In this document: piece by piece, positions 1 to 45,662 of the stretch
Numbering within the stretch: position 1 is the stretch's first letter
Layout: the number at the start of each line of letters is the position of its first letter
Source of the DNA: an uncultured Aquimarina sp.
Lineage (GTDB): Bacteria > Bacteroidota > Bacteroidia > Flavobacteriales > Flavobacteriaceae
Length of the DNA: 45,662 bases
Reading direction: 5' to 3'
Assembly (NCBI GenBank): GCA_938011245.1
Contig: CALLUJ010000009.1
Coordinates: forward strand, 1-45,662
Program-made: the position numbers and the translations under genes
Notes under the pieces: generated by a model
What the model saw: the letters and a program-made list of their open reading frames with translations, nothing else
Database searches by the model: none
Told to the model about the DNA's origin: nothing

Positions 1-198
1 GGTTAATAGAGTAATCAGTAATTCAAAGAAAATGCTCTTAGGCATTCATCACAATGTAATTAATGAAAAGTATATTCAAAATTATTTCAACGAGTTTTGT
101 TATAAATTCAATAGAAGATATTTTGGAAACCTTTTACATGATAGGTTGGTTGTTGCTGCTATAACTAACACCTGGGATTAATTGCGGATAGTCATATT
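1..198 (+). mobile_element. Right-hand end of an IS1595/ISXO2-like insertion sequence
   Basis: The first 198 bases match, in inverted orientation, the last 155 bases of the window (45508-45662). The match ends abruptly at 198, just after the transposase stop codon, so 198 is taken as about the element's outer end. Over the shared 155 bases I count four mismatches, all within eight bases near 137-144. The 5' part of the element lies outside the window. Bases from 199 on share nothing with the sequence flanking the other copy, so no target duplication can be assigned from one end. Confidence 0.75.
2..181 (+). CDS. IS1595-family (ISXO2-like) transposase, C-terminal 59 residues only
   Basis: An open frame runs in from the left edge and stops with TAA at 179-181. 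It holds the features that close ISXO2-like transposases: an HH pair (GIHHNV), then an asparagine/phenylalanine-rich NEFCYKFNRR block and a final DRL segment. In this family the DDE-type RNase H-like domain ends with that block, so this is the catalytic C-terminus. The start and the rest of the gene are off the window, so whether the copy is intact cannot be judged. The partial copy at the right end differs by LLFDRL instead of LLHDRL. Confidence 0.7.
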   Translation, partial: VNRVISNSKKMLLGIHHNVINEKYIQNYFNEFCYKFNRRYFGNLLHDRLVVAAITNTWD

Positions 199-297
199 CT
201 TTATTTTAAAAGACACTATATTACTTTACAAAGTAAAAGAGTTAGCGCAAGAAAAACATTAAACTTTTGAAAAATGCTAAAATCAATAATTTATATT

Positions 298-594
298 CTA
301 AATATGCTCGCTCATTAATGCAATAAGCGTATTAGCATCTTGTTCTCCGTTTTGACGCCAAACCATTTCTCCATTTTTATAAATCATTAAGGTAGGTACT
401 CCATTTACACGAAGTGCATTAGCTAATTCTTCATTTTTATCTACATTAATTTTAATTACCTTTCCTTTATCTCCAATAGCTGCTGCAACATCTCGAAGCA
501 CAGGATTCATAGCTTTAGACATTTCACTCCAATCGGTAAAAAAATCTAAAAGTACAGGTTTTGTAATATCTATTAATTCTCCAAATTTAGACAT
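298..594 (-). CDS. Thioredoxin-fold protein lacking the CxxC active site
   Basis: A 98-residue single thioredoxin domain with no signal peptide, so probably cytoplasmic. The fold is recognisable from the beta-3 stretch (VLLDFFTDW, residues 14-22), the central strand with VDKNEELA, and the cis-proline loop GVPTL (Pro67). The active-site position after Trp22 reads S-E-M-S, so both redox cysteines are serines and no disulfide exchange is possible there. I recall similar cysteine-free thioredoxins in other Flavobacteriaceae, which would make this a conserved binding or scaffold protein and not a decayed gene. The upstream in-frame GTG at 600 is possible, but ATG at 594 fits the family start. The intergenic DNA upstream (600-800) is very AT-rich with no clear promoter. 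Confidence 0.85.
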   Translation of the reverse strand: MSKFGELIDITKPVLLDFFTDWSEMSKAMNPVLRDVAAAIGDKGKVIKINVDKNEELANALRVNGVPTLMIYKNGEMVWRQNGEQDANTLIALMSEHI

Positions 595-782
595 GGCCAC
601 TTAATTCTAAATGAAATTTGTACTTATAAAGTACTTTTCTACAATATTAAATACATTGTAACTTATACAATAAAAAATTGTTTTTAGCTGTAATATATTC
701 ATAAACAATATATGAATAACGTAATTATTCATATAATTATATAAATATAATATTTTATATAAGAAACTTCAAAAATTGACCT

Positions 783-799
783 TCTAAAGATTTTTTAGA
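783..799 (-). terminator. Weak hairpin after the TolC gene
   Basis: Six-base arms TCTAAA/TTTAGA with a five-base loop lie just past the TolC stop on the minus strand. A T-rich stretch follows a few bases later. The stem is all but two A/T pairs, so this is a weak candidate terminator for the efflux operon. Confidence 0.35.
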
Positions 800-806
800 G
801 TAAGAA

Positions 807-2123
807 TTAATTTACTTTTCCATTAATATACAATTCTAGTAACTTTAACTTAAATAACAAATCGTATTTTGCTTGGTTTAGCTGCAGCTTTCGATTTTGT
901 AGCCTAATTTGTGCTTGTGTAAAGTCTAAAGAATTACTAATTCCAACTTCAAATCTGTTTTTTGCATATTCGTATGCTTGTTTACTAGCTAAAACTGCTT
1001 TTTTTGATGCTTCAAAGGCTTTATTACTAGCCTTAGCATCTAAGTATGCCTGATAAACGTCTTGCGTAATTCTTTGTTCTGTTTGTAACAATTGATATTC
1101 GCTACGCAATTTACTTACTTTAGACTGCTTTACTGAATTTCTATTCCGTAAGCCATTAAAAAGCGGCACATCTAACGAAAATCCATAATTAAATCCATAG
1201 TTATTGTCTAACTGAGTAAAAAAACTTTCATTAGACCGTCCTAGTTCACTAGTTGTAAAATTTGCAAATGCAGAGATTGAAGGGTATAAATTTCCCTTAT
1301 TAATTTTTATTTGTTGATCTGCTAGCACAATATTTTGTTCTGCTAACTTTACTTCATTTCGCGTACTAAGCACTTCACTTAAAAGGCTTTTTATTGGCTT
1401 TTCTATAACCGCTAATTCGCTAAAAGTAGCGTTAATTTTTTTTACTTCAAATACAGTATCAAATTCAAGATTCAACAGTTGTTTTAATCCTGTTTTAGAA
1501 ATTAACACACTATTTTCTGCATTGGCAATATTCTGTAAATCGGTAGCCGACGTAGCTTCTAATTCTAAAATATCTCCTTTGGGTAAATTTCCTGCATCAA
1601 TAAGTTTTTGAGTTCTATTTATTTGTTCTACCGTTAATAAATGTTGTGTTTTTAAGACTTCTAAATTTTCTTGTTGAAGTACTACTTGTAAATAGCTATT
1701 AGCAATTCGTAAACGAATGTTATCTTTTGTTGTATTGATATTGTATTGATTTGCTATTTTTTGAAGCTTTGCTTGTTGTAATCTGTAGTAATTTTGAAAT
1801 CCAGAAAAAACAGGAACACTAGCACTTAACGAATAGTTTGAATTTCGCACTGTTGTTCTTTCATTGGTATTAGTAATCGGATTTCTACTTAATCCACTAT
1901 TCCACGTATTTCGTGCTCTTGCATTAATATTAGGAGTATAAGAGCCATAAGCATTTTTTATAGCTATACTAGCATCTTGCAAACTTAACTCTTGTTGTTT
2001 AACCTGCAAGTTGTTAATTACTGCATATTCCATACAGTCTTCTAAAGACCATACTTTTGAGGTTTGTTGTGCCTTGGAAATTAAGGTAATTCCTATGATT
2101 AGTAATAAACTAATTTTTTTCAT
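807..2123 (-). CDS. TolC-family outer-membrane efflux channel
   Basis: A 438-residue outer-membrane factor and last gene of the five-gene efflux operon. It should form the trimeric channel that carries substrate from the periplasmic adaptor through the outer membrane. The start at 2123 gives a clean signal peptide (MKKISLLLIIG... ending at SKAQQ); the frame is open 39 bases further, but that extension would bury the signal peptide. Two long coiled-coil repeats of the OEP type are visible, each with LxxAxxxIxxA-like heptads, and the second repeat has the usual R-F-x-x-G-I-S-N-S-L-D-F turn near the C-terminus. The substrate cannot be read from the sequence. Confidence 0.9.
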   Translation of the reverse strand: MKKISLLLIIGITLISKAQQTSKVWSLEDCMEYAVINNLQVKQQELSLQDASIAIKNAYGSYTPNINARARNTWNSGLSRNPITNTNERTTVRNSNYSLSASVPVFSGFQNYYRLQQAKLQKIANQYNINTTKDNIRLRIANSYLQVVLQQENLEVLKTQHLLTVEQINRTQKLIDAGNLPKGDILELEATSATDLQNIANAENSVLISKTGLKQLLNLEFDTVFEVKKINATFSELAVIEKPIKSLLSEVLSTRNEVKLAEQNIVLADQQIKINKGNLYPSISAFANFTTSELGRSNESFFTQLDNNYGFNYGFSLDVPLFNGLRNRNSVKQSKVSKLRSEYQLLQTEQRITQDVYQAYLDAKASNKAFEASKKAVLASKQAYEYAKNRFEVGISNSLDFTQAQIRLQNRKLQLNQAKYDLLFKLKLLELYINGKVN

Positions 2124-2208
2124 GATAATACTCTTTGTGTTATTGGAGAACTTTTTAAACACTTTTTTAGTTATAAATAACCTTCAAAAAATATTAATTA
2201 CACTATGA

Positions 2209-3348
2209 TTAATGTTTACTTCCATGTCCTTTTTCACCTTTTTTAGTTTCCGGTTTTCCTAGTGCATTCCAAACTTTTATATTATCGTTTTCAGAAATTC
2301 CTTTCTTTACTTCTACTTTAATTCCATTACTAATACCCAACTCTATCTCTCTTTTTTCAAATTCTTGTTCTCCTACAGCTACTTCTACATAAGGTTGTTT
2401 AGTCTTTCTATCATACTGAAGTAACGACTCTTTAAGTGTTAAAACATCTATAACCTCATCCAAAATAATAGAAGCATTAGCACTTAAGCCTGCTCGGATT
2501 TCGTCTGTGTTTTTTATACTCAATTTAGATTCTATATCAAATTGTACCGCTCCATTAGCCATTGCTCCTTTAGGTGCTATATAATCTAGTTTTGTTTCGT
2601 ATTGTTTATTGGGCATTGCTCCTATAGTAATTTTTATAGGCATCCCTTCTTTTATTTTTCCTACTTCGCTTTCATCTACTTTTCCTTTAAATATCATTTT
2701 AGAGGTATCTGCTAAAGAAGCTACTAAAGTCCCTGCATTAAAGCTATTTGTTTGCACTACTTGATTTCCTTCTTTTAGCGGCACATCTAATACAATACCA
2801 CTAATGGTAGATTTAATTACCGTTTGTGCCAAGTTTCCTAATCCTTTGGTTGTCCCTGTTTTTACAATTTGAAAATTTTCGTTTGCAGATCGGTAGGATT
2901 GTTCTGCTCTTTCGAATTGAGCTTTAGTATTATCAAAATCGTTAGCTGATATTACTCCTTGATTAAATAATTGTTTCTGACGCTCGTATATTTTTTTCTG
3001 ATTATTTAACTCTATTTTTGCTTGCGCTACTCCATTTCTAGAAGATTGCACGTTTTGTATATTAGGTACTACTTTAATTTGGGCTATGGGGTCTCCTAAC
3101 TTTATTTTATCCCCAGCTTTTACAAAAATCTTATCTACAATTCCCGAAATATTAGGTCTAATAGCAACCTCTTCTTCTGGAATAATGCTTCCCGTAGCAA
3201 CGGTACTTAATGTAACATTTCCTATTACTCCCTGCTTAGTAGCAAACTCTACATCTTTTTTTTGATTCCTTTTCCAAAAGAAAAATAACCCTACTCCAAA
3301 GGCAAGGACAATTATCGTTAGAATAACAATAGTTCTAGTATATTTCAT
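2209..3348 (-). CDS. Periplasmic adaptor (HlyD/MacA-type membrane fusion protein)
   Basis: A 379-residue protein anchored by one N-terminal membrane segment (about residues 7-26). A biotinyl-lipoyl-like half-domain (GSIIPEEEVAIRP, then IFVKAGDKI), a coiled-coil hairpin rich in Q/K/N (about 100-165), the second lipoyl half and a beta-barrel domain follow in the usual order. It would join the ABC permeases in the inner membrane to the TolC channel. The gene lies 24 bases after the second permease and 85 before tolC, in the same operon. The C-terminus is Lys/Gly/His-rich (KKGEKGHGSKH), which is not typical; metal binding is only a guess. Confidence 0.9.
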   Translation of the reverse strand: MKYTRTIVILTIIVLAFGVGLFFFWKRNQKKDVEFATKQGVIGNVTLSTVATGSIIPEEEVAIRPNISGIVDKIFVKAGDKIKLGDPIAQIKVVPNIQNVQSSRNGVAQAKIELNNQKKIYERQKQLFNQGVISANDFDNTKAQFERAEQSYRSANENFQIVKTGTTKGLGNLAQTVIKSTISGIVLDVPLKEGNQVVQTNSFNAGTLVASLADTSKMIFKGKVDESEVGKIKEGMPIKITIGAMPNKQYETKLDYIAPKGAMANGAVQFDIESKLSIKNTDEIRAGLSANASIILDEVIDVLTLKESLLQYDRKTKQPYVEVAVGEQEFEKREIELGISNGIKVEVKKGISENDNIKVWNALGKPETKKGEKGHGSKH

Positions 3349-3372
3349 TTTTTATATAATTGACTTTATTTT

Positions 3373-4644
3373 TTATTCTGTACGTAACGCCTCAATAGGC
3401 TTAATTTTAAGTGCTGTTTGTGCTGGAATAAGCCCTGCTAATAGTCCACATATTATTAAAATAACTAAAGCTATTGCAATGGTTAGTATATCTACACTTG
3501 GGTTTACTAACAAGCCTTCTTCTCCTGTTTGGTTATCCAAAAAGTAATTTACTAAAAAGGAAACAAACGCTGCAAAAGCTACTCCTGCCATTCCTGAAAC
3601 TATAGTTAAAAATAACGACTCTAATAAAATTTGTTTCCGAATATTTCCTGGGGTAGCTCCTAAAGCTCTACGTACTCCTATCTCTTTAGTTCGCTCTTTA
3701 ATTACAATTAGCATAATATTACTTACCCCTATTATTCCCGATGCTAAAATTAGGATGCCTACAAAATAGGATACTATTTTTAAGGTTAAAAATAACATCG
3801 AAAATTTAGAGAAAAATTTATTTAAATCGGAATGACCAATAGCCCTATCGTCTTTTGGATGGATCTTATGTCTTTTTCGTAATAATGCAAAAATATCTTC
3901 TTTAATTTCGGAAATAGATTGGTTTTTATTTGCTGTAATAAAAAAGTATCTAACGCGATCTGCTTTATTAAATACTTGAGAAAATGTTGTAAAAGGAATA
4001 TGGATATTTTTTTGAGCATCAATACTTTTTTTACCTCTCATGGATTCGTCTTTATAAACTCCAACCACTTTAAAATTAACGCCTTGAATTTTAATATTAC
4101 TTCCTATTACTTTATCTCGGTCTTCTTTATCGTATAGTTCTTCTACGATTGCCCAACCTATAATTGCTATTTTTCGTTTATCGTCTATATCTTTTTGGTT
4201 AATAAATCTTCCTTGCTCTATTTTTAAAGATTTTTGTAATAAAATTTCTGGAAAATCTGCTTCTACCGAAAAAGACCCCGTATTCAATTTGTGAACTATA
4301 ACATTAGAAGCCCCCCAACCTCCAAGTCTATTCCTTGGTGACACAATATCTAAACCTTTAATATTACGCTTTATAGCTTCTGCATCTTCCAGCTTAAAAC
4401 TGTATTTTCTGTTTTTAGGTAATCCTTTATATTCTTTTGAAACACCTTGAGCCCATACAAAAATAGAATTGGTGGATATTCCTTCAAATTTTTTATTAAC
4501 TCCGTTTTGAAAGCCTTGGGAGGCGGAAAGCAATAGTATTAAAATGAAAATTCCCCAGAACACTCCAAAAGCAGTAATTATTGTTCTAAATCCATTGGAG
4601 GTAATAGACTCTAAAATTTCTTTCCACAAATCTTTATTAAACAT
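3373..4644 (-). CDS. MacB/FtsX-type ABC permease (second of pair)
   Basis: A 423-residue permease with the MacB layout: one N-terminal transmembrane helix, a large periplasmic MacB_PCD domain (about 50-250), then three C-terminal helices carrying the FtsX signature (SNIMLIVIKERTKEIGVRRALGA and a GLLAGLIPA end). I chose the ATG at 4644 because the protein then starts MFNKDLWKEI, aligning with [10 protein letters not shown] of its neighbour; an ATG three codons earlier (4653) would overlap that neighbour by 8 bases. The gene is a diverged paralogue of the upstream permease, so the two probably form a heterodimer around a dimer of the separately encoded ATPase. Confidence 0.9.
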   Translation of the reverse strand: MFNKDLWKEILESITSNGFRTIITAFGVFWGIFILILLLSASQGFQNGVNKKFEGISTNSIFVWAQGVSKEYKGLPKNRKYSFKLEDAEAIKRNIKGLDIVSPRNRLGGWGASNVIVHKLNTGSFSVEADFPEILLQKSLKIEQGRFINQKDIDDKRKIAIIGWAIVEELYDKEDRDKVIGSNIKIQGVNFKVVGVYKDESMRGKKSIDAQKNIHIPFTTFSQVFNKADRVRYFFITANKNQSISEIKEDIFALLRKRHKIHPKDDRAIGHSDLNKFFSKFSMLFLTLKIVSYFVGILILASGIIGVSNIMLIVIKERTKEIGVRRALGATPGNIRKQILLESLFLTIVSGMAGVAFAAFVSFLVNYFLDNQTGEEGLLVNPSVDILTIAIALVILIICGLLAGLIPAQTALKIKPIEALRTE

Positions 4645-4645
4645 G

Positions 4646-5896
4646 CTATTCATCTCGTAAAGCTATTATGGGTTTAATTTTTGAAGCCTTACGAGCAGGA
4701 ATATAGCCTGCAAATGCACCTGCAATAATAAGCATCAAAACTGTAATTACAGCTACACTAAATTCTACTTTAGGATTTATAATAAAATCGTTTTCAATAC
4801 GAGGACCTACAATTTCTAAAAGAGTTAATGCGACAAATAATCCTACAAAACCAGATGTTGTAGTTATAAAAATAGATTCGTGCAATATCATTGCAACTAT
4901 GCTTTTAGGTTGAGCGCCTAAGGCTTTGCGAATTCCTATTTCTTTAGTGCGTTCTTTTACTATAATAATCATAATATTACTAACACCTACAATACCCGAA
5001 AGCAAGGTTAAAATCCCAATCCCCCAAAAGAAAATCTTCATTCCAGTATTCATTAAATAAATATCTTTACCTCCTTTTAAAGCGTTATAAAACCTAATGG
5101 CTCTATCGTCTTCCGGATGAATATTATGCGATTTTTTAAGGTTGGCAATTACCATTTCTCCAAATTGATTTGATTTTGCTAAAGCTTTATCATAATCTTC
5201 ATCTGGGTTTATAGTAAACTGAAAACTTCCAGCATTATTCGTATTGTCATAAAGCTGCACCATCGTAGAATGAGGCGTAAACATATAGGTATCTTCTCTT
5301 TCCCCTCCATTATCTTCGGTTACTCCAATTACAGTATATTTTACGTCATTAATCGTAATTCTTTTCCCTATAGCTTTATCGTGTTTTCCTTTAAATAAAT
5401 CGGCCACAATTCTTGTTCCTAGGACTACTACTTTTGCTTTTTCTATTAAATCTTTTTCCGATAGATATCTTCCTGCAATTAAATACGCATTTTCTAATTG
5501 CATATGGTCCGGCATTACTCCAAAAAGAATATACACTCCATTTTTATCTTCAAAACTGGTTTGTGCATTATATCTTTTAAAATTTGCCGTTTGGTACTGT
5601 ATATCATCTTCAAAACTACTTGTAATATTATTATAGTCTTTAATATTCAATTTTATTTTTCTATTAGGGTTTAAGCCGTTATACTCTTTCCCTGTAAAAC
5701 GCCCTGCAAAGTATAGTTTAGTAGGGATATCCCCTTCAAACTGCTTTTTAGTCCCTCTTTTTAAACCTTCTGCAACTCCTAGTAAAATAATTAATATGAA
5801 AATACCCGAACTTACGGAAAGTCCTGTAAGCACAGTTCTAAGTGGATTTTTAGCAATGGTTTCAAATATTTCTTGCCAACGCTCTATATTAAACAT
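4646..5896 (-). CDS. MacB/FtsX-type ABC permease (first of pair)
   Basis: A 416-residue permease with the same plan as the next gene: N-terminal helix, periplasmic MacB_PCD domain, three C-terminal helices with the motif SNIMIIIVKERTKEIGIRKALGA and an end GAFAGYIPARKASKIKPI. Its start overlaps the ATPase gene by 8 bases, indicating translational coupling. In MacB itself the ATPase and permease are one chain and one permease forms a homodimer; here the parts are split and the permease is duplicated, the common Bacteroidota arrangement. MacB-type transporters work as mechanotransmission pumps moving substrates out of the periplasm; the cargo here is unknown. Confidence 0.9.
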   Translation of the reverse strand: MFNIERWQEIFETIAKNPLRTVLTGLSVSSGIFILIILLGVAEGLKRGTKKQFEGDIPTKLYFAGRFTGKEYNGLNPNRKIKLNIKDYNNITSSFEDDIQYQTANFKRYNAQTSFEDKNGVYILFGVMPDHMQLENAYLIAGRYLSEKDLIEKAKVVVLGTRIVADLFKGKHDKAIGKRITINDVKYTVIGVTEDNGGEREDTYMFTPHSTMVQLYDNTNNAGSFQFTINPDEDYDKALAKSNQFGEMVIANLKKSHNIHPEDDRAIRFYNALKGGKDIYLMNTGMKIFFWGIGILTLLSGIVGVSNIMIIIVKERTKEIGIRKALGAQPKSIVAMILHESIFITTTSGFVGLFVALTLLEIVGPRIENDFIINPKVEFSVAVITVLMLIIAGAFAGYIPARKASKIKPIIALRDE

Positions 5897-6590
5897 ATAA
5901 AGATGCTTTTTTAGGCTCTATACGTGTATCGTCTATAATAACTCCGTCTTTGAGGTTTACGATTCTTTTAGTCATTTCTGCTATATCTGGTTCGTGTGTT
6001 ACAATTAAAATAGTTTTCCCTTCATCGTTAATTTTTTGAATTAATTCCATTACTTCATAAGAGGTTTTAGTATCTAAGGCACCTGTAGGCTCATCTGCCA
6101 ATAATACTTTAGGATCTGAAGCTAAAGCACGAGCTATAGCTACACGCTGTTTTTGTCCTCCAGAAAGTTCATTAGGTAAATGTCCCGACCACTTAGCTAA
6201 GCCTACTTTTTCTAAATAATACATAGAACGCTCAAAACGTTCTTTTCTATTTACGCCTTGATAATACAAAGGCAAAGAAACATTATCTAATGCGGACTTG
6301 TAATTAATTAGATTAAACGATTGGAAAATAAACCCCAAAAACTTATTACGATATTGAGCAGCAACTTTTTCGTTGAGATTTCTAATTAAAGTTCCGTCAA
6401 GTGTATATGTTCCCTGATCTGCTTCATCTAAAATACCTAAAATATTAAGCAACGTGGATTTACCAGAACCAGATGATCCCATTATAGAAACTAATTCCCC
6501 TTCTTTTACTTCAAAATTAATTCCTTTTAAAACGTGAAGGGAATTCTCTCCCATTTGATACGACTTGTGAAGGTCTTGAATTTTGATCAT
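5889..6590 (-). CDS. ABC transporter ATP-binding protein (LolD/MacB type)
   Basis: A 233-residue ATPase and first gene of the efflux operon. Visible motifs: Walker [10 protein letters not shown] (about 38-46), Q-loop FQSFNL, signature LSGGQKQR, Walker [10 protein letters not shown] with the catalytic Glu, D-loop ALD and switch His in VTHEP. The length and the lack of extra domains match the MacB/LolD/FtsE subfamily. It powers the two permeases encoded immediately downstream. A TATATTTG element 22 bases upstream of the ATG is the likely -7 box. Confidence 0.93.
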
Positions 6591-6612
6591 ACTTAGGATA
6601 TTGTGTGTGCAA

Positions 6613-6620
6613 CAAATATA
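6613..6620 (-). promoter_or_regulatory. Candidate -7 element for the efflux operon
   Basis: TATATTTG on the minus strand matches the Bacteroidota consensus TAnnTTTG and sits 22 bases before the ATPase ATG. No TTG is seen 17-23 bases upstream, so only half of the promoter is supported. Confidence 0.45.
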
Positions 6621-6784
6621 GTTTTCTATAAGTAAGCTGAATCTTTAAAAAATTATTCAGTATTGAGTCAAATTTATTTATATAACTTTAATTGCACGAA
6701 ATAGTGACAATAATTTATATAAACTTTAAGATATGTGAATAAAAACAGGTGTTTTATGTATTATCAATCTTCAATCGTTTTCTA

Positions 6785-6819
6785 TAAAAAAAAGATTTAT
6801 TACTCAAAACAGTCGAGTA
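6785..6819 (-). terminator. Candidate terminator of the oxidase-assembly operon
   Basis: On the minus strand a small hairpin (TACTC/GAGTA arms, 6801-6819) is followed, after a short AT stretch, by eight T residues. It lies about 50 bases past the small CxxC gene. A second AT-rich hairpin (arms AATCTAATAT/ATATTAGATT) lies between it and the stop codon, but its T-run is on the plus side. Confidence 0.4.
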
Positions 6820-6868
6820 TTGTACTTAAAAAGAAGTCCAATCTAATATCTAATTTTTGAATATTAGA

Positions 6869-7078
6869 TTATTTTTTATTATTTCGATATACTAAGTACC
6901 CAACCAAACCGACTAAAATATATGGGATTGCCATTAAATAAGTAATTCCATTATTAATGCCCTTTGCCATACCTCCGCCTCCTTCACTTTCCAACACAGC
7001 ACGACACATAGCACATTGCGAAAAAACACTTAACTTATGGAATAGAAAAAACAATATGATTATTATACTTTTTTTCAT
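6869..7078 (-). CDS. Small exported CxxC membrane protein of the SCO/DUF420 operon
   Basis: A 69-residue protein: signal peptide (to about residue 20), then Q-C-A-M-C-R-A at 21-27, a glycine run, one transmembrane helix (about 48-64) and a basic tail. The start at 7078 gives the signal peptide; the longer open frame up to 7156 overlaps the DUF420 gene and is rejected. After cleavage the CAMC pair would lie at the mature N-terminus on the periplasmic face. No characterised family is recognised. The position behind SCO and DUF420 genes, and the two cysteines, suggest a part in copper or haem delivery to cytochrome oxidase, which is inference from context. Confidence 0.75.
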   Translation of the reverse strand: MKKSIIIILFFLFHKLSVFSQCAMCRAVLESEGGGGMAKGINNGITYLMAIPYILVGLVGYLVYRNNKK

Positions 7079-7089
7079 TATTACTAAGA

Positions 7090-7656
7090 TTATACTGGAT
7101 AATAAGGAGAAATCATAACATACACTACAACTCCCGAGACTGCTACATAGAGCCATAAAGGAAATGTAATTTTAGCTATTTTTTTATGCCGCTCAAAATC
7201 TTGATTTATTGCTCTGGCATACGTAAACAATACAAACGGAATTACTACAATGGATAATAAAATATGAGTTAATAACAAAAAGTAATACATATAGGCAACC
7301 CCTCCTAAAGCAGCCCTTTCTACTTCGGAAACCACCCCATCATAGTTTGTATCTCCAAATTTTGTAGCATCCGCTGTAGCATGGTAGGCTACATATAATA
7401 TCAAAAATAATACTGAAAATATCATAGCCGTTTTAATAAACTTTTCATGAAGCCTTCTATTCCCTTTTTTAATCTGTACCACTGCTAATACTAATAATAC
7501 AGCGGTAACTGCATTAATTGTCGCATAAATTGGAGGTAAAAAGCCTAAACGTTCTACTCCTGGAATACGAACTTTAAATAACAAAGCTACAGCAATGGGG
7601 ATAATTACCGATAAAACTATAATTAACTTATTTTGTTTAGTGCCTACTACCGCCAT
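7090..7656 (-). CDS. DUF420 membrane protein, cytochrome oxidase assembly (CtaM/YozB-like)
   Basis: A 188-residue protein with five predicted membrane segments and the DUF420 set of membrane-associated histidines: RLHEKF, AYHATAD, LLTHILLS and ERHKK. The Bacillus and Staphylococcus member CtaM is needed to make functional heme-A-containing oxidase. The start overlaps the SCO gene by 20 bases, a sign of coupled translation. A hydrophilic insert (about 112-125, DTNYDGVVSEVERAALGG) between two helices resembles those in other Bacteroidota members. The role in oxidase assembly is assigned from family and neighbours. Confidence 0.85.
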   Translation of the reverse strand: MAVVGTKQNKLIIVLSVIIPIAVALLFKVRIPGVERLGFLPPIYATINAVTAVLLVLAVVQIKKGNRRLHEKFIKTAMIFSVLFLILYVAYHATADATKFGDTNYDGVVSEVERAALGGVAYMYYFLLLTHILLSIVVIPFVLFTYARAINQDFERHKKIAKITFPLWLYVAVSGVVVYVMISPYYPV

Positions 7657-8383
7657 CTTCTTTTAGTAATTTTTGTATGTCCTGCATTAAAATGCTAATC
7701 TGTTCTTCTTCTCCGTTACTCGCTATTTTTTCTTCCAAACTTACTGTTCCTCGGTAATAAATAATTGGATTTCCAAACTGGTCGTACCTAGATCGTAAAT
7801 AACCTTGTTTATCTATCAAGGCAAAATAACCTGAATGCTCAAAACCTCCCGGGACTCCTTCATTTTCTTCTGCAAATATATTAAACCCTTTACGAGCCAA
7901 GTTATAAACTTGTTCTTTATCCCCTGTTAAGAAATGCCAATTTGGATGCGTAACTTTATACCTTTCTGCATACTTCTTTAATCGAGTTGGGGTATCGTAT
8001 TTTGGATTGATGCTAAACGAAGCAATTCCAAAATCGAGACGATCTTTAAATTTGTTTTGGACATTCACTAAATTTGAAGTCATTTTAGGACAAATAGTTG
8101 GACAACCTACAAAAAAGAAATCCACTACGGTTACCTTGCCTTTAAAATCATGATGAGTAATCACTAAACTATCTTGGTTCTGTAAAGCAAACTTAGGAAA
8201 TTTTCGCTTTATGGCGTCCGTTTCTAAATAGGCTAAAATGGTATTAGTTTTAGGGTTAACAGCGCTTAGACGATCATTTTTTACTATCCCATTATCTTTT
8301 ATTCGATCTACAATTTTTGGAATAGCATAAATTCCAAAGATTAATACAATAAACGAAACTCCTACATAAGAATACTTTTTCAT
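7637..8383 (-). CDS. SCO1/SenC copper chaperone for cytochrome c oxidase
   Basis: A 248-residue periplasmic protein held by an N-terminal membrane segment (about 4-24). It has a thioredoxin-like domain with the SCO copper site: C94-P-T-I-C98 (CxxxC) and the distal His183 in FEHSGYF. SCO proteins bind Cu(I)/Cu(II) through these three residues and load the CuA centre of oxidase subunit II. It lies one base after the preceding gene and overlaps the following one, so it is in the middle of a four-gene operon. The oxidase structural genes are not next to it in this window. Confidence 0.92.
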   Translation of the reverse strand: MKKYSYVGVSFIVLIFGIYAIPKIVDRIKDNGIVKNDRLSAVNPKTNTILAYLETDAIKRKFPKFALQNQDSLVITHHDFKGKVTVVDFFFVGCPTICPKMTSNLVNVQNKFKDRLDFGIASFSINPKYDTPTRLKKYAERYKVTHPNWHFLTGDKEQVYNLARKGFNIFAEENEGVPGGFEHSGYFALIDKQGYLRSRYDQFGNPIIYYRGTVSLEEKIASNGEEEQISILMQDIQKLLKEDGGSRH

Positions 8384-8384
8384 A

Positions 8385-9035
8385 TTATTCCAAAATTTGC
8401 GTTTTCAATTTGTTGTACTTCTTCAAAGCTAAGCGGTATTCTGCTAAAATTACTTTTACATCATCCTTCATCTTTCCATTAATTTCAGCTGGAGAAGAAG
8501 CATCATAACCATACAATTTTCCTTCGTCTTCATCGTCGTCTCTTCCTCTTAGTGCTTCATTTTTATCTATTATGAATACTTGGGATGTCGCCATTTTAGC
8601 ATCTAATTTATAGGGAGAATTAAGGCTAGTAAAAAAAGACTGTATTTCCGTATTCGAACCATATACAAAATTCCATTTGTGCATATCGGTAAGCTTATCT
8701 AATTCATTAATTACCTTTTGTAATTCTTTTTCTTGTCCCTTAGACACAAGCATCAGCATTTGAAAATCGGAGAACTCATGAAAATAATTATATACTTTCT
8801 GGTTCAAATTAAACAAATTACCCTTGCTCTTTGCAACATTTTCGCCTAAAAAACCAACAATGGTAATTTTATCTTTTAATTGCAAAGAGTCGTTAGGCTT
8901 TATAAAGGCTTCTATATTTCCAATAGAAGTTTCTAAAACAGGCAATTTGGAAAAGTGATTTACTCCTGAAGCAAAAAACAAATATGCCACTAGTGGGAGT
9001 ATAAAGAGTACTCCTAAAACAAAACCTTTTTTCAT
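8385..9035 (-). CDS. Membrane-anchored thioredoxin-fold-like protein of the SCO operon
   Basis: A 216-residue protein: one N-terminal membrane anchor (about 5-23), then a periplasmic domain with alternating strands and helices (ITIVGFLG, FQMLMLVSKG, WNFVYGS, VFIIDKNEALRGR) as in a SCO or peroxiredoxin fold. There is no CxxC or CxxxC and in fact no cysteine. An acidic loop DDDEDEG (about 166-172) follows. I know of similar proteins directly upstream of SCO genes in Flavobacteriaceae, without a demonstrated function. A TAAATTTG element ends four bases before the ATG, so the operon's transcript may begin at or very near the start codon. Confidence 0.7.
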   Translation of the reverse strand: MKKGFVLGVLFILPLVAYLFFASGVNHFSKLPVLETSIGNIEAFIKPNDSLQLKDKITIVGFLGENVAKSKGNLFNLNQKVYNYFHEFSDFQMLMLVSKGQEKELQKVINELDKLTDMHKWNFVYGSNTEIQSFFTSLNSPYKLDAKMATSQVFIIDKNEALRGRDDDEDEGKLYGYDASSPAEINGKMKDDVKVILAEYRLALKKYNKLKTQILE

Positions 9036-9039
9036 GCCA

Positions 9040-9047
9040 CAAATTTA
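9040..9047 (-). promoter_or_regulatory. Candidate -7 element abutting the SCO operon start
   Basis: TAAATTTG on the minus strand, four bases before the ATG at 9035. It matches TAnnTTTG; no TTG is present at the right distance upstream. The spacing leaves almost no 5' untranslated region. Confidence 0.45.
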
Positions 9048-9189
9048 CTAACCAAAGCTTAGTTTTCCTTTGTTTTTAGAATAAAAGATTCATTTGTATT
9101 ATTTACGTTTAACTTCAAATTATGTAATTAGAGCTTTTCATTATGAAACAACTATATACCACAAATACTATTATAAATATATTTAAAAC

Positions 9190-9221
9190 AAAAAAAACAC
9201 CCTAAAAAGGGTGTTTTTTTG
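9190..9221. terminator. Bidirectional intrinsic terminator after pdhB
   Basis: The hairpin has arms AAAAACACCC/GGGTGTTTTT around a six-base AT loop, with an A-run on the left and a T-run on the right. On the minus strand it lies about 30 bases past the pdhB stop codon and isolates pdhB from the SCO operon. Confidence 0.85.
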
Positions 9222-9250
9222 TTTTGTAAAACGTATGTACTTCTAAGTTT

Positions 9251-10234
9251 TTATGCTTTTTGATACATTACTTTTTTTACTGCCTTAATTACATCCTCGT
9301 TATTTGGTAACCATTCTGCCAATAGTGTTGGCGAGTATGGTGCTGGTGTATCGGCAGTATTAATTTTTATTACCGGTGCATCTAAATAATCGAAACAATT
9401 ATGCTGTACTTGATATGTAATTTCTGAAGCAATATTTGCTAAAGGCCAAGCTTCTTCTAATATAATTAATCGGTTTGTTTTTTTAACCGATGTATAAATT
9501 GCTTCTAAATCTAATGGACGTACAGTACGTAAGTCAATTATTTCACAGGAAATACCTTCTGCTGCTAACTTATCGGCTGCTACATAAGCTTCTTTAATAA
9601 TTTTTCCAAAAGAAACAATAGTTACATCGGTTCCTTCTCGCTTCGTTTCTGCTACTCCAATAGGGACAAGATATTCTCCATCTGGCACTTCTCCTTTATC
9701 TCCATACATTTGTTCACTCTCCATAAAAATTACAGGATCGTTATCTCGTATTGCTGCCTTAAGTAACCCTTTAGCATCGTATGGATTAGAAGGAACTATT
9801 ACTTTTAATCCAGGTGTATTTGCAAACCAATTTTCAAAAGCCTGAGAGTGTGTTGCTCCTAACTGGCCAGCAGATGCTGTAGGTCCTCTAAAAACAATAG
9901 GACAGGGGAATTGCCCTCCAGACATTTGTCTAATTTTTGCTGCGTTATTAATAATTTGATCAATACCAACCAAAGAAAAGTTAAAAGTCATATACTCCAC
10001 AATAGGTCGGTTTCCTAACATCGCACTTCCCACAGCAACTCCAGCAAAACCTAGCTCGGCAATAGGTGTATCTATAACACGCTTTGCTCCAAACTCGTCT
10101 AACATTCCTTTACTTGCCTTATATGCTCCATTATATTCTGCAACCTCTTCACCCATTAGGTAGATACTTTCGTCTCTACGCATTTCTTCAGACATTGCTT
10201 CACAAATAGCTTCTCTAAATTGTATTGTTCTCAT
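9251..10234 (-). CDS. pdhB: Pyruvate dehydrogenase E1 component, beta subunit
   Basis: A 327-residue protein of the transketolase-like E1-beta family. Visible marks: MGEEVAEYNGAYK with the cofactor-contacting Glu near residue 29, IAELGFAGVAVGSA, ASAGQLGATHSQ, the C-terminal transketolase domain with VSFGKIIKEA and the close IDLRTVRPLD ... EEAWPLANIASEI. With the alpha subunit it decarboxylates pyruvate on thiamine diphosphate and passes the acetyl group to E2. The alpha and E2 genes are not in this window, which is usual where pdhB stands alone. It is divergent from etfBA across a 256-base gap. Confidence 0.93.
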   Translation of the reverse strand: MRTIQFREAICEAMSEEMRRDESIYLMGEEVAEYNGAYKASKGMLDEFGAKRVIDTPIAELGFAGVAVGSAMLGNRPIVEYMTFNFSLVGIDQIINNAAKIRQMSGGQFPCPIVFRGPTASAGQLGATHSQAFENWFANTPGLKVIVPSNPYDAKGLLKAAIRDNDPVIFMESEQMYGDKGEVPDGEYLVPIGVAETKREGTDVTIVSFGKIIKEAYVAADKLAAEGISCEIIDLRTVRPLDLEAIYTSVKKTNRLIILEEAWPLANIASEITYQVQHNCFDYLDAPVIKINTADTPAPYSPTLLAEWLPNNEDVIKAVKKVMYQKA

Positions 10235-10293
10235 CTATAAATTCATTTATTGATATTCACTAGTGAATTTGCTAACTTCACCTAATGCTCGAA

Positions 10294-10301
10294 CAAAAAT
10301 A
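10294..10301 (-). promoter_or_regulatory. Candidate -7 element for pdhB
   Basis: TATTTTTG on the minus strand fits TAnnTTTG and lies 59 bases before the pdhB ATG. No TTG is found 17-23 bases further upstream. Confidence 0.35.
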
Positions 10302-10490
10302 GTAATTAAAAACCTTTTTAAAAGCGCATTGAAAAATAAAAAATATTATGCGTGCATAGTTTTTTGATGATATTTTTTATAACTTCGCTTAAGTTAAAAA
10401 TGGAGTCGTTAATTTTTTATTAGATTTTGAAAAAAAACGCCTTTTTTAACCGAAATTGTCATTTACGAACCTCTAAATAATTTTATAACT

Positions 10491-11237
10491 GTGAAAATTT
10501 TAGTGTGTATTAGTCATGTTCCGGACACGACTTCAAAAATTAATTTTACCGATGGAGATACTCAATTCGACAAAAATGGTGTTTCTTTTATTATAAATCC
10601 TAACGATGAATTTGGATTAACTCGTGCTATGTGGTTTAAAGAAAAACAAGCTGCCTCTGTAGATATTATTACTGTAGGTGAAGCCGACGTAGAGCCCACT
10701 ATGCGAAAATGCCTAGCTATTGGTGCCGATAACGCCATCCGAGTAAACTCCAAGCCTACAGACAGCTTTTTTGTAGCGAAACAAATTGCCGAAGTTGCTA
10801 AAAGTGGGAACTATGATTTAATTATTGCTGGAAGGGAATCTATTGATTATAATGGAGGTGTAGTGCCTGGTATGTTAGCAGGCTTGTTAGACATAAATTT
10901 CATTAACACTTGTATTAGCCTTGAAGTGGAGAATAGTACTGCAACCGCTATCCGAGAGATTGACGGTGGTAAAGAAACTTTAAAAACTTCACTACCCCTT
11001 GTTATTGCAGGTCAAAAAGGTTTAGTTGAAGAAAGTGATCTTCGTATTCCTAATATGAGAGGTATTATGATGGCTCGCAAAAAACCTTTAACCGTAGTTG
11101 AGGCTGTAAGTGCCGAAGCACAAACCAATGCCAAAAGTTTTTCTAAACCCGAAGCTAAAGGGAGTGTAACACTAGTAGATGCTAGTAATATCGATCAATT
11201 AATTGATTTATTACACAAAGAAGCCAAAGTAATTTAG
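10491..11237 (+). CDS. etfB: Electron transfer flavoprotein beta subunit
   Basis: A 248-residue FixA/EtfB protein. The start is GTG at 10491; no ATG precedes the conserved MKILVCISHVPDT beginning. The alpha/beta nucleotide-binding fold shows the AMP-site region AGRESIDYNGG (about 109-119) and the family's C-terminal GIMMARKKPL stretch. With EtfA it forms the FAD-containing dimer that takes electrons from acyl-CoA and related dehydrogenases and passes them to the quinone pool. EtfA follows after 23 bases. Confidence 0.92.
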   Translation: MKILVCISHVPDTTSKINFTDGDTQFDKNGVSFIINPNDEFGLTRAMWFKEKQAASVDIITVGEADVEPTMRKCLAIGADNAIRVNSKPTDSFFVAKQIAEVAKSGNYDLIIAGRESIDYNGGVVPGMLAGLLDINFINTCISLEVENSTATAIREIDGGKETLKTSLPLVIAGQKGLVEESDLRIPNMRGIMMARKKPLTVVEAVSAEAQTNAKSFSKPEAKGSVTLVDASNIDQLIDLLHKEAKVI

Positions 11238-11260
11238 TTTTTAATTTAAAGAAAAAAATC

Positions 11261-12220
11261 ATGTCTATTTTAATATATGCCGAAAGTGAAAATGGTACAT
11301 TAAAGAAAAGTGCTTTTGAAATTGCTTCTTATGCTAAAGGAGTAGCTGATGCTTTAAATACCAATGTAATTGCTGTAACTTTTAACACTTCTGAAAATGA
11401 AGCTTTAAAAAATTACGGTGTTTCAAAAACATTACAAGTAAATAATTCTTCTTTAGAAACATTTCAAGCCAAGGCTTATGCAAATATTATTGCAGAAATT
11501 GCAAAACAAGAAGGAACAAGTACTCTAATTTTAAGTTCTTCTGCAGATAGCAAATATTTAGCACCTCTTTTAGGTATTAATTTAGAGGCTGCTGTAGCAT
11601 CTAATGTAGTTAATCTGCCTATTTCCACTAGCCCATTTGTAGTAAAAAGAACCGCATTTACTAATAAAGCATTTCAGGAAACGCAATTAGATACCGAAAA
11701 TAAAATTATTTGTGTTTCCAGTAACGCTTATGGTTTACATGAAAACCCTACAGAAATGACTACTGAGGAATTCACTACAGATATATCTGTAGAAGGTATT
11801 GAAGTGGTTAGTGTAGATAAAGCCACAGATAAGGTAAGTATTGCCGATGCCGATATTGTAGTTTCTGGTGGCCGTGGACTTAAAGGCCCTGAAAACTGGC
11901 ATCTTATTGAAGATTTAGCGGAAGTTTTAGGTGCTGCTACCGCTTGCTCTAAGCCTGTTAGTGATTTAGGTTGGAGGTCTCATGGAGAACATGTAGGACA
12001 AACAGGAAAACCTGTAGCCTCTAATTTATACATTGCTATAGGTATTTCTGGAGCCATACAACACCTTGCAGGAATAAACTCTAGTAAAGTGAAAGTCGTA
12101 ATCAATACCGATCCCGAAGCTCCTTTCTTTAAAGCTGCCGACTATGGTATTGTTGGTGATGCTTTTGAGGTAGTTCCTGAGCTTATCACTAAACTTAAAG
12201 CCTTTAAAGCTACTAATTAA
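11261..12220 (+). CDS. etfA: Electron transfer flavoprotein alpha subunit
   Basis: A 319-residue FixB/EtfA protein. The C-terminal FAD domain is clear: SGGRGLKGPENW (about 207-218), the KPVSDLGW...GQTGKPV stretch and IAIGISGAIQHLAGI near the end, which bind FAD. The N-terminal domain is the usual weakly conserved alpha/beta part that packs on EtfB. It closes the etfBA operon, which ends at a strong terminator 17 bases downstream. Confidence 0.93.
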   Translation: MSILIYAESENGTLKKSAFEIASYAKGVADALNTNVIAVTFNTSENEALKNYGVSKTLQVNNSSLETFQAKAYANIIAEIAKQEGTSTLILSSSADSKYLAPLLGINLEAAVASNVVNLPISTSPFVVKRTAFTNKAFQETQLDTENKIICVSSNAYGLHENPTEMTTEEFTTDISVEGIEVVSVDKATDKVSIADADIVVSGGRGLKGPENWHLIEDLAEVLGAATACSKPVSDLGWRSHGEHVGQTGKPVASNLYIAIGISGAIQHLAGINSSKVKVVINTDPEAPFFKAADYGIVGDAFEVVPELITKLKAFKATN

Positions 12221-12236
12221 CCCTCTTTTTCAAAGC

Positions 12237-12274
12237 AAAAAACCACATAAAGCTATGTTTTATGTGGTTTTTTG
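12237..12274. terminator. Intrinsic terminator after etfA
   Basis: Perfect 13-base arms (AAAACCACATAAA/TTTATGTGGTTTT) around a seven-base loop, flanked by an A-run and a T-run, so it can act on both strands. It separates etfBA from the nuclease gene. Confidence 0.9.
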
Positions 12275-12327
12275 TTTATATATCAAAAAATTATGACGAA
12301 TTTAGCACTCTTGAAGAGTTAATACGC

Positions 12328-12945
12328 ATGAGTTTAGTACGTTTAAATATTAGAGGAATATCATATAGCCAAACCCAAAATGGTGCATATGCACTAATCC
12401 TAAGTGAAGTTGATGGTGAGCGAAAATTACCTATAGTAATTGGTGCTTTTGAAGCTCAATCTATTGCTATTGCTTTAGAGGAAGAGATTAATCCTCCTAG
12501 ACCCCTTACACATGACTTGTTTAAGAACTTTGCAGATCGTTTTGATATTATTGTGAAACAAGTAATTATTCACAAATTAGTAGATGGTGTGTTTTATTCT
12601 AGTATTATTTGCGAACGCGATAAAATTGAAGAGATTATAGATGCTAGAACCAGTGATGCTATTGCTTTAGCTCTCCGTTTTAAGTCTCCTATTTTTACCT
12701 ACAAAAACATTTTAGACCAAGCAGGGATATACCTTAATCAGCAAAATGAAGGAGAATTCAATGAAAATCAAGAATTAGAGGTTTACGAGGAAGAAAATGT
12801 GGAAACTAACGAGTTAGTAGCTGCTGTACAAGGCTATGATAATTTTAGCTTAGAAGAACTTCATCAACTATTAGAAAAAGCAGTAACCGATGAAGATTAC
12901 GAAAAAGCTGCACAGCTAAGAGACGAGATTTCTAAAAGGAATTAA
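12328..12945 (+). CDS. Bifunctional nuclease family protein (DUF151) with UVR motif
   Basis: A 205-residue protein: an N-terminal bifunctional-nuclease domain (about 1-130; motifs LPIVIGAFEAQSIA, ARTSDAIALALR) and a C-terminal UvrB/UvrC-like motif (about 172-203; LEELHQLLEKAV...YEKAAQLRDEI). The plant founder of the family has RNase and DNase activity; bacterial members are little studied. The frame is open back to 12262, inside the etfA terminator, so I take ATG at 12328, where the protein begins with the family-typical MSLVRLNIRGISYSQ. It may lead the run of genes ending in thyA, since the gaps downstream are 25 bases or less. Confidence 0.88.
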   Translation: MSLVRLNIRGISYSQTQNGAYALILSEVDGERKLPIVIGAFEAQSIAIALEEEINPPRPLTHDLFKNFADRFDIIVKQVIIHKLVDGVFYSSIICERDKIEEIIDARTSDAIALALRFKSPIFTYKNILDQAGIYLNQQNEGEFNENQELEVYEEENVETNELVAAVQGYDNFSLEELHQLLEKAVTDEDYEKAAQLRDEISKRN

Positions 12946-12970
12946 ATATACACAAACTAAACACATAAAC

Positions 12971-13477
12971 ATGCACAAAATTAAACTATTAATTATTATC
13001 ATTATTTCTAGTCTTCATTTAACTTCTTGTCTTTTTGCCACTAAAGCAATACAAGCCTCTAAAGCTAGAAAGGAATTTACCGAAGCAAACAATGCTATCC
13101 CTCCCGATTTTGGAAAAAAAGGTGAGGTTTTAGTAGGAATTTTAACAACAGTAAACAGTTACGATAAATACTTAAAAAGTGCTTTAAATAAAAAATATTT
13201 AGGTGAGCATATATTTTTAACAACAGAAGAGCTCGATTCCGACAGTAAATATAGTGACAAAACAAAATATCGATACCTTTTTAATGTAGAAAAAGGCAGT
13301 GGTAGTACTGCAACCTTTAGTAATGGATTGTCTAGTACGATCATTAAAAAAAGACAATTCATTTATGATCGATTAGAAGATAAAAAATACATTAGTGGAG
13401 CTGAATTTACATTTTTTGCAAAAGCCATGAAAGTTTATGCTGAAAACTTAGAATTAAAACGACAATCTAACAAATAA
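12971..13477 (+). CDS. Small lipoprotein of unknown function
   Basis: A 168-residue protein with an N-terminal signal and lipobox L-T-S-C20, so it should be lipid-anchored. I do not recognise the mature domain. It has a lysine-rich mixed composition, a central segment YLGEHIFLTTEELDSDSKY and a tyrosine-rich C-terminal half. It starts 25 bases after the nuclease gene and ends one base before the next gene, so it belongs to the same transcript as the two secreted proteins and thyA. Base composition is more AT-rich than in the flanking core genes, suggesting a later addition to the locus. Confidence 0.7.
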   Translation: MHKIKLLIIIIISSLHLTSCLFATKAIQASKARKEFTEANNAIPPDFGKKGEVLVGILTTVNSYDKYLKSALNKKYLGEHIFLTTEELDSDSKYSDKTKYRYLFNVEKGSGSTATFSNGLSSTIIKKRQFIYDRLEDKKYISGAEFTFFAKAMKVYAENLELKRQSNK

Positions 13478-13478
13478 A

Positions 13479-14114
13479 ATGAAAAATTACTTTTTATTAG
13501 CTCTAATAATAGGATTAAACATTCAATCTTTTGCTCAAACAAAAGTATTTAATAGAGACTTATACATTTTCAAAACATTTGATGATTTTGAGCAGAAAAT
13601 CGAAAAAAAAATAGGAAAATTTTCAGAAGTTTTCAGTGAAGAATATAAGGATGATGAAATTTATTATCTGAGTTCTAAGCGAAAGAAAAAAAAATTAAAT
13701 CTTTCTAGTATTTGGGGTTTTAGAATTGAAGATAAGATTTACAGAATAAAAAAGGGAGCCAAAATAAAACTGCTTAATACCGAAAATAATCTTTTTAGAG
13801 TTTATTACATTCTTAAAAAGACAGACAAAATTTTTTATTCTTTAGGCGCAATAGAATTAAGACTCACTTTTGCCAAAGCTAACCAGAATTATTCTTCAAT
13901 TTACAAACAAGTAATCTACAAAAGGAGTGATAGAATAAAACTTTTTCGCTTTTCAGAAAATTTGAATTCTCCTATGAATGCATTAGAGGATATCAATAAA
14001 ACAGATTCTAAATTCAAAAATCAATCATTTATAAAATGTATAAATACTGCTAAAGATAGATATGATAAAATTAAGATGTTTACAGATTTAAAAAAATGTA
14101 TTAATGACTATTAA
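13479..14114 (+). CDS. Secreted protein of unknown function, paralogue of the next gene
   Basis: A 211-residue protein with a signal peptide ending near SFAQ (residue 20). The mature part is very basic, with a KRKKKK run near residue 70. Two short blocks are shared with the next gene: a WGF(R/K)I segment after an LNLSS/INLNK turn, and a C-terminal F-x-x-C-I-x-x-A-K-x-R-Y ... K-C-I-N block with two cysteines that could form a disulfide. I recognise no known family. The stop overlaps the next gene's start by 11 bases. The composition is strongly AT-rich. Confidence 0.65.
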   Translation: MKNYFLLALIIGLNIQSFAQTKVFNRDLYIFKTFDDFEQKIEKKIGKFSEVFSEEYKDDEIYYLSSKRKKKKLNLSSIWGFRIEDKIYRIKKGAKIKLLNTENNLFRVYYILKKTDKIFYSLGAIELRLTFAKANQNYSSIYKQVIYKRSDRIKLFRFSENLNSPMNALEDINKTDSKFKNQSFIKCINTAKDRYDKIKMFTDLKKCINDY

Positions 14115-14703
14115 GCAAAAAGTTAACTTTCTTTATTTAACTTTTTTATTCTCCCTAACGTTATTTTCTCAGGAAAGTGAAACCATAAAAACATCACAAG
14201 TATTTTTATTTGAAAGTGCTGAAAACTTAATAAACAATAAAGGAGAATATGCAGGAGAATATGTAAGTTACTCTTGGTCAAATAAAATTTATGCCGAACT
14301 GAATCGAAAAAAAAATAAAATAAATCTCAATAAATATTGGGGATTCAAAATAGGACCCGTTTTTTTTAGAATGAATAACACGAAACCTAAAATTCCACTT
14401 CAAATTATTGGAATAAATGATAAGATATTTTATCTCAATGGGTATTTTTATTTAAATAAATTAGCACATAATCATGCATCATCAAGAAGCAATGATAATA
14501 TTTTTTACTCCAATGCTCTTACAGAAGACATTAGACATATAGATAAAATTACCCATAAGGAAAAAGACAATATAGAATTGAAATCTTTATGTGATTGTAT
14601 AAAAAAAGCAAAGAAAAGATACGGGGATCAGGCTAAATTTAATGGCAAATATAAGTGTATAAATTCCTTTCTTGAGACCCCCTCAAGTAAATTAGCGCAA
14701 TGA
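14104..14703 (+). CDS. Secreted protein of unknown function, paralogue of the preceding gene
   Basis: A 199-residue protein with a signal peptide (cleavage near LFSQ, residue 23). It shares with the preceding protein the [11 protein letters not shown] block and the C-terminal cysteine block ([13 protein letters not shown] ... KYKCINSF), so the pair arose by tandem duplication and diverged far. Two more cysteine-proximal lysine clusters are present. Its TGA overlaps the thyA ATG (ATGA), so its translation is coupled to that of thymidylate synthase. Function unknown. Confidence 0.65.
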
Positions 14704-15524
14704 AACAATACCTAGATTTAGTAAAACATGTTTTAGACAATGGAGCCGAAAAAGGGGATCGTACAGGTACGGGAACTAAAAGCGTTTTTGGCTATCAAAT
14801 GCGCTTTGACCTATCGGAAGGCTTCCCTATGGTTACTACAAAAAAAGTTCACTTTAAATCTGTAGTGTACGAACTATTATGGTTTTTAAGAGGAGATACA
14901 AATATTAAATACCTTACCGACAACGGAGTACGTATATGGAATGAATGGGCAGACAAAAATGGAAATTTAGGCCCTGTCTATGGACACCAATGGCGTAACT
15001 GGAATAGCGAAGAAATTGATCAAATTTCAGAAATTATTGAGACCCTAAAAACAAATCCTAATAGTCGTAGAATGCTAGTTTCTGCTTGGAATCCCTCAGT
15101 AATGCCAGACACTTCCGTTCCTTTCTCTAAAAATGTAGCTAATAATAAAGCTGCGCTTCCTCCTTGTCATGCCTTTTTTCAATTTTATGTTGCCGATGGA
15201 AAATTGTCTTGTCAATTATATCAACGCAGTGCTGATATTTTTTTAGGAGTCCCATTTAATATTGCTTCTTATGCTTTATTAACCGAAATGATGGCGCAAG
15301 TTTGCGGATACCAACCTGGTGAGTTTATCCATACCTTTGGAGATGCCCATATTTATAATAATCATGTAGAACAGTTAAATATCCAATTGTCTCGTGAGCC
15401 TAAAGCTCTTCCTAAAATCAAACTAAACCCTAATAAGAAGAACTTATTTGAGTTTGATTTTGAAGACTTTGAATTAATTGGATACGAGCACCACCCTCAT
15501 CTTAAGGGGAAGGTTTCTGTATAA
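14700..15524 (+). CDS. thyA: Thymidylate synthase
   Basis: A 274-residue enzyme that methylates dUMP to dTMP using methylenetetrahydrofolate. The catalytic Cys156 sits in [12 protein letters not shown]; the dUMP-binding [20 protein letters not shown] and the GDAHIYNNH motif are present, and the N-terminus has the GDRTGTGT folate loop. Between the W130-N-P-S strand and the catalytic loop is a short insert (about 137-151), seen in other Bacteroidota enzymes. The start overlaps the preceding secreted-protein gene by four bases. No strong terminator follows. Confidence 0.95.
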
Positions 15525-15624
15525 AACAGCAGCCAAATATCAAACTTGAGACAGATCAATCTAATATATACTTTGGACTTATTTACACTAACAACACACA
15601 CTAGGTTTAATGTTAAAAACTATT

Positions 15625-15645
15625 ACAATTCCTTTATAGAATTGT
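15625..15645. repeat. Inverted repeat between thyA and gpsA
   Basis: Seven-base arms ACAATTC/GAATTGT with a seven-base AT spacer, 14 bases upstream of the gpsA -33 box. It may be an operator for gpsA or a weak end signal for thyA; there is no T-run directly after it. Confidence 0.35.
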
Positions 15646-15658
15646 TTACCATATCCTT

Positions 15659-15688
15659 TTGATAACCTATTTTGTAACCGTAATTTTG
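15659..15688 (+). promoter_or_regulatory. Complete Bacteroidota promoter for gpsA
   Basis: TTG (15659-15661), a 19-base spacer and TAATTTTG (15681-15688) match TTG-N17-21-TAnnTTTG. The -7 box ends five bases before the gpsA ATG, so the mRNA should start at or next to the start codon. Confidence 0.65.
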
Positions 15689-15693
15689 TTTTA

Positions 15694-16686
15694 ATGAAAA
15701 ATGCTGTACGTTTTGCTGTAATTGGAGGAGGTAGCTGGGGAACCGCTATTGTAAAAATGTTATGTGAAAATGTTACCGAGTTAAACTGGTATGTTCGCAC
15801 TCCAGAAACTGTAGCTTATATAAAACATCACAAACACAACCCTAACTATTTAAGTTCTGTAGAATTACACAATAACCAAATTAATGTAAGCAGCGATATT
15901 AACGACATTGTTGCTAATTCAGATTACTTAATTTTTGTTATCCCTTCTGCTTTTCTACATTCGGAATTACAAAAGCTAACAGTGGATATTTCTGAAAAAA
16001 TTATTTTTTCTGCCATAAAAGGTATTGTTCCTGAAAGCAGCCTTATTGTAGGTGAGCATTTTCATAAACACTATAATATTCCGTATAAAAACATTGGTGT
16101 AATTTCTGGACCTTGTCATGCAGAAGAAGTTGCCCTTGAAAAACTATCTTACCTTACTATAGCTTGTTGTGATAAAGACAAAGCATGTATGCTAGCTACA
16201 CACCTAAAAAGTGATTATATTAATTGCAAGACAAGCGACGATATTATAGGTACCGAATATGCTGCTGTTTTAAAAAACATTTATTCTATTGCTGCTGGTA
16301 TTGCTCATGGTCTAGGGTATGGCGATAATTTTCAGAGTGTATTGATGAGTAATGCAATTAGAGAAATGAAACGCTTTATAAAAAGGCGTCATAAAATGAA
16401 ACGAAACATCAATAATTCCGCTTACTTAGGGGATTTGTTAGTTACTGGTTATTCTATTTTTTCTAGAAATAGAATGTTTGGAAACATGATAGGCAAAGGA
16501 TATACGGTTAAAAGTGCTATAATGGAAATGAACATGATTGCTGAAGGCTATTATGCTACTAAAAGTGCTTTTAAACTAAACAACAACGAAACACGCACAC
16601 CTATTATAGATGCTGTGTATGCTATTTTATATGAAAATAAAAACCCTAAAAAAGTTTTTAAAAAGCTAACCGAACAATTAGACTAA
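15694..16686 (+). CDS. gpsA: Glycerol-3-phosphate dehydrogenase [NAD(P)+]
   Basis: A 330-residue enzyme reducing dihydroxyacetone phosphate to sn-glycerol 3-phosphate for phospholipid synthesis. The Rossmann motif GGGSWGTA (11-18), the SAIKG segment with Lys109, the family signature SGPCHAEEVA and the catalytic-lysine helix EYAAVLKNIYSIAAGI are present. The third position of the usual SGPSHAEE is Cys here, a conservative change. The 3' end overlaps that of convergent dprA by nine bases. Confidence 0.93.
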   Translation: MKNAVRFAVIGGGSWGTAIVKMLCENVTELNWYVRTPETVAYIKHHKHNPNYLSSVELHNNQINVSSDINDIVANSDYLIFVIPSAFLHSELQKLTVDISEKIIFSAIKGIVPESSLIVGEHFHKHYNIPYKNIGVISGPCHAEEVALEKLSYLTIACCDKDKACMLATHLKSDYINCKTSDDIIGTEYAAVLKNIYSIAAGIAHGLGYGDNFQSVLMSNAIREMKRFIKRRHKMKRNINNSAYLGDLLVTGYSIFSRNRMFGNMIGKGYTVKSAIMEMNMIAEGYYATKSAFKLNNNETRTPIIDAVYAILYENKNPKKVFKKLTEQLD

Positions 16687-17775
16687 CTCAAATATTTTCC
16701 CTGGAAGAGGGTTTATAACTTGTTGTAATTCTAAATTTAGTAACAAACTAGCTACTTTGTAAGTAGGTATATTACAAGCTATAGCAATCATATCCAAATG
16801 GGATTTTGGGTTTTTCTGTAAAAAAGCAATCACCTCTTGTTCTTCTATAGAAAAATCGAGAAATAGCTGAGGCTGTATCGTTTTTCTTTTTTTTATATCC
16901 GCATCCCAATTTAGAAGATACACCAAATCTGCCACACTTGTAATTACATGTGCCTGTTGTGTTTTAAGCAGCATATTACAACCTGTACTCATACTATCTG
17001 TAACTCTTCCTGGTAAAGCAAATACATCTCTATTGTATGAGTTTGCAATTTGAGCAGTTACTAAAGAACCTCCTTTATCTGCACTTTCAATAACAATAGT
17101 TGCTTGAGATATCCCTGCTATAATTCGGTTTCTTCTTAGAAAGTTTTGAGGTACAAATTTAGCATCGCTCCAAAAGTCGGTTATAAAACCTCCATGCTGC
17201 TCCATCGAATTCATATATTGTTTATGGGATTTCGGGTAAATTTGGTTGAAACCATGACCCAAACAAGCTATTGTTTGTAATTTATTTTTAAACGCTGCTT
17301 TATGGGCTGTAATATCTACACCATAAGCAAAACCAGAAATAATAACAGGATCGAAAGGCACTAAATCTGTAATTAATTGATTACAAAACTGCTTTCCATA
17401 ACTTGATATCTTCCTAGTTCCAACAATACTAATTATTCGTTTATTTAATAAATTAATTTTCCCTGTACTAAAAAACGACACTGGACCATCTGTACATTGT
17501 TTAAGATATTCTGGATAATCTTTATCTAAATAAGTAGTACACTTAATAGCATTAACATCCATAAATCTCAATTCCTTTTCTACAGCTATTAAGTGTTTTT
17601 TCTCGTTTATAGACTGCACTTTAGCACCTCCTATACCTTCTACTTTTAAAAGGTTAGACTTTTTCTCCCTTAATACTCCATAAGCGCTACCTACTACAGA
17701 AATTAACTTTTTTATAGATTGGTCTCCCAAATTTGGCACATGTTGTAACACTAATAAGGCTTCTAAATTTGTCAT
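16678..17775 (-). CDS. dprA: DNA processing protein DprA (natural transformation)
   Basis: A 365-residue protein with the DprA/Smf extended Rossmann fold: GTRKISSYG, SGFAYGVDITAHKAA and GSLVTAQIANSYNRDVFALPG, plus a helix-hairpin-helix-like N-terminus (LLKVEGIGGAKVQSI) and a C-terminal winged-helix DML1-like domain (about 295-365). DprA loads RecA on incoming single-stranded DNA. No competence genes are adjacent. A TATATTTG element lies 19 bases before the ATG, overlapping a small TACTG/CAGTA inverted repeat (17801-17815). Confidence 0.93.
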   Translation of the reverse strand: MTNLEALLVLQHVPNLGDQSIKKLISVVGSAYGVLREKKSNLLKVEGIGGAKVQSINEKKHLIAVEKELRFMDVNAIKCTTYLDKDYPEYLKQCTDGPVSFFSTGKINLLNKRIISIVGTRKISSYGKQFCNQLITDLVPFDPVIISGFAYGVDITAHKAAFKNKLQTIACLGHGFNQIYPKSHKQYMNSMEQHGGFITDFWSDAKFVPQNFLRRNRIIAGISQATIVIESADKGGSLVTAQIANSYNRDVFALPGRVTDSMSTGCNMLLKTQQAHVITSVADLVYLLNWDADIKKRKTIQPQLFLDFSIEEQEVIAFLQKNPKSHLDMIAIACNIPTYKVASLLLNLELQQVINPLPGKIFELV

Positions 17776-17794
17776 ATGCTAATTCAAAAAACAT

Positions 17795-17802
17795 CAAATA
17801 TA
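17795..17802 (-). promoter_or_regulatory. Candidate -7 element for dprA
   Basis: TATATTTG on the minus strand, 19 bases before the dprA ATG. No TTG lies at the proper distance upstream. Confidence 0.45.
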
Positions 17803-17911
17803 CTGATTTACAGTATTTTAAACTTTTTTATTTTCCTAACTCTTCCTTATAAAAATCAAAAAACTGTTAATAAATCATTTTTAAAGTCCCCTAAATCAAA
17901 GTAGTTTTTTA

Positions 17912-17919
17912 TAAATTTG
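17912..17919 (+). promoter_or_regulatory. Candidate -7 element abutting the HU-SPOR gene
   Basis: TAAATTTG ending five bases before the ATG at 17925. It matches TAnnTTTG; no matching TTG box is seen. Confidence 0.45.
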
Positions 17920-17924
17920 CAATT

Positions 17925-18851
17925 ATGACATTAACTGGATACATCTGCGAACTACTGTATAGATATAATTGTGTGGTTGTTCCTGAATTTGGAGCATTTA
18001 TAACTAAACGCATTTCTGCTACATTATTAGAGGAAAATCAACTCTTTTATCCACCGCAAAAACGTATCTCTTTTAATCAACAAATTATTAATAACGACGG
18101 GCTTTTAGCTAATTATATAGCTAAATCCGAAGCTATTTCTTTTGAAAAAGCTACTTTAAAAATTCAATATTTTGTTCAAGAATTAAATATCGAACTTCAA
18201 AGAAATAAAAAAGCTTCACTTCCTGAAATTGGTTTTTTAACCATTAGTTTAGAAAACAAATTAACGTTTGAACCATTACATACTACTAATTACCTTTTAG
18301 AATCTTTTGGATTAAGCCATTTTAAAACATCTAAAATTGGACGTATTGAAGACACTAACTTAGTTTCCGAAGAATTAATAAAAATTACTCCTGAGACAGA
18401 AAAAAAAGGGAATTTTATTTTAAAATATGCTGCCGTAGGTCTACTCTTATTTGGGATTTCCAGTGTTGGGGTAAAGTCTTATAAAAAACAAGTAGCTTAC
18501 AACACCACACAACATCTTGAGGTTAATAAAAAAGTTACTAATTACCTTCAAAATGCTTCTTATGTTTTTGAAGTAAACGAAGTTCTGCCTAGCGTAGAAG
18601 TAGAGGTTTTACAACCAAAAATTGAATACTACATTATTGCAGGGGCTTTTAGAGAGCAAGAAAATGCTTCAAAAAAAATAAGACAACTTCGTCGTAAAGG
18701 TTTTGATCCTATACATATTGGACAAAACAAATATGGGTTACATCAAATTGCTTATAATACATTTAACGATAAAAATAAGGCTATTAATTCCCTAAATATT
18801 ATAAAGAAAAATATAAACTCTTCGGCTTGGCTTTATACAATTACTAAATAA
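17925..18851 (+). CDS. SPOR-domain envelope protein with N-terminal HU-like domains
   Basis: A 308-residue inner-membrane protein. Residues 1-125 look like two HU/CCDC81-like domains (VVVPEFGAFITKR; LPEIGFLTISLENKLTFEP), then a membrane helix at about 165-183 and a C-terminal SPOR domain (about 233-308; YYIIAGAFREQENASKKIRQL). SPOR domains bind peptidoglycan strands stripped of stem peptides at division sites. With the HU-like part inside the cell and SPOR outside, the protein could link chromosome or division machinery to the wall. This architecture is common in Flavobacteriia but unstudied. Confidence 0.85.
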   Translation: MTLTGYICELLYRYNCVVVPEFGAFITKRISATLLEENQLFYPPQKRISFNQQIINNDGLLANYIAKSEAISFEKATLKIQYFVQELNIELQRNKKASLPEIGFLTISLENKLTFEPLHTTNYLLESFGLSHFKTSKIGRIEDTNLVSEELIKITPETEKKGNFILKYAAVGLLLFGISSVGVKSYKKQVAYNTTQHLEVNKKVTNYLQNASYVFEVNEVLPSVEVEVLQPKIEYYIIAGAFREQENASKKIRQLRRKGFDPIHIGQNKYGLHQIAYNTFNDKNKAINSLNIIKKNINSSAWLYTITK

Positions 18852-18887
18852 TTCTATTATTCTATGGTTTATGCTTATTTTTAAACC

Positions 18888-19397
18888 ATGACACCAAAAA
18901 AACCATCCAATTCTTATACAATACAAACAGATATTGTACTTCCTAGCGAAACTAATTCTCTAAATCATCTTTTTGGAGGAGAATTATTATCGCGTATGGA
19001 TAGGGCTGCCAGTATTGCTGCTAGAAGACACTGCAACCAGACCGTAGTTACAGCCTCTGTAAATCACGTCTCATTTAACATACCCATACCCTTAAATAGT
19101 GTTGTTAGTGTTGTTGCCAAAGTTTCTAGAGCTTTTAAAACTTCTATGGAAGTAATTATTGATGTTTTTATTGAGAATACTGAAAACAGTACCAAACAAC
19201 AAGCTAATCAAGGAATATATACATTTGTAGCTGTAGATAATAACACTAAGCCCATGGCTGTTCCCAAAATTATTCCTGAAACTCCAGAAGAACATACTCG
19301 CTTTGAAGCTGCGTTAAGAAGAAAGCAATTAAGTCTAATTCTAGCTGGAAGACTTAAACCTAACGATGCTAGTGAATTAAAAGCTCTTTTTAAATAA
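18888..19397 (+). CDS. Acyl-CoA thioesterase (hotdog fold, YciA/BFIT type)
   Basis: A 169-residue single hotdog domain. The catalytic helix region reads N-x-x-G-G-E-L-L-S-R-M-D (LNHLFGGELLSRMD), followed by A-A-S-I-A-A-R-R-H and TASVNHVSF, as in YciA-type acyl-CoA hydrolases. It would release free fatty acid from acyl-CoA; chain length cannot be read. The stop codon lies within the T-run of a minus-strand terminator that belongs to a candidate small RNA. Confidence 0.85.
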   Translation: MTPKKPSNSYTIQTDIVLPSETNSLNHLFGGELLSRMDRAASIAARRHCNQTVVTASVNHVSFNIPIPLNSVVSVVAKVSRAFKTSMEVIIDVFIENTENSTKQQANQGIYTFVAVDNNTKPMAVPKIIPETPEEHTRFEAALRRKQLSLILAGRLKPNDASELKALFK

Positions 19398-19486
19398 AAA
19401 AGACTGCCTTTACAGGCAGTCTCACATTCACCTTATAATAAATGAAAAAGTAACCAACTTAAATATTCACACTCTAAACTATAAGA
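19396..19486 (-). ncRNA. Candidate small RNA 1 (minus strand)
   Basis: On the minus strand a TAGTTTTG box (19499-19492, fits TAnnTTTG) precedes about 90 bases that end in a hairpin with eight-base arms AGACTGCC/GGCAGTCT (19401-19422) and six T residues: an intrinsic terminator facing the minus strand. A CTTATA/TATAAG pair could enclose a large AT-rich loop that holds TTTAAGTTGGTT. Candidate RNA 2 carries the same 12-base core in a similar loop. No open frame with an ATG start fits. Predicted only from promoter, terminator and shared motif. Confidence 0.4.
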
Positions 19487-19582
19487 CAGTGCAAAACTAT
19501 ATATATTTCACATTTTGTCTACTTCTAATCAATTTTTTAAACTTAATAAATCGACAAAAAACCAATAAAAACGTTTAATTAC

Positions 19583-19667
19583 AAAAAAAGACCCTGATTT
19601 GAGGAAAATAAATATTATCAACCAACTTAAAAATACACAAACCCTCTCAGGGTCAATTCTTATAATT
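19583..19667 (-). ncRNA. Candidate small RNA 2 (minus strand)
   Basis: On the minus strand a TATATTTG box (19681-19674) precedes about 85 bases ending in seven T residues. The ends pair: GACCCTGA/TCAGGGTC (eight bases) plus an inner GAGG/CCTC with a three-base bulge, forming a terminator-like closed stem with a loop of about 38 bases. That loop holds TTTAAGTTGGTT with GTGT just upstream and ATTTATT downstream, the same order as in candidate RNA 1. The remainder of the 435-base gap (19398-19832) shows no gene. Confidence 0.4.
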
Positions 19668-19796
19668 TTCCTACAAATATATAAAAAAACTCATTTATTA
19701 GGTTAAAGAATACATTTGTATCGACTAAATGCAAATTGCTTCTTTTTTAAATAAAAAAGACTTTAAAAAACAAATAGTATATAAATATTAGTACAT

Positions 19797-19804
19797 TAAC
19801 TTTG
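19797..19804 (+). promoter_or_regulatory. Candidate -7 element for the M3 peptidase gene
   Basis: TAACTTTG, 28 bases before the ATG. A second match, TACATTTG, lies further upstream at 19711-19718. Neither has a TTG box at the proper spacing. Confidence 0.35.
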
Positions 19805-19832
19805 AATATGAAATTCTGTAATTATCATTTTA

Positions 19833-21851
19833 ATGAAAAACCCTTTATTATCGGCGTTTTCGACGCCACCGTTCTCAAAAATTGAAAATACTCATTTTCT
19901 TCCTGCTTTTAAAGAAGCCATTGAACTGGCTAAAAACGAAATAAAACAAATTTCTGAAGCTACTGCAAAACCCACCTTTCAAAACACTATCGAAGCTTTA
20001 GAATTTAGCGGGGAATTATTAAGCAATATTTCTTCTATCTTCTTTAATCTAAATAGTGCTGAAACTAATACTCAAATTCAAAACATAGCCCAGGAAGTTT
20101 CTCCTTTGTTATCTGAATTTGGAAACGATATTACACTAAATGAACATTTATTTTTAAAAGTAAAAAGCGTTTTCGACAATAAAGAGCATTTTAATCTTAA
20201 TCAAGAACAAAATCAACTTTTAGAGAAACACTACAAGTCTTTTACTAGAAATGGTGCATTATTAAATGAAGATGACAAAAAAAAATTACGTGAAATAGAT
20301 AAAAAACTCTCGCAAAAAACTTTACAATTTGGACAAAATCTTCTAGCAGACTCTAATAACTTTGAATTACATATTACTCATAAAGAAGACCTTAAAGGCT
20401 TACCAAAAAGTGTTATTGATAGCGCAAAAAATTTAGCTAAATCAAAAAATAAAGAAGGTTATTTAGTTACTTTAGATTACCCTAGTTATATTCCTTTTAT
20501 GAAATATGCAGAAAGTAGAGCGCTAAGAAAAGAGTTAGCTCTTGCTTTTGGTGCCAAAGGATTTCAAAATAATGAGAACAACAATGAAATTTTAATTAAA
20601 GATATTATTAACCTTCGCTTAGATCGCTCTAAATTATTAGGCTATTCTACACACGCTCATTTTACCTTAGAGGAACGCATGGCTAAGTCCCCCGACAATG
20701 TGTTTGATTTTTTAAATGATTTATTAGATAAAGCAAAACCCGCTTCTGTAAAAGAGTTTAAAAAATTACAAGATTTTGCACAGAGTTTAGATGGTATTAA
20801 AACATTAGAAAAATGGGATAGTGCTTATTATAGTGAAAAATTAAAACAAAAACTGTTTAATATAGATGACGAAGTCCTAAAGCCTTATTTTGAATTAAAA
20901 AATGTAGAGAGAGGAGTTTTTACTATTGCTAAAAAGCTATTTGGGCTTCATTTTAAAGAAAACATTATTGCAGACAAATACCACGAAGACGTTACCGTAT
21001 ATGATGTGTACGATGCCGAAAATAATTATGTTTCTCTTTTCTATACCGATTATCATCCTAGAGAAGGAAAACGAGCAGGAGCATGGATGACATCTTATCG
21101 TTCTCAAAAAATTCAGAATACGATTAATCATCGCCCACAAGTATCTATAGTTTGTAATTTTACTAAACCTACAGAAACAACACCTTCATTATTAACTTTT
21201 AATGAAGTAACTACACTTTTTCATGAATTTGGCCATGCTCTTCATGGGATGTTAGCAAACACCACATACCCAAGTCTTTCTGGAACTTCGGTATATTGGG
21301 ACTTTGTTGAACTTCCTAGTCAAATTATGGAGAATTGGTGCTTTCAAAAAGAAGCCTTAACACTTTTTGCACAGCATTACAAAACTGGTGAAACAATTCC
21401 TATGGAGTATATAGAAAAAATAAAAGCATCATCAACGTTTCAAGAAGGTATGGCAACACTTCGACAATTAAGTTTTGGGTTACTAGATATGGCTTGGCAT
21501 ACCGTTACTTCAAGTAATAATATAGATATTAAAACATTCGAAAAAGAGGCTTTCAAAAAAACTCAACTATTTCCAGATGTACCTCAAAATTGTATGAGTA
21601 CTTCATTTGCACATATCTTTCAAGGAGGGTATTCTTCAGGGTACTATTCTTATAAATGGGCAGAAGTTTTAGATGCCGATGCCTTTGCATACTTCGAAAA
21701 AGAAGGAATTTTCAATGTAAAGATTGCTCAAAAGTTTAAAACCGAAATTCTACAAAAGGGAGGGACTGAACATCCAGAAACTCTATATCAAAACTTTAGA
21801 GGCAAAAAACCTTCTAATAAATATTTGTTAAAGCGAGCTGGATTGTTATAA
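19833..21851 (+). CDS. M3-family oligopeptidase (peptidyl-dipeptidase Dcp / oligopeptidase A type)
   Basis: A 672-residue zinc metallopeptidase. The HEFGH motif is at residues 464-468 (LFHEFGHALHG), with the third ligand region in FVELPSQIMENW and the substrate-binding GGYSSGYYSYKW near the C-terminus. There is no signal peptide, so it should act on peptides in the cytoplasm, as OpdA and Dcp do. The N-terminal helical half (about 1-250) is the usual family lid. It is a lone transcription unit followed by a small hairpin. Confidence 0.92.
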   Translation: MKNPLLSAFSTPPFSKIENTHFLPAFKEAIELAKNEIKQISEATAKPTFQNTIEALEFSGELLSNISSIFFNLNSAETNTQIQNIAQEVSPLLSEFGNDITLNEHLFLKVKSVFDNKEHFNLNQEQNQLLEKHYKSFTRNGALLNEDDKKKLREIDKKLSQKTLQFGQNLLADSNNFELHITHKEDLKGLPKSVIDSAKNLAKSKNKEGYLVTLDYPSYIPFMKYAESRALRKELALAFGAKGFQNNENNNEILIKDIINLRLDRSKLLGYSTHAHFTLEERMAKSPDNVFDFLNDLLDKAKPASVKEFKKLQDFAQSLDGIKTLEKWDSAYYSEKLKQKLFNIDDEVLKPYFELKNVERGVFTIAKKLFGLHFKENIIADKYHEDVTVYDVYDAENNYVSLFYTDYHPREGKRAGAWMTSYRSQKIQNTINHRPQVSIVCNFTKPTETTPSLLTFNEVTTLFHEFGHALHGMLANTTYPSLSGTSVYWDFVELPSQIMENWCFQKEALTLFAQHYKTGETIPMEYIEKIKASSTFQEGMATLRQLSFGLLDMAWHTVTSSNNIDIKTFEKEAFKKTQLFPDVPQNCMSTSFAHIFQGGYSSGYYSYKWAEVLDADAFAYFEKEGIFNVKIAQKFKTEILQKGGTEHPETLYQNFRGKKPSNKYLLKRAGLL

Positions 21852-21854
21852 ATT

Positions 21855-21876
21855 ATGTTAGTTTTATAACATTTTT
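21855..21876 (+). terminator. Candidate terminator after the M3 peptidase
   Basis: Six-base arms ATGTTA/TAACAT with a six-base loop, followed by a short T-run. The stem is short and AT-rich. Confidence 0.45.
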
Positions 21877-21892
21877 CGTACTAATAAATGAT

Positions 21893-21900
21893 TATATTTG
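21893..21900 (+). promoter_or_regulatory. Candidate -7 element for the ECF sigma gene
   Basis: TATATTTG, 24 bases before the sigma gene ATG. No TTG is present at the proper distance upstream. Confidence 0.4.
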
Positions 21901-21924
21901 ATAGGTAGGTAATCAATCAAACAT

Positions 21925-22479
21925 ATGACCCAACATGAATTAAATCCCAATGGGTGGATTAAGAATTATAGTGACTATCTTTTTAATTATACTATCGTTC
22001 GCGTAGACGATCGAGAGATTGCAAAAGATTTAGTTCAAGAAGCTTTTTTTGCTGGACTGCGTTCCATGAAAAATTTTAAAGGAGAGGCTTCAGAAAGAAC
22101 TTGGTTAATTTCTATTTTAAAAAGAAAAATTATAGATCATTATCGTAAAATAAATAGCAATAAAGGTAAAGCTGAAGTTCGAATGAATTACAATGCTGAT
22201 AATGAATCCGATGGGGATTGGTTAGAAGAGCGTGTAGCCGATCCTTACGCATCTAATGCCGAAACTGTTATTGAAAATTCGGAATTAGGTTTAGCTATAC
22301 ACGATTGTTTATCGACATTGCCTGAAAAACAGGCTATTATTTTCAAAATGAAAACGATTGACAATTTTGATACTGAAACCATTTGTAATGAATTTAATAT
22401 AACTTCGTCTAACCTATGGGTTATAGTACATAGAGCTCGGACTGCAATGGCTAACTGTATGAAAAAAAATTGGTTTTAA
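21925..22479 (+). CDS. ECF-type RNA polymerase sigma factor (sigma-70 family)
   Basis: A 184-residue sigma factor with region 2 (about 15-85; DYLFNYTIVRV, AKDLVQEAFFAGL, SERTWLISILKRKIIDHYRK) and region 4 (about 125-180; LPEKQAIIFKMK, ITSSNLWVIVHRARTAM). The linker carries an acidic WLEERVADPY segment. Members of this flavobacterial group are paired with a small Cys/His-rich partner, and such a gene lies downstream. The intervening 226 bases contain a decayed copy of this gene's last 150 bases, so the original spacing was probably much shorter. Confidence 0.9.
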   Translation: MTQHELNPNGWIKNYSDYLFNYTIVRVDDREIAKDLVQEAFFAGLRSMKNFKGEASERTWLISILKRKIIDHYRKINSNKGKAEVRMNYNADNESDGDWLEERVADPYASNAETVIENSELGLAIHDCLSTLPEKQAIIFKMKTIDNFDTETICNEFNITSSNLWVIVHRARTAMANCMKKNWF

Positions 22480-22553
22480 TAAAAGAATAACAAAAAAAGA
22501 GTTCAAAATTAAGTTTGATTAATCTCTGAATATTTAGACACCACTTAAAGTAA

Positions 22554-22703
22554 GCTATTATTTTAAAATGAAAAGGATTGATAATTTTGATATTAAGCCC
22601 ATTTGTAATGAATTTAACATAACTTCGTCTAATCACTCTATGGGCACACCTCAAATTGTAATGACTTAAACCTATGGAAAAAAATTGGTTTTAACAAAAG
22701 AAT
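22554..22703 (+). pseudogene. Decayed tandem duplicate of the sigma gene's 3' end
   Basis: Bases 22554-22703 repeat 22333-22489 with scattered changes and small indels. Both copies contain ATTTGTAATGAATTTAA, AACTTCGTCTAA and, at the end, AAAAAAATTGGTTTTAA followed by a AAAAGAAT tail. In the second copy the frame can be followed as K-M-K-R-I-D-N-F-D and I-C-N-E-F-N-I-T-S-S-N before it is lost, then stops. The duplicate lies exactly between the sigma gene and its partner and has no start of its own. Confidence 0.75.
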
Positions 22704-22705
22704 CT

Positions 22706-22969
22706 ATGAAGAACGACTACAACGTATTTATTCCTTGTGATACTGCCCAACATACTTGTGATAAAACACAATATGATGAAGCTAGCATATGGGAAAAAGT
22801 TAAGCTTAGCATTCATTTAATTCATTGTAAAGCTTGCCAAACATACACTAAAAACAACCACAAGCTTACCAAATTAATGAATGAGAATAAGGAGAATAAT
22901 CTAAAAATTGATGAAAGAGAAAGTCTAGAAGCTTTATTTAGAAAAGAACTCTCTAGAAACGATTCATAA
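22706..22969 (+). CDS. Small Cys/His-rich partner of the sigma factor (probable zinc-binding anti-sigma)
   Basis: An 87-residue soluble protein. Its Cys and His residues are spaced IPC11-x4-H16-x-C18 near the N-terminus, and SIHLIHCKACQ has H-x3-C-x2-C as in zinc-binding anti-sigma domains. Position and pattern suggest it controls the sigma factor upstream; unlike membrane-bound anti-sigmas it has no transmembrane segment. I take ATG at 22706 (MKNDYNVFIPC); the frame is open seven codons further back into the duplicated repeat. The 3' end overlaps that of the convergent membrane-protein gene by 17 bases. Confidence 0.7.
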   Translation: MKNDYNVFIPCDTAQHTCDKTQYDEASIWEKVKLSIHLIHCKACQTYTKNNHKLTKLMNENKENNLKIDERESLEALFRKELSRNDS

Positions 22970-23780
22970 AATAAATTAATAGTAATTTAAATATTGGAAT
23001 ACTTTCAATGCCAAAAGAACAATAATACTTTATTGGATTTTTAGACATTGAAAGTATCATCCCTATTGTTATTATTACAATTACTACAGAAGACCATAAC
23101 AAACTATGTCTTTCTAAAAAAAAGACATCTATAACTAAATAGCCTAATAATAATAAAATTGCTATGCTTTTAGCCTTAAATACTCCCCATTTTTGAGGTA
23201 TAGTTTGTAATGCTAAATTATCGTGTTGCATATCTCTAATATCAAAAGGGATAATTAGTGCTATTATTAAAATTAGGACTTGTACAAATTGGCAAAATAA
23301 TACTATTGAGAAATCTATTTTAAAGTGTATTGATGGTGTTACAACTACAATTAAGCCCCAACAAATAGCAACTAAATATATTTTTAAATAATTTACAGAA
23401 CGTAAATTTTTTTGCCTAATAATTGGCACTACATAAGTAATTACAAGCAATAACCCTACCATAAAAACTCCTAGTGTTCTTAATGGCAACTGCACTAAAT
23501 AATACAATAGAGCCACAAAACAAATTATTGAAAAAATCTGAATTAATCGCAAACTATTCGTTAAACTACGGTGGTGTAATTTTGCAATAGGCGCATACTT
23601 TACAAAATTATAGCTTGTAATGGTTCCAAAAAACACTGTGTACATTAAGGCTTCATCATATGCTAATTTATGTGTTAACACAAAAGCATACAATAATGCG
23701 TATACCGCTAGAGCCACATGTGTACTTGAATTAATATAAAAACTAAATAAAAAAGAAGTAAATTTTAATATTCTAATCAT
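22953..23780 (-). CDS. UbiA-like membrane protein with a degenerate first motif
   Basis: A 275-residue protein with about eight or nine transmembrane helices. A cytoplasmic loop after helix 6 reads PFDIRDMQHD (residues 179-187), which fits the second aspartate motif of UbiA-type prenyltransferases (DxxxD). The first motif, usually N-D-x-x-D, reads N58-F-V-K-Y62 here, with both aspartates absent. Either this branch uses magnesium and diphosphate differently or it is no longer a prenyltransferase. The gene is divergent from the KAS III gene; function is unknown. Confidence 0.65.
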   Translation of the reverse strand: MIRILKFTSFLFSFYINSSTHVALAVYALLYAFVLTHKLAYDEALMYTVFFGTITSYNFVKYAPIAKLHHRSLTNSLRLIQIFSIICFVALLYYLVQLPLRTLGVFMVGLLLVITYVVPIIRQKNLRSVNYLKIYLVAICWGLIVVVTPSIHFKIDFSIVLFCQFVQVLILIIALIIPFDIRDMQHDNLALQTIPQKWGVFKAKSIAILLLLGYLVIDVFFLERHSLLWSSVVIVIITIGMILSMSKNPIKYYCSFGIESIPIFKLLLIYFMNRF

Positions 23781-23857
23781 AAAAGGCTAAAATTAATCAA
23801 ACTGAATTTAATGCTAGCCTTTACAAACAATATCTAATCGAATTAATTTAGGTTTTG

Positions 23858-23865
23858 TAAATTTG
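23858..23865 (+). promoter_or_regulatory. Candidate -7 element for the KAS III gene
   Basis: TAAATTTG on the plus strand, 56 bases before the GTG start. The divergent gap 23781-23921 shows no other clear element. Confidence 0.35.
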
Positions 23866-23921
23866 TTATACATACATTTAGGAAAAATATTAATTTTTTC
23901 TAAAATCTAAAAAAACTTACT

Positions 23922-24977
23922 GTGAATAGCAAAATAACAGGATTAGGAAGTTACATTCCTGAACTAAAGATACCTAATAACCATTTTAAAAATCACCAAT
24001 TTTTAGATGACAAAGGTGTTATTTTTAAACAAAATAACGATACTATTATCAGAAAGTTTGTTGCTATTACTGGTATTGAAGAACGCAGATATGCTCCTGC
24101 AAAAGTAAACACCTCCGATATGGCATACGAAGCATCTTTAAAAGCAATTAAAGATGCCAATATTGATCCTGAAACTTTAGATTATATTATTATTTCTCAT
24201 AATTTTGGAAATGTAAATCATGGCCATAACCAATCCGATATGATTCCTAGTCTAGCCGCTAGAGTAAAACAAAAATTAAAAGTTAAAAACCCTTCTTGCG
24301 TAGCTTACGACCTAATTTTTGGTTGTCCTGGCTGGGTAGAAGGAGTTATACAAGCGCATTGTTTTATTAAGGCAGGTGTTGCTAAACGCTGTTTAGTTGT
24401 TGGTGCAGAAGCTCTTTCTAGAGTCGTAGATCCTAACGATAGAGATTCTATGATTTATGCCGACGGGGCTGGTGCTTCAATAATAGAATTATCAGAAGAA
24501 AATGGTGGTATTTACGCCCATGAATCTGCAAGTTACACCTTAGAAGAAGCTGATTACTTATTTAATGGTAAAGGCTTTAGCTCCGATGCCAATGAAACAC
24601 TTTTTATAAAAATGTATGGACGAAAAATCTATGAGTTTGCGCTGACCAATGTTCCTCTTGCTATGAAAAAATGCTTAGACAATAGTAAATTTAATATTAC
24701 AGATATTTCTAAAATTTTAATTCATCAAGCCAATGAAAAAATGGATGAGGCTATCGTAAATCGTTTTTTCAAATTATACAACATAGAAACACCTGAAGGT
24801 ATTATGCCTATGTGTATTAACCAACTTGGAAATAGCAGTGTGGCAACGGTACCTACTCTTTACGATTTAATTGTTAAAGGTAATTTACCTAATCATAAGA
24901 TTAATAAAGGAGATGTTATTATACTAGCTAGCGTAGGTGCTGGAATGAACATAAATGCTATAGTTTACCAACACTAA
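23922..24977 (+). CDS. 3-Oxoacyl-ACP synthase III-like enzyme (FabH family)
   Basis: A 351-residue thiolase-fold condensing enzyme. The triad is visible: Cys135 in FGCPGWVEG, His268 in IHQANEKMDEA and Asn304 in LGNSSVATVP. FabH homologues join an acyl-CoA starter to malonyl-ACP; longer family members like this also serve in special lipids or in beta-lactone or olefin synthesis, so the product is uncertain. The start must be GTG, as no ATG precedes the conserved ITGLGSYIPE beginning. The glycosyltransferase gene follows after four bases. Confidence 0.85.
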   Translation: MNSKITGLGSYIPELKIPNNHFKNHQFLDDKGVIFKQNNDTIIRKFVAITGIEERRYAPAKVNTSDMAYEASLKAIKDANIDPETLDYIIISHNFGNVNHGHNQSDMIPSLAARVKQKLKVKNPSCVAYDLIFGCPGWVEGVIQAHCFIKAGVAKRCLVVGAEALSRVVDPNDRDSMIYADGAGASIIELSEENGGIYAHESASYTLEEADYLFNGKGFSSDANETLFIKMYGRKIYEFALTNVPLAMKKCLDNSKFNITDISKILIHQANEKMDEAIVNRFFKLYNIETPEGIMPMCINQLGNSSVATVPTLYDLIVKGNLPNHKINKGDVIILASVGAGMNINAIVYQH

Positions 24978-24981
24978 AAAA

Positions 24982-26169
24982 ATGAGAATTGGTATAGTAC
25001 TAGATAATGAGTTTGATAATGACCATAGAGTTCAGAAGCAAATAAAACAATTGGTAAGAGCTGGACATTCCGTGTCTGTACTTTGTTTTGATTTTGGAAA
25101 AAAATATAAAACTTATTCTAAGATTACTGTTGTTAGAATTCCACTTCACAAAACTTTAAAAAACGTCTTAATACTGCTAAACATTCGTTTTCCTTTTTAT
25201 GAAAACTTATGGACCAAACATATTCATAAGTTTATTAACTCTCAAAATATAGAGGCTTTACATAGTCATGATTTATACATGGCTAAAGCTTCTAAAAAAG
25301 GTATTAAAAAAAGCAATAAAAACATTCCTCTTACTTTAGACTTACATGAAAACTACCCATCCGCTATCAACTCTTACCAATGGGCTACTAAAGGATGGCG
25401 TAAATGGCTTGTTTATCCTAAAAAATGGTATGCTAAAGAGTTCGAATATCTTAATTATGCAAATTCTATTATAACACTAAGCACTTCGTTTAAAAATAAT
25501 TTAATTAATCGTTTTCCCAAATTACAACAAAAAATATTTGCTACACACCCTAATCTTCCTGATTTTGAAAGTTTTCAATTATTTGAGAAAAACTTACTAC
25601 CTATAAGTTTTTCAAGCTCCTTACCTACTCTTTTTTATTTTGGAGTAGTGGCAAAAAGACGCGGAATAATCGATATTTTACCATGGCTTGAGCTCCTTTT
25701 AACAGAAGGTCTAAAGTTCCATCTTTTAATTATTGGCCCTTTGGATAAAGCAGATGCTAATAATTTTAAAAATAATATAAATGCTCCTTATTTAAAAAAC
25801 CATAGTACTTATATCCCTTGGGCCGATATTTCGTTATTACCTTCTTATTTAAAAACTATAGCTGTTGGACTAGCCCCTTTTGAAGTAAATCCTCAACACA
25901 ATTCTGGGGTTGCCAATAAATTATATCAATACATGTATGGACAAATACCCATTCTAGCAACAGCTTGTAAAGCTCAAAAGGCATTATTAGAAAGTGCACA
26001 TTGTGGATTAATATACTCTGATTATCCCAGTTTTAAAGTACATCTTAAAAAGTTAATAAATGATATTGAATACCGAAAAAAACTAGGTGTTAATGGTAAA
26101 AAAGAACTTTTGCAACTTTATAAAGACGGTATAGATCAAGACTTTCTAAAATTGTATGCGCAAGTATAA
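24982..26169 (+). CDS. Glycosyltransferase family 4
   Basis: A 395-residue GT-B enzyme. The N-terminal domain begins MRIGIVLDNEFDNDHRV and contains the HSHDLYMAK and DLHENYPSA segments; the C-terminal nucleotide-sugar domain shows LFYFGVVAKRRGI, LLIIGP and GLAPFEVNPQHNSGVANKLYQYM. No membrane helix is present. The gene lies four bases after the KAS III gene, so they share a transcript; joint work on a lipid-linked glycan is a reasonable guess. It meets the next gene tail to tail with a four-base gap. Confidence 0.85.
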   Translation: MRIGIVLDNEFDNDHRVQKQIKQLVRAGHSVSVLCFDFGKKYKTYSKITVVRIPLHKTLKNVLILLNIRFPFYENLWTKHIHKFINSQNIEALHSHDLYMAKASKKGIKKSNKNIPLTLDLHENYPSAINSYQWATKGWRKWLVYPKKWYAKEFEYLNYANSIITLSTSFKNNLINRFPKLQQKIFATHPNLPDFESFQLFEKNLLPISFSSSLPTLFYFGVVAKRRGIIDILPWLELLLTEGLKFHLLIIGPLDKADANNFKNNINAPYLKNHSTYIPWADISLLPSYLKTIAVGLAPFEVNPQHNSGVANKLYQYMYGQIPILATACKAQKALLESAHCGLIYSDYPSFKVHLKKLINDIEYRKKLGVNGKKELLQLYKDGIDQDFLKLYAQV

Positions 26170-26173
26170 CTTC

Positions 26174-26533
26174 TTAATTATTCTGAATAGGCTTTAATTT
26201 AGCTCTAAACTTAGCAATTTGTTTTTCGGATAATAGTTTTTCAATTTTTTCGTGCTGATTTTTTTCTAAATCCATTAAATGCTGATTTTTATCATTATCG
26301 GCAATAGCACTAGATTTGTATATCTCCGCCTTCTTCATTTCATAAGTTATAATTAAAGGTGTTAACTTTTCTTTTTGACTACTCGTTAGCATTAAGGCAT
26401 TTTGCCAACGATCTGCACCAATTTTTGCAATTTTCTTTACCCCTTCAGAAGCCTGAGAAATATCTTGACTAAAAGCAAATTGAACACTAAAAAACAATAA
26501 AAAGGCAACAAATAGCCGCTTTGTAAAATTCAT
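26174..26533 (-). CDS. Small periplasmic protein, Spy/CpxP-like
   Basis: A 119-residue protein with a signal peptide (cleavage after FSQ, about residue 23). The mature part is all-helical: an LTSSQKEKLTPLI segment resembling the LTxxQ motif of Spy/CpxP, then a charged helix and ISEKQIAKFRAKLKP-like end. CpxP/Spy proteins are periplasmic chaperones or stress sensors; that function here rests only on length, composition and the motif. No promoter is recognised upstream. Confidence 0.6.
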   Translation of the reverse strand: MNFTKRLFVAFLLFFSVQFAFSQDISQASEGVKKIAKIGADRWQNALMLTSSQKEKLTPLIITYEMKKAEIYKSSAIADNDKNQHLMDLEKNQHEKIEKLLSEKQIAKFRAKLKPIQNN

Positions 26534-26632
26534 AGAGCACTATATTTTTAATTACTAATTCACTAATATAATTAATTTTACATAAAAAACACAATTTATT
26601 GATAATTAATGAACTAAATACTAAACTTGTAA

Positions 26633-28030
26633 TTAATCTAACTTTTTATTTCCTAAAAATTGAACATCATCGATTTCGTAGGTTGATGTAAGAATAGTAT
26701 CATAACCTTTATATTGAAAGGCTATTCTTATTTTTTTATTTGAAAAACAAGAAAGGTTTTTAATAATAGTTTTAAAATTAGCCGAATCTATTGGAAAATC
26801 TACCGACAACAAGTGCCACTGTGTAGTAGTTACATCTCCTGTAAAATTTTCTGTAACCCATAAATCTAAAGCTTTACCTGTGTTAAAACGGGTTCGAACT
26901 CTAAATTTTAAATAGGCATCTACCACATTTTCTAAACTAATTTCTGGTGTTATTAACCAAGCTTCTAAAGGTTGTAAATTGGAATTAAAGGCAGAAATAG
27001 TCACGGTTCTATTATTTACATTCGTCACTTTACGATCTTCCCATCGCTTCTCATCTCCAGTAACATTAATATTAAACCAATCTAAGGGTTCTAGTTTATT
27101 TTCATTTGTAATTGTTTCAAAGTTTTCTTGAAAAAGAATAGTTTCTGCACTAAAACTATTTATAGTATTGCATTCAAAAAAAACGGGATCACATCTAGTG
27201 TTTTCTTCAAAACTAAGTCCTGTGCTATTATTTATTTTTAACACAAAAAAAGCATCTCTAAAGTCTCTAGTTAATACCCCTGTAATATTTCCTTTGCTTG
27301 TTGGAAGGTTTAAACTTTTAAAACTAGCAAATGTACTGGTACATAATTGTATTTCTACTCCCGATTGGCATTGTGTAATGGAACGTAATCCATCAAAACG
27401 ATCTGTGCTTTCTCCTGCTAGAGTTTTTATTTTTGGTACAATTAAATTAGTATTAAACTGCACTCCTTTTACCTTTACATAAAGTAGCTTATGTGTATTA
27501 TTCACTTTTTCCAATTCTAATGTTAAAGGTATTATTTCATTAATTTGTGGAGTTCTAAAAAGATGATCGTCGATACTTGAAAAATCAATAGCCTTTATTT
27601 CTTGTTCCTTTAGTTTACCTATTGTGACTACTCCATTTGCTACCCCCAAGCTTAATCCTTTTAATTTAAGCCTTACTTTACTGCCAAAAGGATAACGTTG
27701 ATACAATGCTCTCTCGTCCAATTGTATTAAGAGTCCTACAGAAGGATTTTCAATTTTATCTTGAATAATTAATTCCCTAAAAAAATTACCCTCTCGATCA
27801 CTAGAAATTACATAGCCCTCTACAAATTGATTTTCTTCATGAAAATTAATTACACCTTCTGGGTTTGAGGTATCTAACCCCGAAACAATAGCGTTAAGAC
27901 TAAGTATTATTCCACTTGGAATTTCTTTATTATTTATATCTGGAACTTCAAAATCAGTTTCGTTACATCCTAATATATTACAGAATAATCCTATTAAAAT
28001 TCCAATAATAAGCACTTTATTTATTTTCAT
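26633..28030 (-). CDS. DUF5689 surface lipoprotein with choice-of-anchor-type C-terminal domain
   Basis: A 465-residue lipoprotein (lipobox I-L-G-C22). The N-terminal half (about 45-280) is the DUF5689 domain, an OB-like beta fold (NQFVEGYVISSD, RELIIQDK, GSKVRLKLKGLSLG, repeated as NTHKLLYVKVKGVQF). The C-terminal part (about 295-460) resembles choice-of-anchor/DUF5017-like jelly rolls: LFQENFETI, AWLITPEISL and a final EIDDVQFLG. It follows the TonB-dependent receptor gene by four bases, in the place a SusD-type binding lipoprotein takes in glycan loci. Surface exposure and nucleic-acid binding are inferred from the neighbours. Confidence 0.8.
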   Translation of the reverse strand: MKINKVLIIGILIGLFCNILGCNETDFEVPDINNKEIPSGIILSLNAIVSGLDTSNPEGVINFHEENQFVEGYVISSDREGNFFRELIIQDKIENPSVGLLIQLDERALYQRYPFGSKVRLKLKGLSLGVANGVVTIGKLKEQEIKAIDFSSIDDHLFRTPQINEIIPLTLELEKVNNTHKLLYVKVKGVQFNTNLIVPKIKTLAGESTDRFDGLRSITQCQSGVEIQLCTSTFASFKSLNLPTSKGNITGVLTRDFRDAFFVLKINNSTGLSFEENTRCDPVFFECNTINSFSAETILFQENFETITNENKLEPLDWFNINVTGDEKRWEDRKVTNVNNRTVTISAFNSNLQPLEAWLITPEISLENVVDAYLKFRVRTRFNTGKALDLWVTENFTGDVTTTQWHLLSVDFPIDSANFKTIIKNLSCFSNKKIRIAFQYKGYDTILTSTYEIDDVQFLGNKKLD

Positions 28031-28034
28031 AACA

Positions 28035-30833
28035 TTAAAATCTCCAAAAGGTATTTATATAAAATGTAGTTCCATTGCCCAACCAATATCTGTTACCAAA
28101 CAGCGGTTGGTCTCTCTGTTGGTCTTCATCTAAACTTTTAAAATTTGAATTTCTAGATTGTTCAAATCCTCCTGTTTTGTAAAACTGCCCCAAAATATTT
28201 TGTATTCCTAAAGTAAAACCTAGATAATCATTATTTTTTAATCGCCAAGATTTTCCGCCAATAGCATTCCATAAAAAATAACTCCCGAAATCTTCTTGCC
28301 TTAATAATTCTCTAGCCCTATTAACCTCAAAATCGGCAAGTGGTTGTCCATCTATATCGGTTGTAAAGTTCTGTGTTCTAGCAAACGGACTAATGTCTAT
28401 AAACGATTTAGAAAAATAGTTTATTTGGGTGTTAAACCACCAATATGAAGGGTCTCTATAGCTAAATCCCAAACCATAGGCTTGCTGAGGACCATTTGCT
28501 AATCTAAAATTCTTAAGCTTGGATTCTCCTAAAAAAAGAGGTGCTTCAAAGCTATCCGAGGTAATATATAAATTTGGATTATTCGTATAAATATGTTTTC
28601 CATAAGCCATACTTGTATGCAACGTTATGGTACTTGTTGCTTCTATATCGGCACCAAATTCTATTCCTTGATTTAAGGTTTTTATTCCTGTTGTTATTTC
28701 TTGTACAAATGCAGAACTATCTGTTCTACCTAAAGATGCTATGTTTTCGGTAAAAAAGAAGGATACATCGGTAAGGTTACTACGTTTAATATAATAAACA
28801 GATAAACGTGTTACTAATTTTCCATATTTATAATTCAAGTTTAAATCTGTACTCCATATTTTTTGATTTTCTATATCAATAACCTCCTCATTGTTTTGTC
28901 TAGGATTAGAAAAACTTTGTTGAACGCTTGGGGGGTTAGATGTGGCATGTATATTAGATGATACGTAAAACTTATTACTTATTTGTCTAGTAATACCAAA
29001 TTTAAGTCCGTAATTACGAAATCGTAATTGTTGTCCTTCCCCTAAGGAGGCTTCACCTGGATAGTTTCCATTTTCATATAAGCCTGTTCGTTGGTAACTT
29101 CGACCTCCAGAAAACAATGAAAAATACATTTCCCATTTAGGGATAGAAATTATGGATTGTACAAACCCTTCTATATCTGTTCCTGTTATTTCATAATTAT
29201 ACCTAAATCGATCTCCTACTCCAACAATTCTATTAGGGGTCCGAAGGTTATTGTTGGCACTAATTCCTTCTGAAAAACTGTCAATATCTAAAAAACCTTT
29301 AGCTCCTAATAAATCTTTTATTTCGGCATAGTTTTCACTGATTATCTTTTTGGCTGTGATTTTAGCCTGAAAACTAAACTGCTGCGAATATTTATAATTC
29401 CATATTGTATTTAATGCTAAAAACTGATCTTCTATAACATCTTCGTACAACGCATAAGATCCTGTATTTCTATTTGAATTTCTTCGATAAACTTCCTCCC
29501 AATCTAGTTGTCCAAAACTTTCCAACGACTGCCTTGCTTTAAAAGCTCCTTCAAAATCTTCTCCTCCTCTATTTTGAAGAAAGAAACTGGGTAAACGTTG
29601 ATAATACACTGGATCTGGATTTCGAGAAACTCCCGAAAATATAGGACTTATAACACTAAAGTTACTATTAATTTCTCTCCCATTAAAGTCCAATCTACTA
29701 TTTCCTATTTTACCTTTTTGAAATAATAGATTATTTTGAATTGTTATATTGGGTTTTAGATTCCAAAAGTGAGTTAATGCAAAAATAGGTATAGAAGTGC
29801 TTTTTACTCGGGAATTTCTTATTTTTCCTTCTTGTAAGCCCCAATAAGAATTATACTTACGTCCTTTAATATTAATTACTTCTTGTGTGTTTGGGGAAAT
29901 CTTCCCCTTTCTTGAAGGGGTATATATTGCCGTAAAATTAATTTTATGGTTCTTCCCTAATTGCTTGCTAAGCATACCCGAGAAACCATAAGCACTCAAA
30001 GAGGTGCCTTCAATATAACCTTCCTTTGATTTTGCCCCTGATACCGAAAACCCGTAAGACCATCCTTTGGAAAGAAGACCTGAATGTATTGTTGCTATTA
30101 ACCTTCCTTGGTATGTTCTATTGGTACTTGCTAATGATAATTTAGCTCCTTTATAGTAAGCATCTGCATAAAACTGTAATTGATTTATCCCTAGCAGACT
30201 CCCAAAACTTTGAGCATTTGCGTTAGTGTAAGTTGTGTTTTCTTGACTCCTATATAAATCATTTAATCCAGACCAAGTACTCCAATTAGGACGACCGGTA
30301 TAAAATGAATTCATTTCTATACCGTTTATTAATACTTTAGAATACTCGCTTCCTAACCCTCTAATTTTAAAAAAGGTACTACTCCAATTAAAAGCTACGC
30401 TATTCAAAAAGGCATCACGGTTAGCTTGTAGCAAAATTTGATTTCCTGAGTTCTCTTCTTCTGTTATTTCTTGATCCGAACTTAAATCTATAGTTGTAAA
30501 ATATTTTTGCTTTTCTTTCGAATCTATTTGTAATTCAACAGGCCCTAGTTCTAAACCAACTTCAGCGCTTATAACAACTGGTATTCGTAAAGTTTTATAA
30601 CCCACACAACTTATACGTAATACTTGTTCTCCTAATGGTAATACTCCTAATATGTCAAATATTCCTTGTTTATTAGATTGAGTAACAAATATTGTGTTTT
30701 CAAGAGTTATTACAGCATTAGGCAAACCTAATTGTGTATCATAAGAAAGAATTGTCCCTTTAATATTAGCTTGCTGCGCCCGTGAATAAAAAGTTATAAA
30801 AAAGAAAATAGTAGTTATTATTCTCCTAAACAT
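28035..30833 (-). CDS. TonB-dependent outer-membrane receptor with carboxypeptidase-regulatory-like N-terminus
   Basis: A 932-residue receptor: signal peptide (start at 30833, ending SRAQQ), a CarboxypepD_reg-like beta domain (about 22-105; IKGTILSYDTQLGLPNAVITLE), a plug (about 115-260; FKIRGLGSEYSKVLINGIEMN) and a 22-strand-type barrel ending in Trp-Arg-Phe. The frame is open 60 bases further upstream, but this would precede the signal peptide and reach into the divergent gene. It imports a ligand with TonB energy; the partners next to it (DUF5689 lipoprotein and secreted nuclease) suggest nucleic-acid fragments or phosphate compounds. Confidence 0.88.
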   Translation of the reverse strand: MFRRIITTIFFFITFYSRAQQANIKGTILSYDTQLGLPNAVITLENTIFVTQSNKQGIFDILGVLPLGEQVLRISCVGYKTLRIPVVISAEVGLELGPVELQIDSKEKQKYFTTIDLSSDQEITEEENSGNQILLQANRDAFLNSVAFNWSSTFFKIRGLGSEYSKVLINGIEMNSFYTGRPNWSTWSGLNDLYRSQENTTYTNANAQSFGSLLGINQLQFYADAYYKGAKLSLASTNRTYQGRLIATIHSGLLSKGWSYGFSVSGAKSKEGYIEGTSLSAYGFSGMLSKQLGKNHKINFTAIYTPSRKGKISPNTQEVINIKGRKYNSYWGLQEGKIRNSRVKSTSIPIFALTHFWNLKPNITIQNNLLFQKGKIGNSRLDFNGREINSNFSVISPIFSGVSRNPDPVYYQRLPSFFLQNRGGEDFEGAFKARQSLESFGQLDWEEVYRRNSNRNTGSYALYEDVIEDQFLALNTIWNYKYSQQFSFQAKITAKKIISENYAEIKDLLGAKGFLDIDSFSEGISANNNLRTPNRIVGVGDRFRYNYEITGTDIEGFVQSIISIPKWEMYFSLFSGGRSYQRTGLYENGNYPGEASLGEGQQLRFRNYGLKFGITRQISNKFYVSSNIHATSNPPSVQQSFSNPRQNNEEVIDIENQKIWSTDLNLNYKYGKLVTRLSVYYIKRSNLTDVSFFFTENIASLGRTDSSAFVQEITTGIKTLNQGIEFGADIEATSTITLHTSMAYGKHIYTNNPNLYITSDSFEAPLFLGESKLKNFRLANGPQQAYGLGFSYRDPSYWWFNTQINYFSKSFIDISPFARTQNFTTDIDGQPLADFEVNRARELLRQEDFGSYFLWNAIGGKSWRLKNNDYLGFTLGIQNILGQFYKTGGFEQSRNSNFKSLDEDQQRDQPLFGNRYWLGNGTTFYINTFWRF

Positions 30834-30884
30834 TCTGATTAAAAAATTGATTTTCAGATATTTGCAATATACACATAAAAAACT

Positions 30885-31922
30885 ATGCACCAATACTTTA
30901 CATTAATATACTTTATGTTTTTAATCTTAGGTCAATCTGTTATTGCCCAAAGAAAAACATATCAAATTTCTACTGTTGCTTTTTATAATTTAGAAAACTT
31001 GTTTGACACACTAGACGACCCTAACATCTTTGATGATGAATATACTCCAAATGGACGAAAGTGTTGGAATAGCGAAAAGTTACGTTATAAATTAGATAAT
31101 TTAAGTACTGTTATTTCTAAAATTGGTGCACAAAAAACTTATAAACCTCCAGCTATTTTAGGGGTTTCAGAAGTAGAAAATTTAGCCATTATTCAACAAC
31201 TTGCAAACCATCCTAACCTTGCTAATGCTAATTATGAAGTAATCCATTTTAATTCGCCTGATCGCAGAGGGATTGATGTTGCCTTCCTTTATGATCGAAA
31301 TCGTTTTACGGTAATCGAAGCTCAAAAACACGAACTTTTACTAAAGGATGTTTTAAACAAAAGGGTTTACACTAGAGATCAATTGTGTGTATTTGGATTG
31401 TTAGGAAAAGAGCCTTTATATTGTATAGTAAACCACTGGCCTTCTCGAAGAGGGGGGACTAAAAAAAGTAATTACAAACGTATGGAAGCCTCCAATTTAA
31501 CTAAAAAGGTAATAGATTCAATTTATACTATTACTAAAGAGCCAAATATAATAGTAATGGGGGATTTTAATGATGGCCCTTTTAATAAAAGTCTTAAAAA
31601 TTTAGGCACACAGGGAAAGATTAAAGAATATAATTCTCGTTACTTTTTTAACCCTATGGAACAAAAGAAAAAAAAGGGAGAGGGAACTTTAGCTTATAGA
31701 GATCAATGGAATGTTTTTGACCAACTTATTTTTTCCAACACTATGTTAGACTCTATTGGTGTACAACTGTACCAAACGCATATATATAATCCTAAATATT
31801 TAATGGAATCGAAGGGTAAATATAAGGGCTACCCTAAACGGAGCACTACAAAAAGTGTAGGTTATAGCGATCATTTTCCTGTATATAGCTACTTAATTAA
31901 CGAATGCGTAAGTGACGATTGA
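30885..31922 (+). CDS. Secreted endonuclease/exonuclease/phosphatase family protein
   Basis: A 345-residue protein with a signal peptide (cleavage near IAQ, residue 22). The EEP fold's active-site motifs are all there: FYNLENLFD with Asn35, SEVEN with the metal-binding Glu98, NHWPSRRGG with the catalytic His, GDFNDGPF and the final SDHFPV. Members are DNases, phosphodiesterases or sugar phosphatases; the substrate is not resolved by sequence. The gene is divergent from the TonB receptor with 51 bases between. Its 3' end overlaps the convergent small gene by 34 bases. Confidence 0.87.
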   Translation: MHQYFTLIYFMFLILGQSVIAQRKTYQISTVAFYNLENLFDTLDDPNIFDDEYTPNGRKCWNSEKLRYKLDNLSTVISKIGAQKTYKPPAILGVSEVENLAIIQQLANHPNLANANYEVIHFNSPDRRGIDVAFLYDRNRFTVIEAQKHELLLKDVLNKRVYTRDQLCVFGLLGKEPLYCIVNHWPSRRGGTKKSNYKRMEASNLTKKVIDSIYTITKEPNIIVMGDFNDGPFNKSLKNLGTQGKIKEYNSRYFFNPMEQKKKKGEGTLAYRDQWNVFDQLIFSNTMLDSIGVQLYQTHIYNPKYLMESKGKYKGYPKRSTTKSVGYSDHFPVYSYLINECVSDD

Positions 31923-32329
31923 TTAGTTCGCTTTTTTTTTACCACTTTTACTCCATCTATTACTATTGTTTTACAGGCTTTTTTAGACCAGTTATTGCGT
32001 CCTCCTTCATACATATAAAGGTTATAACTGTAATCGTCTCCAACGGGCAATTCTTCTATTTTTTTAGACACTGTAACATTTACAACAATACCACTAGAAC
32101 TCGCTTTTGCAATATCATATACTCCGTTACCTATAAAACGATCTCCTTTTTTTAATTCTAAATAAATAGTACTTGCCTTAGTTGCATGGTATTTAATTTT
32201 AAAGTTATTATACCGGCGTGCAGACTTCAAAACCATTGGTGGTGATTCGGAAAATTTTACATAAGCTTGGGCACTAACCTGAGAAACAAGTGCAAAGAAA
32301 ACTGTAAACAAAAAAAATATATACTTCAT
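31889..32329 (-). CDS. Small secreted beta-sandwich-like protein
   Basis: A 146-residue protein with a strong signal peptide (cleavage after VSA, residue 20). The mature part has the run of alternating strands expected of an Ig-like or carbohydrate-binding sandwich: FSESPPMVLKSARRYNNFKIKYHA, TIYLELKKGDRFIG, VNVTVSKKIEELPVG and YNLYMYEGG. I cannot name a family. It is transcribed from its own complete promoter that carries a perfect palindrome, so it is probably regulated independently. Thirty-four bases at the 3' end are antisense to the nuclease gene. Confidence 0.65.
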   Translation of the reverse strand: MKYIFFLFTVFFALVSQVSAQAYVKFSESPPMVLKSARRYNNFKIKYHATKASTIYLELKKGDRFIGNGVYDIAKASSSGIVVNVTVSKKIEELPVGDDYSYNLYMYEGGRNNWSKKACKTIVIDGVKVVKKKRTNQSSLTHSLIK

Positions 32330-32331
32330 CT

Positions 32332-32360
32332 CAAATATAGATTTGTATAAACTTATACAA
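32332..32360 (-). promoter_or_regulatory. Complete Bacteroidota promoter for the small secreted protein
   Basis: On the minus strand TTG (32360-32358), an 18-base spacer and TATATTTG (32339-32332) match the consensus. The -7 box ends two bases before the ATG at 32329, which predicts a leaderless mRNA. Confidence 0.7.
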
Positions 32361-32362
32361 AT
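32341..32362. promoter_or_regulatory. Candidate operator palindrome within the promoter
   Basis: A perfect inverted repeat with ten-base arms ATTTGTATAA/TTATACAAAT and a two-base centre. It covers the -33 TTG and the spacer, leaving the -7 box just outside. A dimeric regulator bound here would block or direct RNA polymerase. Confidence 0.5.
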
Positions 32363-32398
32363 AGCATGCCGAGTAAACTAAACTCAGCAAATTATTTA

Positions 32399-33454
32399 CT
32401 AAATATCTTTAATACATCTAAAGCCTAAATGCTCTAACCCTGTATCGGGAGAAGAGCTCATTCTAGCCGATACTCTGTAACCAGAACAATAACTTTCGTT
32501 ACATAGAAAAGAACCTCCTCTAATTGATTTACGTTGCCACACTGAATTGTCTTCGGATAATAATGGTTTTCCATTATCTATCTTTTTTTGATATCCAGAT
32601 TCGGAATATGAATTTAACGTCCATTCCCAAACATTACCTGCAATGTCGTAAATTCCAAGTTTATTTGGCTTAAAGCTTTTTATGGGTGCAAGTCCCTCAA
32701 AGTTATCTTCTTTCAAATTTTTATTAGGAAAAATCCCTTGATGAAAATTTGCGTTTTTTGTCCCTTCTTTATAATTATCGCCCCAAGTGTACTTTGTTTT
32801 TTGTCCCTCATTACGCGCAACGTATTCAAATTCTTCTTCCGTTGGTAATCGCTTACCTATCCATTTACAATAAGCCATAGCATCGTACCACGATATTTGT
32901 ACAACGGGGTAATTCTCTTTTCCAATAATATTACTTCCTGGTCCCTGTGGATGTCTCCAGTTTGCACCGTGCTGAATTTTCCACCACATTTGAGGGTCTC
33001 CAGTAAATACTAAACCCGAAGGTGTAGGATCTATAGTAGATGAATCTGCTCCTGTAAGTAATGCTATATGCTTTGGGTCTATAGGCCGTTCTGCTGTTGT
33101 AATGTATCCTGTAGCGTTTACAAAAGCTTCAAAATTGGCATTGGTTACTTCGTGGACATCAATATAAAAATCGTTAACAATTTGTTTATGTACTGGATAT
33201 TCGTCTGGTCTGGCCTGAGTATCTGTAGCTCCCATTGCATATTCTCCGCCATTTATACGAATCATTCCTTCTACAGAAGATTTCTCTAATGGCTGAATTT
33301 TCTTAATCTCTAACATGTATTTTTCATGATAGGAAAGTTCTTCTTTTATGGATTCTTTCTTACCTTCTGTTATTACCTCTTCTTTTTGTTTTTTACACGA
33401 AAGCGTACATACTAAAAATCCAAAGATTGATACTTTAACTATACTATTTAGCAT
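32399..33454 (-). CDS. Exported formylglycine-generating enzyme (sulfatase-activating lipoprotein)
   Basis: A 351-residue lipoprotein (lipobox T-L-S-C20) with a full FGE-sulfatase domain (about 60-350). The catalytic copper-binding pair is intact: Cys318 and Cys323 in FLCNESYCSGYR, matching C336/C341 of human SUMF1, followed by LGFRC. GldJ and GldK, the common flavobacterial FGE-fold lipoproteins of gliding, lack these cysteines, so this one is probably an active enzyme converting the sulfatase CxPxR cysteine to formylglycine in the periplasm or at the surface. It follows the GH86-like gene by two bases. No sulfatase gene is in the window. Confidence 0.87.
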   Translation of the reverse strand: MLNSIVKVSIFGFLVCTLSCKKQKEEVITEGKKESIKEELSYHEKYMLEIKKIQPLEKSSVEGMIRINGGEYAMGATDTQARPDEYPVHKQIVNDFYIDVHEVTNANFEAFVNATGYITTAERPIDPKHIALLTGADSSTIDPTPSGLVFTGDPQMWWKIQHGANWRHPQGPGSNIIGKENYPVVQISWYDAMAYCKWIGKRLPTEEEFEYVARNEGQKTKYTWGDNYKEGTKNANFHQGIFPNKNLKEDNFEGLAPIKSFKPNKLGIYDIAGNVWEWTLNSYSESGYQKKIDNGKPLLSEDNSVWQRKSIRGGSFLCNESYCSGYRVSARMSSSPDTGLEHLGFRCIKDI

Positions 33455-33456
33455 TC

Positions 33457-35514
33457 TTATTTTTTAAATTTATAACTCCCTCCATTAGAAGTTTCTAATA
33501 TATAATCTCCTTTATTTAAAGATGAAATATCAATAGTTTCTCCGTTGCTATAAAACTTTAATTTTTTAACCACCTTTCCTTTACTATTTACAATTTTTGG
33601 GGCTCTACACTCTATAGCTGGGGAAATATTTAATAGGTTTCCTCCATGGCTTGAAAATACTGGGGCATTATTTTCTACATAATTTTTATTTTCTACATCC
33701 TCTGAGAATATTTCTGTATTAATTACCACCGAGCTTAACTTCCCTCCATTGTCTACAAAACTAACGGTTACTTCGTTTTGTTCTTTTAAATAAGACATTG
33801 GAATAGGCACTACGAAAGTACCAAAAAAAGTGCTTTTGTTTGATTGATCGTAGCCTGCCCAATTAGAAGGAGTTAACACATATTCTCCATTTAATTTAAT
33901 AGTAGGTTTCATATCTGAGCCTATTGGTCTTCCAAAACTAACTCGCAAATTAGCTTTTCCTTTTCCTGTAACTACTTTAGAAAATTTAAAGGATACAGGT
34001 TTATTTGCTTCTATAGGTTTTAAATAATCTTTAGAATAATTGCTGTACTCTACAATAGACGTTGCGAATGGATTTTCATCTGGGACATCGCATATTAACA
34101 TAAAAATTTCATTAGGATCAATATCTAACTGATCTATATGCAAATCAGTACTTGCTTCTGTTAAATCCAAAATCCCTTCTTCGTCTGCAAATAACCGTCG
34201 AAGAGTGTAATTGGAAATTCTAAGTATATCATTATTAGTAAATCCAAAATTTAATGTTTGAACTTTAGATGATAAATTATTACATATAACATACCATTTC
34301 CCTTTATTGTAAAACGAGTTTACTTGTATATCTGGATTGTTTGAAGATATATAAACTCTATCTCCATCTACATCGCTCCAAAAGTCATAAAATTTTACTA
34401 AATCGGTATAAACATACTCTCCCCTTCTTTCTTTTCTAAGAATAGCCATTGGGTGTGGATTTGATTTAGGGTTTTTTCTAGTATTTAAATAAAATTCTTC
34501 TTCTTTCCCTAAAACATATGGAATAGCTTTTTCTATAGTGTTTGGTTTATCTAAAAAAGACATTACAAAATTATTGAGGGATTGAGATGTATAAGTACTG
34601 TATTGCGAAGTAAAGTTTGTTCCTTCCCAGTCTGGAACCTTTAGCCCATATTCAGATATCACATATGGCTTAATTAGATTCCATTTACTATAGCTATAGG
34701 TACTCATCAAATCTAAAACAGCCTCGGAATTACTGCCCGAGCAATAGTTTAGTGTTCCTGTGTCCTTATCCAACTCATCGTATAATTTAGTTGAAACGAA
34801 ATCTATTTCTTCACCTGCAATATCCATAAAGGTTTTATAATTTTCTTCCCAATTTTTGAAGTCTTTTAATTCAAATAACGGACGGGAGGTACTATATCCT
34901 CCAATTTTAACTTCTGGAAGTTCTTTTTCAAATATTTCAGCAATGGTTTTGTAAAAACTTGCTATTTGTATTTTGACTTCTAATGAATTACCCGAAAATA
35001 AATTTATATTTTCGTAAGGCTCGTCCATTATTTCGTAATACTTTGGGAGCTTTGGAAAAAAGTTTTTGATGTATTCTATCATTTTAAAGGCTTCGTCCTC
35101 TGCATTAGCAGAAGGGTTGTAAACCTTAAAAGGAACTTTTTGAGTTAACAAAAAATCGGAGTTGCCATATTTAGAAAAAATAGGATTTTCTTCATTTTTT
35201 TTTCTTAACTCAATTGCTAAGTCATCAATCTTATTAGTCTGTATTTTACTTAAGTTTCCATTAGTTTCTGGTCCTTTAAAGCTTTTAGCGGGATGAGACC
35301 GTAACGTTTCAAATAAAAATGCTGCTTCTTTCTCTAAATTATTAACCGTATAAGAAGTTTGAATTCCAAAGTATTTGTTGCGTTGTAACTTACTTACTTT
35401 TCCTATATACTTCTTTATCCCAAGGTCCAAAGAGATAGTCGTAGATTCTTGCGCTTTTAATGTTATAGTACTATAAAACGCTGCCAAGATTAATAATCGA
35501 GTTGCCAACTTCAT
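33457..35514 (-). CDS. GH86-like beta-agarase/porphyranase with probable T9SS tail
   Basis: A 685-residue secreted enzyme (signal peptide to about residue 21). Residues 45-400 read as a glycosidase barrel: acid/base Glu165 in YYEIMDEPY, then KIGGYSTSRPLF, and nucleophile Glu288 in PYVISEYGLK; the order and spacing fit GH86, whose members cut agarose or porphyran. Two beta-sandwich domains follow. The C-terminus (about 640-685; GKVVKKLKFYSNGE...IDISSLNKGDYIL...KFKK) resembles a type A T9SS sorting signal. Alternatives in clan GH-A (GH39, GH50) are possible. A TAATTTTG box lies seven bases before the ATG. Confidence 0.7.
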   Translation of the reverse strand: MKLATRLLILAAFYSTITLKAQESTTISLDLGIKKYIGKVSKLQRNKYFGIQTSYTVNNLEKEAAFLFETLRSHPAKSFKGPETNGNLSKIQTNKIDDLAIELRKKNEENPIFSKYGNSDFLLTQKVPFKVYNPSANAEDEAFKMIEYIKNFFPKLPKYYEIMDEPYENINLFSGNSLEVKIQIASFYKTIAEIFEKELPEVKIGGYSTSRPLFELKDFKNWEENYKTFMDIAGEEIDFVSTKLYDELDKDTGTLNYCSGSNSEAVLDLMSTYSYSKWNLIKPYVISEYGLKVPDWEGTNFTSQYSTYTSQSLNNFVMSFLDKPNTIEKAIPYVLGKEEEFYLNTRKNPKSNPHPMAILRKERRGEYVYTDLVKFYDFWSDVDGDRVYISSNNPDIQVNSFYNKGKWYVICNNLSSKVQTLNFGFTNNDILRISNYTLRRLFADEEGILDLTEASTDLHIDQLDIDPNEIFMLICDVPDENPFATSIVEYSNYSKDYLKPIEANKPVSFKFSKVVTGKGKANLRVSFGRPIGSDMKPTIKLNGEYVLTPSNWAGYDQSNKSTFFGTFVVPIPMSYLKEQNEVTVSFVDNGGKLSSVVINTEIFSEDVENKNYVENNAPVFSSHGGNLLNISPAIECRAPKIVNSKGKVVKKLKFYSNGETIDISSLNKGDYILETSNGGSYKFKK

Positions 35515-35521
35515 AAAAAAT

Positions 35522-35529
35522 CAAAATTA
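35522..35529 (-). promoter_or_regulatory. Candidate -7 element for the GH86-FGE operon
   Basis: TAATTTTG on the minus strand, seven bases before the GH86-like ATG. No TTG at the proper distance is seen upstream. Confidence 0.4.
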
Positions 35530-35567
35530 GATAAAATAATATTGCTACTTGTCTGCTAACGTACAAA

Positions 35568-36008
35568 TTAGAACCAATACTTCCAAGGTATTCTTGAAAG
35601 AATCAATAATAACGCTATCGAATAGAAAATAGCTAGGAATTTAAACTTTGGACCTGAAACCAACTTTTTTTTATGTTTTGAGTATCCAATTGTTAATAAT
35701 GCAATACTAACTATCATTACTAATGGATGTTCTACATTATACAACCTCAAATCTGCAGATTTCATAATTTCTTTAATAGTTATGTCGCTATTAAACCATT
35801 GTATTTTCCCTGATATAAAATATAACAATAGCCCAAATACAAATTGCAAATGGGTTGTAATTAATCCTAACAGGGCTAATCTAAAATCTTTAGGCTTGTA
35901 TTCTCTTTTTGTTATTAACCCAGCCATAGCGTTAACAGTAGCTAAGGATAATATGATTAATACCAAGTATGCCCAATACGAGTGAATATTTTTAAGTATA
36001 ATTTCCAT
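35568..36008 (-). CDS. Small four-helix membrane protein, possible b-type cytochrome
   Basis: A 146-residue protein with four predicted membrane helices. Histidines fall near helix ends (HSYW at 9, TTHLQF at about 52, VEHPLV at about 94, SKHKKK at about 111), a pattern that could hold haem as in small cytochrome b561-like proteins. Related Bacteroidota proteins have inconsistent names and no known function as far as I recall. It has its own complete promoter (36028-36057), and lies between the pgi terminator and the GH86-like gene. Confidence 0.65.
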   Translation of the reverse strand: MEIILKNIHSYWAYLVLIILSLATVNAMAGLITKREYKPKDFRLALLGLITTHLQFVFGLLLYFISGKIQWFNSDITIKEIMKSADLRLYNVEHPLVMIVSIALLTIGYSKHKKKLVSGPKFKFLAIFYSIALLLILSRIPWKYWF

Positions 36009-36027
36009 AATGTAAATTTAGTTTAAA

Positions 36028-36057
36028 CAAAATTACTTTTAAATTAAAATAAAGCAA
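36028..36057 (-). promoter_or_regulatory. Complete Bacteroidota promoter for the small membrane protein
   Basis: On the minus strand TTG (36057-36055), a 19-base spacer and TAATTTTG (36035-36028). The TTG lies inside the left arm of the pgi terminator hairpin, so one sequence ends one transcript and starts the next. Confidence 0.55.
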
Positions 36058-36091
36058 GCTTTATCATAATAGATAAAGCTTGCTTTATTTT
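36046..36091 (-). terminator. Strong intrinsic terminator after pgi
   Basis: A perfect 20-base-pair stem (36046-36065 with 36072-36091) and six-base loop begins directly at the pgi stop codon. An AT-rich tail follows on the minus strand. Confidence 0.85.
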
Positions 36092-37729
36092 TTAATTTAA
36101 GTACATTTTCAACAATTCATTAGTAGAACTATCGTGTTCTTTTGGAAGTTTTGTATTTATTTCTTCCAATATATTAGTTGCTAATTGTTTTCCTAATTCT
36201 ACTCCCCATTGGTCGTAACTGTATATATTCCAAATTACACCTTGTACAAAAATTCGATGTTCGTACATAGAAACTAAAGACCCTAGGCTTTTTGGTGTTA
36301 GCTTATTTATAAGTAAACTTGTTGTAGGGCGGTTTCCTTTAAACACTTTAAATGGAGCTAATGTTTCTATTTCTTTTTCAGAAATTGCTTTGGTTTTTAA
36401 TTCTGAAATTACTTCTTCTTTAGTTTTCCCATTCATTAAAGCTTCTGTCTGAGCAAAGAAGTTTGCCATTAATTTATCGTGATGTCCTTTATCTCCAAAT
36501 AGAGAAGATTTAAATCCAATAAACTCTGTTGGAATAATTTTAGTTCCTTGATGAATTAATTGGAAAAAGGCATGTTGTGAATTAGTTCCTGCTTCTCCCC
36601 AAATAATCGTTCCTGTTTGATAGTCTATAGAATTTCCGTTTCTATCGACACCTTTACCATTACTTTCCATTATTCCTTGTTGTAAATATGCTGGTAAACG
36701 GTGTAAATATTGATTATATGGTATTATTGCTTCGGTTTCCACATTAAAAAAGTTATTATACCATACTGATAGTAATCCCAAAATTACAGGAATATTATTT
36801 TCAAAAGATTCATTTTTAAAATGTTCATCCATTTCATAAGCGCCTTCTAACAACTCTTCAAATTGTTCAAAACCTATAGATAGTGCAACCGATAATCCAA
36901 CAGCACTCCATAACGAAAAACGACCTCCAACCCAGTCCCATAACGGGAATATATTTTCCTCATCTATTCCAAATTCGGTTACATTTTTAATGTTACTAGA
37001 CACCGCAACAAAATGTTTCCCTACATGTGAAGCATCTGCTTTTTCTATAAACCAGGTACGTGCAGTTGTAGCATTTGAAAGTGTTTCTTGTGTTGAAAAT
37101 GTTTTTGAAACGACTACAAACAGTGTTGTTTCAGGATCAAAATTTTTCAATTTTTGATGTATATGGTCTCCATCTACATTGGAAACAAAATGTACTTTTA
37201 AATGATTCTTATAATATTCTAAAGCTTCAGTTATCATTACTGGCCCTAAATCCGAACCTCCAATTCCTATATTTACAATATTGGTAATTGCTTTTCCTGT
37301 ATATCCTTTATGGGTTCCAGAGATTACTTTATCGCAAAAGCCTTTTATTTTTTGCTTTACCTCATCCACTTCTTCAACCACATTTACTCCATCTATAATT
37401 ATCTTATTAGATTTTGGAGCCCTAAGCGCCATGTGTTGAACTGCTCTACCTTCGGTGGCGTTAATTTCTTCTGCTCCATAATATGCATCAATAGCTTGTT
37501 TAAGGCCTACTTCTTCTGCTAAATCTAGGAGTAAATTTATTGTAGTTTTATCTAATCTATTTTTAGAATAATCTACATAAAAATCGTTCCATTGAATACT
37601 TAATTCTTTTCCTCTTTTAATATTATTTGAAAAAAGGTCTTTTAAATGCTTATTTTCAATAGTATTAAAGTGATCTTGTAATTTTTTCCAAGCTTTGGTT
37701 TGTATTGGATTTTGTGATGGTAATGGCAT
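36092..37729 (-). CDS. pgi: Glucose-6-phosphate isomerase
   Basis: A 545-residue phosphoglucose isomerase interconverting glucose 6-phosphate and fructose 6-phosphate. Family signatures are plain: [46 protein letters not shown] and [15 protein letters not shown]. The N-terminus ([11 protein letters not shown]) is the family's normal start, so its 65-base overlap with the end of the M23 gene is real, in a different frame. It closes the long minus-strand run and ends in a strong terminator. Confidence 0.95.
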
Positions 37730-38993
37730 TTTCTATTTCTTTTATATTGTTTGGATAAGGTATAGAATCTAAAGTATTACGTAAAGGCTCTATAAAGCTA
37801 AAATAATCCTTTTTATATTTTTCTGCTAAATTTTTAGCACTTGGTAATTTTTCTCGGTAAGGATCTTTTTGTTTTCCATTTACCCAAAAACGATAACATA
37901 CGTGAGGACCAGTGGCTAAGCCTGTACTTCCTACTTTTCCTATTATTTGTCCTTGTTTTACAACTTGCCCCCTTTTTACTAAAATTTTTGACATATGTAA
38001 ATACTGAGTACTATATTTATTGTTATGCCTTACTTTAACATATTTACCATTACCTCTTGTGTAACCTGCTTTTATTACTGTTCCATTTGCTGTAGACCAT
38101 ATTGGCGTACCTCTGGGCGCTGCATAATCTGTTCCTTTATGAGCCTTCCATCGTTTTTGTACTGGATGAAACCTGCGCGGCGAAAAACGAGAAGATATTC
38201 TACTAAATTGAAGTGGTGCTTTTAAAAAAAAACTTTGCAAGGATTTTGCATTTTCATCATAGTATGATGTTTCTAATTGTTCTTCTTTATTATCAATACC
38301 GTATTCAAAGGCATAAAATGGGGTATCAGCGTGCTCAAAAACTGCTGCTTCAACATCTGAAATCCCTACTAAAGTTCCGTCCTCTAAACGCTTTTCATTA
38401 TAAATTACCTTAAACCGATCTCCTTTTTGAATCTTAAAAAAATCAATAGTCCATTGGTACATTCCCGAAATTAGATGAGATAAATAGGGCGTTCCTCCAG
38501 CTTCGTCAATTGCTAAAGATAACGAGCTTTTGATAGCTCCACTCATTTTTTTACGGGTAGTAATTACTTTTTTAGCTTTGTTTTCTGCATAAATAGAATC
38601 TTCAATATGCAAAATAGTATAATCTACTTTATTTTTTTGATAAATAAAAGCTTCTACAGCATTAGGGTTATCTTTACACTTTAGGACTGTATAAGGTTTC
38701 CCTGTAGCAATACGTGCTACATTAAAACTATCTTTTACGGAGTTTACTATTTCATGTACTTTAGACCTACCCACTCCATAGGTGTCTAAAATAGCACCAA
38801 AACTATCTCCATTATGAATTGTATCGGATACAACTTCAAAATCATTAAGTATGTATCCATATTTTTTATGAAGCACTTCTTTTTTTAAGGATCGTTTTTC
38901 TAAGGAAGCTACTTTTTGTGTCTGTTGTTTGTTTTTACAAGACATAAACAGACCGAAGCACAACAAAAAAGCCCAACACAATCTTAATTTCAT
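37665..38993 (-). CDS. M23-family peptidoglycan endopeptidase (MepM-like lipoprotein)
   Basis: A 442-residue lipoprotein (lipobox L-F-M-S-C19) with a LysM/OapA-like N-terminal region (about 50-150), a middle domain and a C-terminal M23 domain (about 255-385). Zinc ligands: His285 and Asp289 in HKGTD; the last motif, normally HLH, reads H364-V-C366, so the third metal ligand would be cysteine. I recall this GPHVCYRF form in other Bacteroidota, hence it is probably an active variant. It cuts peptide cross-links for wall growth. The C-terminal tail extends 65 bases into pgi. Confidence 0.88.
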
Positions 38994-38997
38994 TTAC

Positions 38998-39966
38998 TTA
39001 CTTTTCATTATTTACCAAATCTTCTACCCAATTTTTACCCCAATTCTCTCTTTCTTCTATTGTCCATAAACTTGGAAAAAAACTTATTTTTTGAAAGTTT
39101 GGAGGCAAAAATTGTTTCCAATTAGTTCCTCCTGTCCCGGTAACCGTACTATTTGCTTCTCTTTTCAAATATCTAAATGCTGTTTTATAATGGGCTAGCC
39201 CCCAATTAACATTAATATTTTGATCTAGTTTCCGCATTTCATCGACAAAAGTAACATTTTGACGATTATCTTTTACTATTTTTTTAAATTTATGATAAAT
39301 TGTATTCCCTTTTAATTGATTTCCAATACGCAGAAGTCTTGGTGTATAGCGTTTTTCAAATTGACGAAGCGTTAACGTTTTCTCTCCTGTGGCACTATCC
39401 GTAGCTCCGTACTTCCAATACAATTGTTCGTATGCTTTTTCTATAGACGAGTATTCATCAAAGTTGTTACGAAATTTAGTAGCAATTAAATTACACATAG
39501 GTGTTGCGTAAATTTCTATCATTCTAAATTGTACGGATTGAAATCCACTAGCCGGAATTAAAGACATTCTAAATTTAAGAAATTGTTCTTTATCCATACC
39601 TTGCTCCATTACTCCAAAAGACTCTATTAAGCTTTCAAAATAACGGTTTACACGTTTTATTTTATCTAAAAAAAATGAATTTTCAATACCTTCTGTTTCT
39701 ACTATTTGTTTTAACTCGTGTAAAATAAGTTTAAAATAAAGTTCTGTTATTTGATGGTAAGTAATAAAAATTTCCTCGTCGGGAAACGATGTACTTGGAA
39801 CTTGAAGACTTAATAGTGTGTCTAAATGAATATAATCCCAATAGGTAATATAACGATCATACAAAAGCCCATCTAAATAAGAACCTAAATCCTGACCAGA
39901 ATTTTTAAATTTTTCTTCTAACTGTTTTACTCGTGCCGCAATTTCTGGTTTTAAGGCCTCGCTCAT
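38998..39966 (-). CDS. kynA: Tryptophan 2,3-dioxygenase
   Basis: A 322-residue haem enzyme that opens the indole ring of tryptophan to N-formylkynurenine, the first step of the kynurenine pathway. The distal His71 (ITYHQITELYFKL), RMSLIPASGFQS, proximal-type His259 (WGLAHYKTAFRY) and the substrate-carboxylate loop TGTGGTNW are all present. ATG at 39966 is preferred over the in-frame TTG two codons earlier. Other kynurenine genes are not in the window. Confidence 0.93.
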   Translation of the reverse strand: MSEALKPEIAARVKQLEEKFKNSGQDLGSYLDGLLYDRYITYWDYIHLDTLLSLQVPSTSFPDEEIFITYHQITELYFKLILHELKQIVETEGIENSFFLDKIKRVNRYFESLIESFGVMEQGMDKEQFLKFRMSLIPASGFQSVQFRMIEIYATPMCNLIATKFRNNFDEYSSIEKAYEQLYWKYGATDSATGEKTLTLRQFEKRYTPRLLRIGNQLKGNTIYHKFKKIVKDNRQNVTFVDEMRKLDQNINVNWGLAHYKTAFRYLKREANSTVTGTGGTNWKQFLPPNFQKISFFPSLWTIEERENWGKNWVEDLVNNEK

Positions 39967-39968
39967 AT

Positions 39969-40751
39969 TCAATTTATTTTTTCTAGCGGATATTTTAATC
40001 CATCATATTCATTTATTATTGCCGTAAGGGATCCTATAGCTAAATCGGCTGAAATTTTAACAGGTATTAAATTTTTATCGTTACTTACCCAAATACTTAA
40101 ACTCTCTTCTTCTTTAAAAACACGATCAGCCATTACAAGAGGTCTAAATCGCAAACAATTAATTTTTCCAAATTTAGTTCGAACTACATCAGTACCCAAA
40201 TACTTAAGTCTGAAATTATAGTTTTCATTATCAAAAAACATATTCAATGACTTTTCTTCTCCTACTTTTAATTTTTCTACATCTAATGTGTTTCTCAAAT
40301 AATAAAAAGAAGACACCATATCGTGTACACCTTCAACAGTTTTAAACGTTTTAATTGTTTTATGCTTTTTATCATTTACTGTTGCCTTGTTTTCTTCTCT
40401 GTTAAAATCTATAACAATATTCTTCGTATGTCCGCCTTCATTAATTTTTCTAACAAAACGATAAGGCTCGAAAGTTCTTGTATCTATATATGTTTCATAA
40501 AAGTCTTCAATTTTAAAAAATAGACTTAAAAATTTTGAAGATTTCCCTTCTCCTATAATGTGATATACAGGCTTTCCGTTAAGAATTTCTTTTTTTGTTT
40601 GGAGTATTGCTGTACTTGTATTAAAACTTAAATATTTAATTCTAAATTTAATATACTCATTTTCCGAGAAAACACTCTCTTTCATGTTTTCTTGCCCTAT
40701 AAGCACAAAACAACTTAACCAAATGTTCCATAAAATTATAATTGATTTCAT
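39969..40751 (-). CDS. DUF3108 periplasmic protein
   Basis: A 260-residue exported protein with a signal peptide to about residue 20 and a DUF3108 domain spanning most of the rest (FRIKYLSFNTSTAILQ, VYHIIGEGKS, FSLFFKIEDFYETYID, MVSSFYYLRNTLDVEKLKVG). The fold resembles lipoprotein-carrier proteins; no member has a firm function known to me. The gene ends two bases before kynA and follows the patatin gene by 49 bases. A TAAATTTG box lies 40 bases before the ATG. Confidence 0.8.
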   Translation of the reverse strand: MKSIIILWNIWLSCFVLIGQENMKESVFSENEYIKFRIKYLSFNTSTAILQTKKEILNGKPVYHIIGEGKSSKFLSLFFKIEDFYETYIDTRTFEPYRFVRKINEGGHTKNIVIDFNREENKATVNDKKHKTIKTFKTVEGVHDMVSSFYYLRNTLDVEKLKVGEEKSLNMFFDNENYNFRLKYLGTDVVRTKFGKINCLRFRPLVMADRVFKEEESLSIWVSNDKNLIPVKISADLAIGSLTAIINEYDGLKYPLEKIN

Positions 40752-40791
40752 GTTTTTTTATTTTAAGTGTTATGCAATCCAATTACCATTC

Positions 40792-40799
40792 CAAATTTA
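40792..40799 (-). promoter_or_regulatory. Candidate -7 element for DUF3108-kynA-M23-pgi
   Basis: TAAATTTG on the minus strand between the patatin stop and the DUF3108 ATG. The nearest TTG lies 25 bases upstream, longer than usual. Confidence 0.35.
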
Positions 40800-40800
40800 G

Positions 40801-43059
40801 TTAAAACCAGTAGCCTACACTAACCAAAAATTGACCTCCTACTCCCGAATCTGTTGTAAAACTATACTTTAACTGGATGGGTCCTAAAATAGAATCGTAA
40901 CCATACCCTACTGCATACCCCGAAAAGCCTATTCTTTCAAACCAATTATTTATATCAAAAATTTTGCTTCCAATATTGGCATAATTAGCTGTAGCGTTTA
41001 AATGATGTCTTTCTGCAAATTTATAATCGAAAGTTAACGCAGATTTCACAAAACTATCTCCAGAAAGCTCAAGAAAATCACGACCATAAAAAGGTATTTG
41101 ATTATTAATTGTTCTAGAACCAAAACCTCCTAAAAAGAAATCTAAAGGGTTTGTATTATCGGATCTCCCAAAACGTACTCCTCCTGCTAACTCGCCTACT
41201 AATGACATATGGTTTCCAAAAGATTTTGCATAATTAAAGTTTACTCTTGTAACTGCAAATTCGTCAAATTCTTCTGTTGATTTAGACGAAAGAGGATAAG
41301 CACTAAAACTTCCTTTGAAATACAAACCTTTAGATGGGAAGTACTTATTATTTAAACTGTCGAAAGTAATATTTGAGTAAAAGCTATAAAGATTAATGTT
41401 TTCCAACGTGGTGCCTACTACATCGTTTGCCCTTAAACCTATATCGTCTGTTTCTATTTTCAGTAATTTGTGTTCTACTCCTAATCTAAATGCAAACGAT
41501 TGGTTTAATAGTGTTTCTATATATAATTGTGATGTAATATCTAAATATTCTATATCTAAAAAATTAATAGGGATATTAGGTAAATCTCTTCTAGATCTCA
41601 CAAAATCGAAAGGTAATTTTCTATCATATCTATACAATCTATGATGAATACCTACGCTCCAATAAAAACCTTTGTCTATATAGTAATCTAATGTATATCT
41701 AGGTTTTTCTCCTAAAATAGCATCGAAAGAAAGAACGTCGTTTTGGTAAAACAAGTTTTTCTTTGTGTAATTCACAATTGCCGCTGCTTTATACAAATTA
41801 TCATAATGTAACCCAAACCTAAAATAACTTTTTATTTTCTGCTCGTTCACAGTAACTTTTAGGGTATTACCCCCCAAGGAGTCTGATAGAATTTTATATC
41901 TAATATTTTGAAAATTCTTGGTTGCATATAAATTATCCAACCCTTTATTTAGTTTATCTAAATTTATGTTTTCTAGTTTACGAAGCTTTAATTTTGCTTT
42001 AATATATGCCCTACTGTAATTAACGTTTTTATCTATAGTAATTTTATCAATTTTAATATTCTTTACAGGAATAATCCCCTTCCGCTTCTGTACCCCTTTA
42101 TTTGCCTGTTGTTCTGCAATTTTTTTTAATGTTTCTAAGTGAACTTCAACTGCATCTTCCCCTTCTTTTATAATTTCTTCCCCATCATCAAAACTAACCA
42201 CCGAAAATCGTTTAACATTTGGGCGTACAAAAACATCTGTTAAAGATCTTTTAGTTTTCATTGCACTAATAGTTCTAAAATTATTAATTTGCAGCATCAC
42301 ATCGGTTAATGAACCTAGTTCCTTCCTATTCATTAATGTATCTTGCACATCTACTCCAATAACTAATTCTACTCCTCTTTTTCTTATTTCTTCTACTGGG
42401 TAATTATCTGTAATACCTCCATCGGTTATTAATTGATTGTTATACATTACAGGACTATAAACCGAAGGAAGTGCTCCGCTGGCTACCACTACTTCTGGCA
42501 AATAGCCTTTATCAAACACAATTCCTTTTCCTGTTTCTATATTTGTTGCCGTACAGAAAAAAGGAATTGGTAATTTAGAAAAGTCGTTTATTCCTCTAAC
42601 ATGTGTAGTTAATTTAGAATAAAAATTATAAAAATTTTGTCCGTTGGAAATCCCCTTGGGTAAACCTATTTTTTTATCTATTACTGGAAGCGTTACAGCG
42701 TATTTTTCGGAATCTTCTTTTTCGTAAAAAGTTTTAGAATTTCTAGGTAATTTGTCTTGTATTAACTTATTAAAGTCTAATGTTTTAAATAACGAATCTA
42801 ATTGCTTTCCCGAATAGCCCGAAGCGTATAAACCTCCTACAACTGCTCCTATACTTGACCCAGAAATATAGTCCAAACGAATGCCTAATTCGTCAATTAC
42901 CTTTAAAACACCTATATGTGCCAAACCTTTTGCTCCACCACCACTAAGAACTAGTCCAACCTTCGGTATATCCTTATTGTTTTTTTCCTTATCTGTATTT
43001 TGAGCATACATAGTTTTAACTAAACCAGCGAGTACTAAGAGAGTTAAAACAAATTTCAT
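40801..43059 (-). CDS. Patatin-like phospholipase fused to an Omp85-type barrel (PlpD-like)
   Basis: A 752-residue outer-membrane protein. After the signal peptide comes a patatin domain (about 33-310): oxyanion GGGAKG at 40-45, nucleophile Ser69 in GSSIG, and Asp in the DGG of ITDGGITDNYPV. A POTRA-like domain (about 330-400; KIDKITIDKN...RAYIKAKLKLRKL) and a 16-strand-type surface-antigen barrel (to 752, ending VSVGYWF) follow. PlpD of Pseudomonas has the same layout and shows lipase activity. It follows uvrC by 36 bases. Confidence 0.88.
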   Translation of the reverse strand: MKFVLTLLVLAGLVKTMYAQNTDKEKNNKDIPKVGLVLSGGGAKGLAHIGVLKVIDELGIRLDYISGSSIGAVVGGLYASGYSGKQLDSLFKTLDFNKLIQDKLPRNSKTFYEKEDSEKYAVTLPVIDKKIGLPKGISNGQNFYNFYSKLTTHVRGINDFSKLPIPFFCTATNIETGKGIVFDKGYLPEVVVASGALPSVYSPVMYNNQLITDGGITDNYPVEEIRKRGVELVIGVDVQDTLMNRKELGSLTDVMLQINNFRTISAMKTKRSLTDVFVRPNVKRFSVVSFDDGEEIIKEGEDAVEVHLETLKKIAEQQANKGVQKRKGIIPVKNIKIDKITIDKNVNYSRAYIKAKLKLRKLENINLDKLNKGLDNLYATKNFQNIRYKILSDSLGGNTLKVTVNEQKIKSYFRFGLHYDNLYKAAAIVNYTKKNLFYQNDVLSFDAILGEKPRYTLDYYIDKGFYWSVGIHHRLYRYDRKLPFDFVRSRRDLPNIPINFLDIEYLDITSQLYIETLLNQSFAFRLGVEHKLLKIETDDIGLRANDVVGTTLENINLYSFYSNITFDSLNNKYFPSKGLYFKGSFSAYPLSSKSTEEFDEFAVTRVNFNYAKSFGNHMSLVGELAGGVRFGRSDNTNPLDFFLGGFGSRTINNQIPFYGRDFLELSGDSFVKSALTFDYKFAERHHLNATANYANIGSKIFDINNWFERIGFSGYAVGYGYDSILGPIQLKYSFTTDSGVGGQFLVSVGYWF

Positions 43060-43095
43060 GAAAACTATTTTTCTACTATAAATTTACTATTTTAA

Positions 43096-44892
43096 TTATT
43101 GCTTTTGAAGATAATAATCTACAATTTTTTGTGCCTTAGAGTTTCCTATAACTTCTATTAATTCTTTTTTTGTAGCTTGTTTAACTCGTTTTACAGATCG
43201 AAAGTGTTTTAGCAACTCTACTGTTGTTTTTTCTCCTATTCCAGGGATAACGTCTAATTCTGTTTCCAAAGCAGCTTTACTTCTCTTATCTCTATGAAAC
43301 GTTATTCCAAATCGATGTGCTTCGTTACGCATATGCTGTATTACTTTTAAGCTTTCCGATTTTTTATCTAAATACAATGGGTATTTATCTTCTGGATAAA
43401 AAATTTCTTCTAAACGTTTAGCAATCCCTACAATGGTTACTTTACCTCGAATACCTAAATCTTCCAAAGCTTTTAAACCTGATGATAATTGCCCCTTACC
43501 ACCATCAACAATAATAAGCTGAGGCAATTCCTCTCCTTCGTCCAACATACGTTTGTACCTTCGGTACACTACTTCCTCCATAGAGGCAAAATCGTTGGGA
43601 CCTTCTACCGTTTTTATATTAAATTTCCTATAATCTTTTTTGCTTGGTTTAGCGTTTTTAAATACTACGCATGCAGCAACAGGATTTGTTCCTTGAATAT
43701 TGGAGTTATCAAAGCATTCCATGTGAATAGGCAACTTTGGTAACCGTAAATCTTTTTGGATTTGACCTAAAATACGTTTAATATGCTTCTCTGGATCTAT
43801 AATCTTAATCTGCTTAAACCGTTCCTGTCTTGTATATTTTGCGTTTCGTAAAGACAAGTCTAAAATTTTGCGCTTATCTCCTAATTGTGGTAATGTAATT
43901 TTTACATTGTCTTGAACTGATACTGGAAAAGGTAGATACACTTCTTTTGCTAATGATTTAAAGCGTTCTCTAAGCTCTACTATGGCTAGTTCTAAAATTT
44001 CGGCATCGGTTTCTGCTAACTTCTTTTTCACTTCCGTGGTATGTGATCTTACAATGGCTCCATGAAAAATTTGTAAATAATTTACATATGCATAACTATC
44101 ATCACTTTCAATATTAAACACATCTACATTATTTATTTTTGGATTTACTACTGTAGATTTTGATTGATAATCACTTAAGGCATCTATTTTATCCTTAATT
44201 TCTTGTGCTTGTTCAAATTCCATATTTTGAGCATACTCATTCATTTTTTTTACAAAAAAACGTATCGCTTCTTTATAATTTCCTTTTAAAATGTTCCTTA
44301 TTGAAGTAATGTATTGCTGGTACTCTTCAATATTCTCAAAGCCTTCGCAAGGGCCTTTACATTTTTTTAAATGGTACTCCAGGCAAACCTTGTACTTTCC
44401 TTTATTAATATTAACCTCGGATAAATCGTAATTACAAGTCCGTATAGGGTACAATTCTCTAATTAAGTTTAACAACGCATTTAAAACTCTCCCATTGGTG
44501 TATGGTCCAAAATATTCCGACCCATCCTTTATTAATCTACGGGTATAGAATACTCTTGGAAAACGCTCCTTTTTAATGCAAATCCACGGATAAGATTTAT
44601 CATCCTTAAGTAAAATATTATATCTGGGTTGGTGCTTTTTTATTAATGTATTTTCTAACAAAAGTGCATCCGATTCCGTATTAACCACAATATGTTTAAT
44701 GGCAACTATTTTACGAACTAAAATTTTTAATCGAGCACTGTCGTGATTTTTATTGAAGTATGACGCTACCCTTCTTTTTAAATTCTTAGCCTTACCAATA
44801 TATAAAATATTACCCTCTTTATCGTAATATTGATATACTCCAGGAGAGCTAGGCAATACTTTTACTTGTAGTTCTACCGAATTTACTTTCAT
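43096..44892 (-). CDS. uvrC: Excinuclease ABC subunit C
   Basis: A 598-residue nucleotide-excision-repair nuclease. Domains in order: GIY-YIG nuclease (about 14-90; SPGVYQYY, ILYIGKAKNLKRRV), cysteine cluster (about 155-180; RTCNYD, CLEYHLKKCKGPC), UVR motif (about 205-240), RNase H-like 5' nuclease (ECFDNSNIQGTNPVAA, IIVDGGKGQL) and a C-terminal helix-hairpin-helix pair (ELDVIPGIGEKT). A TAACTTTG box ends four bases before the ATG, predicting an almost leaderless transcript. Confidence 0.95.
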   Translation of the reverse strand: MKVNSVELQVKVLPSSPGVYQYYDKEGNILYIGKAKNLKRRVASYFNKNHDSARLKILVRKIVAIKHIVVNTESDALLLENTLIKKHQPRYNILLKDDKSYPWICIKKERFPRVFYTRRLIKDGSEYFGPYTNGRVLNALLNLIRELYPIRTCNYDLSEVNINKGKYKVCLEYHLKKCKGPCEGFENIEEYQQYITSIRNILKGNYKEAIRFFVKKMNEYAQNMEFEQAQEIKDKIDALSDYQSKSTVVNPKINNVDVFNIESDDSYAYVNYLQIFHGAIVRSHTTEVKKKLAETDAEILELAIVELRERFKSLAKEVYLPFPVSVQDNVKITLPQLGDKRKILDLSLRNAKYTRQERFKQIKIIDPEKHIKRILGQIQKDLRLPKLPIHMECFDNSNIQGTNPVAACVVFKNAKPSKKDYRKFNIKTVEGPNDFASMEEVVYRRYKRMLDEGEELPQLIIVDGGKGQLSSGLKALEDLGIRGKVTIVGIAKRLEEIFYPEDKYPLYLDKKSESLKVIQHMRNEAHRFGITFHRDKRSKAALETELDVIPGIGEKTTVELLKHFRSVKRVKQATKKELIEVIGNSKAQKIVDYYLQKQ

Positions 44893-44896
44893 AATC

Positions 44897-44904
44897 CAAA
44901 GTTA
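44897..44904 (-). promoter_or_regulatory. Candidate -7 element abutting uvrC
   Basis: TAACTTTG on the minus strand, ending four bases before the uvrC ATG. No TTG is present at the proper distance upstream. Confidence 0.4.
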
Positions 44905-44948
44905 AACGTAAAAATTAAACGATAATTAACGAGGTTTATATTTTTTTA

Positions 44949-45266
44949 CAAAACTTAAAATCTTCTGTTGATGATTTTCCTTCAAACTTTTTTCATGGCA
45001 TTTACAAGGAATATAATAAAGAAGGGAAACTTATCAAAGAAATTGATTATGACGAAGGTTATGAGTATAGCTGGGAGGACTTATTACAATTTTTAAAAAA
45101 ACGAGAAGTAAATATTAGAGACACTAATAATACAACAATTACCAAAGAAAATGGAAATTGGCGTTTTGACTACATAGATGAAATTTACATATTCGATGTT
45201 ATTATAGACGGTAAAACAGGTAAAATACTATTAGATGATAAAGATATATTGGAAGAAGGTTCTTAA
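44949..45266 (+). pseudogene. 5'-truncated YwqK/MORN-like immunity or antitoxin relic
   Basis: An open plus-strand frame of about 105 codons ends in TAA at 45264-45266 but has no ATG, GTG or TTG near its beginning and is closed by a stop at 44916. It reads like a real protein: FFHGIYKEYNKEGKLIKEI (a MORN/YwqK-type repeat), then YSWEDLLQFLKKREVNI and a final IIDGKTGKILLDD. Such ends occur in YwqK-family antitoxin or immunity proteins of polymorphic toxin loci in Flavobacteriaceae. The missing 5' half and the nearby insertion sequence suggest a rearranged remnant. Confidence 0.55.
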
Positions 45267-45440
45267 AAAAACACCTTTACTAAGCCGTCTTTGTTGATTA
45301 ATTTTTGAGCAGAAAATCCTTTGGAAAAACAAACTTGTAAAACCAGAATACTCTCGTTACTATTCTTATACTAGACCGCTAAATTGCTAAAAAAGCTTCT
45401 TCTGAGGTGGTTTTTTTATGTTACTTTACGATATTAATAA

Positions 45441-45507
45441 TTAATCAAAATCATCATAACCAGTGCTATAGTGTTGATACGTCCTATTTTTAGACTTGAT
45501 AAAATAT
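45441..45507 (-). pseudogene. Possible gene stub cut off by the insertion sequence
   Basis: On the minus strand a frame runs from the insertion-sequence boundary for about 21 codons (ending YQHYSTGYDDFD, then TAA at 45443-45441). Such a D/Y-rich end looks like a protein C-terminus whose upstream part would lie beyond the insertion. The stretch is too short for a firm call. The rest of 45267-45440 shows nothing I can support. Confidence 0.25.
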
Positions 45508-45662
45508 AATATGACTATCCGCAATTAATCCCAGGTGTTAGTTATAGCAGCAACAACCAACCTGTCAAACAAAAGGTTTCCAAAATATCTTCTATTGAAT
45601 TTATAACAAAACTCGTTGAAATAATTTTGAATATACTTTTCATTAATTACATTGTGATGAAT
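45508..45662 (-). mobile_element. Partial IS1595/ISXO2-like insertion sequence, inverted relative to the left copy
   Basis: This end repeats 44-198 in reverse complement, with four clustered mismatches. The match stops at 45508, where the two flanks diverge, defining the element's terminus. The rest of the element lies off the window. The element's 3' end points into the window, as does that of the left copy. Confidence 0.75.
45525..45662 (-). CDS. IS1595-family (ISXO2-like) transposase, C-terminal 45 residues only
   Basis: A frame entering from the right edge on the minus strand and ending with TAA at 45527-45525. It carries the NEFCYKFNRR block and ends in DRLVVAAITNTWD. Compared with the left copy it has LLFDRL for LLHDRL; the rest is identical where both are visible. 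Confidence 0.7.
   Translation of the reverse strand: MHHNVINEKYIQNYFNEFCYKFNRRYFGNLLFDRLVVAAITNTWD

Follow-up and report, generated by a model that had tools for sequence, protein, structure and literature searches.

Two putative sister small RNAs beside an M3 peptidase gene represent a conserved Aquimarina family

The locus and its two tandem units

The window—the whole stretch of DNA analysed, 45,662 nucleotides from an uncultured Aquimarina sp.—contains a 435-base gap (19398-19832) between a thioesterase ORF and an M3 peptidase ORF (Table 1). A sequence-only reading had singled this region out as the sole long gene-free stretch of the interior, and among ORFs of at least 80 aa no two neighbours in the interior lie further apart. 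The same reading placed two tandem units, each with a TAnnTTTG box and a terminator, on the minus strand. Both boxes are present, and at the end of each unit, A and B, a T run follows a GC-rich hairpin; in B, this terminator extends as far as the stop codon of the thioesterase gene, which is convergent. The conclusion that 19396-19668 (minus strand) encodes two presumably transcribed sister small RNAs (sRNAs) is well supported.

Table 1. Coordinates of genes and proposed RNA features in the window
Feature	Position	Strand	Basis
M3 family peptidase gene	19833..21851	+	Pfam PF01432, E 8e-140; divergent; conserved neighbour of the RNA
4HBT thioesterase gene	18888..19397	+	Pfam PF03061; convergent
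Promoter -7 box of A, TATATTTG	19674..19681	-	Sequence; TAnnTTTG conserved in the genus
Putative small RNA A, ~86 nt	19583..19668	-	Start inferred from promoter, end from T run; R1 58.6 bits
Left arm, closing stem of A, GACCCTGA	19647..19654	-	Sequence, predicted fold; compensatory change in L163/L185
Right arm, closing stem of A, TCAGGGTC, then T7	19590..19597	-	Sequence, predicted fold
Shared core TTTAAGTTGGTT of A	19620..19631	-	Shuffle test, predicted fold
Promoter -7 box of B, TAGTTTTG	19492..19499	-	Sequence; similar box in most of 11 aligned B-type copies
Putative small RNA B, ~92 nt	19396..19487	-	Sequence; R1 34.9 bits; predicted fold
Left arm, core-enclosing stem of B, UCUUAUA	19480..19486	-	Covariation, predicted fold
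Right arm, core-enclosing stem of B, UAUAAGG	19431..19437	-	Covariation, predicted fold
Shared core TTTAAGTTGGTT of B	19452..19463	-	Shuffle test
Terminator hairpin of B, AGACTGCC/GGCAGTCT, T run to 19396	19401..19422	-	Sequence, predicted fold

The 12-base core claimed for both units, TTTAAGTTGGTT, is exact in A and in B and occurs nowhere else in the window. In dinucleotide-shuffled windows it appears 0.05 times on average, with two copies in 0/100, and the pair is therefore not attributable to chance. The further claim that ATTTATT follows the core holds loosely, with A reading GATAATATTTATT and B reading ACTTTTTCATTTATT.

Both units fold better than their shuffles, with z -2.7 for A (4/200 as good) and z -3.3 for B (0/200). 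The two cores are displayed differently, and the earlier picture of a core loop inside a GC stem stands for A only. In A, the GACCCTGA/TCAGGGTC stem closes the loop with predicted pair probabilities of at least 0.98 and, because T7 follows it directly, doubles as the terminator; an inner AU hairpin is predicted, with GUUGG of the core left unpaired at its tip. In B, the stem named for this role, AGACTGCC/GGCAGTCT, has a small loop and is the terminator, 3′ of the core, while the core itself is enclosed by a separate AU-rich stem, UCUUAUA/UAUAAGG. For a transcript starting at 19487, this stem is predicted with a probability of 0.93 for six of its seven pairs and 0.53 for the outermost; a fragment starting at 19491 is predicted to fold without it. 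The B core is predicted to be 47-95% unpaired. A possible second seed in B is UUUUUCAU, the complement of AUGAAAAA starts.

The covariance-model search proposed at the outset was carried out with a model, R1, built from 46 Aquimarina A-type copies (see below), among them unit A of the window. R1 recovers both units, including B (E 1e-5), which was outside the training set; the next best place in the window reaches 19.1 bits.

Distribution and structure across the genus

Sixty-six Aquimarina genomes were searched with the pattern GTGT-N3..6-TTTAAGTTGGTT-RNT, in which the GTGT box was required because the bare core matches many unrelated sites; a bare-core search was swamped by these, including tandem arrays of ~187 bases. 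The core with its GTGT box is present in 62/66 genomes (56/58 good ones), usually once, and the reversed pattern in 0/66. The exact pattern is absent from the good genomes G008 and G089. BLAST of a 316-base stretch against relatives returned mostly AT-rich noise, with G005 and G007 alone informative.

Two types occur in the genus, A (GTGTAATATATTTAAGTTGGTTAAT) and B (GTGTGAATATTTAAGTTGGTTACT and near variants), and unit A of the window is a diverged form of the first. By exact pattern, 50 genomes carry A only, seven B only, and five both (G000, G005, G007, G051, and G093); 'B only' is an upper limit, since loci L163 and L185 carry an A unit that lacks GTGT and is missed by the pattern. G039 has two A copies separated by a 100-N gap, and the two matches in G084 are a single B copy on two overlapping contig ends.

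The tandem arrays have units of ~187-205 bases, each with TTTAAGTTGGTT, and are seen at L044 (4786-5534), L046 (5240-5616), and L218 (1501-1706). Such arrays occur in five Aquimarina genomes (G001, G002, G004, G086, and G096).

The genomic address of the RNA is nearly fixed: a divergent M3 peptidase gene lies within 1.5 kb of 50 of the 53 distinct copies with enough upstream DNA. The exceptions are two B copies, L032 and L154, which are ~3 kb off, and L192, which has 1.1 kb of upstream DNA only. At L053, a convergent purE is the next gene downstream of the RNA. Among the loci compared, the thioesterase gene adjoins the RNA only in the window and in its closest relatives, L123, L163, and L185. 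The sequence-only reading had named absence of the core and stems from close relatives with the same gene order as evidence against itself; in L163 and L185, the order thioesterase - B - A - M3 and both units are kept, and the A stem reads GGCCCTGT/ACAGGGCC in place of GACCCTGA/TCAGGGTC, with pairing compensated. L123 keeps B and the gene order, A having been sought there by exact pattern only.

Across the genus, the stems change in sequence while keeping their pairing. In the A type (46 copies, 42 distinct rows), 99.1% of closing-stem cells are paired, and changes on both sides are found in five of its eight pairs. Over the whole structure, double changes affect 11 pairs against 5.1 in shuffles for the 42 distinct A rows, and 13 against 5.5 for the 11 B rows. 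For cells paired, double changes, and covariation score, 0/500 shuffles are as high in either type, and for further pair types, 4/500 reach the observed value in A and 0/500 in B; because the sequences are related, these shuffle counts are not probabilities. Every measure falls when the partner is slid by 1-3 columns, a comparison in which these structures have some advantage, each having been drawn from one member of its set.

Upstream, TAnnTTTG is found in 52 of 54 distinct A-type stretches, and TTG stands exactly 19 bases before it in 46/54, against 0/54 for a control stretch downstream. We take TTG-N19-TAnnTTTG to be the Bacteroidota promoter; in the window copy of unit A, the -33 TTG is unrecognisable.

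In the A type, 41 loop bases have conservation values of 0.93-1.00; the search pattern itself sets 25 of these, leaving 4 before and 12 after that are free of it. The left stem has 0.65-0.85, the sequence past the terminator mostly 0.3-0.6, and the sequence upstream a mixture of values. TAA triplets can be seen by eye in the frozen loop. Inner folding differs between the types; GUUGG is predicted to be open in A, and its UUGG presumably conforms to YUNR, the loop rule for antisense RNAs.

The elements thus have, by sequence, the own promoter and intrinsic terminator of a trans-acting sRNA, together with a conserved, covarying structure, and the RNA and its predicted structure are well supported by comparison across the genus. 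The view of the sequence-only reading that duplication had left a selected loop between unlike but intact stems is borne out by comparison, and the compensatory stem changes for which it proposed to test occur genus-wide: the loop is nearly invariant and the stems covary.

Core complements before start codons and a proposed mechanism

The core complement, AACCAACTTAAA, stands no more than 20 bases before an ATG at 139 places in the 66 genomes; dropping tandem arrays (15 copies), the RNA itself (2 copies), and nested rows (2) leaves 120. Of two 12-mers with matching dinucleotide composition, one is found at 53 such places, or 50 once nested rows are taken out, and the other at 65; the reversed pattern gives 47. 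The two shuffled words amount to nearly one control, as they overlap by 11 letters and have 20 places in common, and all near-ATG counts are inflated by related genomes and paralogues. In a second comparison, the core was counted 206 times in 43 genomes, leaving 150 sites once 46 RNA copies and 10 tandem-array copies were removed. An ATG follows within 20 bases at 73 of these 150, compared with 192 of 618 CTTAAA sites in Aquimarina DNA (P ~5e-6, an optimistic value since the genomes are related and relatedness is ignored). The over-representation of AACCAACTTAAA before ATG fits, by comparison, the suggestion that the loop is a pairing or binding site.

At some places the complementarity runs further. 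The match extends by six more bases (TATATT) in 4 of the 120 sites (in G005, G009, G048, and G052) and in 0/53 and 0/65 control places, with ~0.26 expected at an assumed base frequency of 0.36; this extension was sought after examples had been noticed. The longest complement, in G005 (L242), runs for 24 bases up to the A that opens the start codon of a gene for a secreted protein, and a 19-base complement precedes a lipoprotein gene in G048 (L199). The spacer to ATG peaks at 9-11 bases (34/96 unique strings versus 6/44, P 0.009, a peak noticed afterwards); for a 7-13 bin, core complement sites do not differ significantly from the control (P 0.15). Pairing of the loop with mRNA starts, which the sequence-only reading had proposed to predict, was computed for the A loop and six chosen leaders. 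The weakest duplex, with L230, has -18.0 and the strongest, with L242, -34.6 kcal/mol; for 200 simple shuffles per leader, the means are near -12 and the best shuffle falls between -20.0 and -25.5. Five of the six leaders beat their best shuffle; the exception is L230 (-18.0 versus -20.0), one of two leaders taken from the 90-95 aa protein family described below. As the leaders were picked for their match, these energies are illustrations and not tests.

The commonest candidate target is a 90-95 aa protein (MDTLEKERIVKKN...) found in 49/66 Aquimarina genomes. Of 51 orthologous places found, 50 were read; the exact 12-mer is present in 19 of the 50, beginning 21-25 bases ahead of the true start, and a form with one mismatch in 4, some of these with unlike surroundings. 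Eleven further orthologues share another leader, and their genomes keep the RNA. The loci concerned are L209, L225-L231, and L243 plus orthologues, with the leader 12-mer conserved in part of the clade. Other candidate targets are an MKIQFRF lipoprotein (L199, L233, and L234), proteins that are BLUF-like by inspection (L200 and L236), an MRRKEEF protein (L239 and L240), and a set of repeated secreted proteins that have AACCAACTTAAAATTACACAAAATG or near variants of it, in which the GTGT part is matched too (L045, L049, L051, and L052). The window's own genome has two core complements before ATG: one (L238) precedes a 444-aa ORF, membrane acyltransferase-like by inspection, and the other (L237) an ATG without an ORF of 50 aa.

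The best explanation, which we hold with a probability of about 0.6, is that A and B are paralogous trans-acting sRNAs of one conserved Aquimarina family and that pairing by their loop blocks translation. Comparative sequence analysis establishes the family, with its structure, promoter and terminator sequences, synteny, and complementary leader sites; transcription, pairing, and repression we infer. Each sRNA would be made from its own promoter and end at its intrinsic terminator. A stable closing stem, free in sequence but not in pairing, would display the nearly invariant AU-rich loop, within which GUGU..AUAUUUAAGUUGGUUAAU would act as the seed, with GUUGG at the tip of the inner hairpin. 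This tip would meet CCAAC in an mRNA leader, the seed pairing with UAACCAACUUAAAUAU..ACAC stretches that most often lie 9-11 bases before the start codon. Pairing would then zip along UUAAAUAU and cover the initiation region, keeping the ribosome off the start codon. Since the loop is complementary to stretches just before several gene starts, the RNA probably switches those genes down, and the outcome would be lower translation of several surface, secreted, and small proteins; repression is assumed here from the position of the sites. Where A and B co-occur, dosage or partly different targets may come into play.

Relatives, rival explanations, and known RNAs

A pattern scan of contigs gave 107 stretches, of which 80 were listed, and 39 listed non-Aquimarina loci were inspected by eye (L105, from a Flavobacteriaceae MAG, being excluded). 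Among these matches, three carry the RNA or a relative (L097, L110, and L130) and 36 were judged to be chance; in 9 of the 36 the core complements a gene start, about the background rate for ATG. In a search of 299 Flavobacteriaceae genomes, R1 had matches at E 1 or better in 42, including two Aquimarina genomes. Sixteen loci were inspected; five look genuine (L367, L368, L370, L375, and L376), and the rest are noise or unclear. Relatives recovered by R1 come from one other genus (G103 and G336, 46-49 bits), the G103 copy adjoining its M3 gene, and from G207 (L353, 41.6 bits), with the core changed to TTTAGAATGGTTAATAAATA. L353 was missed at its true place by a strict-filter R1 search and recovered by a later one.

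Of 69 regions that lie upstream of M3 in other Flavobacteriaceae, 47 contain purE and 28 hold another RNA-like element, designated F-type: 26 with TTAATAGC (27 sequences aligned) and two variants, many with a GAGT..ACTC hairpin and terminator. The layout is often GAGTGACTAACTC hairpin - TTGATTAATAGC - terminator, as in the M3-purE gaps of L286, L293, L298, L304, and L325-L363, and the element occurs twice in L293. Four F-type loci compared with Rfam gave nothing over cut-off, the best match being BSnc120 on the opposite strand (32.1 bits versus 114). On 26 F-type loci, R1 has a weak overlapping match in L337 and L330 (17-18 bits) and none up to E 1 in the others, and common descent of the F-type and A-type elements is accordingly put forward as a hypothesis. 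L370 and the Paucihalobacter type (L110, L130, L375, and L376) carry TTAAGTTGGTTAATAGC, and these carriers are a possible bridge. In L110 (5626-5690) and L130 (5745-5808), which come from Paucihalobacter and a Flavobacteriaceae MAG, TTTAAGTTGGTTAATAGC and a terminator lie beside a gene end that is fabH-like by inspection, and these loci contain no M3 gene. A broader reading, held tentatively and with the odds against it, is that the Aquimarina RNA is one branch of an old, Flavobacteriaceae-wide RNA of the M3-purE gap, whose loop (TTAAGTTGGTTAATAAA, TTAGAATGGTTAATAAA, TTAAGTTGGTTAATAGC, TTGATTAATAGC) shifted stepwise together with its leaders and without an RRM partner. If true, it would give a natural series for seed-target co-evolution.

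Among the rivals to leader pairing, the strongest accepts the RNAs as real and proposes that a protein binds the frozen loop, either a chaperone or, by analogy with 6S RNA, RNA polymerase, with the leader complement being secondary or coincidental. The loop is conserved over ~40 bases, beyond the need of a 7-12 base seed, and the exact site is missing in most orthologues of the commonest candidate target; Bacteroides FopS sRNAs are described in PMC11697453 as binding the RRM protein RbpB in a single-stranded region. Against this stand the leader sites, which exceed their controls, the lack of a match to any Rfam family (6S-Flavo included), and a chaperone search covering the RRM_1 type, in which no RRM_1 (PF00076) protein was found in the window's genome. 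We regard a protein site as unlikely, albeit a serious contender.

It is improbable that the RNA is the Aquimarina form of a known sRNA, whether Rfp18 of Flavobacterium psychrophilum or FopS of Bacteroides. Conservation of Rfp18 throughout the genus Flavobacterium is reported in PMC9723704, as is predicted pairing of its third stem-loop with mRNAs for metalloproteases; three Flavobacterium loci are among the 80 matches listed of 107, however, and the core there only complements a gene start. The FopS consensus AUUUAAGGUUAAUAAA resembles the A loop by eye, and unit B scores 24.4 bits with the FopS model (RF04319), but the gathering cut-off is 56 bits, so membership was rejected, and unrelated places in the same genome reach 21.8 bits. 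This background figure is the best place reported by a fast first look over the whole genome, in which unit B did not appear. The element could instead act at the DNA level, as terminators combined with a divergent promoter or operator for the M3 peptidase gene, and yield no functional RNA. This would suit the position upstream of M3 in 50/53 copies and the palindromic pieces ATATTTA/TAAATAT that flank the core in A-type copies, but it is very hard to reconcile with stems that keep pairing through sequence change with arms ~60 bases apart, with a promoter and terminator of shared orientation, and with the distance of the B copies in L032 and L154 from M3.

For the preferred reading of a trans-acting sRNA family, the comparison with known families is as follows. 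An Rfam scan of the window placed no family past its curated threshold, and ten related loci gave nothing up to E 1. In the gap, the best sub-threshold matches (to E 10) are Phe_leader (26.6 bits, cut-off 55) and the FopS match already noted, both of which take in the terminator. Like the Aquimarina RNA, 6S-Flavo of Flavobacteria, which we take to be Rfam RF01685, has a closing stem that carries a large bubble; 6S and 6S-Flavo were absent from the Rfam matches of the window, the ten relatives (E 1), and the gap (E 10).

FopS and GibS, as described in PMC11697453, are short Bacteroidota RNAs with their own promoter and terminator and with paralogous copies, whose conserved unpaired region pairs near start codons. 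The Aquimarina RNA shares the promoter, terminator, and paralogues, and Aquimarina B carries a similar UUUUUCAU; it differs in that its core lies in a closed loop and in its one or two copies, compared with 14 for FopS. The FopS partner RbpB is there of the RRM type, whereas RRM_1 was not found in the window's genome: PF00076 had 0 matches in that genome (99% complete, 151 contigs), so that a link to FopS and RRM is not supported, two of 14 control genomes being positive, one of them a Bacteroides. Rfp18 of F. psychrophilum (PMC9723704) is a tested Flavobacteriaceae sRNA, conserved and structured. The Aquimarina RNA resembles it as a conserved structured sRNA of the same bacterial family, Rfp18 having predicted stem-loop pairing with secreted-protein mRNAs; compared by description only, Rfp18 has at least three stem-loops and the Aquimarina RNA a closing stem, an inner hairpin, and a terminator (PMC9723704).

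Among the matches listed by a literature search of openly licensed PMC papers, the excerpts returned contain no description of the Aquimarina RNA. On the Rfam comparison and these matches, the kind of RNA (a trans-acting sRNA) is a known one and the family is, as far as these show, probably new, its comparison with Rfp18 being one of descriptions. We regard it as a real, genus-wide, unannotated sRNA family, judged from sequence, with a paralogous pair in the window. To our knowledge, few sRNA families have been described in Flavobacteriaceae. This one is near-universal in its genus and keeps a fixed place in the genome, and its predicted structure is clear; with its proposed seed and candidate leader sites, it would therefore offer a practical way into the study of post-transcriptional control in marine Bacteroidota.
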